Source: Chitinophagaceae bacterium (GTDB lineage: Bacteria; Bacteroidota; Bacteroidia; Chitinophagales; Chitinophagaceae). Taken from it: a stretch of 64,000 nucleotides of DNA. The stretch spans positions 62,001 to 126,000 of the forward strand of contig JAEUVS010000151.1 of the NCBI GenBank assembly GCA_016786745.1, written 5' to 3'. Positions 1-64,000 of this stretch are shown one piece after another; position 1 is the first letter of the stretch; each line of letters begins with the position of its first letter. The notes under the pieces were generated by a model, which worked only from the letters and a program-made list of their open reading frames with translations, had not been told where the DNA came from and made no database searches. Position numbers and translations under genes: made by a program.

Positions 1-1
1 G

Positions 2-100
2 GTGGAGTATATTGAAAAATTCATCGCGCCAACAGTCGTATCAACCGACCTTACCGGGCAGCCTGCTTTTCGCTTCAAAGATGACCCGAGAAAAAATTAA
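2..100 (+). CDS. C-terminal end of an unidentified gene (partial)
   Basis: An open frame enters from the left edge and gives 32 residues ending KDDPRKN before a TAA at 98-100. The codons look like coding sequence, and the stop shares 3 bases with the convergent membrane-protein gene that ends at 97, a tight tail-to-tail arrangement that supports both ends. Too little is visible to assign a family. Confidence 0.55.
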   Translation: MEYIEKFIAPTVVSTDLTGQPAFRFKDDPRKN

Positions 101-1257
101 AACTGCCCGCTCGCTCCACCGCCCCCGGTTGAACCTCCGCCAAACTTAAATCCCGGTTCAACGGCAGCTTCCGGCTTGAATGTTTCTGACACTATCAATC
201 CTTCAACGTGCGATTCATACTGCGATATATTTTCATCCGGCGCTTTGTCTATAATGCCACGTCTTGGTTTTTTGAGGTATTTGATAACGAAATACGACAC
301 CAGGATGAGGATCATACCAGCAAGCGTCATCACCTGCTCGATGGGCGCAATCGAAAAGTATGCCCGGAAGGTAAATACAGCAACTGCCGCGAGTAATAAG
401 CCTGTGCGGAGGAGTAAGGCTTCTTTAGTATAAAGCGCGCGCCAGATATAAATTGCGGGAATAAGAAAAGTGGCGATCCAAAAAAATATCCCTCCGGGAA
501 TGACAGCATTCCCGGGAAGGCTAAACATCGCTATGCTCAACTCGCGCACTACAAAATAATTTACAGACAGATAAGTTGAAACGAGCGACAAAAATTCTAA
601 CATCATGATGCAATAGCGGTAATGTCGCCACCTGTTATCATTTCTTTTCGAACGCGCAAAAAGGTATACAGCCAACGATACAATCATGGTAACAAACGGC
701 AGAATAGTTTTAGCAATTGCGCCAAAAGGCGTTATAGAAAAAAACAACACGCAGAGAAACGACAAAAATGCTACGCCGGCCATTACAGAGTTACCAAACC
801 TGATGGATGCGAACAATGAAAAAATCAAAACGGTTACCGACGCCTGCAACGACGACATGTTGAAGTAAAAAATCAGGTCGCCGGCGAGCAACGAAACAGA
901 GGCCCACATCAGCGCATCGTCCACTCCCGATCTATAATGCTTTTTCTCCCTGATAAAATATTCAAGAACCCAGTACACACCAATACCGAAAACCGCAACA
1001 ACAATCGCTATACCTGTATCGGAATCGGCTAAGCCACCGAACATCAGCATCAACAGGCCCTGGCTCATTAAAATAATTAAAGAAGTTGCAAGGAACAACC
1101 CGATCCGGATAAACAAGTTGGGAGTATAAAGATTGATGGGATGGGCGGTTTTAATATTGTTGAACTCATTACTATCGATGAGTTGTCGGCTGCGCGCTTT
1201 AGCGGACTGTTCATGAATTACCATGTTGTCGAGCGACGTATGACTATAGGCGATCAT
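97..1257 (-). CDS. Polytopic membrane protein (DUF4401-like) with Gly-rich tail
   Basis: This 386-residue integral membrane protein has an N-terminal cytoplasmic stretch of about 45 residues and then roughly ten hydrophobic segments from residue 48 to 330. The C-terminal tail ends in a glycine-rich motif, FGGGSTGGGGASGQF. Similar GGGxxGGGGASG tails occur on YgcG/TPM and DUF2207 membrane proteins, so the tail may be a borrowed or convergent feature. The start codon overlaps the end of the upstream DUF2157 gene by 4 bases, so the two are almost certainly translationally coupled and act together. Paired DUF2157/DUF4401 membrane proteins are known, but no biochemical role is established. Function is unknown; the assignment rests on topology and pairing. 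Confidence 0.7.
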   Translation of the reverse strand: MIAYSHTSLDNMVIHEQSAKARSRQLIDSNEFNNIKTAHPINLYTPNLFIRIGLFLATSLIILMSQGLLMLMFGGLADSDTGIAIVVAVFGIGVYWVLEYFIREKKHYRSGVDDALMWASVSLLAGDLIFYFNMSSLQASVTVLIFSLFASIRFGNSVMAGVAFLSFLCVLFFSITPFGAIAKTILPFVTMIVSLAVYLFARSKRNDNRWRHYRYCIMMLEFLSLVSTYLSVNYFVVRELSIAMFSLPGNAVIPGGIFFWIATFLIPAIYIWRALYTKEALLLRTGLLLAAVAVFTFRAYFSIAPIEQVMTLAGMILILVSYFVIKYLKKPRRGIIDKAPDENISQYESHVEGLIVSETFKPEAAVEPGFKFGGGSTGGGGASGQF

Positions 1258-2225
1258 CGGGTTTTCAATTTTTTATTCATCCTGATGAGGAAAATAATTC
1301 CGAAAACAGCCGACGCGATAAAATACATCATCACTAAATAAACTATTTCAAACACCGCAAACGAAAGTGAATTGACTAACGCATAACTAACGCCAATGTA
1401 CCCGTAAACCGTAAGCATCAGGATAAAATAGAATGACCGCATCGCAATTGCTTTCCGGTAAAAGTAGAATACAAGCGCTCCAAGTGGAATAAGCCACAGC
1501 AGATAAAACGAGTCGAAGTAAAACATTCCGGCGAGGCACGATACAAATAATATGTTCATGCCGAAATTCAGGTAGGTAAAACAAAAATGCGGCTTGATCT
1601 TTTTGACGGCGCTCAGGTGAGCCATTAGCGTAAGAAATACCCCCAATGCCAGACCGGCGAAAATAAGTTCCGCATCCGTGAAATTATTTGACTTGAAAAT
1701 CTCGAGAGGCGTTACAGCGAACCCTATCCATGCACCGAGATTTGTAATAGCAAGGGATAAGATCCCGAGATGATCAAAATAATATGCACAGAAGAAAAGA
1801 ACCACCATCGGAATAAATGTCGCCAGTCCATACCGGTCGCCAAAAGTATTGTATTGGGCCTGCAGGTAACCGATGAATGTAAGCATGGTTAAACATCCAA
1901 GCAAAAGCACGTAATCGAAGTAGGCATTCGGAGACGCAACCTTCGACCACGAGAAAGGCAGCTTCGTTTTCTCACAATAATAAAAACACCCGGCAGACAG
2001 CAACAATATAAAACCCAGTATAACCTGGTGCCCAATGGTATCTATGTTCTTATAGATCAAAATGCCGAGGCCGCCTGTAAGAAGTAGCACGCCGAGATAT
2101 AGAATAGCACGCAGCTCCCAGTGAATGGAAAACAATTTCGCTTTTTCAGCAACTTTTATGCGGGTGAGCGACTGTTCAGAGATCAGATTCTCATTGAATA
2201 ACCGCTCGAATACGCCGATATTCAT
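1254..2225 (-). CDS. DUF2157 family membrane protein
   Basis: This protein starts with a short soluble helical region (MNIGVFERLFNENLISEQSL) typical of DUF2157, followed by about nine or ten membrane segments. I place the start at the ATG at 2225 because that matches the usual family N-terminus. The frame is open up to an ATG at 2285, which would add 20 residues and crowd the divergent glycosylase start at 2293. It overlaps the following membrane gene by 4 bases, so the pair forms a two-gene unit. The role of DUF2157 is not established. The fold and topology are clear, the function is not. Confidence 0.75.
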   Translation of the reverse strand: MNIGVFERLFNENLISEQSLTRIKVAEKAKLFSIHWELRAILYLGVLLLTGGLGILIYKNIDTIGHQVILGFILLLSAGCFYYCEKTKLPFSWSKVASPNAYFDYVLLLGCLTMLTFIGYLQAQYNTFGDRYGLATFIPMVVLFFCAYYFDHLGILSLAITNLGAWIGFAVTPLEIFKSNNFTDAELIFAGLALGVFLTLMAHLSAVKKIKPHFCFTYLNFGMNILFVSCLAGMFYFDSFYLLWLIPLGALVFYFYRKAIAMRSFYFILMLTVYGYIGVSYALVNSLSFAVFEIVYLVMMYFIASAVFGIIFLIRMNKKLKTR

Positions 2226-2292
2226 GGTCGGGGTGTTAAGGAACATCAATCTACCAATTTTCACCCTATTTTTATACGAAATCAAAATAGAT

Positions 2293-2859
2293 ATGACCTA
2301 CTGCGGAGCAATTGAACTAATGACCGGCGACAGAAAAGCACTCCATAAAAAGTACCATGATAAATTCTATGGGTTCCCGATCCACGACGACAATGAGTTG
2401 TTTGGGAGATTGATCATGGAAATCAACCAGGCTGGTTTAAGCTGGGAAACTATTCTGAAAAAAGAAGAGAGCTTCAGGAAGGCATATGCCAATTTCAATG
2501 TCAGGAAGGTGGCGGCGTTTACGCAAAGGGATGTCAACCGGCTACTCTCCGATCCGGGCATTATCCGGAACAGGTTAAAGATCAACGCCGCTATTGAAAA
2601 TGCTAAAACCATACTTCGGCTTCAGAAGGAATTCGGGTCATTTGAAAAGTGGCTTGAGCATCATCATCCAAAAACCAGGGATGAGTGGGTTAAGCTGTTT
2701 AAACAATCGTTCCGGTTTACCGGCGGTGAAATTGTAAATGAGTTCCTGATGAGCACCGGTTACCTGTCAGGGGCACATGCGGAAGATTGCAAGGTTTACA
2801 AAGCCGTATTAAAGTCGAAACCTATGTGGAGACAACCCTCCCGAAGCCTACCCGGTTAA
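2293..2859 (+). CDS. DNA-3-methyladenine glycosylase I (Tag) family protein
   Basis: This 188-residue protein belongs to the Tag family of helix-hairpin-helix DNA glycosylases, which remove 3-methyladenine from alkylated DNA. Visible family features are CGAIE near the N-terminus, YHDKFYGFPIHDDNELFGRL, the conserved core MEINQAGLSWETILKKEE, and RLLSDPGIIRNRLKINAAIENA. The usual N-terminal Cys-x-Trp pattern is only partly kept (YCGA), and the last segment with the zinc-binding His/Cys residues of E. coli Tag is diverged, so substrate range may differ. The frame is open back to 2125, but that extension runs antisense through the neighbouring gene and has no homology, so the ATG at 2293 is preferred. 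It is divergent from the DUF2157 gene. Confidence 0.8.
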   Translation: MTYCGAIELMTGDRKALHKKYHDKFYGFPIHDDNELFGRLIMEINQAGLSWETILKKEESFRKAYANFNVRKVAAFTQRDVNRLLSDPGIIRNRLKINAAIENAKTILRLQKEFGSFEKWLEHHHPKTRDEWVKLFKQSFRFTGGEIVNEFLMSTGYLSGAHAEDCKVYKAVLKSKPMWRQPSRSLPG

Positions 2860-2903
2860 CAGCGGGATCCGGGATGAGCAGAACCTTTTTGTAACTTCAT
2901 AAA

Positions 2904-3740
2904 GTGGTCTACGAAAAATTCAGGCCGTCGGACGAACTAAACCCGTTTATTGAGTGCTATTTCACCTGGCATTCCTCAGGCGTTTCAGCAAATGGCCTCG
3001 TCGTAGAATCTCCGCCCAACGGTTTCTGTTCTATCGTTTTCAACCTCGGCGACGAATATATTCTTCACAATAAAAAATACAACAACCTGGTGGTGCCGCG
3101 GCAATTCGTGTCCGGGCAATCAATTTATAGTTACAGCCTGCATTTTAACGGAATCATCAACCTTTGCGGAATCGTTTTTAAACCAGCCGCGCTCGCCAGC
3201 CTTTGCAACCTTCCAACATTTGAATACACGGAAGAAAGAATTCCACTTGATAACATTTTTAAGAAACCCGCGGTAAACGCCATTGCAGAGGCGCTTTCTG
3301 CCGAAAAAGACAATGCAGGTAAGGCGCGCATCCTCGAAACGTTTGTGCTTGACATTTACCGCGAGAATAAACCTGAACCCGACTATATCGACTGGGCGGC
3401 CAATGAGATTATTGAAAAGAATGGAATGGTCGACGTTACGGAGCTCATGAAGCACGTGTATATGTCGCGAAGAAACTTTGAGAGGAAATTTTTCAGGAAA
3501 GTTGGGCTTAGTCCTAAATATTACGCGCGACTCACCCGCCTGGCCTATCTCCTCAACCTGATCGCGGGGAAGAAAAAAGCGGATTGGGGAGCGCTGTTTT
3601 CCGAGTGCGAATTTTACGACCAGTCGCACTTTATCAAGGATTTCGTTGAATTTACAGGCAGAACACCGCAGCAGTATCTTGAAGAGAACAGGGAACTGGC
3701 CAACCTGGTGGACAAGCCAAAACCGCACTCGATTGACTGA
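2904..3740 (+). CDS. AraC-family transcriptional regulator
   Basis: This 278-residue regulator has an N-terminal ligand-sensing domain of the type found in Bacteroidota AraC proteins (starting VYEKFRPSDELNPFIECYFTW) and a C-terminal double helix-turn-helix from about residue 165. The second helix-turn-helix shows the family signature CEFYDQSHFIKDFVEFTGRTPQQY. The start is GTG at 2904, chosen because the family N-terminus begins exactly there. A TAACTTCA box a few bases upstream could be a -7 element. It lies upstream of a SnoaL-like gene in the same direction, 90 bases away and with its own promoter-like box, so it may control that gene. The inducer is unknown. Confidence 0.85.
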   Translation: MVYEKFRPSDELNPFIECYFTWHSSGVSANGLVVESPPNGFCSIVFNLGDEYILHNKKYNNLVVPRQFVSGQSIYSYSLHFNGIINLCGIVFKPAALASLCNLPTFEYTEERIPLDNIFKKPAVNAIAEALSAEKDNAGKARILETFVLDIYRENKPEPDYIDWAANEIIEKNGMVDVTELMKHVYMSRRNFERKFFRKVGLSPKYYARLTRLAYLLNLIAGKKKADWGALFSECEFYDQSHFIKDFVEFTGRTPQQYLEENRELANLVDKPKPHSID

Positions 3741-3803
3741 CATTGACGCAAATTTACAATAGCATTGTCGCATCCTTACAACAATACCGCCCTGTTGTGA
3801 GTG

Positions 3804-3811
3804 TACTTTTG
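3804..3811 (+). promoter_or_regulatory. Candidate -7 promoter box of the SnoaL-like gene
   Basis: The octamer TACTTTTG matches the Bacteroidota -7 consensus TAnnTTTG and sits 19 bases upstream of the ATG at 3831. No convincing TTTG -33 element lies at the usual distance, so the site may be activator-dependent, for example on the AraC regulator just upstream. Confidence 0.45.
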
Positions 3812-3830
3812 ACCAACAAATACAAACGTT

Positions 3831-4268
3831 ATGCACACCATTGAACAACAACTTAAACTCAGTCTTAAGAATAAATGTGTTCAGTTCATGTTCGCCTATC
3901 AGCAGAAGGATGTAGACAAGATGATGTCGTTCTGCGATCCGGCGGGTACTGTTGAATTTATTCCATTGGGAGCGGCCGGCAAAGGTAAAATCGGCGAGCT
4001 CGGGCGCGGAATATGGGAATCGCTTGTGGATTGTTTCCCCGATATCGATAATACACTCGATGCCGCGGTGGCTGACGATCATCGCACTGTTCGCTGCCAG
4101 GTGGTGATACGCGGAACGCAGAAAAAAGATTTTGCCAATATCAAAAGCAAAGGGAAAAGTTTCGACAGCGATCACATCTTCATTTTTCACATCAATGATG
4201 AAGATAAAATTGATCACATTTCTGTGGAATGGAATCATGAAGATTTTGTGCGGCAACTTACGGCCTAG
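3831..4268 (+). CDS. SnoaL-like / NTF2-fold protein
   Basis: This 145-residue soluble protein has the pattern of the SnoaL-like branch of the NTF2 superfamily: an N-terminal helix leading to FAYQQKDVDKMMSFCDPAGTVEF, a helix ending WESLVDCFPDIDNTL, and paired beta strands ending in FIFHINDEDKIDHISVEWN. Members form a conical barrel that binds small hydrophobic molecules, and some are polyketide cyclases or isomerases. No signal peptide is seen, so it should be cytoplasmic. It follows an AraC regulator, which suggests inducible expression. The specific reaction cannot be told from sequence. Confidence 0.8.
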   Translation: MHTIEQQLKLSLKNKCVQFMFAYQQKDVDKMMSFCDPAGTVEFIPLGAAGKGKIGELGRGIWESLVDCFPDIDNTLDAAVADDHRTVRCQVVIRGTQKKDFANIKSKGKSFDSDHIFIFHINDEDKIDHISVEWNHEDFVRQLTA

Positions 4269-4382
4269 GTAATCACTATTTTTTATTGGTTTTAAATATT
4301 GCTGGTTTGTACAGGCATGGAATCTTTTTGCCCTCTTTATTCAAAAAAACGGGGCTCGAAAGTTCAATCTAAACTTATTGTC

Positions 4383-4697
4383 ATGAAACTCGTTAGTTAT
4401 TCAGTTATTTCACTCCTGGCGTTTATCTCAGTCGCGTGCAGTAAGGATAACAATCCAGGTAAAATTTCCCGTTCAACATCCGTACGGGGAGTATTTCATG
4501 GAAAATACGGTTTCCAAAACCAGGCTCCTGGTGCAAATTATACGTTGAACTTTAAAAGAGATGGAACGATAGAAGAACTTGGGCAATCATCTGGCAATCC
4601 TATTGCACGAGGCGCGTATACCTTAAAAGGAAACCACATCAGTGCGAAGTACACGATGTTGTTTACTCAATTTATTTCTGTTTTAAAAAATAAATAA
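4383..4697 (+). CDS. Small lipoprotein, possibly C-terminally truncated
   Basis: Starting at the ATG at 4383 the product is 104 residues with a lipoprotein signal: MKL, a hydrophobic stretch and a lipobox FISVAC with Cys at residue 19. The mature part reads GVFHGKYGFQNQ, then YTLNFKRDGTIEELG and GAYTLKGNHISAKYT, a strand pattern seen in many Bacteroidota lipoproteins of a GxWxGKYG type. Those proteins usually continue with several more strands, whereas this one stops after a Lys-rich tail in an A-rich stretch, so it may be cut short. An in-frame upstream extension to 4299 lacks coding character. Function unknown. Confidence 0.6.
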   Translation: MKLVSYSVISLLAFISVACSKDNNPGKISRSTSVRGVFHGKYGFQNQAPGANYTLNFKRDGTIEELGQSSGNPIARGAYTLKGNHISAKYTMLFTQFISVLKNK

Positions 4698-4714
4698 AAA
4701 AAGAAAAAAATATT

Positions 4715-5605
4715 TCAAAAAAGATCCGGGTAGTCCGTAATAATCCCATCAACTTTTAAATCTTTCAATCTTTTGATTCCGTCCCTAGTATTCACTGTCC
4801 ACGGAACAATTTTCATTCCGTTAGCATGCGCATATTCCACGAGGGAAACATTCACCATCCCGGACTCGGGGCTTAATACCGTTGGAACAAACCCCAATAA
4901 AGCAACCTTCTGCCGGACAGAATACTTATCAAATCTTTCTATCAACAACGAAGTTTTTATTTCAGGATAATTTTTATGGAGATACTGTAAAGTTCTCACG
5001 TCAAACGACTGTATCACCACTCTCTCTTTTATATTCTTTTTAGTGATAACGCCCATCAGCAGATCCACAAAACGCGCGGGTTCCGGGTGAAACACATTAT
5101 CAGTGGAAGACCGGGTCTTCGTTTCAATGTTATAAAATACAGGCGTTAAGTTTTTGCTGTGAACATAGTTCTCTACTGCATCGATTACATCTGAGAGTAA
5201 CGGTTTTGTCGCTTTTAACTTTGTTTGTTTTGGAAAACGCGGATTTGGTTTCATTCCAACATCAAACGCCTGCGTCTCCGCATATGTCATCCTGTAGATG
5301 TTGAACCCTTTCTCTTCACGCGATGTAATAAAACCTCCGTCGGATTTCGTCGTGATGTCGTGGTTAAAAAAAGGCTCGTGCGACAGAACAGCTTTGTCAT
5401 CTGACGTGAATACAACATCCATTTCAAGAGTAGTTACCCCAAGGTCGATAGCCCGGATCATCGCAGGTATTGTATTTTCAGGCATCAATCCGCGACATCC
5501 CCTGTGTCCCTGTTTGTCGAATTCAGGCAGTTGCGCTATTAATCGTCCGGGTTGCATTACAAATAACACTGCGTAAACCGCTACCAAAACACGAACCATC
5601 ATCAA
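4715..5605 (-). CDS. Glycerophosphodiester phosphodiesterase, secreted
   Basis: This 296-residue GDPD-family enzyme hydrolyses glycerophosphodiesters to glycerol-3-phosphate and an alcohol. A signal peptide covers about residues 1-25, ending LIAQLPEF, so it is exported, probably to the periplasm. Catalytic motifs are visible: the HRG motif followed by PENTIPA, then TTLEMDVVFTSDDKAVLSHEP with the metal-binding Glu and Asp and the second catalytic His. A central VIQSF and a terminal GIITDYPD, the usual C-terminal strand of the barrel, complete the fold. A TATATTTG box on this strand lies 12 bases upstream of the start. The remnant of an outer-membrane protein gene lies just upstream on the same strand. 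Confidence 0.9.
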   Translation of the reverse strand: MMMVRVLVAVYAVLFVMQPGRLIAQLPEFDKQGHRGCRGLMPENTIPAMIRAIDLGVTTLEMDVVFTSDDKAVLSHEPFFNHDITTKSDGGFITSREEKGFNIYRMTYAETQAFDVGMKPNPRFPKQTKLKATKPLLSDVIDAVENYVHSKNLTPVFYNIETKTRSSTDNVFHPEPARFVDLLMGVITKKNIKERVVIQSFDVRTLQYLHKNYPEIKTSLLIERFDKYSVRQKVALLGFVPTVLSPESGMVNVSLVEYAHANGMKIVPWTVNTRDGIKRLKDLKVDGIITDYPDLF

Positions 5606-5616
5606 GTTTGTTTCGT

Positions 5617-5624
5617 CAAATATA
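5617..5624 (-). promoter_or_regulatory. Candidate -7 box of the GDPD gene
   Basis: On the minus strand the octamer reads TATATTTG, a full match to TAnnTTTG, and ends 12 bases before the ATG at 5605, which implies a very short leader. No clear -33 element is seen at the usual distance. Confidence 0.4.
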
Positions 5625-5637
5625 ACTGTTGGATTTG

Positions 5638-6026
5638 TTACAGCATTGGTGTGAAACCAAACGATAAACCTGTGATAGAATTTTCTGTAAATCCTGAAAA
5701 GACGCTGAATTCGGATGATGAGCGGCCTTCGGGGTGGTCGTCCTTACGGGGCTTCGTTTTGGAATAGCTCACCTGGATAAGTTGTGGAATATGCACTTCG
5801 GCCTGTATTTTCTTTGAAAGTCCATAAGCGAACGCCGGGCGGAACAGACTTCCCTAACTGAAAATACTGCCTGAAAAAAACGCCGGCACCGGCCGACAAC
5901 ACATCTGTTTCGGTTTTCCGAATCGTTTGTCCATAGTGAGCTGTTATTCCCGCTAAACGGTTGGTCTTATAAAACACCCCGGCAAACGGAGAAACAGAAA
6001 AGCGCGAGAGTAGCAATTAATTTCAT
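5638..6026 (-). pseudogene. Decayed outer-membrane beta-barrel protein gene
   Basis: Three reading frames must be joined to read this remnant. It begins at 6026 with a signal-peptide start, MKLIATLALFCFSV, which soon hits a stop. The frame starting at TTG 6016 continues as SVSPFAGVFYKTNRLAG, then GAGVFFRQYFQLGKSV, both barrel strands. Near 5850 the sense moves to a third frame, which reads FAYGLSKKIQAEVHIPQL and ends ENSITGLSFGFTPML at a TAA at 5638-5640. Small outer-membrane barrel proteins of this phylum normally have about 200 residues with this ending pattern. The total here is about 130 codons, so part of the N-terminal half seems deleted in addition to two frameshifts. No intact product is expected. 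Confidence 0.75.
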
Positions 6027-6147
6027 AGTTTAAAGTTTTGATTACGGTATCCAATTTAAAATTTACAAAACCATATTGTGCTACGTCTTCGCGTTTTGTA
6101 TTTCCTTTATGCATGCTTTAACTTTTCTTAAACCTTCTTAAAAAACA

Positions 6148-6477
6148 ATGAGAACAATATTGCTGCTTTCAGTATCCAACATCTTTATGACGTTCGCATG
6201 GTACGGTCACCTCAGAAATGTAGAAATGCCCCTGTGGAAAGCCGTGCTCATCAGCTGGGGCATCGCATTCTTTGAATACTGCTTTATGGTTCCAGCAAAC
6301 AGAACAGGATTTACCGGCGGCATGAACGGCTTCCAGCTAAAGATGGCGCAGGAAGTAATCACACTCGTTGTATTCACTCTCTTCGCGATTTTATACCTGA
6401 AAGAACCATTCAGCTGGCGCTATCTCTTAAGTTTTGTACTACTCATCGGCGCTGTATATTGCGTGTACACTAAATGA
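6148..6477 (+). CDS. DMT-superfamily small membrane protein (DUF486)
   Basis: This 109-residue protein has four membrane helices and fits the DUF486 family, small relatives of the drug/metabolite transporter superfamily. Family features are the N-terminal SNIFMTFAWYGHL, FFEYCFMVPANRTG, FQLKMAQEVITL and a final helix ending GAVYCVYTK. Proteins of this size usually act as dimers in the inner membrane. No substrate is established for the family. It stands alone between the decayed barrel gene, on the opposite strand, and a receiver gene. Confidence 0.85.
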   Translation: MRTILLLSVSNIFMTFAWYGHLRNVEMPLWKAVLISWGIAFFEYCFMVPANRTGFTGGMNGFQLKMAQEVITLVVFTLFAILYLKEPFSWRYLLSFVLLIGAVYCVYTK

Positions 6478-6614
6478 AAATACTTAGTGATTTTACCAGC
6501 GCAACAAAACGCATCATGATTTCAAACAACTTTCGCTGTAATATTTCAACAACTTTCCCACTCATGTGTTTTGAGTAATTCCATCGAATATCTTTATTCG
6601 CCGAACAATGTTCT

Positions 6615-7007
6615 ATGACGCGAATTGGAATTATTGATGATCACCCTTTGTTCCGACATGGTCTCACGCTAATGCTGCAGCAACTGCGCTATACCGTGAG
6701 CATCGAGGCCGGGAACGGAAAAGACTTCATGAGGCAACTCGAATACCAGTCGCTCCCCGATGTTATTTTACTCGATGCGCAACTTGATGGAATGAACAGT
6801 TATTCGGTGCTCCAATGGATCCGCGTAAGCCATCCGCATGTGCCGGTTATCGTGCTTCATCATAACAGGGATTTCCACTACGTTCTGCAACTAATTCGAG
6901 GCGGCGCCTATACCCACCTCGAAAAAACGGCAACACCTAACGAAGTCCACCGCACCATCCAGGAGGTAATCACCAACCATCTGCCCCAGGATCTCGATAA
7001 ATTATAA
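6615..7007 (+). CDS. Stand-alone response-regulator receiver domain protein
   Basis: The 130 residues form a single CheY-like receiver domain with no output domain. The acidic pocket (Asp8, Asp9), the phospho-acceptor Asp54 in VILLDAQLDGM and the conserved Lys104 in HLEKTATP are present. The position normally held by Thr or Ser at the end of strand four is His82 in VIVLHHN, which should alter how phosphorylation is relayed to the output face. The gene lies just before the propeller histidine kinase, so it could be a phosphate sink or an extra branch of that system. It could also be a NarL-type regulator that lost its DNA-binding domain, since the receiver resembles that subgroup. Confidence 0.75.
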   Translation: MTRIGIIDDHPLFRHGLTLMLQQLRYTVSIEAGNGKDFMRQLEYQSLPDVILLDAQLDGMNSYSVLQWIRVSHPHVPVIVLHHNRDFHYVLQLIRGGAYTHLEKTATPNEVHRTIQEVITNHLPQDLDKL

Positions 7008-7020
7008 AGTCACACGCATA

Positions 7021-7037
7021 TTTTCACCCGGTGAAAA
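7021..7037. promoter_or_regulatory. 17-bp palindrome upstream of the propeller kinase
   Basis: The sequence TTTTCACCCGGTGAAAA is a perfect 8-bp dyad around one central base. It lies about 105 bases upstream of the likely start of the kinase and 14 bases after the receiver gene. There is no T-run, so it is not a terminator. It looks like a binding site for a dimeric regulator. Which protein binds is not known. Confidence 0.4.
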
Positions 7038-7127
7038 AGTCCATCCACCCGCCTGGCCGTCCGGTTACCCACCGTGCCGATTCAATTACCCGATTTCAAG
7101 TAGATTAGTAAAAAAATAAGGGCCACT

Positions 7128-10100
7128 CTGAAAAAGCTCATACTCCTCTCCCTCTGCGCGATCTTCAATTCATGGCTTTTCGGCCAGGAGAACTTCGTAT
7201 TTAACAGGGTACTGCCGCCAGACGGCCACTTCTTTCTGCATGTTACAGGCATTACGCAGGACCGCTCGGGATACATGTGGTTTTCTTCCAAAAAAGGCTT
7301 TTACCGGTACGACGGATACGAGATGATCAACTACAAAAACGATCCGCTTGATCCCAACTCATTACCCACCGATGCGCTTGAAACCATCGCTTCCGATAAA
7401 CAAGGCAATATCTGGCTCGGCACCCTTGGAGCGGGCCTGCTAAAATTCGATCCTATTCTCCACCAATACACGCAATACCGTCACTCCAACACCGACACCA
7501 ATTCACTTGGCGCCGACTGGATTTCGAATGTTTTGATCGATAGAAACGGCATAATATGGATCGGTACGGGAAATGGTCTCGACCGCTTCGATCCGCAAAC
7601 GGGCAGGTTTATTCACTACCGCTCCAATGAAGGCGACCCGCGGAGTCTTTCAAGCAACTCCGTTTTTTCCATCTATGAAGACAGGAAAGGTGTCCTGTGG
7701 ATTGGAACCGGAAGCATCTATGGTCCCGACAAAAATGATCCGTCGGTTGGTGGCCTGAACAGGATGGACGACATCACCGGAAAATTTACGAGGTATGTAC
7801 ACAACCCCAATGACCCGAACAGTTTAATCAATAACAAGGTGCGCGCTATCTATGAAAGCAGGGACGGTAGGTTCTGGGTAGGTACATCCGGAGATGGATT
7901 GCATACGATGGATCGCTCTACAGGAAAATTTCAACGGCACACCTTCGATCCTCAAAATCCGCAGAAATTAAGCAGGCCTCCTCTCGGCGAAGACCCGTTC
8001 GCAATGATCACGTTCATCACAGAAGATAAAACGGGAGGTATATGGATCGGCACTACCGATAACGGACTTTCCTACTACAACCCCAGGTCGCGGGAAATGA
8101 CGCGTTTTGCGCGCGGCGGGGAATCAGACTTCAGCTTCAACCAGAGAGATGCATGGGCCGCATTCAGTTCCAATGATGGCGTGCTGTGGATAAGCTCATT
8201 CATGGGGAGCCTTCACCGGCTAAATCCTTTAAAATTAAAGGTGCCGATTTCATTTATAAATGGGCTGAACGAGGCGACCGCATTCTATGAAGATGATGAC
8301 AACTCGTTTTGGGTAGCCTCGAGTGAAGGCGGCGTTTATCAATATGGTCCCGATAACAGTTTGCTAAGGCGTATTCAGAACGATCCCGCCAACCGGAAGT
8401 CAATTTCGAACGATACGGTTTTCGCTATACGCCCCGACTCATATGGCAATATCTGGATGGGCACGCTGGGGGGAGGTGTTGAGCAATATGTAAAAGGAAA
8501 AAACGAATTCCTACATCATAAAAACGATCCGCGGAATGTGAAAAGCCTCAGCAACGACAGGGTGGTTTATATATATGAAGACAGGAAAAAAAACATGTGG
8601 TTCGGTACGTTTCGCGGTCTCAACCTGTGGAACCGAGAGGAAAATACTTTCCGGCGGTACATATTTTACCCTGAAGACACCTCAATTTTCGGCAGCAACG
8701 TAGTGAGTTCAATTATAAATGACAGAAACGATAAATACTGGGTAAGCGCGTTCGCACGCGGAGGCGTGATGTCGTTGAACCCTGGAGATGGAAGATTTAA
8801 AATCTACCTGAAAGGTTTGAGCATGTCGTGCCTTTATGAAGATGCGGCGGGCCGCGTGTGGACCGGTGGCGTTGAAGGGTTATTTTTCTATGATACGCGC
8901 AACGACAGGTTCACCCGTTTTTTAGATCCTCTCGGCATTAACCCGATGCTTGATATTAAATCAATCATCGAGGACGACGATAATAACCTGTGGATAAACA
9001 CGTCGGCATCGCTTATAAAAATAAATAAGGAAAGAAACGAGGTGTCAACGTACGACAATCACTTCGGCTTGAAATATGAAATGACGTATGGCCTGAGCTA
9101 CAAAACAAAATCCGGCAGTTTATGCTTTCCGGCAGATGCCGGGTATTACCGGTTTTCGCCGCGCGATTTCAACAAGGAGAGTATGCCGCCGAAAATTATT
9201 ATTTCTAACTTCCGCCTTTCGAATAAAGAGATATTCCCCAATGAGAACGGGCCGCTTAAAACGTCCCTCACCGACGCCGACAGGATTATTTTAAAATACG
9301 ATCAGAATGTTTTTTCATTTGATTTTGCAGCTATAGATTTTATTGATCCGCAGGCGAACAAGCACCTGTTTATGCTTGAAAATTATGATCAGTCGTGGAA
9401 TATCGCGGGTTTCGAAAGAAAAGCTATTTACTTTAATGTGCCTCCGGGTGATTATATCTTCCGGGTGCGTGCAATTAGCGCTTATGGAAAGATGGCCGAG
9501 CGGTCGATCAAAATAGAAATTGTTCCGGCGTGGTGGAGTCGCTGGTGGTTCAGGATCGCGGTGTTATTTGCCACTATTGCCATCATTTATTTACTCATCA
9601 GGTGGAGATTGCAGGTGAAATACAAGCTGCAAATGGAACGCGCCGGCAGAGAAAAAGAATTATCCCTGTTGAAACACCGCACGTCGCAACTCGAAATGCA
9701 CGCCCTGCGCGCGCAGATGAACCCTCACTTTCTATTTAACTCACTCAATTCAATCAACAGGTTTATCATCCAGAATAATAGCGACCAGGCATCAGCATAT
9801 CTTACAAAGTTCTCCAGGTTGATGCGGCTAATTCTTCAGAATTCGCAAAATGAACTTATACCGCTGGATAACGAACTCGAAGCGCTGAAACTGTATCTTG
9901 AACTGGAAGCCGTGCGTTTCGATCATCATTTTACGTATACCATCAAAATCGACGAACAACTGGATACAACCGCGTTGAAAGTACCACCACTGATTATCCA
10001 GCCCTACGCGGAAAATGCGATATGGCACGGACTGATGCATAAGGAAGAAAAGGGTCACCTGCTGATCGAACTGATTGGCGAGGGCGATTATCTTGTCTGC

Positions 10101-10325
10101 AAAATTGTCGATGATGGAATAGGACGGCGGAAAGCCGCCGAGCTGAAAAGCAAATCGGTTTCATCGCACAAATCAATGGGAATGAAAATAACAGCCGACC
10201 GTATCACTTCAATGAAGCAGAAAAAATCGGCGCGGAACAATATTCAGATCACCGATCTTGTACATCCTGATGGAACGCCGGCAGGCACCTCCGTAGAAAT
10301 AAAAATATCAACGCATTATGATTAA
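7128..10325 (+). CDS. Two-beta-propeller LytS-type sensor histidine kinase
   Basis: This large sensor has about 1065 residues if translation begins at CTG 7128. A signal peptide (KKLILLSLCAIFNSWLFGQE) leads to a periplasmic ligand-binding region of repeated propeller blades (DRSGYMWF, DKQGNIWLGT, DRNGIIWIGT, DRKGVLWIGT and more) to about residue 680. A Y_Y_Y domain follows (YDQNVFSFDFAAIDF and GDYIFRVRA), then one membrane helix (WWFRIAVLFATIAIIYLLI) and a LytS/YehU-type kinase with ALRAQMNPHFLFNSLN and an HATPase region (YAENAIWHGL, DDGIGR). No ATG exists upstream of 7275, which would delete the signal and first blade, so a rare start (CTG 7128, ATA 7116 or ATT 7104) or a lost ATG is inferred. 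Its end overlaps the LytTR regulator by 8 bases. Such systems often sense sugars or cell-surface signals. Confidence 0.85.
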   Translation: MKKLILLSLCAIFNSWLFGQENFVFNRVLPPDGHFFLHVTGITQDRSGYMWFSSKKGFYRYDGYEMINYKNDPLDPNSLPTDALETIASDKQGNIWLGTLGAGLLKFDPILHQYTQYRHSNTDTNSLGADWISNVLIDRNGIIWIGTGNGLDRFDPQTGRFIHYRSNEGDPRSLSSNSVFSIYEDRKGVLWIGTGSIYGPDKNDPSVGGLNRMDDITGKFTRYVHNPNDPNSLINNKVRAIYESRDGRFWVGTSGDGLHTMDRSTGKFQRHTFDPQNPQKLSRPPLGEDPFAMITFITEDKTGGIWIGTTDNGLSYYNPRSREMTRFARGGESDFSFNQRDAWAAFSSNDGVLWISSFMGSLHRLNPLKLKVPISFINGLNEATAFYEDDDNSFWVASSEGGVYQYGPDNSLLRRIQNDPANRKSISNDTVFAIRPDSYGNIWMGTLGGGVEQYVKGKNEFLHHKNDPRNVKSLSNDRVVYIYEDRKKNMWFGTFRGLNLWNREENTFRRYIFYPEDTSIFGSNVVSSIINDRNDKYWVSAFARGGVMSLNPGDGRFKIYLKGLSMSCLYEDAAGRVWTGGVEGLFFYDTRNDRFTRFLDPLGINPMLDIKSIIEDDDNNLWINTSASLIKINKERNEVSTYDNHFGLKYEMTYGLSYKTKSGSLCFPADAGYYRFSPRDFNKESMPPKIIISNFRLSNKEIFPNENGPLKTSLTDADRIILKYDQNVFSFDFAAIDFIDPQANKHLFMLENYDQSWNIAGFERKAIYFNVPPGDYIFRVRAISAYGKMAERSIKIEIVPAWWSRWWFRIAVLFATIAIIYLLIRWRLQVKYKLQMERAGREKELSLLKHRTSQLEMHALRAQMNPHFLFNSLNSINRFIIQNNSDQASAYLTKFSRLMRLILQNSQNELIPLDNELEALKLYLELEAVRFDHHFTYTIKIDEQLDTTALKVPPLIIQPYAENAIWHGLMHKEEKGHLLIELIGEGDYLVCKIVDDGIGRRKAAELKSKSVSSHKSMGMKITADRITSMKQKKSARNNIQITDLVHPDGTPAGTSVEIKISTHYD

Positions 10326-11061
10326 TGCTATCCTTATCGACGATGAAGTACATTGCCTGGAAACGCTTAGTTTGATGCTGAACAGGTATTGCGGGGAGGT
10401 GAACATCGTGGAGCAATGCCGTTCTGCTAAAAAAGGGCTCGAAGCGATAAATAAACTTAAACCCGATCTCGTATTTCTCGACATAGAAATGCCGATGATG
10501 AACGGGTTCGAACTTCTTGAGCAATTGCCTGAAATACCGTTCGCGGTGATATTCACCACCAGCTACGATCAATATGCGATCAAAGCATTTCGATATAGCG
10601 CGCTGGATTACCTGTTGAAGCCAATAGACCCCGAAGAACTGACCGCTGCCGTAACCAAAATTTCATCCAAAAAAAATCTTCCGTTCGCCGAGCAGTTTGA
10701 TATTTTACTCCGCCAGATTAAACACAAAGGTTCGGGTTTCGAAAAAATCGCGGTGCCCACGCTTGAAGGCTTCGAACTTATTCGCGCCGATCAGATTGTG
10801 AGGTGCGAGGCCGACGACAATTACACGCATCTCTATCTTAAAAACAAAACGAAGATTGTCGCTTCAAGAATGCTCAAAGAAATGGAAGAGCTTCTGCAGG
10901 AGTTCGAATACTTTGTTCGTGTGCACAATTCTTACCTTGTTAATATGAACGAGGTTACAAAATACGTACGCGGTGATGGCGGATATCTTCTCATGAGCGA
11001 TGGCTCCACAGTCAGCATTTCAAAAAGCAGGCGAGAATCGCTGCTTAAATGGTTTGCTTAA
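10318..11061 (+). CDS. LytTR-family response regulator
   Basis: This 247-residue regulator is the partner of the propeller kinase, whose end it overlaps by 8 bases. The receiver domain has Asp8, Asp9, phospho-acceptor Asp55 in VFLDIEMPMMNGFE, a Thr in FTTSYDQYAIKAF and the conserved Lys in DYLLKPID. A C-terminal LytTR DNA-binding domain (about residues 145-245) shows EGFELIRADQIVRCEADDNYT, then FVRVHNSYLVN and GGYLLMSDGSTVSISKSRR. LytTR proteins bind paired direct repeats upstream of their targets. The adjacent secreted protein gene at 11204 is a possible target. Confidence 0.92.
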   Translation: MINAILIDDEVHCLETLSLMLNRYCGEVNIVEQCRSAKKGLEAINKLKPDLVFLDIEMPMMNGFELLEQLPEIPFAVIFTTSYDQYAIKAFRYSALDYLLKPIDPEELTAAVTKISSKKNLPFAEQFDILLRQIKHKGSGFEKIAVPTLEGFELIRADQIVRCEADDNYTHLYLKNKTKIVASRMLKEMEELLQEFEYFVRVHNSYLVNMNEVTKYVRGDGGYLLMSDGSTVSISKSRRESLLKWFA

Positions 11062-11156
11062 GCTTCTTTTTAAATTATCTACTCGTTCCAATCAGTTAAC
11101 TACCGCTGAAAAGCGCCAACTACCCAACAGCGCTGGGAATGGGGTTGTCTGCAGGT

Positions 11157-11164
11157 TACTTTTG
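11157..11164 (+). promoter_or_regulatory. Candidate -7 box of the secreted PepSY-like gene
   Basis: The octamer TACTTTTG matches TAnnTTTG and lies 39 bases before the ATG at 11204. No good -33 element is seen at the expected spacing, which would fit control by an activator such as the LytTR regulator encoded just upstream. Confidence 0.45.
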
Positions 11165-11203
11165 ATTCAGACAATTAAATAATTAAAATAAAAACTTAAG
11201 AAA

Positions 11204-11725
11204 ATGAAAAAGTCAATTTTAACCAGCCTGCTCTTCGTGAGCGTGGTGTCGCTCAGTTTAACAACTAATGCCCAGGGCATGGCCTACAACCCGAAAGTTG
11301 TTGCTCCTGCAAATCCTTACCACGAAACAGCAAAGAAAACTGCTGATGAAATGGATGTAAACATAAACGCTGTGAGGGATTTCAGAAAAAGTTACAAAAA
11401 TGCATCCGATGTAAAATGGGTGCTCAATGAAAACGGCGCTTCTGTATATTTCATGAACGATGGAATCAAGATGAGGAGAAGCTACAATTCAAGAGGTGTA
11501 AAAGAATACACGCTGAGATATTATGATGAAAACAGGATGCCATTGGACCTTCGCCAGCGTGTAAAGAGCAACTTTTATGACCACAATATTGTTATCGTTA
11601 CAGAGGTGACAAGGAACGATCAAACTTACTACCTGGTAAAAATGGAAAATGTAAAAGAATATTTAACTGTTAAGGTCGGGGAAGATGAGATCACCGTGTT
11701 CGAAAGAACAGGCAAGATTCAGTAA
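11204..11725 (+). CDS. Secreted PepSY-like protein
   Basis: The 173-residue product has a classical signal peptide (MKKSILTSLLFVSVVSLSL, cleavage after TTNAQ) and a small mature domain. The core reads FRKSYKNASDVKWVLNENG, YFMNDGIKMRRSYNSRG and YYLVKMENVKEYLTVKVGED, a pattern like the PepSY-like/DUF2874 periplasmic proteins common in Bacteroidota. These are thought to be small periplasmic binding or inhibitor-like modules, without a proven activity. It lies downstream of a LytTR regulator, has its own promoter box and ends in a strong intrinsic terminator, so it is a single-gene unit that may be expressed at a high level. Confidence 0.65.
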   Translation: MKKSILTSLLFVSVVSLSLTTNAQGMAYNPKVVAPANPYHETAKKTADEMDVNINAVRDFRKSYKNASDVKWVLNENGASVYFMNDGIKMRRSYNSRGVKEYTLRYYDENRMPLDLRQRVKSNFYDHNIVIVTEVTRNDQTYYLVKMENVKEYLTVKVGEDEITVFERTGKIQ

Positions 11726-11752
11726 CCAGCGACGACGATACCTGCCAAATTA

Positions 11753-11780
11753 AATGCCCCCATAGCGGGGGCATTCTTTA
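11753..11780 (+). terminator. Intrinsic terminator after the PepSY-like gene
   Basis: A perfect 9-bp stem (AATGCCCCC pairing with GGGGGCATT) with a 5-base loop is followed by CTTTATTT. It lies between the convergent genes ending at 11725 and 11804, so it may work for both directions. Confidence 0.85.
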
Positions 11781-11803
11781 TTTGATCCAGTTTTGATTTT
11801 CAA

Positions 11804-13027
11804 TTATGCTACAGCAGTTTGCGCCCTGCTTTTTCTTGCGCGTACCCAGATAAGAAGAATAATGAAGAGAACGATTAGGATTGCAGGGAACGCGATCATC
11901 TTGCCGAGTGTAGCCTGGCCCGCAGCAAGCTCCAGCTGATCGCCGGTTAAGCCTGTTGTGGTTGCTTCTGCCCTTGCTTTGTCAATCCAGCCTCCGATAA
12001 TGGGTTGCCATATCGACGTTGAAAACATACCGCACGCCCCTACTATTGACATCCCAATTGCACCGCTCGCGGGGATTTTTTCAGCTGTAAACCCGATCAT
12101 GTTGGGCCAGAAATAACACACGCCCATTGCAAAAATTATTGCCGCAACATATATTAAAGCGCCTGTTTGTGTGCTGAGGAGGAATAACCCGATTGCAGTG
12201 AATATGGCTGATCCAAGCAGCACGCCTGTCTGGTCGAACTTGTGAACGAATTCTCCGCCAAAATATCTGCCGACTGCCATAAGACCTGTAATGAGTGCCA
12301 GGATAACCATGGGTTCGGCGCCACTTTTAGCGAGTATGAGCTGAGCCCATTGTGTGGGTCCGAATTCTGAAATAGCGGTTAGCGTCATGCAAATGCATAT
12401 GTACAGGAAGAGCCACGAAACCATTCCTTTCAATGTTACACCGAGCGAAGCGTTTTCCTTTCTTGGTTTTGGAAACACCTGGCCCCAGAAAAGGAAGGCG
12501 TAGATAACGGTTGGAACCAGGATAACCCAAATCTGGGCTTCCCATCCCCATCCCTGTTTAGTCATGAACAGCGAGATAAGGCTTCCGAGCACAATACCAC
12601 CGGGGAACCACATGTGAAACCGGTTGAGCAGCGTGTTCATTAACTTACCGCTGTAAGCTGACGCGATCATCGGGTTACATGCTGCTTCGGTACACCCGTT
12701 TCCGAGCCCGAGAAGCAGTGTTGACACAAGCAGGCCAACATATCCACCGGAATAAATCGTGAGAATGATGCCTGCGGTATGTGCGAAGAACGCAAAGATC
12801 ATTATGTTCTTGGGACCGATACTGGTATAAAAAATACCACCGAGCACCATTGAAATCGGGAACCCGAGGAACCACATCTGGTTGATAAAACCGAGTTGGG
12901 TGGCTGAAAGGTTAAAGGTTTCGCCTAGTTGAGGCAGGATACCCGCCCTTATACTAAAAGAAAAAGCAGTTGTTATAAGTGCGAAACAACTGCCGTAGAA
13001 AAGTCGCTTACTGTTTTGATCGTTCAT
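11804..13027 (-). CDS. MFS transporter, sugar type
   Basis: This 407-residue major facilitator has twelve membrane segments. The N-terminal half contains FSFSIRAGILPQLGETFNLSATQLGFINQ cut by the usual first loop, GLGNGCTEAACNPMIASAYSG in helix 4-5 and FHMWFPGGIVLGSL. The region CYFWPNMIGFTAEKIPASGA in helix 9-10 resembles sugar:cation symporters of the FucP-like group. It follows a PfkB-family kinase on the same strand with a gap of 54 bases, so the pair probably imports and phosphorylates one sugar or nucleoside. The exact substrate is not readable from sequence. Confidence 0.85.
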   Translation of the reverse strand: MNDQNSKRLFYGSCFALITTAFSFSIRAGILPQLGETFNLSATQLGFINQMWFLGFPISMVLGGIFYTSIGPKNIMIFAFFAHTAGIILTIYSGGYVGLLVSTLLLGLGNGCTEAACNPMIASAYSGKLMNTLLNRFHMWFPGGIVLGSLISLFMTKQGWGWEAQIWVILVPTVIYAFLFWGQVFPKPRKENASLGVTLKGMVSWLFLYICICMTLTAISEFGPTQWAQLILAKSGAEPMVILALITGLMAVGRYFGGEFVHKFDQTGVLLGSAIFTAIGLFLLSTQTGALIYVAAIIFAMGVCYFWPNMIGFTAEKIPASGAIGMSIVGACGMFSTSIWQPIIGGWIDKARAEATTTGLTGDQLELAAGQATLGKMIAFPAILIVLFIILLIWVRARKSRAQTAVA

Positions 13028-13081
13028 ATTAAAGCAATGTTAGTTTGACACAACCAATATATGTAAATTCTTCAATTAAAC

Positions 13082-14119
13082 TTAGCTGCTGCCGGATATA
13101 AATCGCAATACGTTGTCAGCGTAAGCACCAGGCTGGCCGTGTATAAGTTCTGCAATTTTTCTCCGGCCCATTTCGGGATGAATGGTATGCTGCGACGTTA
13201 CGGCCAGGGCTCCTGCAAGATTTCCGAGTTGTTGCGCCTGCGAAAGATCGAGGCCCGCATTAAGGCCGGATATTATTCCGGATATATGCGCATCGCCGGC
13301 CCCGGCTGAACTTTTCACGTCCAGTGAAAGTGCAGGAACAAAGTTCAGTGCACCTCCATCCCAGGTCCAGCTCCCTGTTTTTCCGGCCGTAACAGAGAGG
13401 CACATTTGGGGGTTGGATTTTTTTATCCGGGCGATCAATTTTTCAATGATTGGAAGCGGTTCGTTCCTGTTGATGTCGACACCTGCAAGCATTGCGGCCT
13501 CATCAATATTTACCGCAAGGAGTTGAATCATAGAAAGCATATCAAGCTTTTCCACTTCGCGCATTTCACCTGCGGTGAACGATGCCACACTGAAGCCGCC
13601 ATATTTCTGCGAAAGCCGAAGTAAAGCTTGTCTCGCTGTGAGCGGAACCTCCGGTGCTGCAAGAGCGATAAACCGGCCTTCATTTCTTCGAAAAATCTCC
13701 TCTGCTGCTAATATATCGGCCTCACCTACCTTGCTGCAGGCAGATTCATCCGCAGTAAGGTTTCCACCTGTACCATCAGGATATAAAAAACAGAATGCAA
13801 ATAGCGTACGATCACCGGGAGAAATGCCAACATAGGTTAAATCAATTTCCGCTTCTTTCATTTCGCGCAGTATATCCCTGCCTGTTGCATCGTTACCAAC
13901 CTTTCCAATTGCATAAACATGGAAACCCGGATCCGATAACTTTTTTACATTATGCGCGATGATATGCATCTTACAATAGTCGCGTGCATCGAGGTATTTT
14001 CCGCCGCGGCTTTCCTCGCGGCCGAGGTTGTGGTTGCCATTCAAAAGAAATAGTGAGCCCGAGCCGATACCTCCTGTGCAGATCATGGCTTTAAAATGAT
14101 GTGGTGAAAATTTCAACAT
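13082..14119 (-). CDS. PfkB-family carbohydrate kinase
   Basis: This 345-residue kinase belongs to the ribokinase/PfkB family, which phosphorylates sugars or nucleosides with ATP. The diagnostic C-terminal motif is SSAGAGDAHISGIISG, with the catalytic Asp in GAGD. The N-terminal half has the substrate-binding pattern GGIGSGSLFLL, GNHNLGREESRGG and YAIGKVGNDATGRDIL. The Ala in GAGDA followed by His differs from the common GAGDAF but still fits. The start at 14119 gives the normal family N-terminus. It is upstream of a sugar-type MFS gene and likely in the same transcript, so the substrate is presumably what that transporter imports. Confidence 0.88.
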   Translation of the reverse strand: MLKFSPHHFKAMICTGGIGSGSLFLLNGNHNLGREESRGGKYLDARDYCKMHIIAHNVKKLSDPGFHVYAIGKVGNDATGRDILREMKEAEIDLTYVGISPGDRTLFAFCFLYPDGTGGNLTADESACSKVGEADILAAEEIFRRNEGRFIALAAPEVPLTARQALLRLSQKYGGFSVASFTAGEMREVEKLDMLSMIQLLAVNIDEAAMLAGVDINRNEPLPIIEKLIARIKKSNPQMCLSVTAGKTGSWTWDGGALNFVPALSLDVKSSAGAGDAHISGIISGLNAGLDLSQAQQLGNLAGALAVTSQHTIHPEMGRRKIAELIHGQPGAYADNVLRFISGSS

Positions 14120-14237
14120 ATTCTGCGATTCCCCCGAGCGATTTGCAGGGTTTTAGTAATTTGTAAACTATATATAAATGCGATTGTAATACAGGAAAAA
14201 AAATTTCTTTGGCAAACATATCAAAAACTGAGAGGCG

Positions 14238-15311
14238 TTGAGACTTCGATACATCCAGATTCTTCGTGGATTTGCTGCAATAGCTGTTTTGCTCTATCAC
14301 CTGGATTTAGATACCCGGCTTCATTTTAACCATGTATTCTTCAATTTCACCTACGGAAATCTCGGCGTCGATTTTTTCTTTGCCCTGAGCGGCTTCATTA
14401 TTACTTACATCCATCTAAAAGATATTGAACAAAAGGGAAGTGTCAGGAATTTTCTGGTAAAAAGAGCCGTAAGAATATACCCGCTTTACTGGTTGGTTCT
14501 TCCACTCGCCATCTTTCTTCAATCACCCGATTTCATAGACAAGCCAGAGCTCAAAACAGTTCTCACCACATGGGACGGTATACTGAAAAATATTTTCCTT
14601 TTACCGGAAAAAGGGGAACACATGCCGGTGGGCGTGGCATGGTCTTTAAAATACGAGCTGTTTTTTTATGCTGTTTTCGCTTTAAACATGTTATTCGGAT
14701 GGAAATTTGCCAGGGTGTTTTTCTTCGGTTGGGTCGCGATAATACTCATCGGATCCCGCGACCTGTTTGATAAGAATCTCTGGCTCGAGCTTTTATTTGG
14801 AAATATTGTTATCGAATTCCTGGCGGGATGCGTTGTAGGATACCTGTTTGTTAAAGGAAAAGAAATTTCGTTTAAATGGCTCGTGCCGGCGCTAATCGGA
14901 ATTGCCGGCTGCTTTATCATTTACCTGGGTAGATACGAGTTAAACAGGTGGAGCATTGTTACAACGTTTACAATAGGAGTTGCTTCAGCGCTGATTATAT
15001 GGTATGCGGCAACAGCAGACAAGCGCGGGAATAGCAAATACGCACTGCCATTGCTCGTGCTAATTGGCGATGCTTCATATTCCATTTATATCACTCATCC
15101 GCTTTATACCGGTCGGCTTTGTGAACTCGCCAACAGGATCGTTGATGTTTCCCTATTGAACATATGGTGGCAAAACGCGATCATCATACTAATTTTCATT
15201 GTGTGCCTCGCGACAGGAATATTAATACACCTGGTGGTTGAGCGGCCTGTTCTTAAATTTTTCAGGGAGAGATTTCATGTGCAATCGAGAGCAAAAGCAG
15301 TACCCGTATAA
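14238..15311 (+). CDS. Acyltransferase 3 family membrane protein
   Basis: This 357-residue protein is an OafA/NodX-type membrane acyltransferase that moves acetyl or other acyl groups to surface or secreted carbohydrates. The start appears to be TTG at 14238, directly giving LRYIQILRGFAAIAVLLYHL, which includes the conserved R(G)xAAxxVxxYH motif with the catalytic His. About ten membrane helices follow, with FFFALSGFIITYI, the RxxRIYPLYW motif and DASYSIYITHPL near the end, all typical. It is divergent from the PfkB kinase. The sugar acceptor is unknown, as the family is broad. Confidence 0.88.
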   Translation: MRLRYIQILRGFAAIAVLLYHLDLDTRLHFNHVFFNFTYGNLGVDFFFALSGFIITYIHLKDIEQKGSVRNFLVKRAVRIYPLYWLVLPLAIFLQSPDFIDKPELKTVLTTWDGILKNIFLLPEKGEHMPVGVAWSLKYELFFYAVFALNMLFGWKFARVFFFGWVAIILIGSRDLFDKNLWLELLFGNIVIEFLAGCVVGYLFVKGKEISFKWLVPALIGIAGCFIIYLGRYELNRWSIVTTFTIGVASALIIWYAATADKRGNSKYALPLLVLIGDASYSIYITHPLYTGRLCELANRIVDVSLLNIWWQNAIIILIFIVCLATGILIHLVVERPVLKFFRERFHVQSRAKAVPV

Positions 15312-15329
15312 ACAGGGCCGCTTTCTTTG

Positions 15330-15702
<373 letters not shown>

Positions 15703-15720
15703 TGGATTTGAGTGAGCCTG

Positions 15721-15728
15721 CGAATATA
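15721..15728 (-). promoter_or_regulatory. Candidate -7 box of tmRNA
   Basis: On the minus strand the octamer TATATTCG fits the TAnnTTYG pattern seen before several genes here. It lies 19 bases from the mature 5' end, which leaves a short leader to be removed by RNase P. Confidence 0.45.
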
Positions 15729-15785
15729 CGAAACAGAGGGGAAAGGGGAAAAGTTAAACCTCTGCACTCTGCCCTCTCCCCTCTC

Positions 15786-17153
15786 CTAATTCTTAAAGAG
15801 ATACCTCCAAAAGTCTAGCCCGAGCGCGTACGCCATCAGCAACAGAAGTAATATCATCCCCACCATCTGCGCGTATTCCATGAATTTTTCGCCGGGCTTT
15901 TTACCACTGATCATTTCGTAGAGAGTAAATATAACGTGGCCGCCATCGAGCGCGGGAATTGGCAATATATTCATAAACGCAAGCACAATGCTCAACAACG
16001 CGGTCATACTCCAGAAACGCTCCCAATCCCAATCATCACCAAACATGTTTCCGATACTGATGAAACTACCCAGCGATTCGCTCGCCTTCACTTCTTTCGA
16101 TGTAAACAGCAACTTGAAGTTTTTCAAATTCATCATCAGCGTTTCCCAGCCTTTCGCAACGCCAGCAGGTAACGATTGAAAGAAATTATAACGGCGATGC
16201 TCAACCTTCAAAAACTTGCCGCCTGATACGGGACGAAAAGAAATGCCGGTTTCATCAAGTTTTTCCTTCACTTCAACAGTGTCGCCGCTCATGCGAACAA
16301 CAACCATAGATATCTCTGTGCTCTTGAGAGGAGCCTTTTTATCCTGGAACTGTGCGAGCGATGTAATTTGTTGTCCGTTCAACGCAATGATCGTATCGCC
16401 ACGTTTCAATGAGTTCTGAGTAAAACGCTCTTTCGCTGTAATAACTGAATCGATAACCGCAGGAAATGCTGGCCGCGCGAGGGGATCGCCCTGGCGGCTG
16501 ATCAATGTGCGGATAGAACCTTCCGGAACCTGCAGGTTCAGCAGTTGCCCGTTGCGCATCACCTGGATCGTTTTCGCTTCATCGAGAATAAAATCTTTCG
16601 ATAACTTCTCGAAGTGCTCAACTTCTTTATTATTTACGCTTACAATCCTGTCGCCATTCCTGATACCGATTTTTTCTCCAAGCGAATCAACATACACGCC
16701 GTATGTCATGTTCTTTACAGGAAGATAATCCTCTCCCCACTTGAACAGTATCATTGAAAAAATAAAAAAGCCGAGCAACAGGTTTACGGTAACTCCGCCA
16801 ATCATGATGATCAGTCGTTGCCACGCGGGTTTGCTTCTGAATTCCCACGGTTGAGCGGGTTGTTTCATCTGCTCCTTGTCCATGCTCTCGTCGATCATCC
16901 CGGATATTTTTACATATCCTCCGAGCGGAAGCCAGCCTATTCCATATTCTGTCTGACCGATCTTTTTCTTGAGTAACGCGAACCACGGATCGAAGAAGAG
17001 ATAAAACTTCTCGACCCGGCATTTGAAAATGCGCGCAGGTATAAAATGTCCGAGTTCATGCAGAATGACGAGGATGGAAAGGGAAAGGATTAATTGTCCT
17101 GCCTTCACTCCGACAACCGACCAGTCTATAGCTAATAATGTCATAGTTTTCAA
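15786..17153 (-). CDS. rseP: RseP-type site-2 zinc metalloprotease
   Basis: This 455-residue intramembrane protease cuts membrane-anchored regulators such as anti-sigma factors and clears signal-peptide remnants. The active-site motif HELGH lies in the first helix (His32, Glu33, His36), and the second motif is ILPIPALDGGHV near residue 405 with the third zinc ligand. Two PDZ-like regions sit between them (GEKIGIRNGDRIVSVNNKEV and NSLKRGDTIIALNGQQI). Residue counts are close to E. coli RseP (450). It follows dxr on the same strand, a conserved neighbourhood in bacteria. A gap of 90 bases with a TATTTTTG box suggests a promoter of its own. Confidence 0.93.
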   Translation of the reverse strand: MKTMTLLAIDWSVVGVKAGQLILSLSILVILHELGHFIPARIFKCRVEKFYLFFDPWFALLKKKIGQTEYGIGWLPLGGYVKISGMIDESMDKEQMKQPAQPWEFRSKPAWQRLIIMIGGVTVNLLLGFFIFSMILFKWGEDYLPVKNMTYGVYVDSLGEKIGIRNGDRIVSVNNKEVEHFEKLSKDFILDEAKTIQVMRNGQLLNLQVPEGSIRTLISRQGDPLARPAFPAVIDSVITAKERFTQNSLKRGDTIIALNGQQITSLAQFQDKKAPLKSTEISMVVVRMSGDTVEVKEKLDETGISFRPVSGGKFLKVEHRRYNFFQSLPAGVAKGWETLMMNLKNFKLLFTSKEVKASESLGSFISIGNMFGDDWDWERFWSMTALLSIVLAFMNILPIPALDGGHVIFTLYEMISGKKPGEKFMEYAQMVGMILLLLLMAYALGLDFWRYLFKN

Positions 17154-17185
17154 TCCGCAGCGCGGAATTTATGTTTAGGGAGTCG

Positions 17186-17193
17186 CAAAAATA
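17186..17193 (-). promoter_or_regulatory. Candidate -7 box of rseP
   Basis: On the minus strand this reads TATTTTTG, a match to TAnnTTTG, 32 bases before the rseP ATG. No good -33 partner is seen. Confidence 0.4.
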
Positions 17194-17243
17194 AGTTAAA
17201 AGTTGTCTAGTAAAAGTTAAATACAAACCGGCCAAAGCCACCC

Positions 17244-18398
17244 TTATAACTTAATCAAACCCGCCGCGAAGTTCCTGGCTTCGCCATCACTTTCATAGTA
17301 TTCTTCCAATGTGGGCTTCTCAATAAACGGAACCTGTTCCATCGTTCTCTCTATTACGTCGGTCATGTCGAGGAATCCTATCCGATTCCTAAGGAACGCA
17401 TATACAGCGATTTCGTTAGCGGCATTCAGTACGCAGGGTAAATTGCCACCCTTAAACAGTGCATCAGTAGCCAACGCCAGATTGCGGAAAGTTTTTACAT
17501 CGGGATCTTCGAATGTGAGCTGGTTAGGCTTTTTGAAGTCGTACCTCGGAAAATTACTCTGCAACCTTTGAGGAAAAGAAAGTGCGTATTGTATGGGAAG
17601 CTTCATGTCGGGCACACCCATTTGCGCCTTCATGCTGCCATCTTCAAACTGAACGATACTGTGAATAATGCTTTGCGGATGAACAAGCACCTGCACCTGC
17701 GAAGGTTCGAGGTTGAAGAGCCATTTTGCTTCGATCATTTCAAGCCCCTTGTTCATGAGCGTCGCGGAATCGATGGTAATTTTTGCACCCATGCTCCAGT
17801 TGGGATGCTGTAACGCATGATCGCGTTTTACATTCACCAGGTAGTTTGGCTTCTTTCCTAAAAACGGGCCGCCGGAAGCTGTCAGTATTACTTTTTCAAT
17901 CCTGTTTCTTGTTTCCCCCACCAGGCACTGAAAAATTGCCGAGTGCTCGGAATCTATTGGAATAACGGGCGCTTTGTGTTCAACTGCTTTGTGCATCACA
18001 ATATCTCCGGCAACAACGAGTGTTTCCTTGTTTGCGAGCCCTACAGCTTTGCCTGCTTCAATTGCCTGGAGTGTCGGTTTAAGTCCCGCAAATCCAACAA
18101 TGCCGGCTATCATCATATCATATGAATCAGTGGTCGCGGCTTCAGATAATGCTTCTTCCCCACCTAATACTTTTACTTTCGCGGGGGTGAGCGCATCTTT
18201 CACCTTCTGGTATTTTTTATCATCGCCGATTACTACGATCGAAGGTTTAAACCGCAATGCCTGTTCTATCAACAGGTCTTCATTATTCTGCGCAGTAAGA
18301 ATTTCAGCTTTAAACAATTCGGGGTGAGAAGAGATTACTTCCAGCGCCTGCGTTCCTATAGAGCCGGTAGAACCGAATATTGCAATGCGTTTTGTCAT
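17244..18398 (-). CDS. dxr: 1-deoxy-D-xylulose 5-phosphate reductoisomerase
   Basis: This 384-residue enzyme makes 2-C-methyl-D-erythritol 4-phosphate from DXP with NADPH, the first committed step of non-mevalonate isoprenoid synthesis. The NADPH-binding motif IAIFGSTGSIG is at the N-terminus, followed by GLANKETLVVAG and the metal/substrate site PIDSEHSAIFQCL. HPNWSMGAKITIDSATLMNK, EAKWLF and VHPQSIIHSIVQF complete the active site, all as expected. Its length fits the family. It lies 11 bases after the GH3-type gene and upstream of rseP. Confidence 0.96.
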   Translation of the reverse strand: MTKRIAIFGSTGSIGTQALEVISSHPELFKAEILTAQNNEDLLIEQALRFKPSIVVIGDDKKYQKVKDALTPAKVKVLGGEEALSEAATTDSYDMMIAGIVGFAGLKPTLQAIEAGKAVGLANKETLVVAGDIVMHKAVEHKAPVIPIDSEHSAIFQCLVGETRNRIEKVILTASGGPFLGKKPNYLVNVKRDHALQHPNWSMGAKITIDSATLMNKGLEMIEAKWLFNLEPSQVQVLVHPQSIIHSIVQFEDGSMKAQMGVPDMKLPIQYALSFPQRLQSNFPRYDFKKPNQLTFEDPDVKTFRNLALATDALFKGGNLPCVLNAANEIAVYAFLRNRIGFLDMTDVIERTMEQVPFIEKPTLEEYYESDGEARNFAAGLIKL

Positions 18399-18409
18399 GA
18401 TATTGCTGG

Positions 18410-19900
18410 TTATTGTTCTGCGAATCTCTCGAGGTCGCGAACAACATTTCTGTCGTTACTGAGTCTGGGTACTTTGTTTTGGCCGCCGAGTTTGCCGATG
18501 GATTTCATGTAATCTATGAATCCATTTCTGCGTACGGGGCGAATGTTCAAAGGTGAAAGAATATTTCCGGAAATCAGGTCGTCGTAGTAAATATTCTTTT
18601 CGCGAAGGTTGTTATCCACTCTTTCCGCGAATCTTTTCAGGTCGGATGGTGTGTTTTCAAATTCAACAAACCACTCGTGATACGATGCCGCGTCGCCGAT
18701 TACAGGAGCCACTGTAAATTCACGGATGCTGATGTTTTCTTCTTTCGCGGCTTTCATTAAGCTGTATTCCACCTCTTCGCCTATTACGTGCTCACCAAAC
18801 GCGGAGATAAAATGTTTGATTCTTCCTGTAACAAGAATGCGGTAAGGCTGAGTAGACACGAAACGGATTGTGTCGCCGATATTGTAACCCCATAGTCCCG
18901 CGTTGTTGTTGATGACGAGCGCATAGTTCTCCCCCACTTTTACATCTTTCAACATAATCCTTTCCGGATTCTCATTGAAGATATCAGCTGCTTTGATGAA
19001 TTCGAAGAATATGCCGCTGTTGGTGTTGAGCAGCAGGCCCTCGGTATCCTGCGAATCCTGGAAAGCCATGAAGCCTTCAGATGCCGGGAAAGTTTCTATA
19101 GAGGCGATGGGACCGCCAAGACTGTCGAACAGCTTTGAGCGATAAGGCTCGAAGTTTACGCCGCCGTGAACGATTACGGACAGCGAAGGAAATATTTCAG
19201 TAATTTTTTTGCCTGTTTTTGCGATGAGGCGGTCGAAGTACATCTGCATCCAGGGTGGGATGCCACTGATGAGGCTCATGGGCTCGTTGATGGTTTCTTC
19301 GACGATCTTATCGAGCTTGGTTTCCCAGTCGTCTATGCAGTTGGTTTCATACGAGGGCAACTGGTTCTTGCGCAGGTAGTTGGGCACGTGGTGGTTTACG
19401 ATACCGCTTAGCCTGCCGGTGGGTATGTCACCGATCCGCTCCAATTCGGGTGAACCGGAAAGAAAAATCATTTTGCCGGTGGTAAACTGGCTGTTCCCTG
19501 AGTTTTCGATATAGCAGAGGAGGGCGTTCCTCGCTGAATTGATATGATTAGAGATAGAATCTTTACTAATGGGTATATACTTGATACCGCTGGTGGTGCC
19601 GGATGTTTTCGCGAAATAGATGGGTCGGCCCTTCCATAAAACGTTGTGCCTGCCCTCCTTGATCCGGTCGATATAGGGTTTAAACTGTTCGTAATCCCTG
19701 AGGGGAACAGCCTGGCGGTACTGGTCGTACCCCTGGATGTTGTTAAAATGGTGTTCTTTGCCGAATTCAGTGGTTTTGCCCGTCTTCAGAAGATCCTTCA
19801 GTATGGCCTCCTGATCCTCTACCGCCGTAACCATGCCCTTCTTTATACCTTTATATATATAGCTGGCAAAAGGCTTTGCCAGGAGAGATTTGATCTTCAT
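18410..19900 (-). CDS. GH3 auxin-responsive promoter family acyl-adenylating enzyme
   Basis: The product belongs to the GH3 superfamily, which adenylates a carboxylic acid and conjugates it to an amino acid in plants. Bacteroidota carry related proteins of unknown substrate. Motifs seen are PIYFAKTSGTTSGIKYIPIS, the ATP-binding P-loop-like segment, then YPASEGFMAFQ as FPASEGFMAF and the hinge region RILVTGRIKHFISAFGEHV. The start is set at the ATG at 19900 because the protein then begins MKIKSLLAKPFASYIYKGIK, the normal family N-terminus; the frame is open to 19927. It lies 11 bases upstream of dxr, which suggests a shared transcript. No acid substrate can be inferred. Confidence 0.87.
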   Translation of the reverse strand: MKIKSLLAKPFASYIYKGIKKGMVTAVEDQEAILKDLLKTGKTTEFGKEHHFNNIQGYDQYRQAVPLRDYEQFKPYIDRIKEGRHNVLWKGRPIYFAKTSGTTSGIKYIPISKDSISNHINSARNALLCYIENSGNSQFTTGKMIFLSGSPELERIGDIPTGRLSGIVNHHVPNYLRKNQLPSYETNCIDDWETKLDKIVEETINEPMSLISGIPPWMQMYFDRLIAKTGKKITEIFPSLSVIVHGGVNFEPYRSKLFDSLGGPIASIETFPASEGFMAFQDSQDTEGLLLNTNSGIFFEFIKAADIFNENPERIMLKDVKVGENYALVINNNAGLWGYNIGDTIRFVSTQPYRILVTGRIKHFISAFGEHVIGEEVEYSLMKAAKEENISIREFTVAPVIGDAASYHEWFVEFENTPSDLKRFAERVDNNLREKNIYYDDLISGNILSPLNIRPVRRNGFIDYMKSIGKLGGQNKVPRLSNDRNVVRDLERFAEQ

Positions 19901-19964
19901 AGTTCTGTTTACAAGCCTATTGGGCAAACGTACGCTAATTCGTACAAGAAAAAAACGCCTAAAA

Positions 19965-19997
19965 TTGCCTGAAATTTAGGTAAAGAACTTACCTTTG
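19965..19997 (+). promoter_or_regulatory. Bacteroidota-type promoter of rplU-rpmA
   Basis: A TTG at 19965-19967 and the -7 box TACCTTTG at 19990-19997 are separated by 22 bases, close to the phylum consensus TTTG-N(19-23)-TAnnTTTG. Transcription would start near 20004, leaving a leader of about 14 bases before the rplU ATG. This is the best complete promoter in the window. Confidence 0.7.
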
Positions 19998-20017
19998 CAC
20001 TCCTAATTTTTGGAATC

Positions 20018-20323
20018 ATGTTCGCAATAGTTAAGATAGCCGGCCAGCAATTCAGGGTTCAGAAGGACCAAACTCTTTATGTACCCCATCTTGGCGGAAA
20101 GGAAGGAGATGCACTTGAGTTCGCAGATGTGCTGATGACCAGCGGCGACGGCAAAGTTGCTTCGGGTAAAGATGCCAAAGCGACGATTAAAGCTGAAATC
20201 GTTAACCATGTTCTTGGTGACAAGGTGATCGCCTTTAAAATGAAAAGAAGAAAGGGCTTTCGTAAAAAACATGGTCATCGCACCAGGTACACCCAGATTC
20301 GCATAAGCGACATCGTTGCGTAA
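20018..20323 (+). CDS. rplU: 50S ribosomal protein L21
   Basis: This 101-residue protein is L21 of the large ribosomal subunit, which binds 23S rRNA. It begins with the expected MFAIVKIAGQQFRVQKDQTL and has the conserved basic loop KMKRRKGFRKKHGHRTRYTQ near the C-terminus. A complete promoter precedes it. It is followed 41 bases later by rpmA, the universal partner. Confidence 0.97.
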   Translation: MFAIVKIAGQQFRVQKDQTLYVPHLGGKEGDALEFADVLMTSGDGKVASGKDAKATIKAEIVNHVLGDKVIAFKMKRRKGFRKKHGHRTRYTQIRISDIVA

Positions 20324-20364
20324 AAAGATTCTTCAAAAAATTCTAACAAATCAACTTCTAAATC

Positions 20365-20619
20365 ATGGCACATAAAAAAGGTGAAGGCTCGGTAAAAAAT
20401 GGTCGCGACTCACAAAGCAAACGCCTCGGTGTAAAAATTTATGGTGGCCAGCCGGCGATATCCGGCAACATCATCGTGCGCCAGCGCGGTACTGTTTATC
20501 ATCCCGGAAAAAATGTTGGCGTCGGAAAAGATTTCACGCTTTTTGCATTGAGTGATGGCGTGGTGCAGTTCAGAAAAACAAGGGACGAGAAAACAATCGT
20601 CAGCGTTCAGGCAGTTTAA
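20365..20619 (+). CDS. rpmA: 50S ribosomal protein L27
   Basis: This 84-residue protein is L27, whose N-terminus reaches toward the peptidyl transferase centre. It starts [20 protein letters not shown] without a cleavable N-terminal extension of the Firmicutes type, and contains [20 protein letters not shown] and [19 protein letters not shown]. It is cotranscribed with rplU. Confidence 0.97.
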
Positions 20620-20758
20620 GCTTCATATTTCATCGCTTCTATCCTTTTAAGGCATTACTTTGGCATTTCCAAATTTTGTCAAAATTTTTTTGGCGGTTTC
20701 AAATTAGTTTCTATTTTTACTACGGATTTATTATTTACTAACCGTTAAATTCACAAAA

Positions 20759-20848
20759 ATGGCAACTAAGAAAAAAGCTGCTAAGAAATCAGCTAAGAAA
20801 GCCGCTCCTAAGAAGAAAGCTGCTAAGAAAGCTGCAAAGAAGAAATAA
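20759..20848 (+). CDS. 29-residue Lys/Ala-rich basic protein
   Basis: The ATG at 20759 opens a 30-codon frame encoding MATKKKAAKKSAKK, then AAPKKKAAKKAAKKK and a stop. The composition is almost only Lys and Ala with single Met, Thr, Ser and Pro, resembling the C-terminal tails of histone H1-like and AlgP-like DNA-binding proteins. It is a real gene candidate because it has a promoter-like TTTTTTGG/TATTTTTA pair about 60-70 bases upstream, an AT-rich leader and a strong terminator 26 bases after the stop. A nucleoid or rRNA-binding role is a guess from charge alone. It could be counted as part of a longer histone-like family reduced to its tail. Confidence 0.7.
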   Translation: MATKKKAAKKSAKKAAPKKKAAKKAAKKK

Positions 20849-20873
20849 GTTCTTCATCAAAGCAGAAAATTAT

Positions 20874-20904
20874 AAGTCCCGGATTAAGTCCGGGACTTTT
20901 TTTT
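20874..20904 (+). terminator. Intrinsic terminator after the Lys/Ala-rich gene
   Basis: A perfect 10-bp stem (AAGTCCCGGA and TCCGGGACTT) with a 5-base loop runs into a tract of eight T residues. This is the strongest terminator in the window. Confidence 0.9.
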
Positions 20905-20913
20905 ATAGCGGTA

Positions 20914-20991
20914 CTCTCCGTCGATCCCTCACACTCGCCCGCGGAGTTTACCCTGAGGCCGAAGGCCGAACGGGCTCGGTTCGGGATGACA
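20914..20991. repeat. Dispersed intergenic repeat, copy A
   Basis: This copy starts CTCTCCGTCGATCCCTCACACTCG in two short blocks and ends GCTCGGTTCGGGATGACA. The same blocks, in the same order, make up the left arm and repeat units of the element at 35603-35772. The middle (GAGGCCGAAGGCCGAACGGG) is private to this copy. It lies between a terminator and the PolX promoter. Confidence 0.7.
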
Positions 20992-21031
20992 ACCTCCTCT
21001 CCCTTCTCCCCTCTCCCCTCTCCTCTCTCCT

Positions 21032-21039
21032 TACCTTCG
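21032..21039 (+). promoter_or_regulatory. Candidate -7 box of the PolX gene
   Basis: TACCTTCG lies only 4 bases before the ATG at 21044 and follows a 33-base pyrimidine-only tract. It matches the TAnnTTCG variant. Such closeness would give a leaderless message or point to a start further inside the gene. Confidence 0.4.
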
Positions 21040-21043
21040 CCTC

Positions 21044-22696
21044 ATGACCAATGCCCAAATCGCCGAGCAATTTTCCCTCCTCTCAAAACTCATGGAGCTC
21101 CACGGAGAAAACTCATTCCGAACAAAAAACTACTCAACCGCCGCCTTCAATATCGACAAACTCCCTGTACAATTCACCGACCTCGAACCCGAAAAAATCT
21201 TTTCCATCAAAGGCATCGGCGAATCGACCGGAAAAAAAATCCTCGAGATCATCAAAACCGGCAGAATAAAAGCACTTGAGGACCTCGCCCTCAAAACCCC
21301 TCCCGGCGTACTCGAAATGCTTTCCATAAAAGGGATCGGCCCTAAAAAAATTGCCACCATCTGGAAGAAGATGGAGATAGAATCGCCCGGGGAACTACTC
21401 TACGCCTGTAACGAAAACCGGCTCGCACGATACAGCGGGTTTGGACAAAAAAGCCAGGAAACCATACAGAACGCTGTTGCATTTTATCTTCAGCACCAGG
21501 GCAGTCATCTCTTTGCACAGATCGAAGAATATGCACTTCAGCTCGATAAAATTCTTAAAAAAGCATTCCCGGGCGAAAAGTTCGAAGCAACCGGGCAGGT
21601 GAGAATGCATTCACTCATCATAGAAAAACTCCAATGGGTAACAACGGTGCCCACCAAAAAACTGCGCGACTTCTTCAGGAAACATAAATTCACCGAAGAA
21701 GAAATTTTAACCGGCAGCTCATTCTTCAGAACGCCTGAGAACGTACTGCTTGAATTTTACCCCCGCACAGGCGACCTGTTCTATCCCACACTCTTCGAAA
21801 CATCCGCTTCAGAACAATTCCTGGAAGAATGGAACAAAGAAAAAAACAGCAGGTCCACCTTTAAATCGGAGGAAGATATTTTCAAGTCGCGCGGCCTCCA
21901 TGTGATCCCTCCATTTCTTCGTGAGAAGGCATCCGTTATAGCCCGGGCCAAAAAAGATTCGTTCAGCAATCTCATACAGCCTTCGGATATCAGGGCTATT
22001 ATTCATTGCCATAGCGACTGGAGCGACGGCTCCAATACCATAGAGCAACTGGCAAAGGCGTGCATAAAAAAAGGTTATGAGTACATGGTGATATCGGATC
22101 ATAGTAAATCGGCCGGCTATGCGAATGGACTCAGTGAAGAAAGATTGAAGCACCAGCACCTGTATGTTGATGAATTAAATGATAAGCTGGCTCCTTTCCG
22201 GATATTCAAGGGTATTGAATCGGATATACTCGGAGATGGCTCCCTCGATTACAGCGACCGCATTCTTTCGACGTTCGATGTGGTGATCGCATCAGTGCAC
22301 TCCAATGTGAAGATGCAGGAAGAAAAGGCCACGGCGCGCCTCCTCAAAGCGATTCAGAATCCTTATACAACGATACTTGGACATATGACCGCGCGGTTGC
22401 TGTTGAGTCGCCCGGGCTTTCCGGTGGATTTCAAAAAGATTATAGCAGCCTGTGCCGAAAATAACGTGGTGATAGAAATCAACGCAAATCCCCGGCGCCT
22501 CGATATGGATTGGTATTGGGTAGACTACGCTCTTGACAAAGGAGTGATGGTTTCCATTAATCCTGATGCGCACGACATTGACGAATTTGATCATTGCAGG
22601 TATGGCGTGCTTGCCGCACAAAAGGGTGGAGTAAAAAAGGAGAACAACCTGAGCAGTTTTTCGTTGAAGCAGTTTGAAAAATTCTTATTGCACTAA
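21044..22696 (+). CDS. PolX-family protein with PHP phosphoesterase domain and degenerate polymerase site
   Basis: The 550 residues follow bacterial PolX: an 8-kDa-like helical domain (1-50), two helix-hairpin-helix motifs (FSIKGIGESTGKKI, LSIKGIGPKKIATI), a palm region (155-260) and a C-terminal PHP domain (315-550). The PHP metal ligands are complete: HCHSDWSDGSN (His321, His323), VISDHSKSAGYANG, FKGIESDILGDGS, ASVHSN, ILGHMT and NPDAHDIDEFDH, so a metal-dependent 3'-5' exonuclease or phosphoesterase activity is expected. In the palm the GSxRRGxExxGDIDxL motif is replaced by ATGQVRMHSLIIEKLQWVTT, and the later Asp strand reads NVLLEFYPRT, so the three catalytic aspartates are missing and polymerase activity is unlikely. 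It stands alone behind a repeat. Confidence 0.88.
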   Translation: MTNAQIAEQFSLLSKLMELHGENSFRTKNYSTAAFNIDKLPVQFTDLEPEKIFSIKGIGESTGKKILEIIKTGRIKALEDLALKTPPGVLEMLSIKGIGPKKIATIWKKMEIESPGELLYACNENRLARYSGFGQKSQETIQNAVAFYLQHQGSHLFAQIEEYALQLDKILKKAFPGEKFEATGQVRMHSLIIEKLQWVTTVPTKKLRDFFRKHKFTEEEILTGSSFFRTPENVLLEFYPRTGDLFYPTLFETSASEQFLEEWNKEKNSRSTFKSEEDIFKSRGLHVIPPFLREKASVIARAKKDSFSNLIQPSDIRAIIHCHSDWSDGSNTIEQLAKACIKKGYEYMVISDHSKSAGYANGLSEERLKHQHLYVDELNDKLAPFRIFKGIESDILGDGSLDYSDRILSTFDVVIASVHSNVKMQEEKATARLLKAIQNPYTTILGHMTARLLLSRPGFPVDFKKIIAACAENNVVIEINANPRRLDMDWYWVDYALDKGVMVSINPDAHDIDEFDHCRYGVLAAQKGGVKKENNLSSFSLKQFEKFLLH

Positions 22697-25600
22697 ATCT
22701 ACCGGGTGCTTCCTGATATCAACGATTTCGCCCTTATAGAGAGGCAGCCTCACAAAAAACGTAGTTCCTTCACCATCGATAGTTTCAAACCATATATCGC
22801 CCTGCGATTGCTCCGCGATGCTTTTGCTCATCGCCAATCCCAAGCCTGTACCGGAAGATTTGGTCGTAAAATTGGGCATGAATATTTTGTCCTGTGTTTG
22901 AAATGGAATCCCGCCTCCGTTATCGCGAATGCTTACCACGATGTTTTCTCCACTCACGATTTCATGTACCTCAATAGTTCGCTTATGCTGGTTCTCGGGT
23001 GCTTCTATGGCGTTCTGCATAAGGTTGGTGAATAACCGGTTCAATTGCGTTTTATCCGCAAATACCATCACCTTGTGATTGACGGGCTCCCAGGAGAAAT
23101 TGATATTCTCCATGGGATCATACAACGAGGCCAATGAATACAGCACTTCATGGAGATCGAAAACTTCGTTCCGTTGGTTACCAATGTTGGCAAATTGAGA
23201 AAAGTCGGACGCGATTTTTGAAAGGTGGTCAATCTGTTCGATAAGCGTTTTCGCCACGTTGGCAGTCATCTCCTTTACATTCGGAGAGTTGTTATCAATT
23301 GCCTTTTGCAGGTACTGGATGCTTAGTTTCATTGGTGTAAGCGGGTTCTTGATTTCGTGTGCAACCTGCTTCGCCATTTGCCGCCACGCTCCTTCCCTCT
23401 CGCTCTTTGCCAGCGCCTCGGCGCTTTCATCGAGTTTATGCACCATTTTGTTGTACTCATTAACCAGCTCACCGATTTCGTCTTTACGGTTCCATTGAAT
23501 TTCCTGGTTGATCTTCTGCAGGTTGATGTCGCGCATTTTCTGGCCAATCAGGGTGAATGAATAAGTTATCCTATTGGTAATAAACAATGCGATGGCGCCT
23601 GCCACAAGAAAAATAAATGCGTTGAGGTTGATAATCGTTACAAGGAAGTTTGAAATTTCCTGCTTGAGTTCTCCCTGGGTACTATACGAAGGAATATTCA
23701 GGTAGGCGTATGCGTTGCCCTGTTCATCACGAACAGGCGAGTAAACGCTGATATAATCCACCCTGCCCATCTGTTCATCTGCCACAAACTGAACAGCCTT
23801 CATAGTGTTCAGGTTGAAGAACGCAACGGGGTTCATTTTTTCACTCAGCACACCCTTGTTATAGATAAGAGGATTAGATGAAACACGCAGGGTGCCCGAC
23901 GTATCGTAGAGATTGACATCGGTGCCGTGAATCTCGGAGATCTCCTGCATCAGTTGTTCCACTTCCTGGTTGGCACCTGTTTCAAACAAAAGTATCCCGT
24001 TGTTAAAGCTTGTATGGTCCGCAAGCTGATTCTGCACTTCGTTCACCATGATCTGTATCGCACGGCTAAGCTTATCCTGGTTGTTTCTGTCGTATCGCTT
24101 GATGAAGAAAAGAATAGTGGCCACACCGATGATCAGGAACGACATCAGGCTCACCATGATGATTGTACTGTGTATTTGCGATCGTATACTGAACTGCAGG
24201 TACTCGGATAGCGCCCCCGGCTTAAAACGCGAACGGACCATAAATGCCGTTATCCTGTAGATAAACAACAGCAGAATGAACGTTGAAAAAAGCCAGGAGA
24301 AAAGCGTAATGCCTTCGATGAACGAATTATCTTTCTTTGCTATCACCACGACTTTATCACTCGAATGGCGATACCATAATTCCTCGTATTCTCCATTCTG
24401 CCTCGTTTCAAATTCGAACTTTGGCAGCTGGGCGTTCGAGAGGCGGGTAGGAAACGGGTAGTCGTTGTAGTAATTGACCAGCCCCATATTGCTGTAAACT
24501 CCATAGTAATAGCCGGGAGAATACTCAGGAACAAGTTCCTGGTTTTGCCTGAACAGTTCAGGTATCAACGCATCGGTTTTGTATCGCTTTGGTTCTGACA
24601 AAACGAAAAAATACCCCGCCGTAACGCCAAATGTGTCGAGCACATCTTTTTTGTAGATATACGAAAACTTATCGTACGATTTCTCATAATACTTTAAATC
24701 CTGGATGCTCGTTTCCTTACCCTGTATCCGGAAAATCGTGTTGAGTGTGTCGTACGATACCGGCGACTCGTTTGAAAGCGGTTTTTCTGATGCGTCGAAA
24801 GTAAAAATCCTCGTATCGTATTTGTCGAGATACGCGCTGAAACTTCTCTTGATAATACTGTCCTTTAATTCAGCATTCCCCGCAGGATCTTTGAACCGTT
24901 CGAAATTACGTTGAAGGAAGTCGCTGTCGAAATATGTGAGCGCGATATTGAGAAGACGTTCACTCGAAGGATCGGCGCGAAGCGATAATTTCTCAGCAAA
25001 AGCTTTCCTCTGTTCAAATTCAATTTTCTTGTTCTCGAAAATAATCACACCCGTTATGGAGAACGAAAACACGAATAGCCAGTACAGTACCTCTGAAATA
25101 TTGAGGCGGGTGTTGATGCCGGAGAAAATTTTCTGCTGCATCATCAATATGTAAATCACCAGCCACACAAGCACATACAGGTTCAACTCCACAACATTCT
25201 GGCTCCTGGTAAATGTAAGTATCGACAACCCCGCGAACAGCGCCGCCAGGATCACAAAATATACCGAGCCCTCACTAAGGCGTTTGATAATGTTAAGCGT
25301 CATCTGTGAGAAGAAAAAGTAGCTCAGCGACAATGTGCCCAATATCAGGAATCCGATGAAGCTGTACTTCGTGAGGCTAAAAAAATTCGTTACGTTGAAT
25401 GAAATCTGCGCATCGGCGACGAGACTTTGCAGGATATCGGCGAATACAAACGTAACCGACACAAGGAGGAACAATGCGAGTACAGTGCACAGCATGCTGA
25501 GCCACCTCGGGTTCAGCGGTTTGATTTTATCGGTGGGGAGCCGCCGGCTGATAAAAAGCATGAGCCAGCAGAAAAGGATGCCGTTGATCATCAGGTCGCC

Positions 25601-26485
25601 CAGTGAGCTGAACACAAAGCTCGAGCTGTATATAGACGGATCAAACAGTTCAAATTGCCTGAGGTCGAGCAGATCGGGGTAATAATACGTGGTGAGGCGC
25701 ATTAAAAGGATCATCGCGCTGAGAAATGCGATGCCGGCGAGCAATCCGTAACGGCCGGTGAACATGTTGGCCATCTGGTGCACAAACACGATGAGAAAAA
25801 AGATACCGGCCAGCATGAATATCCGCGACCACCAACTGGTTTCCTGCTCTCCGGCGGTAATCTTTTCAAGATAAAAAAGCGTATTGCCGTAAGTGCTTTT
25901 TATTGGATACTCTGTAGGTGTCAGGCTGATGTCAACCCTCTTACCTGCTTCTGCAAATGATGCGAATTCTTTCTGGAGATTGTCCATCTGCACGAAGTAT
26001 TGCCACATCACCGGCAGCAATCCCTCGACAGACATAAACTTGTTATCCGGGAGACGAATGAGCTTGCTGGTTTGCACATACATGCCATTGCTCAGGCGAA
26101 CAATGCGGCTCGCGTCAGATTCGATCATGATGTTGATCGGCGGCAGCGCCTGTTGCGTGTTCCAGAAAAGCAGGCTGTGCTTCGAGCCGGTGTCCCTGTC
26201 GTAAATAAAGAAAAGGTAGCCTTTTTCCTTGTCCGTTACCTGTTTTAAAGTATTGTAGTCGTAGGTGCGGTTTACGAGAGAAAAAAGTAACGCGGTATCT
26301 GAAGAAAGCTTTTTGAAGTCGCGTTCTTTGGCATATACATCCTGTTGTATCAGCCGTGCGTAATAGGCGGATGAGGTGCTGCTGACAATGAACTGGTTTA
26401 CAAGAACAGCGATGATAAACATGAGGATTGCCGCCCCAAGTGTGTACATGCGCCTGTCGCCATACCTTTTAAAGAATTCCTTCAA
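22685..26485 (-). CDS. Large NtrY-like sensor histidine kinase
   Basis: This 1266-residue membrane kinase has one N-terminal helix, a periplasmic loop (about 35-220), a block of about nine helices (220-490) and a second extracytoplasmic region. A further helix, a sensor loop with a final helix and a HAMP domain follow (ending EIGELVNEYNKMVHKLDES). The DHp motif VAHEIKNPLTPMKLSIQYL has His1043, and the HATPase domain has NLMQNAIEAPE, DNGGGIP and SGTGLGLAMSK. The HEIKNPLTP sequence places it with NtrY-type kinases. No response regulator is adjacent. The start overlaps the end of mazG by 4 bases, so they are coupled. Its end overlaps the convergent PolX gene by 12 bases. The signal is unknown. 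Confidence 0.9.
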   Translation of the reverse strand: MKEFFKRYGDRRMYTLGAAILMFIIAVLVNQFIVSSTSSAYYARLIQQDVYAKERDFKKLSSDTALLFSLVNRTYDYNTLKQVTDKEKGYLFFIYDRDTGSKHSLLFWNTQQALPPINIMIESDASRIVRLSNGMYVQTSKLIRLPDNKFMSVEGLLPVMWQYFVQMDNLQKEFASFAEAGKRVDISLTPTEYPIKSTYGNTLFYLEKITAGEQETSWWSRIFMLAGIFFLIVFVHQMANMFTGRYGLLAGIAFLSAMILLMRLTTYYYPDLLDLRQFELFDPSIYSSSFVFSSLGDLMINGILFCWLMLFISRRLPTDKIKPLNPRWLSMLCTVLALFLLVSVTFVFADILQSLVADAQISFNVTNFFSLTKYSFIGFLILGTLSLSYFFFSQMTLNIIKRLSEGSVYFVILAALFAGLSILTFTRSQNVVELNLYVLVWLVIYILMMQQKIFSGINTRLNISEVLYWLFVFSFSITGVIIFENKKIEFEQRKAFAEKLSLRADPSSERLLNIALTYFDSDFLQRNFERFKDPAGNAELKDSIIKRSFSAYLDKYDTRIFTFDASEKPLSNESPVSYDTLNTIFRIQGKETSIQDLKYYEKSYDKFSYIYKKDVLDTFGVTAGYFFVLSEPKRYKTDALIPELFRQNQELVPEYSPGYYYGVYSNMGLVNYYNDYPFPTRLSNAQLPKFEFETRQNGEYEELWYRHSSDKVVVIAKKDNSFIEGITLFSWLFSTFILLLFIYRITAFMVRSRFKPGALSEYLQFSIRSQIHSTIIMVSLMSFLIIGVATILFFIKRYDRNNQDKLSRAIQIMVNEVQNQLADHTSFNNGILLFETGANQEVEQLMQEISEIHGTDVNLYDTSGTLRVSSNPLIYNKGVLSEKMNPVAFFNLNTMKAVQFVADEQMGRVDYISVYSPVRDEQGNAYAYLNIPSYSTQGELKQEISNFLVTIINLNAFIFLVAGAIALFITNRITYSFTLIGQKMRDINLQKINQEIQWNRKDEIGELVNEYNKMVHKLDESAEALAKSEREGAWRQMAKQVAHEIKNPLTPMKLSIQYLQKAIDNNSPNVKEMTANVAKTLIEQIDHLSKIASDFSQFANIGNQRNEVFDLHEVLYSLASLYDPMENINFSWEPVNHKVMVFADKTQLNRLFTNLMQNAIEAPENQHKRTIEVHEIVSGENIVVSIRDNGGGIPFQTQDKIFMPNFTTKSSGTGLGLAMSKSIAEQSQGDIWFETIDGEGTTFFVRLPLYKGEIVDIRKHPVDLVQ

Positions 26486-27261
26486 GTACCGGTATTTTGT
26501 TTTTTAATCGAGTTCCAGATAGCATCCATTTCACCGAGCGTCATTTCCGAAAGTGGTTTGCCCTGCTGAAGTGCGCGCTGTTCCATTTCGGTGAACCGTT
26601 TTATAAATTTTTTATTGGTACGCTCGAGTGAATTTTCTGCATCAATATTCAAAAACCGTGCATAATTAACCAGCGAAAACAGCACATCGCCAAACTCATC
26701 TTCTATCCTGTCCCTGTTCTCACTTGCAACGGCTTCGCTAAGTTCCGTCATTTCTTCCTTAACCTTATCCCAAACCTGGTCGCGGGTATCCCATTCAAAA
26801 CCAACCTGCTTTGATTTTTCCTGGAGGCGGGTGGCCTTAACGATGGCGGGTAAAGATCCCGGAACGCCGCTCAGCACGGAAGTTTTGCCTTCTTTCAGCT
26901 TGAGCTTCTCCCAGTTTCTTTTAACATCTTCTTCATTATTCACCTCTACATTTCCATAGATGTGTGGATGGCGGTATATAAGTTTTTCGCTTATATGATG
27001 CATCACGTCGCGGATGTTGAAATGGCCCTGCTCCTCAGCAATGCGTGAATAAAAAAGGATATGAAGGAGAAGGTCGCCCAACTCTTCTTTTATGGACGAC
27101 CAGTTGGTTTCTGTTATTGCATCTGTAAGTTCATACAGTTCCTCGATCGTTTGGGTTCGGAGGGATTGTATTGTTTGCTTGCGGTCCCATGGACACTTTT
27201 CGCGCAGCTCGTCCATGATGCCCTTCAATTTCAAAAACGCTTCGGCTGTTGAATTTTCCAT
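26482..27261 (-). CDS. mazG: Nucleoside triphosphate pyrophosphohydrolase MazG
   Basis: This 259-residue enzyme removes pyrophosphate from NTPs and dampens aberrant nucleotides and ppGpp-linked stress. Two MazG domains are visible: the first with CPWDRKQTIQSLRTQTIEE, EELYELTDAI and EELGDLLLHILF, the second with KEEMTELSEA and EDEFGDVLFSLVNYAR, each with the Glu/Asp metal-binding pairs. The size is close to E. coli MazG (263). It precedes the large sensor kinase with a 4-base overlap. The 140 bases upstream are extremely AT-rich. Confidence 0.94.
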   Translation of the reverse strand: MENSTAEAFLKLKGIMDELREKCPWDRKQTIQSLRTQTIEELYELTDAITETNWSSIKEELGDLLLHILFYSRIAEEQGHFNIRDVMHHISEKLIYRHPHIYGNVEVNNEEDVKRNWEKLKLKEGKTSVLSGVPGSLPAIVKATRLQEKSKQVGFEWDTRDQVWDKVKEEMTELSEAVASENRDRIEDEFGDVLFSLVNYARFLNIDAENSLERTNKKFIKRFTEMEQRALQQGKPLSEMTLGEMDAIWNSIKKQNTGT

Positions 27262-27290
27262 GAGATTTAGATGAGATTTATTTATTTATT

Positions 27291-27315
27291 TTTTTCTTTT
27301 AACCAAAAAGAAAAA
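27291..27315. repeat. AT-only inverted repeat upstream of mazG
   Basis: TTTTTCTTTT and AAAAGAAAAA form a 10-bp stem with a 5-base loop, inside 140 bases of AT-rich DNA between the DUF3667 gene and mazG. The stem is weak in energy terms and reads the same in both directions. It may be a weak terminator after the DUF3667 gene or simply low-complexity DNA. Confidence 0.35.
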
Positions 27316-27405
27316 TTGATTTGTATTTCCTGGTTTCTTTAGTTTTTTAATAAAATGAAAAAAATATTTTTCTCTTTCTTGATTTAAAGTTTTAATTCTC
27401 CATTC

Positions 27406-28425
27406 TTAAACTTTTATCACCGAAAACAGTAAAAAAATCACAAACAGGAAAGATACTGTCGCGAACGCCAGTATATTAAACACAACATATTTCAGGATGG
27501 TCACCGCTCTCCCCTGTCCATAATATCTCTTCATTGCTTTAACAGAATAATAAACAATATAGAGAAGCAACACAAGCCTGAACCATTCGAGCCACCCCTG
27601 GTGAAATGCTGTTTTCAGGTAACCGAAAAAGATATGTAACAAAAGAACCAGGAAAACAAAAACGTACAGGTACACCAGGAAAATCGCATTTCCCGCATAC
27701 AGGTTGTTTTTATTTTTCAGGTAAAGCACCTGCAGGAACAACGCAAAAATGGGTAAGGAAACAAACAGCAGGTACGGCAGGTTATGTGTAAAATCGTCAA
27801 TGATACTGTCGCGTATGCCTGCCGGCTTTCCACCATATTTATTCGACCTCGCTATTAAGCTCCTCGTCAATTTACTTCCGAGCCATCCGTCGCGCTTGTC
27901 GGCAGGAAGTGTTTTTTGAACCGAATCATATTCCGCGACCGATTTGTAATTAGTCTCGCGCGTAACCACAGCCGTAATAGTATCGAGCGGGTTAAGCACC
28001 ACATCTGACGGTGATGGAATTTCACCCGGCTTAATCTCTCTCGATGGCACCGAGTATTTTTTGTAGAACTCCGAATTATCATCGTCAAACACCATCGATT
28101 TGATCGCCGGCGTTAAAACCGTATAAAATATCAGGAAAAATACGGCAGAAGTAAAAATGTAAAGGCGGATAGGATGTAGATAACTGGCCCGCCGCCCGTT
28201 TATGTATTCGAGGGGAAGAAATCCCGGCTTCGCGATCAGCAGGCCGACTGTCCTGAAAAATTTTCCATCGAAATGGGTGATGTCATTGAAAAAATGGGTA
28301 ATTACGCTCCAGATAGACTCACGGGGGTCGATGTTTTCCTGCCCGCAAACGTGGCAGTATCTTCCAGACAATTGAGCGTTACAGTTAAGACAGATTTTTT
28401 CGGTTCGTTCCCTCGCGTGAGACAC
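27406..28425 (-). CDS. DUF3667 membrane protein with zinc ribbon
   Basis: This 339-residue protein has an N-terminal zinc-ribbon (CLNCNAQLSGRYCHVCGQ, four Cys in two CxxC pairs) and then the DUF3667 signature FFNDITHFDGKFFRTVGLLIAKPGFLPLEYINGRRASYLHPIRLY, which I read as three consecutive blocks. Four or five membrane helices follow, with a periplasmic loop of about 110 residues between the first and second. It is a common Bacteroidota membrane family without an assigned activity. It is divergent from the YD-like secreted protein gene at 28498, with 72 bases between. Confidence 0.85.
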   Translation of the reverse strand: MSHARERTEKICLNCNAQLSGRYCHVCGQENIDPRESIWSVITHFFNDITHFDGKFFRTVGLLIAKPGFLPLEYINGRRASYLHPIRLYIFTSAVFFLIFYTVLTPAIKSMVFDDDNSEFYKKYSVPSREIKPGEIPSPSDVVLNPLDTITAVVTRETNYKSVAEYDSVQKTLPADKRDGWLGSKLTRSLIARSNKYGGKPAGIRDSIIDDFTHNLPYLLFVSLPIFALFLQVLYLKNKNNLYAGNAIFLVYLYVFVFLVLLLHIFFGYLKTAFHQGWLEWFRLVLLLYIVYYSVKAMKRYYGQGRAVTILKYVVFNILAFATVSFLFVIFLLFSVIKV

Positions 28426-28497
28426 TATCTAAATTTTGCTAAAAATACGTATTCATGTGCTTAGATATGTGAAAAAGAGAGGATATTCGCGACCAAT

Positions 28498-29337
28498 ATG
28501 AACAGGTTAATCGGTACGCTGTGTCTGTTGATTTCCCTTGAAGCCAACGCCCAATACTACTATAAAGACATCGTCGTTTCCCGGCAGACCATCGCCACAA
28601 AGGAAAAGTATAAAAGCCTGAACATCGCCGCCGTCGATGTGATCAGTTATGAACCTAACGGCGAACGTACACAGGATTTTTCCGGCCAACAGGTGATTAC
28701 TTCCACACGTATCAAAACTAATTTCAATACACCGATGTCGGGTGAATCGGAATTGAACACCATTTTCGACGGTTCAGGACGGTTATCATCTGTTACAGAC
28801 AGCGCCGACGGATCGAGCAGCCGCAGCCAGTATTTATATTATGGTAATACCGGGTCTTTACAAAAGATCAGCAACGTTTCTGTTTCATCAGGACAACGAT
28901 CGGAACAGGAGGATCACCTGTGGCTTTATAACGGTAATGGACAACCGGAAAAGATGTTCCGAATCAAGAATGGGGTGGATACCACTTTTGTAACGTTTGT
29001 GCCTGACGAAAGAGGAAATGTTGCAGAAGAACATAGTCGCCGTGGAAACGTTTCGCTGCCGGCCTACTACTACTATTATGACGATAAGAACAGGCTCACC
29101 GATGTGGTGTCGTATAACAACAAAGCGAAGCGACTGTTACCGTTGTATATATTCGAGTATACGAATAATGATTTGATTAAAAAGATGATCGTAGTCCCGG
29201 AAGGAACGGATGACTACCAAACCTGGGTTTATGAGTATAATGCCGACGGGTTAAAAACAAAGGAAACCGCGTTTAATAAGAAGAGGCAGGTGCTGGGACG
29301 GATTGAGTATGTGTATAAAAACACTTCTTCACGTTAG
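28498..29337 (+). CDS. Secreted YD/RHS-like repeat protein
   Basis: The 279-residue product has a short signal peptide (MNRLIGTLCLLISLEANAQ) and a mature region of strand repeats: FDGSGRLSSVTDSADG, YLYYGNTGSLQKIS, YDDKNRLTDVVSYNN, FEYTNNDLIKKM and YEYNADGLKTKETAFNKK. The Y-x-N-x-x-x-G spacing is that of YD or RHS-like beta strands found in many Bacteroidota surface or periplasmic proteins. It lacks an RHS core or toxin domain, so it is not a polymorphic toxin. Its stop overlaps the convergent ligD stop by 9 bases. Specific function unknown. Confidence 0.65.
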   Translation: MNRLIGTLCLLISLEANAQYYYKDIVVSRQTIATKEKYKSLNIAAVDVISYEPNGERTQDFSGQQVITSTRIKTNFNTPMSGESELNTIFDGSGRLSSVTDSADGSSSRSQYLYYGNTGSLQKISNVSVSSGQRSEQEDHLWLYNGNGQPEKMFRIKNGVDTTFVTFVPDERGNVAEEHSRRGNVSLPAYYYYYDDKNRLTDVVSYNNKAKRLLPLYIFEYTNNDLIKKMIVVPEGTDDYQTWVYEYNADGLKTKETAFNKKRQVLGRIEYVYKNTSSR

Positions 29338-32010
29338 CTGTTTAAGTATTTTATTCAGGTCTATTCCATTCGTCAGCACTCCCTTGAAAATATCTCCCAC
29401 ACTTTTAATCCTGTCCATCGCATTCTTAATGGTATAGTCTGTCAACTTCAGTCCCTTCTTCACCTCATCCCAATGCAACGGCATCGAAACCGTACCACCG
29501 GGTTTCGGCCTCGCCGAGTAAGGCGCGGCAAGTGTGGCGCCTGGTCTGTTCTGAAGAAAATCTACATACAACTTATTCTTTCTCTTTTTAACTATCCTCT
29601 CCACACTTGTAATATCAGGGATCTGCTCATGTACCTGCATCGCGATCCATCTTCCAAACAACTGGCATTCGTCGTACGAATATTTCGGTTTCAACGGTAT
29701 ATAAATATGCATGCCGGTAGACCCCGAAGTTTTGCAATACCCTTCCACCCCTATTGCATCGAGCACTTTCTTTGTTACCTGCGCCACCTGTATCACATCA
29801 TTGAAAGAATTTTTATCACTTGGATCGAGGTCGATCAGGCACCAATCGGGGTTTTCCGGCTTGTTCACCCTGCTGCTCCATGGATGAATTTCTATGCAAC
29901 CGAGGTTGGCCATATACAACAGGTCAGCTTCCTTTTGGCACAGCATATAATTCTTATCCTTCTCATCACTCGTTGTATAAGGAAACAACTCGATCCAGTC
30001 CGGCGCCTTGCCCGTCATATCTTTTTGATAAAAGCTTTCACCGGTTATACCGTTTGGATAACGGTTCAGCGACTGCGGTCTATCCTTCAGGTAAGGCAGT
30101 ATATACGGCGCCACCTGGTAGTAGTAATTGATGAGATCACGCTTGGTGAACTTCTCTTTCGGCCAGTAAATCTTGCTGAGGTTGCTGAATTTTAATTCAT
30201 GACCACCTATCGTTTTAACCTGCGATTCTTCTGTAGGATTCAACAACGTTTTACGTTGTTTTGAACCGACAGGTTTTAGTAATTTCTCAGCCACCACAGT
30301 TTTTTTCGATGTTTTTTTCGCGGTTTTCTTTACCGCGTCCTTTGTTTTTACAGCTTTTTCACGCATGACTTCTGTTGGTTTTTTGTCTTCACGCATACCT
30401 TCAAACGATGGATGACGCATCACACCATCGCTTGTAACCTCCGCGTAGCTCACTTCACAAACGAGTTCAGGCTTCAGCCATGTAACAGTGGCATGTGGCG
30501 GATTTGGGCGGAAGCGTGAAGGTTTGTTCACGTCGGGATCGCTGGTAAAGGGCGATTTACCGGTGATAATAGGCCTGAACTTCGCCATCATCTCCGCCTG
30601 CTGTTCATCATTGAAGCCCGTTCCGATTTTACCGGTGTATTCAAGCTTTCCGTTTTCATAAACGCCAACAAGCAGCGAACTGAATTTCTTCGCGGTTCCA
30701 TCGTTCACGGTGTACCCGCCGATAACTACTTCGTGGCGCTTGTTCACTTTAATCTTCAGCCAGTCGCGCGTGCGTTCGCCGGGCCTGTAAACGCTATCCT
30801 CTTTCTTCGCTATGATGCCTTCAAGACCCATATTGGCCGCGGCCTCGAGAAATTGCGAACCGGATGCCTGGAAATCGTCGCTTATTCGGATAATTCCCTC
30901 CGCAGGAACAAGTTCGCGCAGTATGTCGCGACGTTGCGAAAGCGGTAAATTCATCAGGTCGTGTCCATCGAGCCACAAAAGATCAAAAACGTAATAGATC
31001 AGGTCGCCATCGGCTTCGCTTCTCCAGTTTTGAAGTGACCCAAAATGCGATATGCCCGACTCGTTTACCACCGCAATTTCACCATCAACCACGGCATTAA
31101 TGTTCCATTCCTTAACCGCATCAAAAACAGGATAAAATTTTTCGTTGAAGGATTTATTGTTCCTTGAAACGAGGTTTACTTCTCCATCATTACTTAGCGC
31201 GATCGCCCGGTAGCCATCCCATTTGATCTCATATCGCCAGCCGGGTTCATCAAATGGTTTGTCCACCAGCGTAGCGAGCATTGGCGAAACGGTTTTTGGG
31301 AACCGTGCTTCAGGAGCGCCGCTTAGTTGCGCGTTTGCTTTTTTTTTAGCAGCCGGCTTCTTCGCTGCCTTTTTCACGGCAGTTTTTTTTGGAGAGCTGC
31401 TCTTTGTTTTCTTATTACTTTCCCAGATATTCTTTGAGGATGCCGCGATTTTCTCAATCGTTTTGCCCGATTGAACCGATTTATCCTTGAGGGTAATATC
31501 GTTTGTGGTTGCGTATTTATCGCGGTGTTTAATGAGTAACCATGAATTTTCACCCATTCCGTTGGTACGGACGAGCGCAAACTCGCCTTTCAATTTCTTT
31601 CCATTCAGCACCACTTTCAGATCGCCTTTTTCAAGTTTCTGCAACAGGTATTTTTCCTGCGCTTTTTTGGAAGGAAATTTTTCGATCGGCGAATATGTGC
31701 CCTCATCCCAAACAATTACGGTACCTGCGCCATAGTTTCCTTTAGGGATAATTCCTTCAAAATCGCGGTAATCAAACGGATGATCCTCAACCATCATGGC
31801 AAGCCGTTTTACCGCCGGGTCGAGGGATGGACCTTTTGGTACCGCCCAGCTTTTCAGCACTCCGTCCATTTCGAGCCGAAAATCGTAGTGGAGGCGGCTG
31901 GCATCATGTTTTTGTACAACGAAAATGAGCTCGCCGCCTTTTGGCTTTCCACCTGTTGGTTCGGGTGTATCGGAAAATGTCCGCTTTTCCCTGTACTTTG
32001 AAAGTCCCAT
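29329..32010 (-). CDS. ligD: ATP-dependent DNA ligase D (3'-phosphoesterase, ligase, polymerase)
   Basis: This 893-residue enzyme performs bacterial non-homologous end joining with Ku. The domain order is phosphoesterase (1-165), ligase (235-530) and primase-like polymerase (600-893). The first domain has KHDASRLHYDFRLEMDG with His35, His41 and Asp43, and EDHPFDY with His77. The ligase nucleotidyl motif is YEIKWDGYR with Lys263, followed by VVDGEIAV. The polymerase has IEIHPWSSR, the metal-binding CLIDLDPSD and KTSGSTGMHIYIPL. Two Lys-rich linkers (KKTAVKKAAKKPAAKKK near 210 and a similar run near 570) join the domains. No ku gene is in the window. The start is at the family MGLSKYREKR. Confidence 0.95.
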   Translation of the reverse strand: MGLSKYREKRTFSDTPEPTGGKPKGGELIFVVQKHDASRLHYDFRLEMDGVLKSWAVPKGPSLDPAVKRLAMMVEDHPFDYRDFEGIIPKGNYGAGTVIVWDEGTYSPIEKFPSKKAQEKYLLQKLEKGDLKVVLNGKKLKGEFALVRTNGMGENSWLLIKHRDKYATTNDITLKDKSVQSGKTIEKIAASSKNIWESNKKTKSSSPKKTAVKKAAKKPAAKKKANAQLSGAPEARFPKTVSPMLATLVDKPFDEPGWRYEIKWDGYRAIALSNDGEVNLVSRNNKSFNEKFYPVFDAVKEWNINAVVDGEIAVVNESGISHFGSLQNWRSEADGDLIYYVFDLLWLDGHDLMNLPLSQRRDILRELVPAEGIIRISDDFQASGSQFLEAAANMGLEGIIAKKEDSVYRPGERTRDWLKIKVNKRHEVVIGGYTVNDGTAKKFSSLLVGVYENGKLEYTGKIGTGFNDEQQAEMMAKFRPIITGKSPFTSDPDVNKPSRFRPNPPHATVTWLKPELVCEVSYAEVTSDGVMRHPSFEGMREDKKPTEVMREKAVKTKDAVKKTAKKTSKKTVVAEKLLKPVGSKQRKTLLNPTEESQVKTIGGHELKFSNLSKIYWPKEKFTKRDLINYYYQVAPYILPYLKDRPQSLNRYPNGITGESFYQKDMTGKAPDWIELFPYTTSDEKDKNYMLCQKEADLLYMANLGCIEIHPWSSRVNKPENPDWCLIDLDPSDKNSFNDVIQVAQVTKKVLDAIGVEGYCKTSGSTGMHIYIPLKPKYSYDECQLFGRWIAMQVHEQIPDITSVERIVKKRKNKLYVDFLQNRPGATLAAPYSARPKPGGTVSMPLHWDEVKKGLKLTDYTIKNAMDRIKSVGDIFKGVLTNGIDLNKILKQLT

Positions 32011-32043
32011 AACAATTTTCGCTAAATTTTTATGCCACTATTA

Positions 32044-34803
32044 TCAGCCAATACATTCGTCGGCCAGGTACAAGATACTTTCATAATTGACCCCAACAGC
32101 ATGCGATAGCGCCATTTCACAGGTTTTGGTAGATGAATAATATCCATCTACCCGCTTTTGTTTCACTTCACCTGCTTCAGGAGCTGTTGCCGATGCTGTC
32201 AGTTCGGGATACAGGAAACCCCGATCACCCGCCATCCCGCAGCACCCGGCGTTTTTTGGAACATTAACCGTTTCAGCGAGTGCGTTCGCTACTCTCACAA
32301 ATTTCTGTACCGTACCCATTTTTTCAAGCGAGCAAACAGGGTGAAGCGTAACGCTGTTTTTCTTTTTTATTCCACCAGCCAAAGGTAAAACCATGTCGTG
32401 CAAAAAGTCAACGCTGTCCATTGTTTTCAGCTGATCGTATTTGTTTTTGTTCTCTTCCGAGAGTACATTTCGCATTTTTAGCAGCGTATACGCACACGAG
32501 CTTACATCTGTTACAACAGGTAAAACTCCCTGTTCAGATGCGTTCCAGAGCCGCTCGATAATTTCATTTGCCTTAAACCTGTAGGCGTTGTAAAATCCTT
32601 TCGAAGAAAATATTTGTGAGCAGCAGCTTCCTTTGATATCATCCGGGACAATAACGGCGATGCCCACCTTATTACACACACTCATAAATGTTTCCATCAG
32701 GTTTCTGCCATCTGCGCTTTTTCCCATGAGACGCGTTACGCACGATGGAAAATAAACAGCTTGTACATTTTGGTGAATCTTTTTAGAAGGTAGGGCCGGA
32801 GGTGATGGAATGCTTCGAACAAGTTTGTTGGTATGAAGCTTATTTATTCTGAAAGTGAGTCCGAGTTTTACAAACCATTCCACGAAAGAAAAGTTCTTCG
32901 CTACCCACATCGCAACTTTGTTCGCGAACGGCGAATGATTTTCATTCCGCAGACGTTTTACAAGGTCCCCCGTGTTGATGTCTACAGGGCATGCATTGGC
33001 GCATAAACCGTCCAGGGCGCAGGTGTCCAGTACGTCATATTGAAACTGTTTCCTCAGCATTGCATGCGTTGCAGTGTCACCTGAGTGTTTTAACCGTTCC
33101 AGTTCGCGCCTGATCACAATCCTTCTTCGCGGAGTTGTAGTCAGATCGCGGCTCGGGCAGCGATGTTCACAATATCCGCACTCGATGCATCTGTCGACCT
33201 CTTCTTCTACTGCAGGTAGTTCCTTCAGGTTTTTGATGTGAATATTCCGGTCGCTGTTGATAATTACACCGGGGTTCAACAAGTCGTCCGGGTCAACGCA
33301 TTGCTTAATTCTTTTCATGATGGCGTATGCATCGCGTCCCCATTCGGTTTCCACGAAGGGTGCCATGTTCCGGCCCGTGCCATGTTCTGCTTTCAGTGCA
33401 CCGTCGTATTTTTCTATAACTAATTTTACTACTGCCTTCATGAATTTGTCGTAGCGGTCAACTTCCGGTTGTTCATTGAACGACTGCGTGATCACGAAAT
33501 GCAGGTTACCGTCTTTGGCATGACCGAATATGATGGCGTTGGAATAACCGAATTCATCGAATAATTTTTGCAGGTCGACGATGGCGTCGCCGAGTTTTTC
33601 TACCGGAAATGCGAGATCTTCGAGTATTACCGAAGTGCCGCTGGCCCGAACGGCGCCCACTGCAGGAAACAGCCCCTTCCGCACTTTCCACAGGAATGCC
33701 TGCTCATCGGGATTGTTTGTGAAAACGGGTTCTGACAACAAACTTAGTTTCGGAACAAAAGCAATAAAATTCTCTACTTTCTTTTGCAGCAGATCCTTTT
33801 TATTTTCCTGGAACTCTACAAGCAACGCCGCCGCCTTCGAGGGAAGTGTTTTTACAACGGCAGGCATACCGGGTAACAATTCAATCGATCGGAGCGATGC
33901 GCGGTCCATTAGTTCTACCGCTTCGGCGCCGGCGTTGCGTAATGGTACAATAGCCTGGCACGCTGCATAGATATCAGGGAAATAGAGCAACGCAGTGGAC
34001 TTGAATTCATAGTCGGGAACAGTTTGCATCACAGCTTCTGAAATAAAAGCAAGTGTGCCCTCTCCGCCTATCAGTAGCCTCGCAAGTATATCTAACGGAT
34101 GTTCATGATCCACGAATGCGTTGAGTGAATAGCCAATAGTATTTTTAGTAGTGTACTTCTTCCTGATTTTTTCGAACAGCACAGGGTTGGCCGCGATGCC
34201 TGCTTTAATCGCCTGAAGTTCGCGGAATATACCCGGGCACTCCGATTCAAACCTGTTATAGTCGTTTTTATTTTCGGTGGTAAAAGTTTTGCCGTCCGGC
34301 AGGATGAAGCGTATATATTTCGCTGTATGATAAGAATTGAGCAACACTCCGCAGCACATGCCACTCGAGTTGTTTGATAGAATTCCTCCCATCATCGCTG
34401 AGCTGATGCTTGAAGGATCGGGACCGATTTTTCGTCTTAATCTTCTTAGATGCGCATTCACCATTGCGCCGGTAATACCGGGTTGCACCCTAACCAGCTC
34501 TCCATTTTCTCCAGGAGAGATATTGTTCCAATACTGGCTGAGATCAACCAATATGCCATCGGTAATTGACTGTCCTGACAGGCTGGTGCCCCCTGCCCTG
34601 AAAACGATGGGGATTTTATTTTTTCTTGAGAAGTGGAATAGTTGAACGATTTCCTGTTCTGATATTGGTTTTACAATTGCTTTTGGAAGTAGAAAATAAA
34701 AGCCCGCATCTGCGCCGTATGATACGCGGTCTATGTAGCGTGTTTTTATTCTTTTTTCCGGGAGAATTGTTAGCAGCTCCTGTTCAAGAGAATTTACTTT
34801 CAT
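32044..34803 (-). CDS. FAD-linked oxidase with C-terminal Fe-S domain (D-lactate dehydrogenase type)
   Basis: This 919-residue protein fuses a GlcD-type flavin domain with a GlcF-type iron-sulfur domain. The FAD domain has IVFRAGGTSLSGQSITDGI, VRVQPGITGAMVNAHL and GGILSNNSSGMCCG, and ends in KAEHGTGRNMAPFVE. Two 4Fe-4S motifs follow, CIECGYCEHRCP and CALDGLCANACPVDINTG, then two CCG-type domains (GSCCSQIFSSKGF and NAGCCGMAGDRGF). The family oxidises D-2-hydroxy acids such as D-lactate or D-2-hydroxyglutarate and passes electrons to the membrane. It lies 10 bases after an SDR gene, so it is in the sugar-acid operon. Lactate as a late product of that pathway would explain its presence. Confidence 0.9.
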   Translation of the reverse strand: MKVNSLEQELLTILPEKRIKTRYIDRVSYGADAGFYFLLPKAIVKPISEQEIVQLFHFSRKNKIPIVFRAGGTSLSGQSITDGILVDLSQYWNNISPGENGELVRVQPGITGAMVNAHLRRLRRKIGPDPSSISSAMMGGILSNNSSGMCCGVLLNSYHTAKYIRFILPDGKTFTTENKNDYNRFESECPGIFRELQAIKAGIAANPVLFEKIRKKYTTKNTIGYSLNAFVDHEHPLDILARLLIGGEGTLAFISEAVMQTVPDYEFKSTALLYFPDIYAACQAIVPLRNAGAEAVELMDRASLRSIELLPGMPAVVKTLPSKAAALLVEFQENKKDLLQKKVENFIAFVPKLSLLSEPVFTNNPDEQAFLWKVRKGLFPAVGAVRASGTSVILEDLAFPVEKLGDAIVDLQKLFDEFGYSNAIIFGHAKDGNLHFVITQSFNEQPEVDRYDKFMKAVVKLVIEKYDGALKAEHGTGRNMAPFVETEWGRDAYAIMKRIKQCVDPDDLLNPGVIINSDRNIHIKNLKELPAVEEEVDRCIECGYCEHRCPSRDLTTTPRRRIVIRRELERLKHSGDTATHAMLRKQFQYDVLDTCALDGLCANACPVDINTGDLVKRLRNENHSPFANKVAMWVAKNFSFVEWFVKLGLTFRINKLHTNKLVRSIPSPPALPSKKIHQNVQAVYFPSCVTRLMGKSADGRNLMETFMSVCNKVGIAVIVPDDIKGSCCSQIFSSKGFYNAYRFKANEIIERLWNASEQGVLPVVTDVSSCAYTLLKMRNVLSEENKNKYDQLKTMDSVDFLHDMVLPLAGGIKKKNSVTLHPVCSLEKMGTVQKFVRVANALAETVNVPKNAGCCGMAGDRGFLYPELTASATAPEAGEVKQKRVDGYYSSTKTCEMALSHAVGVNYESILYLADECIG

Positions 34804-34813
34804 TCAAAAAAAA

Positions 34814-35587
34814 TCAATTGTTCAACCTGGAAAATCCTCCATCAATCGGATAGTCACATCCTGTGATAAACGACGCCTCATCGGAGCAAAGATACAACGC
34901 TAAAAACGCTATTTCATCCGGTCGTCCCATCCTGCCGATAGGTTGAGTGGCGGAAAGTTTTTTAAACATCTCCTCCTCACGGCCAGGGTAATTCTTTGCC
35001 AGGAAGCCATCAACAAATGGTGTATGAACCCGCGCGGGCGAAATACAATTACAGCGGATGTTATATTTCAGGTAATCTTTGGCGATGGACAACGTCATAC
35101 CCACAACGGCACCTTTCGTCATCGAATATGCGAACCTGTCGGGTATGCCTACCGTCGAAGCGATTGACGCCATATTCAATATTGATCCACCCTTCTCTTT
35201 CATATATGGCAACGCGCTCCTTACGATATGAAACACACCCTTCACATTCACACTGATCAACCGGTCGAAATCAGCATCGGTAGTGCTTTCCACGGTACCT
35301 ACGTGCGCGATGCCCGCGTTGTTAATGATGATCTCAATTGAAGATGTTTTCGCGGCGATATTTTCAATAATATCAGCGGTTTCTTTAGGTGAACCGATGT
35401 TGCATTTAAAAAAAGCAGCTGTCCCGCCGGCGGATTTTATTGTATCAACGGTATCCTGCGCCCCTGTTTCATCAACATCGAGAATAAAAACATTGGCGCC
35501 CTGCTTACCAAACAACTCTGCAATTGCTTTACCAATGCCGCTGCCTCCTCCTGTAATGATTGTTGTTTTATTTGTTAAACTAAACAT
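34814..35587 (-). CDS. SDR-family oxidoreductase (sugar-acid operon)
   Basis: The 257-residue protein is a classical short-chain dehydrogenase. The cofactor motif is TGGGSGIGKAIA, with Asp39 after the second strand (FILDVDE), which favours NAD. NNAGIAHVG, Asn114, Ser141 and YSMTKGA (Tyr154, Lys158) complete the catalytic set. The C-terminus reads ITGCDYPIDGGFSRLNN. The start is the ATG at 35587, since the frame open to 35647 runs into an intergenic repeat and lacks homology. Relatives include 2-keto-3-deoxy-L-fuconate dehydrogenases, which fits the neighbouring dehydratase and lactate-type oxidase. The substrate remains inferred. Confidence 0.88.
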   Translation of the reverse strand: MFSLTNKTTIITGGGSGIGKAIAELFGKQGANVFILDVDETGAQDTVDTIKSAGGTAAFFKCNIGSPKETADIIENIAAKTSSIEIIINNAGIAHVGTVESTTDADFDRLISVNVKGVFHIVRSALPYMKEKGGSILNMASIASTVGIPDRFAYSMTKGAVVGMTLSIAKDYLKYNIRCNCISPARVHTPFVDGFLAKNYPGREEEMFKKLSATQPIGRMGRPDEIAFLALYLCSDEASFITGCDYPIDGGFSRLNN

Positions 35588-35602
35588 ATTCAAATTGGGT
35601 TT

Positions 35603-35772
35603 CTCCGCTGATCCCTCACACTCGCTTTGCTCGGTTCGGGATGACATTGCTCCGTTCGCTCGGTTCGGGATGACATTGCCCCGTTCGCTCGGTTCGGGAT
35701 GACATTACCCCGTTCGGCGTGTTCCGGAGACAGTAGCGTGTCATCCCGAGCGAAAGCGAGGGATCGGCGGAG
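35603..35772. repeat. Inverted-repeat element enclosing three 29-bp tandem repeats
   Basis: Between the two SDR genes lies a 170-base element. Its left arm starts CTCCGCTGATCCCTCACACTCG and its right arm, read on the other strand, starts CTCCGCCGATCCCTCGC and continues TTTCGCTCGGGATGACA. Inside are three direct tandem units of 29 bases at 35630, 35659 and 35688, each starting CTCGGTTCGGGATGACATT and ending CCGTTCG. The units differ at only two positions near base 20-22. It contains no gene. The same blocks appear at 20914-20991. The arms could pair into a long hairpin in RNA, between two genes of one operon. Confidence 0.85.
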
Positions 35773-35779
35773 CGTAAAG

Positions 35780-36541
35780 TTAAAACGGAGAAGGACTGAT
35801 TGACGTCCACCCTCCATCGATAATAAGACTCTGACCCGTAATATGACTTGCTTTGTCGGACACCATAAACAGCGCGGCATTCGCGATGTCTGTTGTATAG
35901 GCGGGCCTGCCCATAGGCGTCAGCTTCGACCATACGGACTGGTAATCCGGATCATCTAATGTTCTTTCGGTGAGCGTGGCGCCCGGGGCGATCGCGTTCA
36001 CAGTAATTTTATATTGCGAAAGCTCGATAACAAGGCTCTTTGCGAGCATTTCAAGTGCGGCTTTCGTCATACCGTAAGCCGCAAGCTGCTTGTGCGCCTG
36101 GTGGCCCGTTACCGATGACATAAATAATATGGAGCCTCCCGACCTTTGTTTTATCATCTGGTTAGATGCTGCCTGTGCGAGGAAGAATGAACCGGCGAGG
36201 TTTACGTTCATCACCCGGTAAAATGCCTGCGGCTCGTAGGTGAGGAAATCTCCGAACAATGTGATGCCAGAATTAGCGATTACGCAATTTAATTTTCCGA
36301 ATTGCGATACCGCGGTTTCAACCATTGCCTGTATAAATTCGATATTGCCTGAATCGCCGGCGAGGCCAAGACAGCTCTTTTGATTTGAGTTGATTTTTGC
36401 TGCTGCTTCACTGGCAAGCTTTTCGTCTATATCATTCAAGAGAACTTTGCCTCCTTCGTTACATATCTGCCTTGCGATTTCGAAGCCTATGCCCTGTCCT
36501 GCGCCTGTTATGATGGCTACCTTATTTTCAAATGAACCCAT
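35780..36541 (-). CDS. SDR-family oxidoreductase (sugar dehydrogenase-like)
   Basis: This 253-residue short-chain dehydrogenase has TGAGQGIGFEIA and Asp37 (LNDIDE) in the cofactor site, Ser143, Tyr156 and Lys160 in the active site (YGMTKAALEM) and the family ending SLIIDGGWTS. The usual NNAG motif is IANSGI here, a modest variation. It belongs to the group that includes glucose 1-dehydrogenase-like and fucose dehydrogenase-like enzymes. It lies 29 bases after the dehydratase gene and is separated from the next SDR by the repeat element. A role as sugar dehydrogenase at the head of the pathway, or as the second oxidation step, is inferred. Confidence 0.87.
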   Translation of the reverse strand: MGSFENKVAIITGAGQGIGFEIARQICNEGGKVLLNDIDEKLASEAAAKINSNQKSCLGLAGDSGNIEFIQAMVETAVSQFGKLNCVIANSGITLFGDFLTYEPQAFYRVMNVNLAGSFFLAQAASNQMIKQRSGGSILFMSSVTGHQAHKQLAAYGMTKAALEMLAKSLVIELSQYKITVNAIAPGATLTERTLDDPDYQSVWSKLTPMGRPAYTTDIANAALFMVSDKASHITGQSLIIDGGWTSISPSPF

Positions 36542-36570
36542 GCGTTTTCTTGTCTCTTTTCTTTTTCAAA

Positions 36571-38286
36571 TCAATGCGATTCACGGGAAACTACACTTCC
36601 GGATCCACCGCGAAGGAAGTCAAAATCCGCTCCAAGATGCGCCTGCTCCACATGATGCGTGTACAAATACGCATAACCACGCTTGATCTCGCTTTCATCT
36701 TTTGCCTTATTCTTCCGTCGCAAAGCCAGCTCCTCGTTACTCACCAGCATATTCAACGACCTGTTCGGAATATCCAGTTCAATCATATCACCCGATTGCA
36801 CAAGCGACAAATTGCCACCAGCGGCCGCTTCAGGACTCACATGCAGCACAACGGTGCCAAATCCGGTGCCGCTCATACGTCCGTCTGAAATACGAACCAT
36901 ATCCGTTATTCCCTTCGCAAGCAATTTTTTCGGAAGTCCCATATTGCCCACCTCAGGCATACCGGGATAACCTTTCGGTCCCACATTTTTGAGCACAAGC
37001 ACACTGTTCTCATCAACATCAAGGTTTTCATCATCAATTCTCGCCTTGTAATCCTCGATATTTTCAAACACTACTGCTTTGCCTTTGTGTTGCATTAACC
37101 GCTCACTCGCCGCGTTAGGCTTAAGAACAGCTCCTTCGGGACAAATATTCCCTTTCAATATCACCACCCCCGAATTCTTTTTAAACGGCTTATCAAGCTT
37201 AGCGATTACCTGCTCATTAAGAATTTTCGCGGTCTTTACATTCTCTCTCACCGTTCTTCCATTCGCAGTTATAATGTCGCCATGCAGATCACCAATCATC
37301 TCTTTCATCACAGCGGGGAGTCCGCCGGCATAATATAAATCCTCCATAAAATACTCCCCGGAAGGCTGCAGGTTCGCAAGCAGCGGCACTTTCGCAGATA
37401 GAGGATCAAAATCGCTGATATCAAGTTCCACTCCTATCCTGCCTGCAATAGCAAGAAGATGGATCACAAAATTTGTAGAACCCCCGATAGCGGCATTAAC
37501 CTTAATCGCATTTTCAAATGCTTTTCGGGTAAGGATATCAGATAGTTTCAGGTTTTCCCTCACCATCTCCACGATCCGTATTCCTGAAAGTTGGGCGATT
37601 ACTTTTCTGCTCGCATCTGCTGCCGGTATCGCGGCGTTTTCGGGTAAGGTGAGCCCCAGCGCCTCAACCATACAGGCCATCGACGACGCTGTTCCCATCA
37701 CAGCGCAATGTCCGTTGCTGCGGCACATTCCCGATTCTGCGAGGTTAAGTTCCTCTTCACTCATAATTCCCGAGCGCACGCTATCCGTAAATCTCCAGAC
37801 ATCGCTGGTACCAATATTTCTTCCCTGGAACTTTCCGGTTAACATCGCACCACCCGATACAACAATCGTAGGAATGTCGACACTGCACGCGCCCATTACG
37901 AGAGCGGGGGTTGTTTTATCACATCCGCACAACAACACCACACCATCAACGGGATTTGCCCGGATAGACTCTTCCACATCCATGCTTACCAGGTTGCGGT
38001 ACAACATGGCAGTAGGTTTGATGAGTGTTTCACCAAGCGACATCACCGGGAACTCTACCGGAAAGCCCCCGGCCTCCAGTATGCCGCGCTTCACCGACAT
38101 GGCGAGTTCGCGGAAGTGGCCATTGCACGGCGTAAGCTCCGACCATGTATTACAAATTCCAATTACCGGCTTGCCTTTAAACTCGAAAGTCGGGATGCCC
38201 TGGTTACGCATCCATGCGCGGTATATGAAGCCATCTTTACCTTTTTTTCCAAACCAGTTTTGACTGCGTAGTTTAATATCGGTCAT
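36571..38286 (-). CDS. IlvD/Edd-family sugar-acid dehydratase
   Basis: This 571-residue Fe-S dehydratase is of the type that acts on aldonic acids (L-arabonate, D-xylonate, L-fuconate) more than on the branched-chain precursor. Support comes from the N-terminus LRSQNWFGKKGKDGFIYRAW, which matches the sugar-acid branch, and from VLLCGCDKTTPALVMGA, MCRSNGHCAVMGTASSMA and AIGGSTNFVIHLLAIAGR, which hold the cluster Cys residues and Mg site. The C-terminus has ISDGRMSGTGFGTVVLHVSPEA. Its genomic context (two SDRs, a lactate-type dehydrogenase, no ilv genes) also points to sugar acids. It is the first gene of the operon and is divergent from a MATE exporter. Confidence 0.9.
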   Translation of the reverse strand: MTDIKLRSQNWFGKKGKDGFIYRAWMRNQGIPTFEFKGKPVIGICNTWSELTPCNGHFRELAMSVKRGILEAGGFPVEFPVMSLGETLIKPTAMLYRNLVSMDVEESIRANPVDGVVLLCGCDKTTPALVMGACSVDIPTIVVSGGAMLTGKFQGRNIGTSDVWRFTDSVRSGIMSEEELNLAESGMCRSNGHCAVMGTASSMACMVEALGLTLPENAAIPAADASRKVIAQLSGIRIVEMVRENLKLSDILTRKAFENAIKVNAAIGGSTNFVIHLLAIAGRIGVELDISDFDPLSAKVPLLANLQPSGEYFMEDLYYAGGLPAVMKEMIGDLHGDIITANGRTVRENVKTAKILNEQVIAKLDKPFKKNSGVVILKGNICPEGAVLKPNAASERLMQHKGKAVVFENIEDYKARIDDENLDVDENSVLVLKNVGPKGYPGMPEVGNMGLPKKLLAKGITDMVRISDGRMSGTGFGTVVLHVSPEAAAGGNLSLVQSGDMIELDIPNRSLNMLVSNEELALRRKNKAKDESEIKRGYAYLYTHHVEQAHLGADFDFLRGGSGSVVSRESH

Positions 38287-38379
38287 TCGCTAATTTAAGA
38301 AGAAAGGAAGAAGGAAGCAGGAAGAAAGAAGAAGTAATTGAAAAAGTCTTCTCCCTTTTCCCCTCTCCCTTCTCCTTCT

Positions 38380-38387
38380 TATCTTCG
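38380..38387 (+). promoter_or_regulatory. Candidate -7 box of the MATE gene
   Basis: TATCTTCG lies 8 bases before the ATG at 38396 and follows a 30-base pyrimidine-rich tract, the same layout as at the PolX gene. It fits the TAnnTTCG variant. Confidence 0.4.
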
Positions 38388-38395
38388 CACGCCAA

Positions 38396-39712
38396 ATGAA
38401 AAACGAGTCTTTTAATACTATCAGGCTTGCCGTGCCAATCATTATTGGCGAACTGGCACAGATGATGCTGCATATTATCGACTCGGCGATGGTCGGCGCC
38501 ATTAGCTACAAACATCTCGCGGCAACATCTCTTGTAATCAGCACACTGAATATTCCACTGGTGTTAGGGATCGGCATGACCATCTCCGTAGCGCAGATGG
38601 TTTCGATGGCTCATGGCCAAAACGATTCCGCGAAAGTTTCTCACTACTTCTATAATGGCTTCTGGCTATGTGCCGTTACCGCCATAATTATTTCTTTATC
38701 GCTCGTATTTGGCCGCAACATTTTGTATCATCTCGGCCAGGACCGCGACGTGGTTGAATTGTCGCTGCCATTCATGACGCTTATGGGCCTGTCGATGATT
38801 CCGATGCTGCTGTTCATGACGCTGAAACAGTTTGCTGACGGACTCCAATACACGCGAACAGCGATGCTGCTGTCGCTATGCGCACTGCCTGTAAATATTT
38901 TTCTGAACTGGTTATTGATTTACGGGAACCTCGGCTTTCCGCGCCTCGAATTGGTTGGAGCGGGATGGGCAACACTCATTACACGCACCCTGATTTTTAT
39001 TGTGCTCGGTATAATCATCCTCCGGCATAAAACTTTCAGTGAATTCATGTCGCTGCGTTACACCGAATGGAAGTACAATGCATCCACCATGCGCAGTCTT
39101 TTAAAAATCGGGGTGCCCAGCAGTCTCCAGGTGGCGATGGAAGCCGGCGCATTTGCGATAACAGGTATATTAATAGGAACGATGGGCGCGGTTTCACAGG
39201 CTGCTCACCAGATAGCGCTCGGTTGTGCGGCGCTCACATTCATGGTTTCGATGGGATTGTCGCAGGCAGGTTCTATCCGTACAAGCAACGCTTTTGGTGC
39301 GGGCGACTGGCCAAAAATATCATTGATTGGTAAAAGCACACTACTTACAGGGGTTATTTATGGAGTGATCTGCGCGGTGATGTTCATTGTTTTTCGCAAT
39401 GTTCTGCCAACATTATTCAATGAAAACGCGGAAGTGATTGCGCTTGCTTCTGTGTTGTTGCTGCTTGCTGGTATCTTCCAGATATCAGATGCCACGCAGG
39501 TTATCGGCGCTGGTTTGCTGCGTGGCATTAAAGATGTAAAGATTCCTACCTACCTGGTAGCGGTAGCCTACTGGGTAATAGGGCTCCCTTCCGGGTGCCT
39601 GTTTGCGTTTGTTTTTGATATGGGCGCGCCAGGCATGTGGTTAGGGTTTATAGTCGGGTTGACTCTTGCGGGAGTGTTTCTGAGCGTTAGATTTTTAAAA
39701 AAAGTAAAATAA
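38396..39712 (+). CDS. MATE-family multidrug efflux transporter
   Basis: This 438-residue inner-membrane protein has twelve helices in two homologous halves and exports drugs or metabolites with Na+ or H+. Helix 1 reads IRLAVPIIIGELAQMMLHIIDSAMVG in consecutive blocks, with the family Pro and the MVG loop. Other landmarks are GIGMTISVAQMVSMAHGQ, LNWLLIYGNLGFPRLELVGAGWAT and GLSQAGSIRTSNAFGAGDW in the second half. It is divergent from the sugar-acid dehydratase with 109 bases between. No regulator is adjacent. The substrate cannot be told. Confidence 0.93.
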   Translation: MKNESFNTIRLAVPIIIGELAQMMLHIIDSAMVGAISYKHLAATSLVISTLNIPLVLGIGMTISVAQMVSMAHGQNDSAKVSHYFYNGFWLCAVTAIIISLSLVFGRNILYHLGQDRDVVELSLPFMTLMGLSMIPMLLFMTLKQFADGLQYTRTAMLLSLCALPVNIFLNWLLIYGNLGFPRLELVGAGWATLITRTLIFIVLGIIILRHKTFSEFMSLRYTEWKYNASTMRSLLKIGVPSSLQVAMEAGAFAITGILIGTMGAVSQAAHQIALGCAALTFMVSMGLSQAGSIRTSNAFGAGDWPKISLIGKSTLLTGVIYGVICAVMFIVFRNVLPTLFNENAEVIALASVLLLLAGIFQISDATQVIGAGLLRGIKDVKIPTYLVAVAYWVIGLPSGCLFAFVFDMGAPGMWLGFIVGLTLAGVFLSVRFLKKVK

Positions 39713-39728
39713 TTTATTTATTTTTTTA

Positions 39729-39759
39729 CCGCCGGAGGCACGCCCGCCGCAGGCGCAAA
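39729..39759. repeat. GC-rich intergenic motif between MATE and RND genes
   Basis: A GC-rich block, CGCCGGAGGCACGCCCGCC then GCAGGCGC, is flanked by a T7 run on the left and an A8 run on the right, so it can terminate transcription from either side in principle. It lies between the convergent MATE and RND genes. Similar CCTGCGGCGGGCGTGCCTCC strings are common intergenic words in this group, in my recollection; that should be checked. Confidence 0.4.
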
Positions 39760-39778
39760 AAAAAGAAAAACAGGCGCG

Positions 39779-42700
39779 TCACGTTCCTGACTCAAGAATA
39801 TTCTTGTCTACATCCTCTTCCGCCTTTCTTTCACTTTCAATCCTCTTCAACTTCTTACCATATGAAATCTTCGTGATCAGCACAAACAACACAGGCACTA
39901 CAAATATTGCCAGGGTTGTAGCGGCAAGCATTCCACCGAACACGGTCCAGCCGATTGTTCTCCTCGACTCCGCAGCGGCGCCCGTTGCGAATGCAAGTGG
40001 AAGCACACCAAAAATAAACGCCAGCGATGTCATAACAATGGGGCGTAACCGAAGCTGAACAGCCTGCAACGTTGCGTGTATCACGTCGATACCCTTGTCA
40101 ACACGTTCCTTGGCAAACTCAACAATAAGAATCGCATTCTTCGCCGACAAACCAATCAACGTAATCAACCCGATCTGTGCATATATATTGTTAGTGAGGG
40201 TCGGAATAAACGTAAGTGTTAATATCGAACCAAACGCACCGATAGGCACCGCAAACAATACCGAGAACGGCACCGACCAGCTTTCGTATAAAGCAGCGAG
40301 GAAAAGAAACACAAATACTATAGATATAGCGAAGATCACCGCCTGCTGGTTACCCGCTTTAATTTCTTCGCGGCTCATACCAGAGAAATCGTATCCATAA
40401 CCCGCCGGAAGCGTTTTAGCCACTTCCTCCAGCGCCTCGATAGCCTGTCCGCTACTATAACCCGGTTTGGGCGAGCCATTGAATTCAACCGAGCGGTAAA
40501 TATTATAATGCGAAATAGCAGCGGGAGCCTCGATAACTTTCGGGGTAATCAGCGAACCGAGCGGCACCATGCTTCCCTGTGAATTTCTCACATAAAATTT
40601 CTCAACACCGGTCAGCGAACTCCTGTAACTGCTATCCGCCTGCGACATCACGCGGAAGTTTCGACCATAAATATTGAAATCATTCACATAACTACTTCCC
40701 AGGTAATTCGACAATGTGGCATACACATCGGAAACCTGTATGCCCAATCTTTTTGCCTTCTCGCGGTCAACGTCAAACTGGTATGTTGGAGTGCGTGCAT
40801 TGAAGAATGTAAACGCCGCACCAATTTCAGGGCGCTGATAAAGTTTAGCCAGGAAGTCTTGCGCAACCTTTTCAAATTGTTTTATATCGTCGGTGCTGGT
40901 AGTTTGCAAAAGCTGGAAGGTAAAGCCTGAAGTTGCACCAAGACCCGGCACCGCAGGGGGTGCAATAACCAGTATGCGCGCCTCTTTGATATCGGCAGTA
41001 GCGGCGCGTATCTTATTCATAACGTCCTGCGCGTGGTGTCCCTCGCCCTGCCTGTCGTCCCACGATTTCAGGTTCACGAATATTGTACCCGCATTTGCTT
41101 TCGTGGAGAAACTCACGATATTCAAACCTGCAAGCCCACCCACCACGCGCGTTTCCGGAATCTTACCGATGCGGGCGATAAGGTCCTGGATCATTGCCAC
41201 ACTTCTTGTGGTAGACGTAGCCTCGGGCATTTCGTAAGTAACGTACACACGGCCCTCATCTTCCGTCGGTATAAATCCTGAAGGTTTGTTTTTGAACAAC
41301 AGAAACAGTGACGCAAACAGTATAACAAGCATCCCCATAACGAGGGGTGTGCGCCTGATCCACCCGGCCACGCCCCTGCCGTATCCAAGCGTAATACGAT
41401 TGAAGCCCCTGTTGAACCCGGCAAAAAACGATTCGAGCCAGTTCTTCTTCTCTGTTTCCTCTTTCGACGGCTTCAGCAATATGGCACAGAGCGCCGGCGT
41501 AAGCGACAACGCAACAAACGCTGAAATAAGTACCGACACCCCGATCGTAATCGCAAATTGCTGGTACAATCTTCCCACGATGCCGGGAATAAATCCTACC
41601 GGGATAAATACCGCGGCGAGAATCAGCGCGATCGCGATTACAGGACCGGATATATCTTTCATCGCCTTCTGGGTGGCCTCCTTCGGCGACAACTTCTCAT
41701 GATCTATGTTGTGCTGCACAGCTTCAACCACAACGATAGCGTCGTCAACCACAATTCCAATCGCCAGTACAAACGCAAATAATGTGAGCGTGTTAATGGT
41801 GAAGCCAAGCGGACCAAATAATATAAATGTTCCAATAAGTGATACAGGTATGGCGAGCACAGGGATGAGTGTAGCCCTCCAGTTTTGAAGGAACAGGAAC
41901 ACAACCAACACCACGAGGCCAAGCGCTTCGAGCAGTGTGATCACTACCTCGTGCATTGATGCTTTTACAACCGAAACAGATTCGAGCGGAACGTTGAAAT
42001 CAATATCCTTCGGAAATGTTTTTTTCATTTCGTTGAGACGTGCCATCAACGCTGTGTAGGTTTCGAGCGCGTTTGCCCCGGGGGCCTGGTAAACGATCAG
42101 GAACGCAGCGGGCCTGTCGCCGGCGAACGCGTTGATCGCGTAGTCGAATTTTCCAAGTTCAACGCGCGCAACATCCTTCAGGTAAACAATGCTTCCGTCG
42201 GAAGGGCGGCTTCGTACCACGATGTTTTCAAACTGCTCCTGTGTGCTGATACGGCTATTGGTAATAACGCTGTATTCAAAGGTCTGCTCCCCGGGTTGCG
42301 GGTTCCCACCAACGGTACCTCCCGCGATCTGCAGATTTTGTTCCTGCAACGCGGCATTCACTTCTGCAGGCGTAATACCCAACGCGGCCATCTTCTCCGG
42401 ATTCAACCAAACACGCATGCTAAAATCGTCGGCGCGCGAATACACGTCGCCCACTCCCTTTACGCGCGTAACCTGGTCCTTCACATACAGGTTCACGAAG
42501 TTCCCGATGAATTTCGCATCGTGGGTTCCATTCGGAGAATAGAACGCCAGCGCCACCATTATACTCGGATTTCTTTTTCTAACTGTAAGGCCTAACCGCT
42601 TTACCTGGTCCGGCAATGTTGGTTCAGCCACGCTCACACGGTTCTGCACATCGAGTGTTGCGATATTAATATCGGTACCCACCTCAAAGTTTACAGTAAT

Positions 42701-42970
42701 ACCCGATTGACCGCTGCTTGTGCTGTTACTCGTCATGTAAGTCATCCCGGGCACTCCATTCACCTGTGTTTCGATGGCGGTAGTTGTGGTTTGTTCAACC
42801 GTTTGTGCATCCGCTCCTATATAGCTTCCCGCGATCTGTACTGTTGGTGGAGATATTTCAGGGTACTGGGCAATGGGAAGATTGAATAAGGAGATCAGCC
42901 CGACCAGCACGATAACAATTGAAATCACAATTGCTGTAACCGGCCGCCTGATAAAAGTATCTGCTATCAT
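39779..42970 (-). CDS. RND efflux transporter, HAE1 (AcrB-like) family
   Basis: This 1063-residue inner-membrane pump exports hydrophobic drugs from the periplasm by proton exchange. It starts MIADTFIRRPVTAIVISIVI, and has the twelve-helix layout with two large periplasmic loops. Helix 4 carries the proton-relay pair in AIGIVVDDAIVVVE. Other typical blocks are PVSLIGTFILFGPLGFTINT, VFIPVGFIPGIVGRLYQQFA and GLSAKNAILIVEFA in helix 10, with the Lys of the relay. It is the last gene of a three-gene operon with adaptor and outer-membrane channel, all on the minus strand with gaps of 9 and 19 bases. Confidence 0.96.
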   Translation of the reverse strand: MIADTFIRRPVTAIVISIVIVLVGLISLFNLPIAQYPEISPPTVQIAGSYIGADAQTVEQTTTTAIETQVNGVPGMTYMTSNSTSSGQSGITVNFEVGTDINIATLDVQNRVSVAEPTLPDQVKRLGLTVRKRNPSIMVALAFYSPNGTHDAKFIGNFVNLYVKDQVTRVKGVGDVYSRADDFSMRVWLNPEKMAALGITPAEVNAALQEQNLQIAGGTVGGNPQPGEQTFEYSVITNSRISTQEQFENIVVRSRPSDGSIVYLKDVARVELGKFDYAINAFAGDRPAAFLIVYQAPGANALETYTALMARLNEMKKTFPKDIDFNVPLESVSVVKASMHEVVITLLEALGLVVLVVFLFLQNWRATLIPVLAIPVSLIGTFILFGPLGFTINTLTLFAFVLAIGIVVDDAIVVVEAVQHNIDHEKLSPKEATQKAMKDISGPVIAIALILAAVFIPVGFIPGIVGRLYQQFAITIGVSVLISAFVALSLTPALCAILLKPSKEETEKKNWLESFFAGFNRGFNRITLGYGRGVAGWIRRTPLVMGMLVILFASLFLLFKNKPSGFIPTEDEGRVYVTYEMPEATSTTRSVAMIQDLIARIGKIPETRVVGGLAGLNIVSFSTKANAGTIFVNLKSWDDRQGEGHHAQDVMNKIRAATADIKEARILVIAPPAVPGLGATSGFTFQLLQTTSTDDIKQFEKVAQDFLAKLYQRPEIGAAFTFFNARTPTYQFDVDREKAKRLGIQVSDVYATLSNYLGSSYVNDFNIYGRNFRVMSQADSSYRSSLTGVEKFYVRNSQGSMVPLGSLITPKVIEAPAAISHYNIYRSVEFNGSPKPGYSSGQAIEALEEVAKTLPAGYGYDFSGMSREEIKAGNQQAVIFAISIVFVFLFLAALYESWSVPFSVLFAVPIGAFGSILTLTFIPTLTNNIYAQIGLITLIGLSAKNAILIVEFAKERVDKGIDVIHATLQAVQLRLRPIVMTSLAFIFGVLPLAFATGAAAESRRTIGWTVFGGMLAATTLAIFVVPVLFVLITKISYGKKLKRIESERKAEEDVDKNILESGT

Positions 42971-42989
42971 TATAAAATATCTTTATCGT

Positions 42990-44114
42990 CTAATTTTTCT
43001 TCTGTTCCGGGGTCTGCGCGGCGGCCACAGATTGAATAACCGACCCCTCTCTAAGGTTTTGTACGCCCTGAGTTACGATTGAGTCACCTTGTTTCAACCC
43101 GCTTCTAACAATCACATCGGTACCGATCTGACGTCCAAGCTCAACTTTTGTTTGAGTAACCTTGCTGCTGTCACCGGGAACATAAACAAAGTATTCTCCG
43201 AGCTGTTCTGTCACTGCTTTGTACGGAATGAGTATTGAACGGGTACCCGGCTGATTTCTCACTCTCACCGTTCCATTCATGCCTGCGCGCAGAAGCCCGT
43301 TTTTGTTGGGAAATATGAGCCGCGCCTTGAGGGTTCCCGTCTGCGGGTCGACAGCGCGATCGAGGAAAGCCAGTTTTCCAGGGTACGGATACTGGTCACT
43401 TCCAAAAGCCAACCTGAAAATCGAATCCTTTTCGTTTGTGCTGATCAGCTTTGATAACGCATAAATTTCTTTCTGATCGATATTAAAATCAACAGCAAGC
43501 TGGTTGTCGCTTGAAACGGTGTTGAGTAGTGTTTGTCCAGCAGTTACAGCTGTTCCCGGTTTCACCTGCGAAATACCAATCACTCCATCGAACGGCGCGA
43601 TTACTTTTGTGTACCGCACACTTGTCTGCACACCAGATATATTCGCCTTCGCGGCCTCCGCCTGCTTTTTTGCTACTTCCAGCGCTGCTTCGGCGTTATC
43701 CACCAGTTGTTTTGCCACCGCGTCGTTCCTGGCGAGTTCGTGATACCTGTCGGCATCCTTCTGTGCCTTTGCCAGGTTCGCTTCCTGGACACTCAGATTC
43801 GCTACGGCCTGCTCATAGTTGGCGTTGTATAGTTGCGCGTCAATTGAGTAAAGCAACTGGCCCTTTTTTACCCTATCGCCATCCCTGAAATGTATTCCTG
43901 TGATGAAGCCGCTCACCTGTGGACGAAGCTGCACTTCATTCAGCGCCACAACCGTTGCGGGGTATTCTTCATGATACACGGCATCGCCGGTTCTTACTGC
44001 TTCAACCACTACTTTCATAGGCATCCCTGCCATAGACGGTGGAGGAGCAGAACTATTCTTACACGCGGAAAAAATTGTAACAAGCGCAAGAACTGAAAAT
44101 ATAATTCGCCTCAT
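42990..44114 (-). CDS. RND periplasmic adaptor lipoprotein (AcrA/MexA-like)
   Basis: This 374-residue adaptor links the pump with the outer-membrane channel. A lipoprotein signal ends FSACKNS, with Cys at residue 18. The mature part has the family blocks VQLRPQVSGFITGIHFRDGD, then KKGQLLYSIDAQLYNANYEQ (lipoyl half-motif), a helical hairpin of about 70 residues, KVIAPFDGVIGISQVKPGTAV and the beta-barrel ending with EYFVYVPGD. It overlaps nothing but sits 9 bases after the TolC-family gene and 19 bases before the pump gene. Confidence 0.94.
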   Translation of the reverse strand: MRRIIFSVLALVTIFSACKNSSAPPPSMAGMPMKVVVEAVRTGDAVYHEEYPATVVALNEVQLRPQVSGFITGIHFRDGDRVKKGQLLYSIDAQLYNANYEQAVANLSVQEANLAKAQKDADRYHELARNDAVAKQLVDNAEAALEVAKKQAEAAKANISGVQTSVRYTKVIAPFDGVIGISQVKPGTAVTAGQTLLNTVSSDNQLAVDFNIDQKEIYALSKLISTNEKDSIFRLAFGSDQYPYPGKLAFLDRAVDPQTGTLKARLIFPNKNGLLRAGMNGTVRVRNQPGTRSILIPYKAVTEQLGEYFVYVPGDSSKVTQTKVELGRQIGTDVIVRSGLKQGDSIVTQGVQNLREGSVIQSVAAAQTPEQKKN

Positions 44115-44123
44115 AAAAAGATA

Positions 44124-45437
44124 TTAATAATTAATTTGACCCAGTGCCTTCTGAACATCAATCTTGCTGGCAAGGAGGTTGTACAATGAATTGTAATAAT
44201 TTATCTGCGCAGTACGCAAATCTGTTTCTGAGTTGATTACTTCGAGATACGTTTTTATTCCCGAGCGATATTGAAGTTGTATCACATCGTAAACTTCATT
44301 TGCCAGCGCAAGGTTTTCTTTCAGTGCGATGAAATTCGCGAGGTTGCTTTTATAACCTGCCATCGCCGCGGAAAATTCGGAGTTAACATTGTTCCGCAGA
44401 TTGATTATGTCGAGGTTGTTTCGCGTGATCTCCCATTCCGCGGCCTGGATGTCTGCTCTTCTCTTGCCTCCCTGGAATATGGGAAAGTTGAGCGACAATG
44501 CTGCAAACGAGTTGGGGAAGTTTTCCTTATACAGATCTTTAAATGCGTTGTTCTGATAATTGAAATTATAAGCGCCGTTGGCCGTAAGCGACGGTAAGAA
44601 ACTCCACTTGTTATACCTGAGATTAGCCGCAAGGAGACTGCGTTGAGTTTCGAGCAATTTGTACTCGATCCTTTTCGTAACGTCTACCGTTTGGGTGGTA
44701 TCGAAATATACTTCCTTTTCCATCTCCAGGCTGTCGTACTGAATTTTCAGATTGACCGAGTCGGGGTAACCCATGAGCGACTTGAGATAACTCAGCTTTG
44801 CTTTCAGCGCTTCTTCATTCGTCTTTTTCAACGCTGTTGCGTTATTGAGCCCGATCGTGGCACGCTTGTAATCGGTTTTATCGGCCACTCCTGCCTGGTA
44901 CTGGCTGTAGGCATCTTTCAGGCTGCGCTGAATACGGTTAATATTCTCCGTGGATACTTTGATCTGTTGTTCGGAAGCCAGCACATCATAAAACGCCTTT
45001 GATACTGCAGCTGCTATCTCGATTTTGTTGTTGCTGGTATTTTGCAGCGCCTGCCTGCGCACCGTGTTTCGTGTGCTGCTTGCCAGTAATACATCACGAT
45101 CAAAAAGCGTTTGGGAAACAGTGAACTGGGCAGCCGAGGTGTTGTCGGTGCCGAGCTTTAATTTATTTCCGGCGATAACAGCAGTTTGAACAACAAAGTT
45201 GTGCTGCAAATTATAGTGAAGGTTGATTTGCGGATACCAATCTGCCAGCCTGCTGCGGATATTTGCTTCCGTTATCTGCTGGTCAACGAGCGACTGTTGA
45301 ATAACCGGTTGATGGGTCAGCGAAAACTCCACTGCCTGTTTCAGGTTCACTTCGGTGGGAAGCGAGTCTGCAGTTGTCTGGGCGTGGATATAAACATGTA
45401 ATAGGCAGGTTAAAGAGGCAATGAATGCTTTTCTCAT
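44124..45437 (-). CDS. TolC-family outer-membrane efflux protein
   Basis: This 437-residue protein forms the trimeric outer-membrane channel of the RND system. A signal peptide ends VYIHAQTT. The two repeats of long amphipathic helices show NLKQAVEFSLTHQPVIQQS, AVSKAFYDVLASEQQIKVS, FPIFQGGKRRADIQAAEWEI and SGIKTYLEVINSETDLRTAQ, which is the typical last helix pair. It is the first gene of the operon, so the promoter must lie in 45438-45552. No regulator gene is next to it, unlike many AcrAB operons. Confidence 0.93.
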   Translation of the reverse strand: MRKAFIASLTCLLHVYIHAQTTADSLPTEVNLKQAVEFSLTHQPVIQQSLVDQQITEANIRSRLADWYPQINLHYNLQHNFVVQTAVIAGNKLKLGTDNTSAAQFTVSQTLFDRDVLLASSTRNTVRRQALQNTSNNKIEIAAAVSKAFYDVLASEQQIKVSTENINRIQRSLKDAYSQYQAGVADKTDYKRATIGLNNATALKKTNEEALKAKLSYLKSLMGYPDSVNLKIQYDSLEMEKEVYFDTTQTVDVTKRIEYKLLETQRSLLAANLRYNKWSFLPSLTANGAYNFNYQNNAFKDLYKENFPNSFAALSLNFPIFQGGKRRADIQAAEWEITRNNLDIINLRNNVNSEFSAAMAGYKSNLANFIALKENLALANEVYDVIQLQYRSGIKTYLEVINSETDLRTAQINYYNSLYNLLASKIDVQKALGQINY

Positions 45438-45552
45438 TTTACATCGTTAACAATCCAAAATTGGCCCGCAATCGTTCGTATGTCCTTAATATGGTAGTCG
45501 GGAAGGGTGGTGCAAGTTCGAGATTTTATGCGATTCAATAAAATTGAAATCG

Positions 45553-46194
45553 TTATCGCAGCGGAAAATATACCGCGGCCTGCAAACCCCAGTTGTTCAA
45601 ATTCTTTAAACCGTCGAATTTAAAAGGCATGTAATTGAAATGCCCTCCAACCGAAATACCCGCCGCCCTCGTTTCCCTGTTGAAGGGTATGTTTATACCG
45701 GCTTCCGCCGAAGCAGCAGGTTTGAACGAAGTTTTCTTGTCGCCGAATTCTCCGAAATACCTTGAGTAGCTGATAAGGTTGAAACCGCCACCCACGCCGG
45801 CATATGGCCTGATCCAACCAGTTTTGGTAAGCTCGTACGACGCTTTCAGCATGATTGGTGTGGTTTGAATGGAATTGGTGACAACCGCGGAAACGGTTCC
45901 TTCTTCCATTTCATACAGTTGTCGTGCATGTTTTTCATAGTAATCGTTAAAAGATACTCCAAGGCCAACTTTCCATTGTTCATTTATCGGGTAAAGAAAT
46001 TCCCCAACATAACCCCTGAAAGAATTGTTACCCATGTAATCTTTGAACGAACCCAAAGGGAAAGAGGGATGGTACCCGATCTTAAATATCAGCCTGTCCT
46101 GCGCCTTTGCTTCGGTTACTCCGAAAACGAGTATAACGACGGTGAAAGAATGTATCAGGAAGTTTTTAATAATATTATTTTTTGGAAGTTTCAT
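45553..46194 (-). CDS. Outer-membrane beta-barrel (porin-like) protein
   Basis: The 213-residue product has a signal peptide (IIKNFLIHSFTVVILVFGV, then TEAKAQ) and about eight amphipathic strands: FKIGYHPSFPLGSF, YVGEFLYPINEQWKVGLGVSF, TTPIMLKASYELTK and WIRPYAGVGGGFNLISYSRY, closing with NWGLQAAVYFPLR. It fits small OmpA-fold barrels without a peptidoglycan domain. It follows the DUF4136 lipoprotein gene by 4 bases, so both are in one transcript and may be partners in the envelope. Confidence 0.8.
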   Translation of the reverse strand: MKLPKNNIIKNFLIHSFTVVILVFGVTEAKAQDRLIFKIGYHPSFPLGSFKDYMGNNSFRGYVGEFLYPINEQWKVGLGVSFNDYYEKHARQLYEMEEGTVSAVVTNSIQTTPIMLKASYELTKTGWIRPYAGVGGGFNLISYSRYFGEFGDKKTSFKPAASAEAGINIPFNRETRAAGISVGGHFNYMPFKFDGLKNLNNWGLQAAVYFPLR

Positions 46195-46198
46195 AAGA

Positions 46199-46843
46199 CT
46201 ACTGGTTTGTGCCTATGTAAGGCGATTGCTCAAAAAACGTGTTGATCTCCGCTTCCGCAGCCGATGAGTTGAATACTCCAGTGCCGCGTGCAAGTGCGCT
46301 CCATACCGGCCGGATAGTATTGTCGGCAGCCGCATCTTTCAGGTTCAGCATATCAACGCTCAGCGCTCCCTGTGTCACCGAATAGGTGGCGTAGTAGTTA
46401 GGACCATAATAAATAGGATCATAATAACTGTAGCCGCCATATCCCCAATAAAACGGATCGTAGAAACTGCCATAGCTGTCCCAATATCCTGGATAGCTGA
46501 TAATTCCTGTAGATGTGCTGTAGATGCGTGAAACGGTGATGCCCAGGTCGGGAGAAGAGTTCCTGTCGACCATTGTGTAACCCCGGGCGTCGAGCGCCTG
46601 CTTCAGTTTTGCAATAGTTGTAGCGTCAAATTCCGTAAGGTCCTTTCCCAATAGCTGGTTATCTTCAATCACTCCCACGGAATCGGAAATGTTATACGTC
46701 TTAAAACTGTTGAAATCAACATTTTCGTCCCTGTTGGTAATGTATATCCGCGACTCGGAAGGGCTCAGGTTTTTCAAAGGATCTTTCTGGCACGATGCAA
46801 ACAAAGCCACTCCCACTACTGCCAACAACATTTTGCTTTTCAT
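46199..46843 (-). CDS. DUF4136 lipoprotein
   Basis: From the ATG at 46843 this is a 214-residue lipoprotein with the lipobox LFASC (Cys at 18). The mature region has the DUF4136 pattern: NVDFNSFKTYNI, AKLKQALDARGYTMVDRNSSPDLGITV and a Tyr/Gly/Pro-rich segment (SYPGYWDSYGSFYDP) before the strand TYSVTQGALSVDMLNLKDA, which is the typical final half. These proteins sit in the outer membrane; their role is unknown. The frame is open to 46870 but the lipoprotein signal starts at 46843. It leads a two-gene unit with the barrel protein. Confidence 0.85.
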   Translation of the reverse strand: MKSKMLLAVVGVALFASCQKDPLKNLSPSESRIYITNRDENVDFNSFKTYNISDSVGVIEDNQLLGKDLTEFDATTIAKLKQALDARGYTMVDRNSSPDLGITVSRIYSTSTGIISYPGYWDSYGSFYDPFYWGYGGYSYYDPIYYGPNYYATYSVTQGALSVDMLNLKDAAADNTIRPVWSALARGTGVFNSSAAEAEINTFFEQSPYIGTNQ

Positions 46844-46969
46844 AATATATTTATTTGTAAACGGAAGCAAATTCAGTGCCTTTTAGACGTAAAACGAGTC
46901 CCTTTACTTTCAACGTCGCAACAGCCTTTAACAAACTTTTTTGGAAATAACAGGTGGCAGGTTTAAACC

Positions 46970-48325
46970 TTATTCGTTCATCAACTCTGATGCCTTTACG
47001 GACCAGGTGAAGAGAACATCGCCTTTCAACCCGATAAACTCAACCGTCAGCCTCCTCTCATTCGCTTCTCCCGACACACTAAACCTGCCATAATTTTGTT
47101 CCGCCATTTCAGGGCCCACCCGATCGGGATTATTCACCTCAGCGCCCTGCGTTTTAGCCACCCGCGACGTTAGCGGAGATACTGTAACGTCATATAATGT
47201 ATAAGCATTCTTCCTGTCAAGCCTCAGCACTTCACTATGATGACGGTCGCCGGTAATAAAAACGACACCGTTGATTTTATTGTCTTCTATAAATCGCATC
47301 AACTCTTCGTATTCAACCGGAAAATGATTAAATGAATCAAATCTCGTCAACTGGTTCAGCACCTGGCTACCGGTAACGATTACACGAAATTTAGTAAAAT
47401 TGTTTGCCTTACTGAATAATAACGCGTTCTTCAGCCAGTCCACCTGGTCTTTTCCAAACATTGTCTTCTCAGGATTTGGCTGACCGTTCACGCTGTCTTT
47501 CATCCGGTCACTACTCCTCCACCACCTGTCGTCGAGGAGGAAGAAATCCGCATCGTTATAATTAAACATCGTATAAATTCCCTGGCCGTTGAATCCGTAG
47601 CCCGGGTTCGCCCAGAATTTCATAAACGTTCTCCGCGATGCTTCTTTCAGCACATAACTTTTATCCGCGTCGTTTGGTCCATAATCATGATCATCCCAAA
47701 TGCCATAGTGCGACATCGATTTCAAAAACTTTTGCAAAACCGGCATTTGCCGGTCGCGCGACGGGCGGTAGTTCAATCCCCATTCGCTATGAAAATCGGG
47801 ATACCGTGTGTACCAGTTATCACCGAGCCATAACATGAACGCCGATTTTTCTTTCGCCATCATATTGAAAATCGTGGAGTCCTGCCCGTATGGCGCACCC
47901 GGACGATCGTATTGCATTTCGTTAAAATACGTGCAGCTGCCGGCGAGAAAGGAAAAGTCAGGTGGAGGATTTCTGAACTGCCAGATGGTTTGCGTGGAAA
48001 AAGCTCCTGAATCGAGATAATTCTTTCCGGCGCCTGCTGTGATATAATAAATATAATCGGTTGATGGTTCAAGGCCGGTGATTGTAACTTCAGCTGTGTT
48101 GAACTCACCTCCTTCCAGTTGGATTTTCTTCGTTAAAAGTTTAGAAGCTGCCTTACTTCTATAGTGAATGGCGGCTTCTTTGATGTTATCCCTGAATTGA
48201 AGCCATATCTTAGCCGTTCTCAATTCAACATGCCCGGGCATTGGTCCTGCGACAATTGCTTTTTGCGCAACAGCGGAAAGGCACAAAAAAGCCAGGGAGA
48301 AAAAGACAGTAATGGATCTGATCAT
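46970..48325 (-). CDS. PhoD-like alkaline phosphatase / phosphodiesterase, secreted
   Basis: This 451-residue protein has a signal peptide (FFSLAFLCLSAVAQ), an N-terminal fibronectin-like strand domain (about 25-125) and a PhoD-type metallophosphoesterase domain. Metal motifs are AGSCTYFN, FMLWLGDNWYTR, GIWDDHDYGPNDAD and VVFITGDRHHSEVL, with the Asp, Asn and His ligands in place. The family hydrolyses phosphodiesters and monoesters, often under phosphate limitation. It is 19 bases after the PhyH gene on the same strand and may be the last gene of that unit. Confidence 0.9.
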   Translation of the reverse strand: MIRSITVFFSLAFLCLSAVAQKAIVAGPMPGHVELRTAKIWLQFRDNIKEAAIHYRSKAASKLLTKKIQLEGGEFNTAEVTITGLEPSTDYIYYITAGAGKNYLDSGAFSTQTIWQFRNPPPDFSFLAGSCTYFNEMQYDRPGAPYGQDSTIFNMMAKEKSAFMLWLGDNWYTRYPDFHSEWGLNYRPSRDRQMPVLQKFLKSMSHYGIWDDHDYGPNDADKSYVLKEASRRTFMKFWANPGYGFNGQGIYTMFNYNDADFFLLDDRWWRSSDRMKDSVNGQPNPEKTMFGKDQVDWLKNALLFSKANNFTKFRVIVTGSQVLNQLTRFDSFNHFPVEYEELMRFIEDNKINGVVFITGDRHHSEVLRLDRKNAYTLYDVTVSPLTSRVAKTQGAEVNNPDRVGPEMAEQNYGRFSVSGEANERRLTVEFIGLKGDVLFTWSVKASELMNE

Positions 48326-48344
48326 AAAAGCGACGTTAACGCTA

Positions 48345-49238
48345 TCATTGCGTGCCCACCGGGTCGAATAAGAGAGGGAAAAATTTTCCTTCCATTTTCA
48401 TTCCTTTTTCAATACGCGGCACTCCCTGCAGCATTTCGTCGTTGCTGTTTGATGTTGTACCGTCGGCGAATACATTCAACACGAATGCCCTTCGTGAGCG
48501 GTTCGATTTATTCTCGTACGAACCATGCACAAGCAAAGGATGATGGAAGGTTCCATACCCCGCTTTCAATTCTATCGCCACGGGTTTAAACTGCGCCTTT
48601 TGTTCTTCGGTAAGATAATCCATTATGCCGTTCATATCGCCGGCGAGTTCCGGCTTGTCGAGCAATCCCCAGTTCTGGCTTTTGGGTATATAATACAGGC
48701 ACCCGTTTTCTACTGTTGAGTCGTCGAGCGCGATCCAACACGTAAGGTGCTGGATAGGGCCTGTTCTCGTCCAGTATGAATAATCCTGGTGCCAGGCCAC
48801 CACGCCGCCATGATGCGCGGGTTTACAAAACAGTTGGTCGTGCCAGAAGCGAACCGCCCTGTTGCCGAGCAACTGGCTCGCTGCCATTACAAATGCGGGA
48901 TTCCACAACACATCGTGAAAGCCATCTGTTATCCGCCACGCTCCCAATGCATGGAATAACACGGAATTCGGATCAGATGATTCGTTCGAATGAAATTCAT
49001 AATATAAATGGTGGCCGGGGTGTTCGGGCTCCATGATGTTACCTAACTGTTCGTTGAGCAGGCCGATCTGTTCAGCCCCAAGAAACCTGATGTTGCTTAC
49101 GTAGCCGAATTCATTAAAGAACTCAACCTGTTCCTTTGACAACCTGTATTCGTTCCACTCGGATGGTTTTGACGGCCATCTGAAAATTTTAGATACAGGA
49201 AAATGAAATTCTGAAAGATCGGGAGTGGATGTTTGCAT
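48345..49238 (-). CDS. Phytanoyl-CoA dioxygenase (PhyH) family protein
   Basis: This 297-residue protein belongs to the Fe(II)/2-oxoglutarate-dependent PhyH family. The metal motif is VVAWHQDYSYW (HxD), with the second His in LLVHGSYENKSNRSRRAF and a following Arg likely to bind 2-oxoglutarate. The N-terminal part has YRLSKEQVEFFNEFGYV, the usual opening. Substrates of bacterial members include ectoine, fatty acids, lipids and sugars, so the reaction is not predictable. It lies between a beta-helix protein and a PhoD phosphatase, with gaps of 30 and 19 bases. Confidence 0.9.
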   Translation of the reverse strand: MQTSTPDLSEFHFPVSKIFRWPSKPSEWNEYRLSKEQVEFFNEFGYVSNIRFLGAEQIGLLNEQLGNIMEPEHPGHHLYYEFHSNESSDPNSVLFHALGAWRITDGFHDVLWNPAFVMAASQLLGNRAVRFWHDQLFCKPAHHGGVVAWHQDYSYWTRTGPIQHLTCWIALDDSTVENGCLYYIPKSQNWGLLDKPELAGDMNGIMDYLTEEQKAQFKPVAIELKAGYGTFHHPLLVHGSYENKSNRSRRAFVLNVFADGTTSNSNDEMLQGVPRIEKGMKMEGKFFPLLFDPVGTQ

Positions 49239-49268
49239 GGCAAGTGCTTTGGGGCAAATATAAATTTT

Positions 49269-50534
49269 TTACTCTACCAGCCGGATATTCTTCGGCAACT
49301 TATCCTTCACAGCTTTTGGCACTGCGTTCTTCGAATCAATAATAAGATTTCCTTTTGCATCGGTTTTACCTGTTGTACCGAGCAGCGCGTAATTATCAAA
49401 ATAAACGGGCACACCCATAATCACCCCGTTTACACCAAGTCCTTTTTTCAGCCACTTCGTATTTAATATGCCATTGCCGCAATATTTCGGCGAACGCACA
49501 AAGTTCGGAGCCTCGGAACGCATCTGTATCGGGTCGGCGCCAAAAACACCTGTGTTGTCACCGCCCTCGATCGTAATATCAAAGAGCGGTTCAGTAATAT
49601 CTCCGTTAGCAACGACAATGCTATCTACCTGCGCGACAAGGAAATGAAATTCGTTGCTGCGGAAAGCGCCGTTATAACGTTCACCATTATGCGCAGGCTT
49701 ATCGTACCCGTCAATATGTATTGCCAGTCCGCCCGATATTCTTCCCTGTCCCCCATAAAATCCGATAAATTTATTGTGATCCACGTAACTGTTCCCATCC
49801 ACTGAACGAAGCGTAATACCGTTGGCGTTTTTATAAAGGAACTGGAAGCTCACTGTATTCTCTTCGGAACCATAGCCTTTTTCCCCGTTAATGCGCACTG
49901 CGTTGCCAAATCCCTCGGCACGGTTAATCAAAACAAAATTTTTGCTGCAATTGGTAATGTCGACGGCGGTATTTTTCATCTCCGCCCATTTTGGCTGCAT
50001 GCCCGCATCGTGAGTGGCGCGTGTATGCTTCGGGAGATTTTCTGAACCTATTAGTGAGCCGTAGAAAAACAAATGGTGCTGCGGTTCGGGACCACCAGTA
50101 GGTGCAACAATTCTGAAACCATCCCGCTTATTAAAATGAAGGTTACCTGTACATATAAGGTTGACCTGTTTGTTTGGGGGAAGGTCTATAGGCGTTGATA
50201 TCACCCAATCTCCAGGGCCAATAATCACAAACTGTCCCTTTCTCGCTGCTTTGATCGCAGCATTAATTGCGGGCGACACATCTGTTCCACGTGCCGTGTC
50301 CTCATTTGCAAAAACGCGCGCGTCGGCCACCACCTTCGCTCCCCCGGGCATAAAGTTGCTGAACCCGGTAATATTCAGTGCGTCCATTTTTGCCGCATCC
50401 TCAGGATCAATTTGCGCCAACGCATCTACTGCAGTGTTCGGTATGCCGCGACTTTTATACTCGCGGAATGCAGCTTGCGCCGACAGAAACAGCGTTCCCA
50501 AACAAAAGAGCGCGAAAAAAAATAAATGTTTCAT
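49269..50534 (-). CDS. Secreted pectin-lyase-fold (beta-helix) protein
   Basis: The 421-residue product has a signal peptide (MKHLFFFALFCLGTLFLSAQ) and then a parallel beta-helix pattern. The N-terminal cap reads VSPAINAAIKAARKGQFVIIGPGDWVI in blocks, as in GH28 and pectate-lyase-3 superfamily proteins. Later coils have TAVDITNCSKNFVLINRAEG, AVRINGEKGYG, NGITLRSVDGNSYVDHNKFIG and LAIHIDGYDKP. The usual GH28 catalytic aspartates are not clearly visible. It could be a polysaccharide lyase, hydrolase or a binding protein. It follows the GH5 gene by 60 bases on the same strand. Confidence 0.75.
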   Translation of the reverse strand: MKHLFFFALFCLGTLFLSAQAAFREYKSRGIPNTAVDALAQIDPEDAAKMDALNITGFSNFMPGGAKVVADARVFANEDTARGTDVSPAINAAIKAARKGQFVIIGPGDWVISTPIDLPPNKQVNLICTGNLHFNKRDGFRIVAPTGGPEPQHHLFFYGSLIGSENLPKHTRATHDAGMQPKWAEMKNTAVDITNCSKNFVLINRAEGFGNAVRINGEKGYGSEENTVSFQFLYKNANGITLRSVDGNSYVDHNKFIGFYGGQGRISGGLAIHIDGYDKPAHNGERYNGAFRSNEFHFLVAQVDSIVVANGDITEPLFDITIEGGDNTGVFGADPIQMRSEAPNFVRSPKYCGNGILNTKWLKKGLGVNGVIMGVPVYFDNYALLGTTGKTDAKGNLIIDSKNAVPKAVKDKLPKNIRLVE

Positions 50535-50594
50535 TTAAGTGTCATATTTTCTTTACAAAGAAACGCCCGGCGGTAAACTCTGCGGATCGATTTC

Positions 50595-51731
50595 CTATTT
50601 CTTTCTCATCAGGTCAAGCAACTTACGATCCAGCTTTTGACCGTACCAGTCTTCGTATGCAACGTCTTCGCGCTGCGAATTCAGCACACCAAAAGTTCCT
50701 GAAAATTCCCAAAGTGCGAACCCGATATCATTTGAAGTGAGTATGTCGAGTACATCATTAAACCAGGCGAGGAAAACGTTATGTGGAGTTTTTTTCCACG
50801 CGCCGCATTCACCACAATGCACACCGACGCCACTGTTCTTTAAATCAATCCACGGTTTGTAAAACTTCTCGAGCATTTCGCGGCTAAGGTATTTGTCGCC
50901 TACCTGTCCCGGCCATTTTGGTTCGGGAACATTCGTTGTGTCCTTCATCGCCCACGGCGCTTTATAGTGCGAAATAATTCCCGGGTTATACCCGCGGCAG
51001 CTTTGAGCGATATCAAGGTCTTTTAATTCGGGGATAACATCGCTCCCGGTGTTGTTTCCGTCGGCGATTACAAGGTGCTGCGGGTTTTCTTTGCGAATCG
51101 TTTCGAAGGCAGATTTAGCCACTTTGCGGTATATGTCGCCGGGCACGGGCGAACGTTTTGAATGCTGGTCGTTCATGTCCTCGCGGTTGCTCGGCTCGTT
51201 CAGCAGGTCGAAACTTATTTTTTTTGAAGAAACATTTTTGTACCGTTTCGCCCACATTGCCCAATGGAAATTGAATGCATCCAGCGCGGCCTGGTCGCGC
51301 CACAGGTTAAATGGTTCGTTGAAACCCGCGTTTACGCAATATCCCGGGGCGCGGTGAAGGTTTATGCTTACATGCAGGTTGTATTTATGCGCGAGCCCGA
51401 TGAGTTTGTCAATTTTTTCTACCTGCGCTTCATCGATATTGTAAGTTTCTTCCGGTGTGATGTTTCGTGTGCGATCTATCTTCAGGTAATATGGATAGGC
51501 CATGGGTAATCTTACGAAGTCGAAGCCCCAGTCGTGCATCCATTTCAAATGATCTTCAGTTGTTGCGTCGCGCGGGCGCGAGGGATCGGGGTTGAAGAAG
51601 TCAACAAGGTTGAACCCCTTCCATTTGGGTAATTTATTTTTTGCGGTGGGGCCTGAGAAAGATTGAGGGATGTTGAGACTTAATGCAGCTGCGGCTGCGC
51701 CCGTGTTTTTTAAGAATGCTCTTCGCTCCAT
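50595..51731 (-). CDS. GH5-family glycoside hydrolase (cellulase-like), Tat-exported
   Basis: This 378-residue enzyme has a GH5 barrel that cuts beta-glucan or related glycan. The start is the ATG at 51731, which gives a Tat-type signal MERRAFLKNTGAAAAALSL; the frame is open to 51803. Family blocks are FDFVRLPMAYPYYL, LHVSINLHRAPGYCV, SFDLLNEPSN (acid/base Glu) and VGVHCGECGAWKKTP (nucleophile Glu), ending GFALWEFSGTFGVLNS. The Tat route suggests folding before export. It leads a four-gene run with the beta-helix protein, PhyH and PhoD. Confidence 0.92.
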   Translation of the reverse strand: MERRAFLKNTGAAAAALSLNIPQSFSGPTAKNKLPKWKGFNLVDFFNPDPSRPRDATTEDHLKWMHDWGFDFVRLPMAYPYYLKIDRTRNITPEETYNIDEAQVEKIDKLIGLAHKYNLHVSINLHRAPGYCVNAGFNEPFNLWRDQAALDAFNFHWAMWAKRYKNVSSKKISFDLLNEPSNREDMNDQHSKRSPVPGDIYRKVAKSAFETIRKENPQHLVIADGNNTGSDVIPELKDLDIAQSCRGYNPGIISHYKAPWAMKDTTNVPEPKWPGQVGDKYLSREMLEKFYKPWIDLKNSGVGVHCGECGAWKKTPHNVFLAWFNDVLDILTSNDIGFALWEFSGTFGVLNSQREDVAYEDWYGQKLDRKLLDLMRKK

Positions 51732-51841
51732 GAGATGTTTTGTTGAGTTTGGATAAGACGCGTAAACCGCGCGATTAGTTGGCACTCGGAGAATGCGTAA
51801 CAATTAATATAAATATACCTCAAAAAACACCTTAAAACTCA

Positions 51842-52465
51842 TTAAATCAGCTTATGATCCATGGCGACTTTCACAAGGCTCGCCGTGTTCTTTACATTTA
51901 ATTTTGCAATGAGATTTTTGCGATGACTATCCACTGTAAACTGGCTGATGAAAAGACGTTCGGCTATTTCAGGATTTGTGAAGCCCTCGGCAATAAGTGC
52001 GAGCACTTCTTTTTCCCTCCTGCTTAACACCGGCATCTCTTTCTGCTCTGAACGCTGGTAGTGCTTCAACGCCTCACCGGCTTCACCGCTAAAATAAATG
52101 CCTCCATCGCAAACGGTATGAATAGCATTTAATAACTCTTCCTTCGGCGAATTCTTAAGAATATATCCTGAAGCGCCATTCTCCATCATCTTTTTAATAT
52201 ACAATCCCTGGTCGAACGTACTCAATCCCAGGATAAACACCCCGGGATATTTTTCTTTCATCACGGCGCAAAGGTCCACCCCGTTCATATCCGGAAGATT
52301 AATGTCCATCAGGATAATATTCGCGGTATTGTTCATAAAAAATCCGAGGCACGATTGTCCATTCATAGCATGACCGGCCCATTCAATATCCCTTTCGTTT
52401 TGCAGCAGCGAATGAATGCCCTCTATCACAACGGGATGATCATCTACAATAAACAGCCGTATCAT
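51842..52465 (-). CDS. NarL/FixJ-family response regulator
   Basis: This 207-residue regulator has a receiver domain with Asp8, Asp9 and phospho-acceptor Asp54 in IILMDINLPDMNG, Ser81-like GLSTFDQGLYI and Lys in GYILKNSPKEEL. A LuxR-type helix-turn-helix follows (LSRREKEVLALIAEGFTNPEIAERLFISQFTVDSHRKNL in blocks). Its start overlaps the stop of the upstream kinase gene by one base, so expression is coupled. The likely target is the divergent operon at 53132 or the pair itself. Confidence 0.93.
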   Translation of the reverse strand: MIRLFIVDDHPVVIEGIHSLLQNERDIEWAGHAMNGQSCLGFFMNNTANIILMDINLPDMNGVDLCAVMKEKYPGVFILGLSTFDQGLYIKKMMENGASGYILKNSPKEELLNAIHTVCDGGIYFSGEAGEALKHYQRSEQKEMPVLSRREKEVLALIAEGFTNPEIAERLFISQFTVDSHRKNLIAKLNVKNTASLVKVAMDHKLI

Positions 52466-52980
52466 TATACATTAAATTCGATGGTTACTATTGTTCCTTT
52501 ATCTTTCCGGGAGTGAATATCAAATCTTCCCTTAAGATAATCAATTCCTGAACGGATATTCTTCCAACCCGCTCCCGGCGCGGTTTCCAGCATTGCCGCA
52601 TCGAATCCGCCGCCGTTATCCTCCACAACAATGCTGACCCTGTCATTTCCCTTCGTAATCTGCACAAGCGCTTCGGTCGCTGCCGCGTGCCTCAGTACGT
52701 TGTTGAGCAGTTCCTCAATTATCCTGTAAATGATAATTTCAGTTGTTCCGGCAAGACGCCTGTCCATTCCAAACGACTGATATTTTACCGGAAGCATTTT
52801 TGTTGCAGCAACAGAGTTGCAATATTCCTTTACAGATTCATCCAGGCCAAACTCCACCAGCATCTCCGGCATCATGTTATGTGCCACACGTCGCAAATTA
52901 TTAATAGACGTACGGAGCATGTCGAGCGAGCGCTCGAACACGGCCATATTATCCGGTGTTACAACCAGGTAGTCTTTCAT
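52465..52980 (-). CDS. Truncated HisKA_3-type histidine kinase lacking the phospho-acceptor helix
   Basis: The 171 residues match only the second half of a NarL-partner kinase: MLRTSINNLRRVAHNMMPEMLVEFGLDESV, read in blocks, is the second DHp helix, followed by the HATPase domain with IIEELLNNVLRHA (N box), VEDNGGGFD (G1) and GAGWKNIRSGIDYLKGRFDI. The first DHp helix with the motif LHDGLGQ-like and its His is absent, and upstream of the ATG the frame stops after about 15 codons without homology. It has no sensor or membrane segment. It could work as an ATPase or phosphatase partner, or be the residue of a deletion. It overlaps the regulator by one base and is divergent from 53132. Confidence 0.75.
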   Translation of the reverse strand: MKDYLVVTPDNMAVFERSLDMLRTSINNLRRVAHNMMPEMLVEFGLDESVKEYCNSVAATKMLPVKYQSFGMDRRLAGTTEIIIYRIIEELLNNVLRHAAATEALVQITKGNDRVSIVVEDNGGGFDAAMLETAPGAGWKNIRSGIDYLKGRFDIHSRKDKGTIVTIEFNV

Positions 52981-53024
52981 ATTTGCTAAAGGTTGGCATT
53001 CTGGCCAATATTTTCAAACTACTG

Positions 53025-53086
53025 CCGAAAAATCCCCTTTTCCGGTGATTTTTTGAACGCCGCGCCCAAATCCCCTTTTCGGGTGA
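53025..53086. promoter_or_regulatory. Operator-like repeats between the truncated kinase and the secretome operon
   Basis: In the 151-base divergent space the string AAATCCCCTTTTC occurs twice (starting 53030 and 53068), each followed by GGTGA or CGGTGA. The first copy is part of a 21-base dyad CCGAAAAATCCCCTTTTCCGG at 53025-53045. The second reads AAATCCCCTTTTCGGGTGA. Spacing between copies is 38 bases. This is what a paired NarL-type operator would look like. It could act on both divergent units. Confidence 0.5.
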
Positions 53087-53131
53087 GAAGTTGGATTTTT
53101 CATACATCTACTTTTAATCAAATGAATTTTG

Positions 53132-54163
53132 ATGCGATCGCTATTCCTGGTTATACTTTTTTCCACGACCATCATTTCATATAGTCAACAGACAGAACGG
53201 GCCACTTTCGAAAAGCTTACCCTGAAGCCCAAAAAGTCTGCCGCAAAAACAAACGGCACATTACAGCTTACGGTTGTTGAATACATGGAAAAGGGAAATA
53301 GCGACGATTCGAAGAACACTGAAAAAAAGGAGGACCTTATCTCAACCGGTACCGAAGATGAAGAGTTTCTGACTCCACTGGAGAAAACTCCTGATCATGA
53401 TTTACTTGGAGAACTCAAAGCCATCTATACCGTTTCGTCATGGACCGTAAACGGAATAGAAAACGGAAACAGCACCGTTGGCACCATTTCAGGCGCTGAA
53501 AAACTTACTGCAGTCTACAACGCGCCCACTTCTGTACCGGATCAAAATCCTGTGGCCGTTACTGCAAAAATAACCGGCATCAGTTACACGCCTGCCGGCG
53601 GAAAAAAAATGAGAACATTATATCTCACCGCCAATATCGACATCTACGACAATGGATACCAGTTCACCTTTATCCAGGCAAGCAGTAACATCGGTGGTGT
53701 TTTTAAGCAACTTGATTCAACGACATGCTTAATAACGATTGATAAAGGGAAGCCGGTTCTTAAAAATATCATTAATCATAAGCCCTGGAGCGACTGGCCA
53801 CGGACAAACAAACGTGGATGTCCGTTGGAATATCCGAGTCCCGATAGCTGGAAAGGACAAACAGAGATCTGGGGAATGACAGGAGGAATGTTAACACCCG
53901 CATCGGAAAAAAATCCGCTCACAGACATAGTAATACAATTAGCTCCGGCCTTTGGCAACTCTCCTGAAATTATTGAAGACTGTAAATGTCGCGGATGCAG
54001 GAGACATATGCCGGCGATGCCGCTGCCTGCGCAACCAAAATATATTCACTTCACAGTTAAAGACGAAGAGATCAACATCGAGTACATGGGTGTATGGGGT
54101 AGAAATGAAATTGAAAACATTTCAAAAGGGGAAGGCTTTGCTGTGAAAATTGCAAAACTCTGA
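53132..54163 (+). CDS. Secreted protein with Ig-like segment, first gene of a four-gene operon
   Basis: The 343-residue product has a signal peptide (MRSLFLVILFSTTIISYSQ). The mature N-terminal part is Lys/Thr/Glu rich with low complexity, and a strand-rich segment (SSWTVNGIENGNSTVGTIS, then KLTAVYNAPTSVPDQNPVAV) follows with the look of an Ig-like or DUF-type adhesion domain. Near the C-terminus is a short Cys cluster, DCKCRGCRRHMPAMP. ATG 53132 is preferred over TTG 53129. I do not recognise the family. It leads genes at 54167, 54752 and 55388, all secreted, and is divergent from the kinase remnant. Confidence 0.65.
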   Translation: MRSLFLVILFSTTIISYSQQTERATFEKLTLKPKKSAAKTNGTLQLTVVEYMEKGNSDDSKNTEKKEDLISTGTEDEEFLTPLEKTPDHDLLGELKAIYTVSSWTVNGIENGNSTVGTISGAEKLTAVYNAPTSVPDQNPVAVTAKITGISYTPAGGKKMRTLYLTANIDIYDNGYQFTFIQASSNIGGVFKQLDSTTCLITIDKGKPVLKNIINHKPWSDWPRTNKRGCPLEYPSPDSWKGQTEIWGMTGGMLTPASEKNPLTDIVIQLAPAFGNSPEIIEDCKCRGCRRHMPAMPLPAQPKYIHFTVKDEEINIEYMGVWGRNEIENISKGEGFAVKIAKL

Positions 54164-54166
54164 ATC

Positions 54167-54727
54167 ATGAAAATATTCATCGTCATTATTTCAGGATTCG
54201 TTTATACCACGCTGTTAGGGCAGATAAAAGCCGATCCTCTTCCTTTCCAGGGTAAATGGTCAAAAACATCCGGCAGTGCGCCGCAATACCTGAATGGCAC
54301 GCTCGTGAACTTCGCGAACTTTGGCTTCACAAGAAGTCAATACGATTTCAAACCCGACAGTACCTACATTTTTCATAGCGAAAGCAAACAGAGTTCGAAC
54401 GCCTACATTCTAACTGACGAGGAAGGAAGGTACCTGGTTGTAAACAACGAGCTAACAATTGCTCCCGAAAAATGTGTTGCAAAGATGCTCGACGCAAACG
54501 GCGCTCTCAAAGAAACAAGAGTCATTACATCAGGTAAGCGTTATTATACATGGCAGATGGTTTACTTCGAGGGAATAGACGAAACACAATTTGTACTCAC
54601 CGCGGCGCAGGAAAATTTTATCGATGGAGGATTTTCTGCTAACAATGCATATCCCAACTCTTTCATGTACGGAAACAAGACTGAACCTGAATGGCAGTTT
54701 CCGGCGGAACAAAATAGCAACGATTAA
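54167..54727 (+). CDS. Secreted protein of unknown function
   Basis: This 186-residue protein has a signal peptide (MKIFIVIISGFVYTTLLGQ) and a small beta-rich mature domain: GKWSKTSGSAPQYLNG, SQYDFKPDSTYIFHSES, TDEEGRYLVVNNELTIAPEK and TWQMVYFEGIDETQFVLT. The order resembles lipocalin-like secreted proteins of Bacteroidota that read KWxxxGS...YxFxxDGTYxF...G.Y.ixgn.L.l.P, where the last part is a strand meander. The gap to the gene before is only 3 bases. Function unknown. Confidence 0.6.
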   Translation: MKIFIVIISGFVYTTLLGQIKADPLPFQGKWSKTSGSAPQYLNGTLVNFANFGFTRSQYDFKPDSTYIFHSESKQSSNAYILTDEEGRYLVVNNELTIAPEKCVAKMLDANGALKETRVITSGKRYYTWQMVYFEGIDETQFVLTAAQENFIDGGFSANNAYPNSFMYGNKTEPEWQFPAEQNSND

Positions 54728-54751
54728 AACCTATTCTTAAAAATTAACTGT

Positions 54752-55381
54752 ATGAAAAAAGCATTGACTATCCTGTTACTTATTGCGCCATGCTTTTTAC
54801 TTGCGCAATTCGGCATCAAAGGAGGTATAAACTTCGCTAATGTTACAAAAGCATCGTCAATCAACAACAGTAGCAAATCAGGTTTTCATGCCGGTATATT
54901 CCTGGCTCCGGAATCGAAAGGTGTTATCGGTTCACGAACTGAATTGATTTTTTCAAGACAGGGTTACAACTTCAAAACAAACAGCAACACCGGCAATGTA
55001 AATCTCGACTACATCATGCTGCCGCAATACATGACCATCAACATCACAAAGATTTTTCAACTACAACTTGGTGGACAAATGGCGCTGCTGTTAAACGCCA
55101 GGGCCGACAGCTCATCCGGAGGCGCAACAGTACCGGGTCCCGCAGGAAAAATGATGGACTTCTATAATAAATTCGACTTCGGATACGGTGGCGGCCTCGA
55201 GATCCACCCTGTGAGCGGACTCATTATTGGCGCGCGGGTTAATATCAGCCTCGGCAACCTCTACAAAGACATTTCTGCTACCAACACCGGCGAAGCGCCA
55301 TCCTTCGTGCCCAAAGTGAATGTAAAAAATAACGTGTTCCAGTTTTTCGCGGGATGGAGATTTGGTAAAACAAAAAAATAA
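54752..55381 (+). CDS. Outer-membrane beta-barrel protein (PorT-like)
   Basis: The 209-residue product starts with a signal peptide (MKKALTILLLIAPCFLLAQ) followed directly by FGIKGGINFANVTKA, the signature of PorT-family barrels. Further strands are SGFHAGIFLAPES, GSRTELIFSRQGYNFK, LDYIMLPQYMTINITKIFQLQLGGQMALLLNA in blocks and NVFQFFAGWRFGKTKK at the end. It should be inserted in the outer membrane. It is 24 bases after the preceding gene and 6 before the next. Confidence 0.8.
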   Translation: MKKALTILLLIAPCFLLAQFGIKGGINFANVTKASSINNSSKSGFHAGIFLAPESKGVIGSRTELIFSRQGYNFKTNSNTGNVNLDYIMLPQYMTINITKIFQLQLGGQMALLLNARADSSSGGATVPGPAGKMMDFYNKFDFGYGGGLEIHPVSGLIIGARVNISLGNLYKDISATNTGEAPSFVPKVNVKNNVFQFFAGWRFGKTKK

Positions 55382-55387
55382 ATTCCC

Positions 55388-56038
55388 ATGAACAAGTACC
55401 TCGCCCTGACATTGATTATATCAACAATCAGCGCCGGCGCAATGGGGCAAGCCGGTGGAAAAGAATATCCTCAACCAGAATTCAGCAACGAAGTGAGCTG
55501 GTACAACAAGGATAATAATACACTCACCCGTCTTGAAAAAGGGTTGTCGAAGATGGATACGAAAACAAAAGCCGGTGGTATGGGTGGCGCCGAAAATAGT
55601 TATTCTATTGAAGGAGAAAAATCGCCTGTGCGAATCATTGCCGGTAACAATCTTTCTTTTATATACGCTACCGGCGCCACTGATTTTTCGTCGGCGGTTT
55701 CCGATTCGATGATGCGTGCCAATGGAATGGATCCAAACATGATGAAAGGCGGCGGTATGGGTGGAGATCCTTCCAACCTTGTAACGCTTTATGCCGCTGA
55801 TCCATCGAAGAATGTGAGGAAAGTTATCCTGATGAAAATGCCTGGTATGTTTGGCGGAAAGAAATTGAAATCGTCGGACAAGCAGTCGTTCAGCGTTCGA
55901 AAAATCAAAGACGGATATTGGGAACTGGTGGTGGATAAACCTTTGAAGAAAGGCGAATATATTTTTACTGTGGCTGGCGGCGCCGGTATGGGAAGTATGG
56001 ATGGCAGCACGACACTTTTTGCATTTGGAGTGGACTAA
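55388..56038 (+). CDS. Secreted Gly/Met-rich protein of unknown function
   Basis: This 216-residue protein has a signal peptide (MNKYLALTLIISTISAGAMG) and a mature domain with several Gly/Met-rich loops: KAGGMGGAENSYSI, MMKGGGMGGDPSNLV and GGAGMGSMDGSTTLFAFG. Between them are strands such as RIIAGNNLSFIYATG and RKVILMKMPGMFGGKKL. The last part (DGYWELVVDKPLKKGEYIFTV) looks like an envelope protein seen in this phylum, but I cannot name the family. It is the last gene of the four-gene unit. Confidence 0.6.
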   Translation: MNKYLALTLIISTISAGAMGQAGGKEYPQPEFSNEVSWYNKDNNTLTRLEKGLSKMDTKTKAGGMGGAENSYSIEGEKSPVRIIAGNNLSFIYATGATDFSSAVSDSMMRANGMDPNMMKGGGMGGDPSNLVTLYAADPSKNVRKVILMKMPGMFGGKKLKSSDKQSFSVRKIKDGYWELVVDKPLKKGEYIFTVAGGAGMGSMDGSTTLFAFGVD

Positions 56039-56173
56039 AGGTTCTGTATCAAAAGAAGTCATAAGCTGTATCAAAAACGTACGCAGAGAAAAATAATTTC
56101 TCTCCAAAATGTTGAAAATGAGCCCGCTCGACACTGGCATATTTTTCCGGTAGAAATACGTCAACTTACACGT

Positions 56174-58546
56174 ATGTTCCGGAACTATCTGAAAGTCGCA
56201 CTGCGCAACATCCTTCGGCATAAAGCTTTTTCGATGATCAATATTGCAGGACTTGCCATCGGCATGACCTGCAGCATTTTTATCCTTCTCTGGGTCCAGA
56301 ACGAACTCAGCTTCGACCGCTTTCACGCAAACGCCGACAAAACTTACAGGATCGTTGCCGAAGCCAGCGGTTTTAAAGCAGCTGTTAATTGTGCGGCGAT
56401 GCCGGCAGAACTAAAAGCGAAGTTTGCCGAAGTGAAAAATACCGTGCGCCTGAGTGTACCGCAAACAGCTATAATGGAAATGGGCGATAAGAAATTCGAT
56501 GAAAAAAGACTTTTCTATGCCGATTCCACCTTCCTGCAGGTTTTTTCATTTCCGCTGGTAAAAGGCGATCGTAAAACAGCACTCACACGACCAGACGCCA
56601 TCCTGATCACCGAAAAAATGGCGCTAAAATATTTTGGCAAAGAAGATCCTATTGGAAAAATTTTAAGGAAAGATGTTCAATATCCATTGATTGTAACAGG
56701 AGTTCTGAAAAATATTCCTTCAAATTCGCATCTTCAGTTCGATTTCATTCAGCCCATGTCGGCAATTGCAAATGTAAACTGGGATTTAAAAAACAACGTT
56801 TGGGATAATTTCAATTACTACACTTACATCGTGATCGACAAGCCACTCGACAAGGCAGGCATCGCAGCGATGAATAAAAAAATTGATGCGTTATATAAAA
56901 CGCATGTCGATCCGAAATCCATCAGTATTGCATTCGATGTTCAACCTCTTGCAGATATCCACCTGCGTTCCTACAACATGCAGGTCGATCTTCCGGGTCA
57001 TGGTAACATTCAATACGTAAATATCTTTTTCATTGTCGCGATCTTTATTCTTGTTGTTGCCTGCATCAACTACATGAATCTTGCAACCGCGCGATCAGCG
57101 CGACGTGCAAAAGAAGTGGGTTTACGCAAAGTAGTGGGCGCCGGAAGAAAACAGTTGATAGGACAGTTCCTCGGCGAATCGCTAATGATATCATTGTTTT
57201 CTCTTGTTGTTGCGCTTGCCGCAGTGTGGTTGCTGTTACCTACCTTCAACTACCTCGCGGGGAAAGAAATTACATTCAACCTCTTACAGGGGAAATGGCT
57301 CGGAGGTATTATTGCAATCGCATTAATTACAGGTTTGTTGTCGGGAAGCTACCCGGCGCTGTTTCTTTCAAACTTCCAGCCGGTGCGCGTTTTAAAGTCT
57401 AACAGATCAACAATAAGTGGCAACAAGCTATTCAGGAATGGCTTGGTGGTTCTTCAATTTGTCGTGTCGATCATTTTGCTCGCAGGAACGGTGGTCATTT
57501 ACCGTCAGTTGAAATTTATAAGGGAAATGAATTTAGGTTTCGATAAATCGAACCTTGTTTACTTCCAGATGAAAGGCAAAATGTGGCAGGACCCGAAAGT
57601 GATGAAAAACGAACTCAGAAAAAATCCACTTACGGCCGACTTCACAATTATGGATGAGTTGCCTATCAACCTTACATCAGGCACCGTTGATGTTAAATGG
57701 CCGGGAAAAGATCCAAACTCACAGGTTGTTTTCCCCATCATGCACGTAAGCGATGAATTTTTTGATGTGATGAATATGACGATACTGAATGGAAGGTCGT
57801 TTTCGGACGACTTTCCCGCCGACACGAACAATTACGTTATCAATGAAAAGGCGGCACGCGTGATGGGTTACAACAAACCCGAAGAAGCCGTAGGAAAACC
57901 TCTGAAACTTTGGGACAGGGACGGAATGGTTATAGGAGTTGTAAAAGATTTCAATTTTAAACCTGTGCAGCAGCCAATAGAACCGATGATACTTGACAAA
58001 CTCAGGTGGGGCGGAACTGTTGTTGTCAGGGCCCCGGCCGGTCGTACAGAGGCCACTATTGCCGCGTTGCAGAAGGTGCACAATACGTTCGCAGCCGAGC
58101 TGCCTTTTAGTTATGATTTTCTTGATCAGAACATCGCGAACCTTTACCAGGGAGAACAGCGCATGGGCGCATTGTTTAACGTGTTTGCCGTGATTGGAAT
58201 CTTTATTTCATGTATGGGCCTGTACGGGTTGTCGGCATTCATGGCTGAGCAGCGTACAAAAGAAATAGGTGTGAGGAAGGTGTTGGGCGCTTCGGTGTTC
58301 AACATGGTGTACATGCTTTCTACCGGGTTTACAAAACTGATTATGGTTGCCGTGGTGATAGCTGTTCCTGTAGCCTGGTGGGCAGTGAATGCCTGGCTGG
58401 ACGGGTTTGCCTTCAGGATAGAAGTAAACTGGGTGATTTTTGTTCTTGCAGCAGTTGCTGCGTTACTTATTGCGTGGATCACCGTAAGCTATGAGTCGGT
58501 GAAGGCCGCCCTGGCGAACCCGGTGAAAAGTTTAAGAAACGAATAG
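56174..58546 (+). CDS. ABC transporter permease (FtsX/MacB type)
   Basis: This 790-residue permease begins MFRNYLKVALRNILRHKAFS and has an N-terminal helix with INIAGLAIGMTCSIFILLWV. A large periplasmic MacB-like domain (about 50-285) follows, then three helices (FtsX block one, with ATARSARRAKEVGLRKVVGA and GAGRKQLIGQFLGESL), a second MacB-like periplasmic domain and a final FtsX block (MAEQRTKEIGVRKVLGAS). The doubled layout is typical of Bacteroidota. No ATPase is adjacent. Its substrate may be a lipoprotein or peptide. Upstream lies 135 bases without a gene. Confidence 0.92.
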   Translation: MFRNYLKVALRNILRHKAFSMINIAGLAIGMTCSIFILLWVQNELSFDRFHANADKTYRIVAEASGFKAAVNCAAMPAELKAKFAEVKNTVRLSVPQTAIMEMGDKKFDEKRLFYADSTFLQVFSFPLVKGDRKTALTRPDAILITEKMALKYFGKEDPIGKILRKDVQYPLIVTGVLKNIPSNSHLQFDFIQPMSAIANVNWDLKNNVWDNFNYYTYIVIDKPLDKAGIAAMNKKIDALYKTHVDPKSISIAFDVQPLADIHLRSYNMQVDLPGHGNIQYVNIFFIVAIFILVVACINYMNLATARSARRAKEVGLRKVVGAGRKQLIGQFLGESLMISLFSLVVALAAVWLLLPTFNYLAGKEITFNLLQGKWLGGIIAIALITGLLSGSYPALFLSNFQPVRVLKSNRSTISGNKLFRNGLVVLQFVVSIILLAGTVVIYRQLKFIREMNLGFDKSNLVYFQMKGKMWQDPKVMKNELRKNPLTADFTIMDELPINLTSGTVDVKWPGKDPNSQVVFPIMHVSDEFFDVMNMTILNGRSFSDDFPADTNNYVINEKAARVMGYNKPEEAVGKPLKLWDRDGMVIGVVKDFNFKPVQQPIEPMILDKLRWGGTVVVRAPAGRTEATIAALQKVHNTFAAELPFSYDFLDQNIANLYQGEQRMGALFNVFAVIGIFISCMGLYGLSAFMAEQRTKEIGVRKVLGASVFNMVYMLSTGFTKLIMVAVVIAVPVAWWAVNAWLDGFAFRIEVNWVIFVLAAVAALLIAWITVSYESVKAALANPVKSLRNE

Positions 58547-58580
58547 CGAGAAGGGAGAGATAAGAGGTGAGAAGAAAAAG

Positions 58581-58653
58581 AGCGGAAGACCGGCCTCGAA
58601 CCGGCCACCCCAACCTTGGGAAGGTTGTGCTCTACCAGATGAGCTACTTCCGC
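58581..58653 (-). tRNA. tRNA-Gly (anticodon CCC)
   Basis: The 73-base sequence on the minus strand folds as a tRNA: acceptor GCGGAAG pairs with CTTCCGC, the D arm reads GCTCATCTGGTAGAGC, the anticodon stem CAACC/GGTTG closes the loop TTCCCAA, and the T arm is CCGGTTCGAGGCCGG. The anticodon CCC reads the Gly codon GGG. CCA is not encoded. A T-rich run (TTTTTCTTCTC) follows and can end transcription. Confidence 0.95.
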
Positions 58654-58681
58654 TTATTCCAAATATAATCGAAAATAATTA

Positions 58682-60031
58682 TTACATCTTCATCAACGAC
58701 GGATACAAACGAATATATACCTGGTAACTCATCGGGTTCCTGCCATAAATATTATTTAAAACAGAGGGAGCGCTATAAATGCTCCATTGTGCGCCCGCGG
58801 CCACCCTGATTTTTCCAATATTAAAGAGGTCGAAATTATCACCAACAGTAAAAGCGTGAACAGGAAAAACCTCGTGCTCATCAAACTCTTCATCCAGCAC
58901 CAACTCTTCAGCCGACTTCTGCGTCCATTCATACCGCGCATACAGCGAGTTGCGCGATTTCCGCCAGGCCCCCTCAACAAGAATAGCATTCTCCCCATCA
59001 TGGTTCTTCTTTTTATTCATGCCCCATAGTGCCGTCGCGTTAATGATATTTTCATCACCCATATCCACGCTATAGATCGCAGACGCCGTTGTTTTGTGAA
59101 CATTATCACCTGCATGTGCCGCTTCCGGACTTTTCAAAAAACCATGTGAAACCTGCAATGCAAGGTTCCGGTTTGGGTTATAAGAAAACCTTCCACTCCA
59201 TGAATCAAAACGCGGCTTATCGAAACTATACCTGTTTTCATTCGGCTCGCGTCCTGTAAAAACAGAACCTTCCAGTTTCGTCTTCCCCAGTCTCACTCCA
59301 CCTGTAACCACTCCGAAAGTGATATGCGTGGCATCAACCCAATGATGAGATATAGGAGAATTTGGATTATCGAGCGCCGAGGGGCGATGCATGAAGGTAA
59401 CGGGACCAAGCGCAGGTTCACCCGGATAACCTACATAAATGAAAGCATCAGTTTTGGGAGAAAACGCGTGCGCATAACTAACAGAAAGTTCCGAAAACAA
59501 ATCATGCGGATGCTGCCTGTCGACCAGCGGAATATTGTTATAGGTTTCACCTGATTGATACAACAAGGGGTAACCTCGTTTACCCTGTGTTAAAGGATCA
59601 AGCGAAACCATTGCGTTAAAATGAAACAAACCTTTCTTCTTCACTTTCCTTTGTCCCATCAGCATGAACCAATTCGGTGCATCAAAATCATTATCACCGC
59701 GTACACCCTTGTTGCTAAAATCCTGGTTATTGTATCGTAGAAATATGCTGCCATGCATCATGAACATCCAATCTTTTTGATGTGTCATATATCCATACAT
59801 CGGCGACGCATCAGGCAGCCAACCCGTCCCGGAACCATTCCGGTTCATAGGCAGGCTTAGAGAGAACGCATGACTCATCGAAGGCATTTCCGAATCACCA
59901 TGATGGTCGTGCATTGGTTTTAACGTGTCCTTTTTCTCCTCATGATGATGCTCATACTGAGAAAACGATTTCAAAACAGGTACAACCAATACCGTCGTAA
60001 TAAAAATAACTTTAAAAATAACTTTCTTCAT
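58682..60031 (-). CDS. Outer-membrane protein with His-rich N-terminus (metal-linked)
   Basis: This 449-residue product has a signal peptide (KVIFITTVLVVPVLKSFSQ) and a His-rich start of the mature part (YEHHHEEKKDTLKPMHDHHGD). The rest is strand-rich with Met/His motifs (MSHAFSLSLPMNRNGSGTGW, MTHQKDWMFMMHGSIFLRYN, DRQHPHDLFSELSVSYAHAF) and ends QVYIRLYPSLMKM. Proteins of this type are found next to copper and heavy-metal genes in Bacteroidota and are likely outer-membrane barrels. The gene starts in a TGATG overlap with the HMA-MauE gene, so both are coupled. Metal binding is inferred from the His/Met content and the neighbour. Confidence 0.75.
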   Translation of the reverse strand: MKKVIFKVIFITTVLVVPVLKSFSQYEHHHEEKKDTLKPMHDHHGDSEMPSMSHAFSLSLPMNRNGSGTGWLPDASPMYGYMTHQKDWMFMMHGSIFLRYNNQDFSNKGVRGDNDFDAPNWFMLMGQRKVKKKGLFHFNAMVSLDPLTQGKRGYPLLYQSGETYNNIPLVDRQHPHDLFSELSVSYAHAFSPKTDAFIYVGYPGEPALGPVTFMHRPSALDNPNSPISHHWVDATHITFGVVTGGVRLGKTKLEGSVFTGREPNENRYSFDKPRFDSWSGRFSYNPNRNLALQVSHGFLKSPEAAHAGDNVHKTTASAIYSVDMGDENIINATALWGMNKKKNHDGENAILVEGAWRKSRNSLYARYEWTQKSAEELVLDEEFDEHEVFPVHAFTVGDNFDLFNIGKIRVAAGAQWSIYSAPSVLNNIYGRNPMSYQVYIRLYPSLMKM

Positions 60032-60774
60032 CAGCTTAAAATTTTCACCACCGTTGTTCCGCTCATGCCAATCATTAATGCGTCTTCAATTATCGTTACC
60101 GTGCTCATTGGCAGGTTAAATACAGCGCCAAGGCAGGCACATTGAATTTTCATTTTGTTCAAAACACTTTGCAATACACCGATGATACTCACTCCCATCA
60201 CTACAAACGTTACAGCATTCGTGAGCAGCGGATTGAATCCTGTTAAGAACGCTATGCCCAACCCAAGTTCAATAAACGCATACAGGTATGCCCATGGCCG
60301 CCAACGTTTCGCAATGATGTCATAGGCAGAATAGCTGTCCGCAAATCCATCCAGATCCATCAGCTTGAAAAATGAAAACACCAGAAAAAATCCTGCCATG
60401 AAATGTTCCATCCATCGCGATGCATCAAATCCGCCGTTAATCGCTTCGACCAACACGGTAATACCGGTTATATAGGCAAAAATCAGAAGAATCGGCTTGT
60501 AAGCCTGGAACCATGTCCGCGTTTCTTCCCGCGGCATACTCTTAACAACATCATGATGAATGCTCCCATTTTCAGAAAGTTGGTATTCCGGGTAATCCTT
60601 CAAAGCATTTTTAAGCACAGGTGTTCCGATATGCTTGTTCATTTCGATAGTTGCCGTTCCAGTGGGAAGGTTTATACTTACGTTTTTAACACCTTCCACT
60701 TTCGACAAAAGCGACTGCACCTTCGCCTGGCAACCCGCACAGGTCATCCCTGAAACGTGATAAGTTTGTGTCAT
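60031..60774 (-). CDS. HMA metal-binding domain fused to MauE/DoxX-like membrane domain
   Basis: The 247 residues start with an HMA domain (1-65) with the Cu-binding motif GMTCAGCQAKV. After a linker, four membrane helices of a MauE/DoxX-like domain follow (about 95-245), with a CxC pair in KMKIQCACLGAVFNLPMSTV after the third helix. The CxC and the surrounding CACLG block resemble redox-associated MauE-type proteins. A role in copper or other thiophilic metal handling in the inner membrane is inferred. It ends in TGATG, sharing one base with the outer-membrane gene, so the pair is made together. Confidence 0.85.
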   Translation of the reverse strand: MTQTYHVSGMTCAGCQAKVQSLLSKVEGVKNVSINLPTGTATIEMNKHIGTPVLKNALKDYPEYQLSENGSIHHDVVKSMPREETRTWFQAYKPILLIFAYITGITVLVEAINGGFDASRWMEHFMAGFFLVFSFFKLMDLDGFADSYSAYDIIAKRWRPWAYLYAFIELGLGIAFLTGFNPLLTNAVTFVVMGVSIIGVLQSVLNKMKIQCACLGAVFNLPMSTVTIIEDALMIGMSGTTVVKILS

Positions 60775-60860
60775 AACCGTAACCTTTATAATACAAAGTT
60801 ACCCAGGGCCTCAGCCATGATTGTTACACAATTAAGGGAATGATTTATATAACTTTTGGA

Positions 60861-62786
60861 TTACCCCTGTATGGTTGAAATATTCTTTTTCAGCTCCCAG
60901 TAGCGGGGATCATTTTTCAACGCTTCAAATGCGGGGTATTCAAGAAAGAAGTTAACCGGGGCAGCACGTCGTTCGCGACACCGCCCGATATGATAAAAAA
61001 CTTTGTCGTAGTTGCCGAGAGCGAACCAGATACCGACAAGATCACCGTCAAGAACCACATCAGGTTCCGCGCGTTGCCACTCTTCAATTTTCTGCACACA
61101 TTCCATCGCGTCATCGCGCTTGCCGAGACTTGCCAGGCAATATCCCAGGCCCATTAGTCCTTTAAGCGGATGGTTCGTAAGCCGGTGTACTTCCCGGAAC
61201 AATGGCAGCGCTGCTTCCCAATCGCCTCCCATGCCTATTGCCCATGCTTTTAATTCGAGGCTCGCACGCATGTTGGGATTTATCTCAAGATTTTTTTCTG
61301 CCTGCGCTATGGCCTCTTCGTACTGCTCGGTAAACATGTACATATTTCCCAAAGCATGATTAATCCCGGCATTGAGCGGGTCAATCTTTGCCGCTTCTTC
61401 AAGCGCTCTTACGGCGTCGCGTTTTTGTCCTACGGCGATATAATAAAAGCCAAGCATTTTATAAGCAGATACGGCACCCGGATTTAACCCGATAGCGCGT
61501 TGCAGAGCCGCATACGCTTCCTTCCATTTCCAGTCGTGGTACAATAAACGGCTAGCCCGCGCAACATGCGCCTCCGCTATTGTATCATCGAGCTGCAACG
61601 CTCTGTCGGAATATTCCTTTACTAAATCAAAAGCTTTAGGCGGCGACATTTGCCCGGTCGACCCGAGGTATGCATATGTTTCAGCAATCACCGCATACAC
61701 AAGCGCATAATTTTGATCGAGTCTTATGGCCTGTTCAAAATAATTTATCGCTGTTTTCGCGTCGCCGGGAGTATATCGATTGAGATAATGAAGACCTTTT
61801 AAATAATTCGTATATGCTTCAATGTTATGAGATGCAGGTTTTACTGTTTGAATCTTTGCAGGCTTTGCAAGATTTTCTTTTAACCGGGTCGCGATGATAC
61901 CGCTGATTTCATCCTGCACCTCGAATATATCAGTGAGGTTGCGGTCGTAGTTTTCACTCCATATATGATAGCCATCGGCGGCATTGATCAGCTGCGCGGT
62001 AATACGCACACGGTTGCCGCTTTTTCGTACGCTCCCTTCCAGGATTTTGTCGACGTTTAGTTTAACCGCGATATCCCTGATGTCGTCATTTTTACCTTTG
62101 AATGCAAAGGCAGATGTACGCGATGTTACCTGCAAACCGTCTACTTTTGTCAGTGAATTCAGCAATTCTTCGGTGATGCCATCGCTGAAGTACTCGTTTT
62201 CAGGATCGGCGCTCATGTTTACGAACGGTAGCACAGCGAGCCGGTTAGCCGGCGGTTTTGTTTTTCCCTTGATAGCGTTGCGCGATGGTACCACAATGCC
62301 ACTATTGTTAATGGCATAAACTCTTGCCGGCTGTTTAATATTCTTCAGCTCAAAATATCCGAGTTCGATGGCGCTGATGCCTTCCTGGTTCTTAATCTCG
62401 TCGTACACTTTTTCAGAAACGAGAATGCTGCCCGGCAGAGCGAGTGATTCGATGCGTGACGCGAAATTTACACCATCGCCGTAGATGTTTGCGTCGTCGA
62501 TGATAACATCGCCGGTATGAATGCCGATTCTTACATCAACCTTAGGCGCTTTCAACAGCTCCTGCTGAATATACAGGGCGCTGTTCACCGCTTCGATCGC
62601 GCTGTTGAAAATACTGAGGGAGCCATCTCCATAAAATTGCAACGTGGTACCGTTGAAATTCTTAATTCCGTGGTCGAGAGCGTCTTTAAGCTGACGTCGT
62701 TTCTCCCGTGCAAGCTGCTCGTTTTCCTGCATGAGTGCAGTATAGCCTGTCATATCCGCGAATAATATTGCAACGAGCCGGCGCAT
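60861..62786 (-). CDS. Class III nucleotide cyclase with TolB-like and TPR domains
   Basis: This 641-residue protein has an N-terminal class III cyclase domain (1-165), a FlgO/TolB-like segment (185-310, starting NRLAVLPFVNMSADPENEYF) and at least eight TPR repeats (335-635). The metal Asp residues are Asp11 (LFADMTGYT) and Asp54 (FYGDGSLSIF). The transition-state Asn and Arg are in GDGVNFASRIE. The base-selecting Lys before GDG is Gln50, so substrate choice is not predictable by the usual rule. There is no signal peptide, so it should be in the cytoplasm. It stands alone, with 74 bases to the VOC gene upstream. Confidence 0.87.
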   Translation of the reverse strand: MRRLVAILFADMTGYTALMQENEQLAREKRRQLKDALDHGIKNFNGTTLQFYGDGSLSIFNSAIEAVNSALYIQQELLKAPKVDVRIGIHTGDVIIDDANIYGDGVNFASRIESLALPGSILVSEKVYDEIKNQEGISAIELGYFELKNIKQPARVYAINNSGIVVPSRNAIKGKTKPPANRLAVLPFVNMSADPENEYFSDGITEELLNSLTKVDGLQVTSRTSAFAFKGKNDDIRDIAVKLNVDKILEGSVRKSGNRVRITAQLINAADGYHIWSENYDRNLTDIFEVQDEISGIIATRLKENLAKPAKIQTVKPASHNIEAYTNYLKGLHYLNRYTPGDAKTAINYFEQAIRLDQNYALVYAVIAETYAYLGSTGQMSPPKAFDLVKEYSDRALQLDDTIAEAHVARASRLLYHDWKWKEAYAALQRAIGLNPGAVSAYKMLGFYYIAVGQKRDAVRALEEAAKIDPLNAGINHALGNMYMFTEQYEEAIAQAEKNLEINPNMRASLELKAWAIGMGGDWEAALPLFREVHRLTNHPLKGLMGLGYCLASLGKRDDAMECVQKIEEWQRAEPDVVLDGDLVGIWFALGNYDKVFYHIGRCRERRAAPVNFFLEYPAFEALKNDPRYWELKKNISTIQG

Positions 62787-62836
62787 GGTTAAGTAGGCTG
62801 CAATTTAACTGGAAACCGCCGGATAACAGCGGCTGT

Positions 62837-63202
62837 TTACCTCGCAAACTCGCCAAAGTGCCAAAGAATTCCTGAAGGATCGTGGAGATAGCATTCGCTG
62901 CCCCAATCGAAATTGCGGACAGGCGTTAGCCGAACGCCTTCATATTTGTCGGGAAGCTGCAACGCTGATAAATCTTTATAATGTTGTTCAACATTTTCTA
63001 CCTCAACAAACACCATCGTATTGTCTATCCAGTCTTTTACATCGGCATCCTGCAGGTAGAAAGCGATGCCGTCGGTTTTGAAAACAGACATTGCAGGAAA
63101 TAAAACCGTTTCAGTAAATCCGAGGTCGCGATAGAAGTTGCGTGATACTTCAAAGTTTTTTGCACCGATAAACGGACGGATAGATTTAGCCCTGTGTTGC
63201 AT
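62837..63202 (-). CDS. VOC-family (glyoxalase/bleomycin resistance) protein
   Basis: This 121-residue protein has the vicinal-oxygen-chelate fold: IRPFIGAKNFEVSRNFYRDLGF as first module, then FPAMSVFKTDGIAFYLQ, NTMVFVEVENVEQHYK and the last module ending SECYLHDPSGILWHFGE, with the C-terminal metal Glu. Bacteroidota have many such small proteins, some acting on antibiotics, some on methylglyoxal; the N-terminal His ligand of glyoxalase I is not evident. Function is not assigned. Confidence 0.85.
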   Translation of the reverse strand: MQHRAKSIRPFIGAKNFEVSRNFYRDLGFTETVLFPAMSVFKTDGIAFYLQDADVKDWIDNTMVFVEVENVEQHYKDLSALQLPDKYEGVRLTPVRNFDWGSECYLHDPSGILWHFGEFAR

Positions 63203-63361
63203 ACAGTTGTTGTTTTAAAGCGTTAACAGCTTCCGCAATCTAAGCAATTTGGAAATTGTTTTATAGGCCCGGCATGTATTCATCAGCCTTTTCCCGGTTA
63301 AAAAAGTTTTCTCATAAATTGTTTAGGTAATTTACCGCCCGACTGGTTAAAACCATATAAC

Positions 63362-63675
63362 ATGATACGATTTATTTTTCTCCTTTCGATGATAGCGTTT
63401 AATTTTTCAACATTCTCTCAACAAACCTGGAACGGAAAGAAATGCGCTGTGGTGCTGACTTACGACGATGGCCTTTCCGTACATCTCACGAACGCAATAC
63501 CAGCGCAATCAGGTTACTTGTATTTTTATTCCATGGCGTCGGCGGAGGTCATTCGATGGATGTGTCACTCGATGCGCACAGTAAGTTGTTGCATTACCTG
63601 GAACAAAACGACAAAAATATCTGGAACGCCACCATGCTCGATGTCGCGAAATTCGCCATCAATAAACGACGTTAG
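63362..63675 (+). pseudogene. Polysaccharide deacetylase remnant with deletion and frameshift
   Basis: The start encodes a signal peptide (MIRFIFLLSMIAFNFSTFSQ) and the NodB opening, KKCAVVLTYDDGLSVHLTNA, with the metal-binding Asp pair. Near 63500 the reading frame breaks, and a second frame gives the family C-terminus: LVFLFHGVGGGHSMDVSLD then HYLEQNDKNIWNATMLDVAK and a stop at 63675. Intact relatives have about 260-290 residues; here about 105 codons remain, so roughly 150 residues with the His metal ligands are missing. The continuing first frame gives 112 residues without sense after the junction. It is a non-functional gene. Confidence 0.82.
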
Positions 63676-64000
63676 AACAATTTTTCCTGCGGCGGCGTAA
63701 TGCCTGCAAGACGCAGGTATACCGTTGTTTGTCCTCGATGATGCGTTTGATGTTCAAATAACTTAGCTATCGCGACGCCCTTAGGCATGTCGAACCGGCC
63801 AAACAATTTCACGTTTTCGTTCAACTGGGCGGGAGTAAGTTTTTTGACACTGTTGATTACAAAATCGTAGCCAGCGAGGGTCAGTTTCGTGACATTCGCT
63901 TTTGATTTATCAGTGCTTTTTTCGGAATCACCAAAGTTGATTGGACTTTTTTCTCCAGTGATAGCTGATGCGAATCCGTAGTTAGCATCGGTGAGGTGAA
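63672..64000 (-). CDS. DinB-family protein (C-terminal part, cut by window end)
   Basis: An open minus-strand frame enters from the right edge and runs to a stop at 63672-63674. The 108 visible residues start HLTDANYGFASAITGE and include KLTLAGYDFVINSVKKLTP and the metal-binding block LFEHQTHHRGQTTVYLRLAG, which is typical of DinB/YfiT four-helix proteins with His ligands. These are stress-associated metal-dependent thiol or transferase-like enzymes. Its end overlaps the end of the deacetylase remnant. Confidence 0.85.
   Translation of the reverse strand, partial: HLTDANYGFASAITGEKSPINFGDSEKSTDKSKANVTKLTLAGYDFVINSVKKLTPAQLNENVKLFGRFDMPKGVAIAKLFEHQTHHRGQTTVYLRLAGITPPQEKLF

Follow-up and report, generated by a model that had tools for sequence, protein, structure and literature searches.

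The HMA-MauE gene and its overlapping partner

The locus described here lies on the minus strand near the end of the window, a term used for the whole 64,000-nucleotide stretch of DNA that was analyzed. It consists of two overlapping genes. Gene 1 encodes an HMA domain fused to a MauE-type membrane domain, and gene 2 encodes a predicted outer-membrane beta-barrel protein. The features of the locus are listed below, with the basis of each in parentheses.

60794..60801, minus strand: TAACTTTG, upstream of gene 1 (sequence)
60031..60774, minus strand: gene 1, HMA-MauE fusion protein, 247 aa (open reading frame; HMA and MauE above Pfam cut-offs)
60565..60774, minus strand: HMA domain, residues 1-70 (Pfam and structure comparison)
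60730-60741, minus strand: CxxC of gene 1, C12 and C15 (sequence and alignment)
60052..60411, minus strand: MauE domain, residues 122-241 (Pfam PF07291)
60133..60141, minus strand: CxC, C212-A-C214, in the loop before the last helix (invariant in the 40 rows of alignment A3)
60064..60087, minus strand: E230-xxx-M234-xx-M237, in the last helix (comparison of HMA-MauE and other MauE domains)
60029..60033, minus strand: TGATG, in which gene 1 stops and gene 2 starts (sequence)
58682..60031, minus strand: gene 2, predicted outer-membrane beta-barrel protein, 449 aa (open reading frame and model; no Pfam or NCBIfam family)
59960..60031, minus strand: predicted signal peptide, residues 1-24 (model helix 2-21 and sequence; the end point is our own reading)
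59846..59959, minus strand: disordered tail, residues 25-62, rich in His (seven) and Met (four) (counts and model)
58700..59794, minus strand: porin-like beta-barrel, residues 80-444 (model compared with 5nxn_A)

The two reading frames, the HMA-MauE fusion and the TGATG overlap had been put forward in a preliminary description of this DNA, and coordinates, sequence and Pfam comparisons agree on all three. Short gene overlaps are common in operons, and the case for a pairing beyond chance is made by comparison with other genomes, not by the overlap alone. The octamer TAACTTTG fits the consensus of the Bacteroidota -7 box and is a candidate for one. A palindrome upstream of gene 1, TTGTGTAACAA, was considered as an operator and rejected, as it occurred in none of 66 other upstream regions (those of 65 AraC-type genes and of the AraC relative on contig C5; four of the regions were shorter than 100 bases).

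In the window, neither a copper gene nor an AraC-type regulator adjoins the pair, and the same is true of P-type ATPases and heavy-metal RND pumps. The nearest RND permease (39779-42970) is of the multidrug type, scoring 1276.7 bits against a cut-off of 1250, and falls far below the cut-off of the CusA/CzcA model (350.8 against 701.45). A tRNA-Gly gene (58580-58653) lies beyond gene 2, with its 5′ end close to the 3′ end of that gene. GC content at this locus is not odd and, with regard to a recent insertion at the tRNA, no comparable site was found in the same-genus genomes (n = 3). Upstream of gene 1, at a distance of 86 bases and on the same strand, is a gene for a protein with a guanylate-cyclase-type catalytic domain and TPR repeats (60861-62786). 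A close relative, 68% identical, was found in one of the three same-genus genomes (G368), with no tRNA or pair adjoining. The same genome carries a long tandem array of FtsX/MacB-type permease genes (G368:C116:18964-65531) related to window positions 56174-58546. Near the window edge, a short reading frame (63362-63700) has a start resembling that of a secreted polysaccharide deacetylase; it has no Pfam match above cut-off and is possibly a broken gene.

The HMA domain of gene 1 (PF00403, residues 4-45) scored 51.5 bits against a gathering score of 24.8, and the MauE domain scored 52.8 bits against 27. The membrane domain had been called MauE/DoxX-like; the MauE part of that label holds, whereas DoxX (PF07681), at 23.3 bits, remains just below its gathering score of 23.6. 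The NCBIfam models nearest to the HMA head are those of two CopZ chaperones (NF033795, 37.6 against a cut-off of 91; NF047957, 38.2 against 85) and of the MerTP fusion (NF033556, 36.3 against 180, HMA part only), all far below their cut-offs. Residues 1-69 of the structure model have HMA domains of copper chaperones and ATPases as their best matches, led by 4a48_B (Z 11.5, rmsd 1.8, 68 aligned); almost only HMA matches were listed, and the fold of the membrane half was barely probed by this comparison. The CxxC head and CxC membrane pair of the preliminary description are C12/C15 and C212/C214, respectively. Across the gene 1 family, loops 2 and 4 carry about three K/R each and loops 1 and 3 about 0.1-0.2, an analysis that, like that of tail composition below, covered 42 of 80 loci, the others having short flanks. 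By the positive-inside rule, this charge bias points to a cytosolic location for both the HMA head and the CxC.

The His-rich start ascribed to the gene 2 protein is present, with HHH at residues 28-30 and HDHH at 41-44. Model confidence is moderate overall (mean pLDDT 69.5, pTM 0.73), with pLDDT <50 over residues 16-69. A porin barrel fold is predicted, the barrel aligning with the general porin 5nxn_A at Z 21.7 and rmsd 3.9 over 305 residues with 8% identity, and a shared porin fold does not show function. Comparison with Pfam (at E 0.1) and NCBIfam assigned the protein to no family, and hence to neither a porin nor a CopB family; the A2 profile of its family had no PDB sequence match at E 1. 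The A2 alignment (45 sequences) has 54 invariant columns, among them H93, H174, H176, H215, H229, H230 and H236, as well as M62, M91, M123, M141, E162, E205, E262 and E265. Under the locus restriction given above, the median His+Met content of the family was 31% in the tail versus 7.5% in the barrel, and the tail was the higher in all 78 proteins measured. With regard to both genes, the structure models support the earlier assignment of one inner-membrane and one outer-membrane component.

Pairing and copper neighborhoods in other genomes

Co-occurrence in other genomes had been proposed as a check on the pair. In a sample of 244 genomes of the same bacterial family, the barrel gene was found in 59, HMA-MauE in 47 and both in 22, and in every one of these 22 the two lie side by side on one contig and one strand, HMA-MauE leading. 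The set of 47 includes two partial or interrupted genes (G476 and G517) and excludes G333, where the match, within an 839-aa frame, was confined to the HMA part; G280, where a 136-aa protein grouped with HMA-MauE adjoins the barrel gene, was counted as lacking HMA-MauE. The partner was absent from 37 of the 59 barrel-carrying and 25 of the 47 HMA-MauE-carrying genomes and, therefore, neither gene strictly needs the other. Intergenic distances in the 22 pairs were estimated at ~0 to ~530 bases from uncurated starts. Only the window pair clearly overlaps, so the tight coupling is a local feature.

A wider sample of 296 Bacteroidota genomes yielded the barrel gene in nine, HMA-MauE in 18 (counting genomes with a match that reaches the MauE part, as the 253 of the raw tally were mostly HMA-only) and both in five, two of which (G214 and G261) have the genes apart. 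Fisher values for co-occurrence were 1.2e-4 and 5.1e-5, both of them inflated by ignoring kinship. A tree of 78 barrel proteins has 29 rows labelled as paired, among them two Sphingobium plasmids in which a glutaredoxin-MauE gene lies as many as three genes upstream. The paired label requires at least 14 changes versus ~24 for shuffled labels, and at least eight of the 14 are forced by starred branches. As read from this tree, pairs have formed or come apart repeatedly, and paired proteins cluster beyond chance. The barrel protein of the window sits among mostly unpaired relatives. An Actinomycetota-labelled contig with the pair (L061, in a record titled Williamsia sp. isolate E01) falls within the Bacteroidota part of the tree and is probably a mis-binned metagenome contig.

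Neighboring genes, whose families were named from one or two representatives per group, are rich in copper functions. Among the paired loci fetched (n = 20), an AraC-type gene is near in 19, typically directly before HMA-MauE, and the same regulator is near in 18 of 20 fetched HMA-MauE loci without an adjoining barrel gene. Loci of the latter kind typically continue downstream with a small HYCM-type protein, periplasmic HMA and HMBD proteins, DUF3347 and CusA halves, or with a multicopper oxidase. Many barrel-only loci have copper P-type ATPases, Csp1-like proteins, HMA proteins or TonB receptors. A stand-alone 70-74-aa HMA protein directly precedes the barrel gene in L194, L197 and L198, and the order in L187 is regulator, HMA-bearing ATPase, barrel. 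In 42 barrel loci, any copper-type marker occurred within 2 kb in 26 and at 4-6 kb in one; once the AraC regulator, HYCM protein and HMA-MauE are dropped to leave a strict marker set, the counts were ten and one. These 42 are the loci, out of 80 non-redundant ones, with 6 kb on both sides, and most of the fetched paired loci are thereby left out. The AraC-type regulator has an M[VI]CxxC motif in 56 of 65 copies, and we read this head as HMA-like from the motif; Pfam gave a helix-turn-helix only.

In several of these relatives, the CusA/CzcA permease is split into reading frames of 429 and 641 aa that lie two bases apart (L159 8507-11724 and L175 1213-4430), with matches to TIGR00914 positions 1-427 in L175 and 422-1043 in L159. 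The same lengths recur in L163, L165, L166 and L176. This is perhaps a split gene or programmed frameshift common to several genomes, not a single error.

The genome of the window encodes further machinery for copper or heavy metals elsewhere. Two P-type ATPases score above the copper-family cut-off (contigs C28 and C150) and two CusA/CzcA permeases above theirs (C114 and C134). Adjoining a permease on C114 is a heavy-metal P-type ATPase gene interrupted by one TGA and one TAA (G000:C114:10693-12352). The preliminary description had the pair standing without a P-type ATPase or RND pump, which is accurate for its immediate surroundings; relatives of either gene do adjoin such pumps, and this genome has them on other contigs. 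The only close relative of the AraC-type cassette regulator in the genome, with 51% identity to the query used, is on contig C5 and shares 71-74% identity with the regulators located ahead of HMA-MauE in relatives. It is an orphan gene with an N-terminal MVCxRC motif (G000:C5:36796-37353; L202 7796-8353), and no metal genes were recognized around it.

A membrane motif shared with plasmid relatives

The membrane part of gene 1 carries a second conserved feature after its CxC. The pattern CAC-x15-E-xxx-M-xx-M is present in all 47 distinct HMA-MauE proteins, and E-xxx-M-xx-M occurs in none of 27 aligned MauE domains from other Bacteroidota proteins (29 were chosen, and L246 and L258 were excluded as misaligned). 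Positions 234 and 237 are never both Met in the 27, and E is absent from position 230; the CxC, K137 and E169 are common to gene 1 and all of them. A CxC with a Met pair is reminiscent of the membrane sites of copper ATPases, and Met ligands favor Cu(I)/Ag(I).

A search with the HMA-MauE protein of the window matched 286 plasmid records, four of them over ≥80% of the query length, and most of the matches listed are annotated as glutaredoxin. In these relatives from plasmids of Pseudomonadota and Cyanobacteria, a glutaredoxin head replaces the HMA domain, and the proteins are annotated either "glutaredoxin" or "MauE/DoxX family redox-associated membrane protein". Six of eight plasmid regions read (Bernardetia, Halomonas, Glaciecola, Gloeocapsa, Blastomonas and Roseovarius) contain overt copper or heavy-metal resistance genes; none was seen in the Rhizobium and Agrobacterium regions, the latter of which has DUF305. 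In one of the eight regions, MauE is encoded separately and adjoins an HMA gene. The Halomonas and Glaciecola regions have CopB ahead of glutaredoxin-MauE on one strand, separated by one gene and four genes, respectively, an arrangement that reads as a similar pairing with a different barrel.

Three plasmid copies of the barrel itself were found. Two Sphingobium plasmids combine it with a MerR regulator, glutaredoxin-MauE and DUF305, and one of them has a P-type ATPase further along. Their glutaredoxin-MauE proteins have 20-23% overall identity to the HMA-MauE of the window. The E-xxx-M-xx-M motif follows CAC in both of these and in seven of the eight plasmid-region proteins, the Glaciecola protein (L225) lacking the second Met, so that nine of ten glutaredoxin-fused or split plasmid relatives possess it. 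On this alignment, the two-Met form of E-xxx-M-xx-M is confined to the HMA/glutaredoxin clade among the MauE proteins compared.

Probable copper handling, alternatives and known systems

The suggestion of metal handling is borne out by the copper-gene neighborhoods of relatives, and it is because of these neighborhoods, an association, that copper is the likely metal. The pair can with good confidence be regarded as a copper-handling module. Our overall explanation, to which we give a probability of roughly 0.6, is that it constitutes an accessory module for tolerance to copper and possibly silver. Gene 1 would reside in the inner membrane, its cytosolic HMA head binding Cu(I) via CxxC and exchanging it with a membrane site formed by CxC and E-xxx-M-xx-M. 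Gene 2 would be a porin-like outer-membrane channel whose periplasmic His/Met tail collects copper in the manner proposed for the tail of PcoB. Together, the two may move or buffer copper across the envelope beside the copper ATPases and CusA-type pumps encoded elsewhere. The architecture of the genes, their conserved pairing, the copper neighborhoods of relatives, the specific motif, the charge bias and the barrel model are findings of the analysis; we infer the metal, its oxidation state, membrane insertion, the direction of export and physical cooperation of the two proteins.

Outward transfer of metal by this exact route is a tentative proposal, and we put it at well under an even chance. 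An HMA head and CxC on the same side do not by themselves make a transport path and, to our knowledge, MauE is not an established transporter. The two-part metal route originally envisaged is thus upheld as to metal handling and pairing; it is not supported as a continuous route, given that HMA and CxC appear to share a side and that the partner is often absent.

The same membrane site could serve electrons. A role of this kind towards MauD has been ascribed to MauE, and the MauE part of gene 1 might pass electrons across the inner membrane via its CxC, the HMA or glutaredoxin head acting as its thiol partner in the cytosol. Such a relay would keep periplasmic copper proteins, or copper itself, in the right redox state, and the barrel would only pass copper. 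The occurrence of CxC in all 27 aligned MauE domains outside the HMA-MauE group is in keeping with this, as is the substitution of glutaredoxin for HMA on plasmids. We nevertheless consider a relay unlikely, since the clade-specific E-xxx-M-xx-M is more easily explained by a soft-metal site than by thiol chemistry alone and HMA domains are metal carriers. A further point in favor of a relay is that GigT, a loosely DoxX-related protein, has been proposed to oxidize periplasmic Cu(I) (PMC10304878).

A second alternative reverses the direction of flow. By analogy with MerP/MerT, or with PcoB as an importer, the barrel could admit copper and HMA-MauE bring it into the cytosol, where it would be supplied, sensed or sequestered. 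The placement of both cysteine sites on the cytosolic side by charge bias would suit uptake, and the nearest NCBIfam models to the HMA head, far below cut-off as they are, belong to CopZ and MerTP. In addition, E. coli PcoB alone sensitizes cells and was read as an importer (PMC9210255). The neighbors of relatives are defense genes (efflux ATPase, CusA, oxidase and storage), however, and uptake is accordingly judged quite improbable. Least probable of all is a role in other or broader metals (Zn, Cd, Hg, Ag or Au), with the copper genes as bystanders of mobile resistance islands: the barrel is patchy (nine of 296 Bacteroidota genomes) and has its plasmid copies, and HMA domains also serve Zn, Cd and Hg, but copper-specific labels recur (TIGR01511 copper ATPase, Csp1, multicopper oxidase, CueR and CopA/B/C) and the Met ligands point to Cu(I)/Ag(I).

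Returning to copper tolerance as the preferred reading, the pair is recurrent and probably belongs to the copper-tolerance repertoire of Bacteroidota, in which such tolerance is far less studied than in Pseudomonadota. A broader and more speculative idea, which we regard as doubtful, unites HMA-MauE and glutaredoxin-MauE in a single, as yet undescribed class of Cu(I)/Ag(I) carriers or reductases in the inner membrane. Their cytosolic thiol head would be interchangeable and would feed a membrane site made up of CxC and E-xxx-M-xx-M, and in Bacteroidota this class would work with an undescribed family of copper porins in place of the CopB/PcoB of Pseudomonadota.

Known systems resemble the pair in part. 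MerT/MerP and MerTP fusions combine a soft-metal HMA domain with a small membrane protein, as gene 1 does; the gene 1 match to the MerTP model is weak and confined to the HMA part. Relative to the MauE/DoxX family (PF07291 and PF07681), gene 1 adds the HMA head and E-xxx-M-xx-M. The glutaredoxin-MauE proteins of copper plasmids share with it a MauE domain with CAC and E-xxx-M-xx-M and a copper-gene setting, and differ in having a glutaredoxin-like thiol head. The copper cassette of Bacteroidota relatives has an AraC-type regulator beside HMA-MauE, which the window pair lacks. The copper- and gold-induced Gig operon of Cupriavidus also encodes a small DoxX-related membrane protein, GigT, with other partners (GigP, GigA and GigB), and the available text describes neither an HMA head nor a barrel (PMC10304878).

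Among outer-membrane proteins, PcoB/CopB is the closest analogue of gene 2. These proteins likewise have a signal peptide, a poorly conserved, disordered His/Met-rich tail and then a barrel, and are encoded in copper loci (PMC12509749; PMC9210255); CopB itself accompanies glutaredoxin-MauE in the Halomonas and Glaciecola regions. Gene 2 differs in that it has no Pfam match at all and so none to CopB. General porins have 16 strands. The gene 2 model, of moderate confidence, aligns best with these porins; PcoB is not among the matches listed, which does not count against a PcoB-like barrel. PcoB has 12 strands (PMC9210255). In Caulobacter PcoB, replacement of the tail His or Met residues raises cell copper (PMC12509749) and, set against the importer reading of E. 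coli PcoB, this leaves the direction of transport disputed even for the closest analogue.

In sum, the pair is a known domain combination joined to an unnamed porin-like family, and its mechanism is a proposal. Among the titles listed by literature searches of open-license PMC articles, none concerns such a protein, and these searches yielded no description of an HMA-MauE/barrel pair. The locus thus offers two unnamed components with residues open to testing: a barrel family that neither Pfam nor NCBIfam models, and a membrane motif by which the MauE clade linked to copper differs from the other MauE proteins compared. If this motif is a metal site, the clade would represent a kind of small copper carrier that differs from P-type ATPases and RND pumps and has representatives in several phyla and on numerous plasmids.
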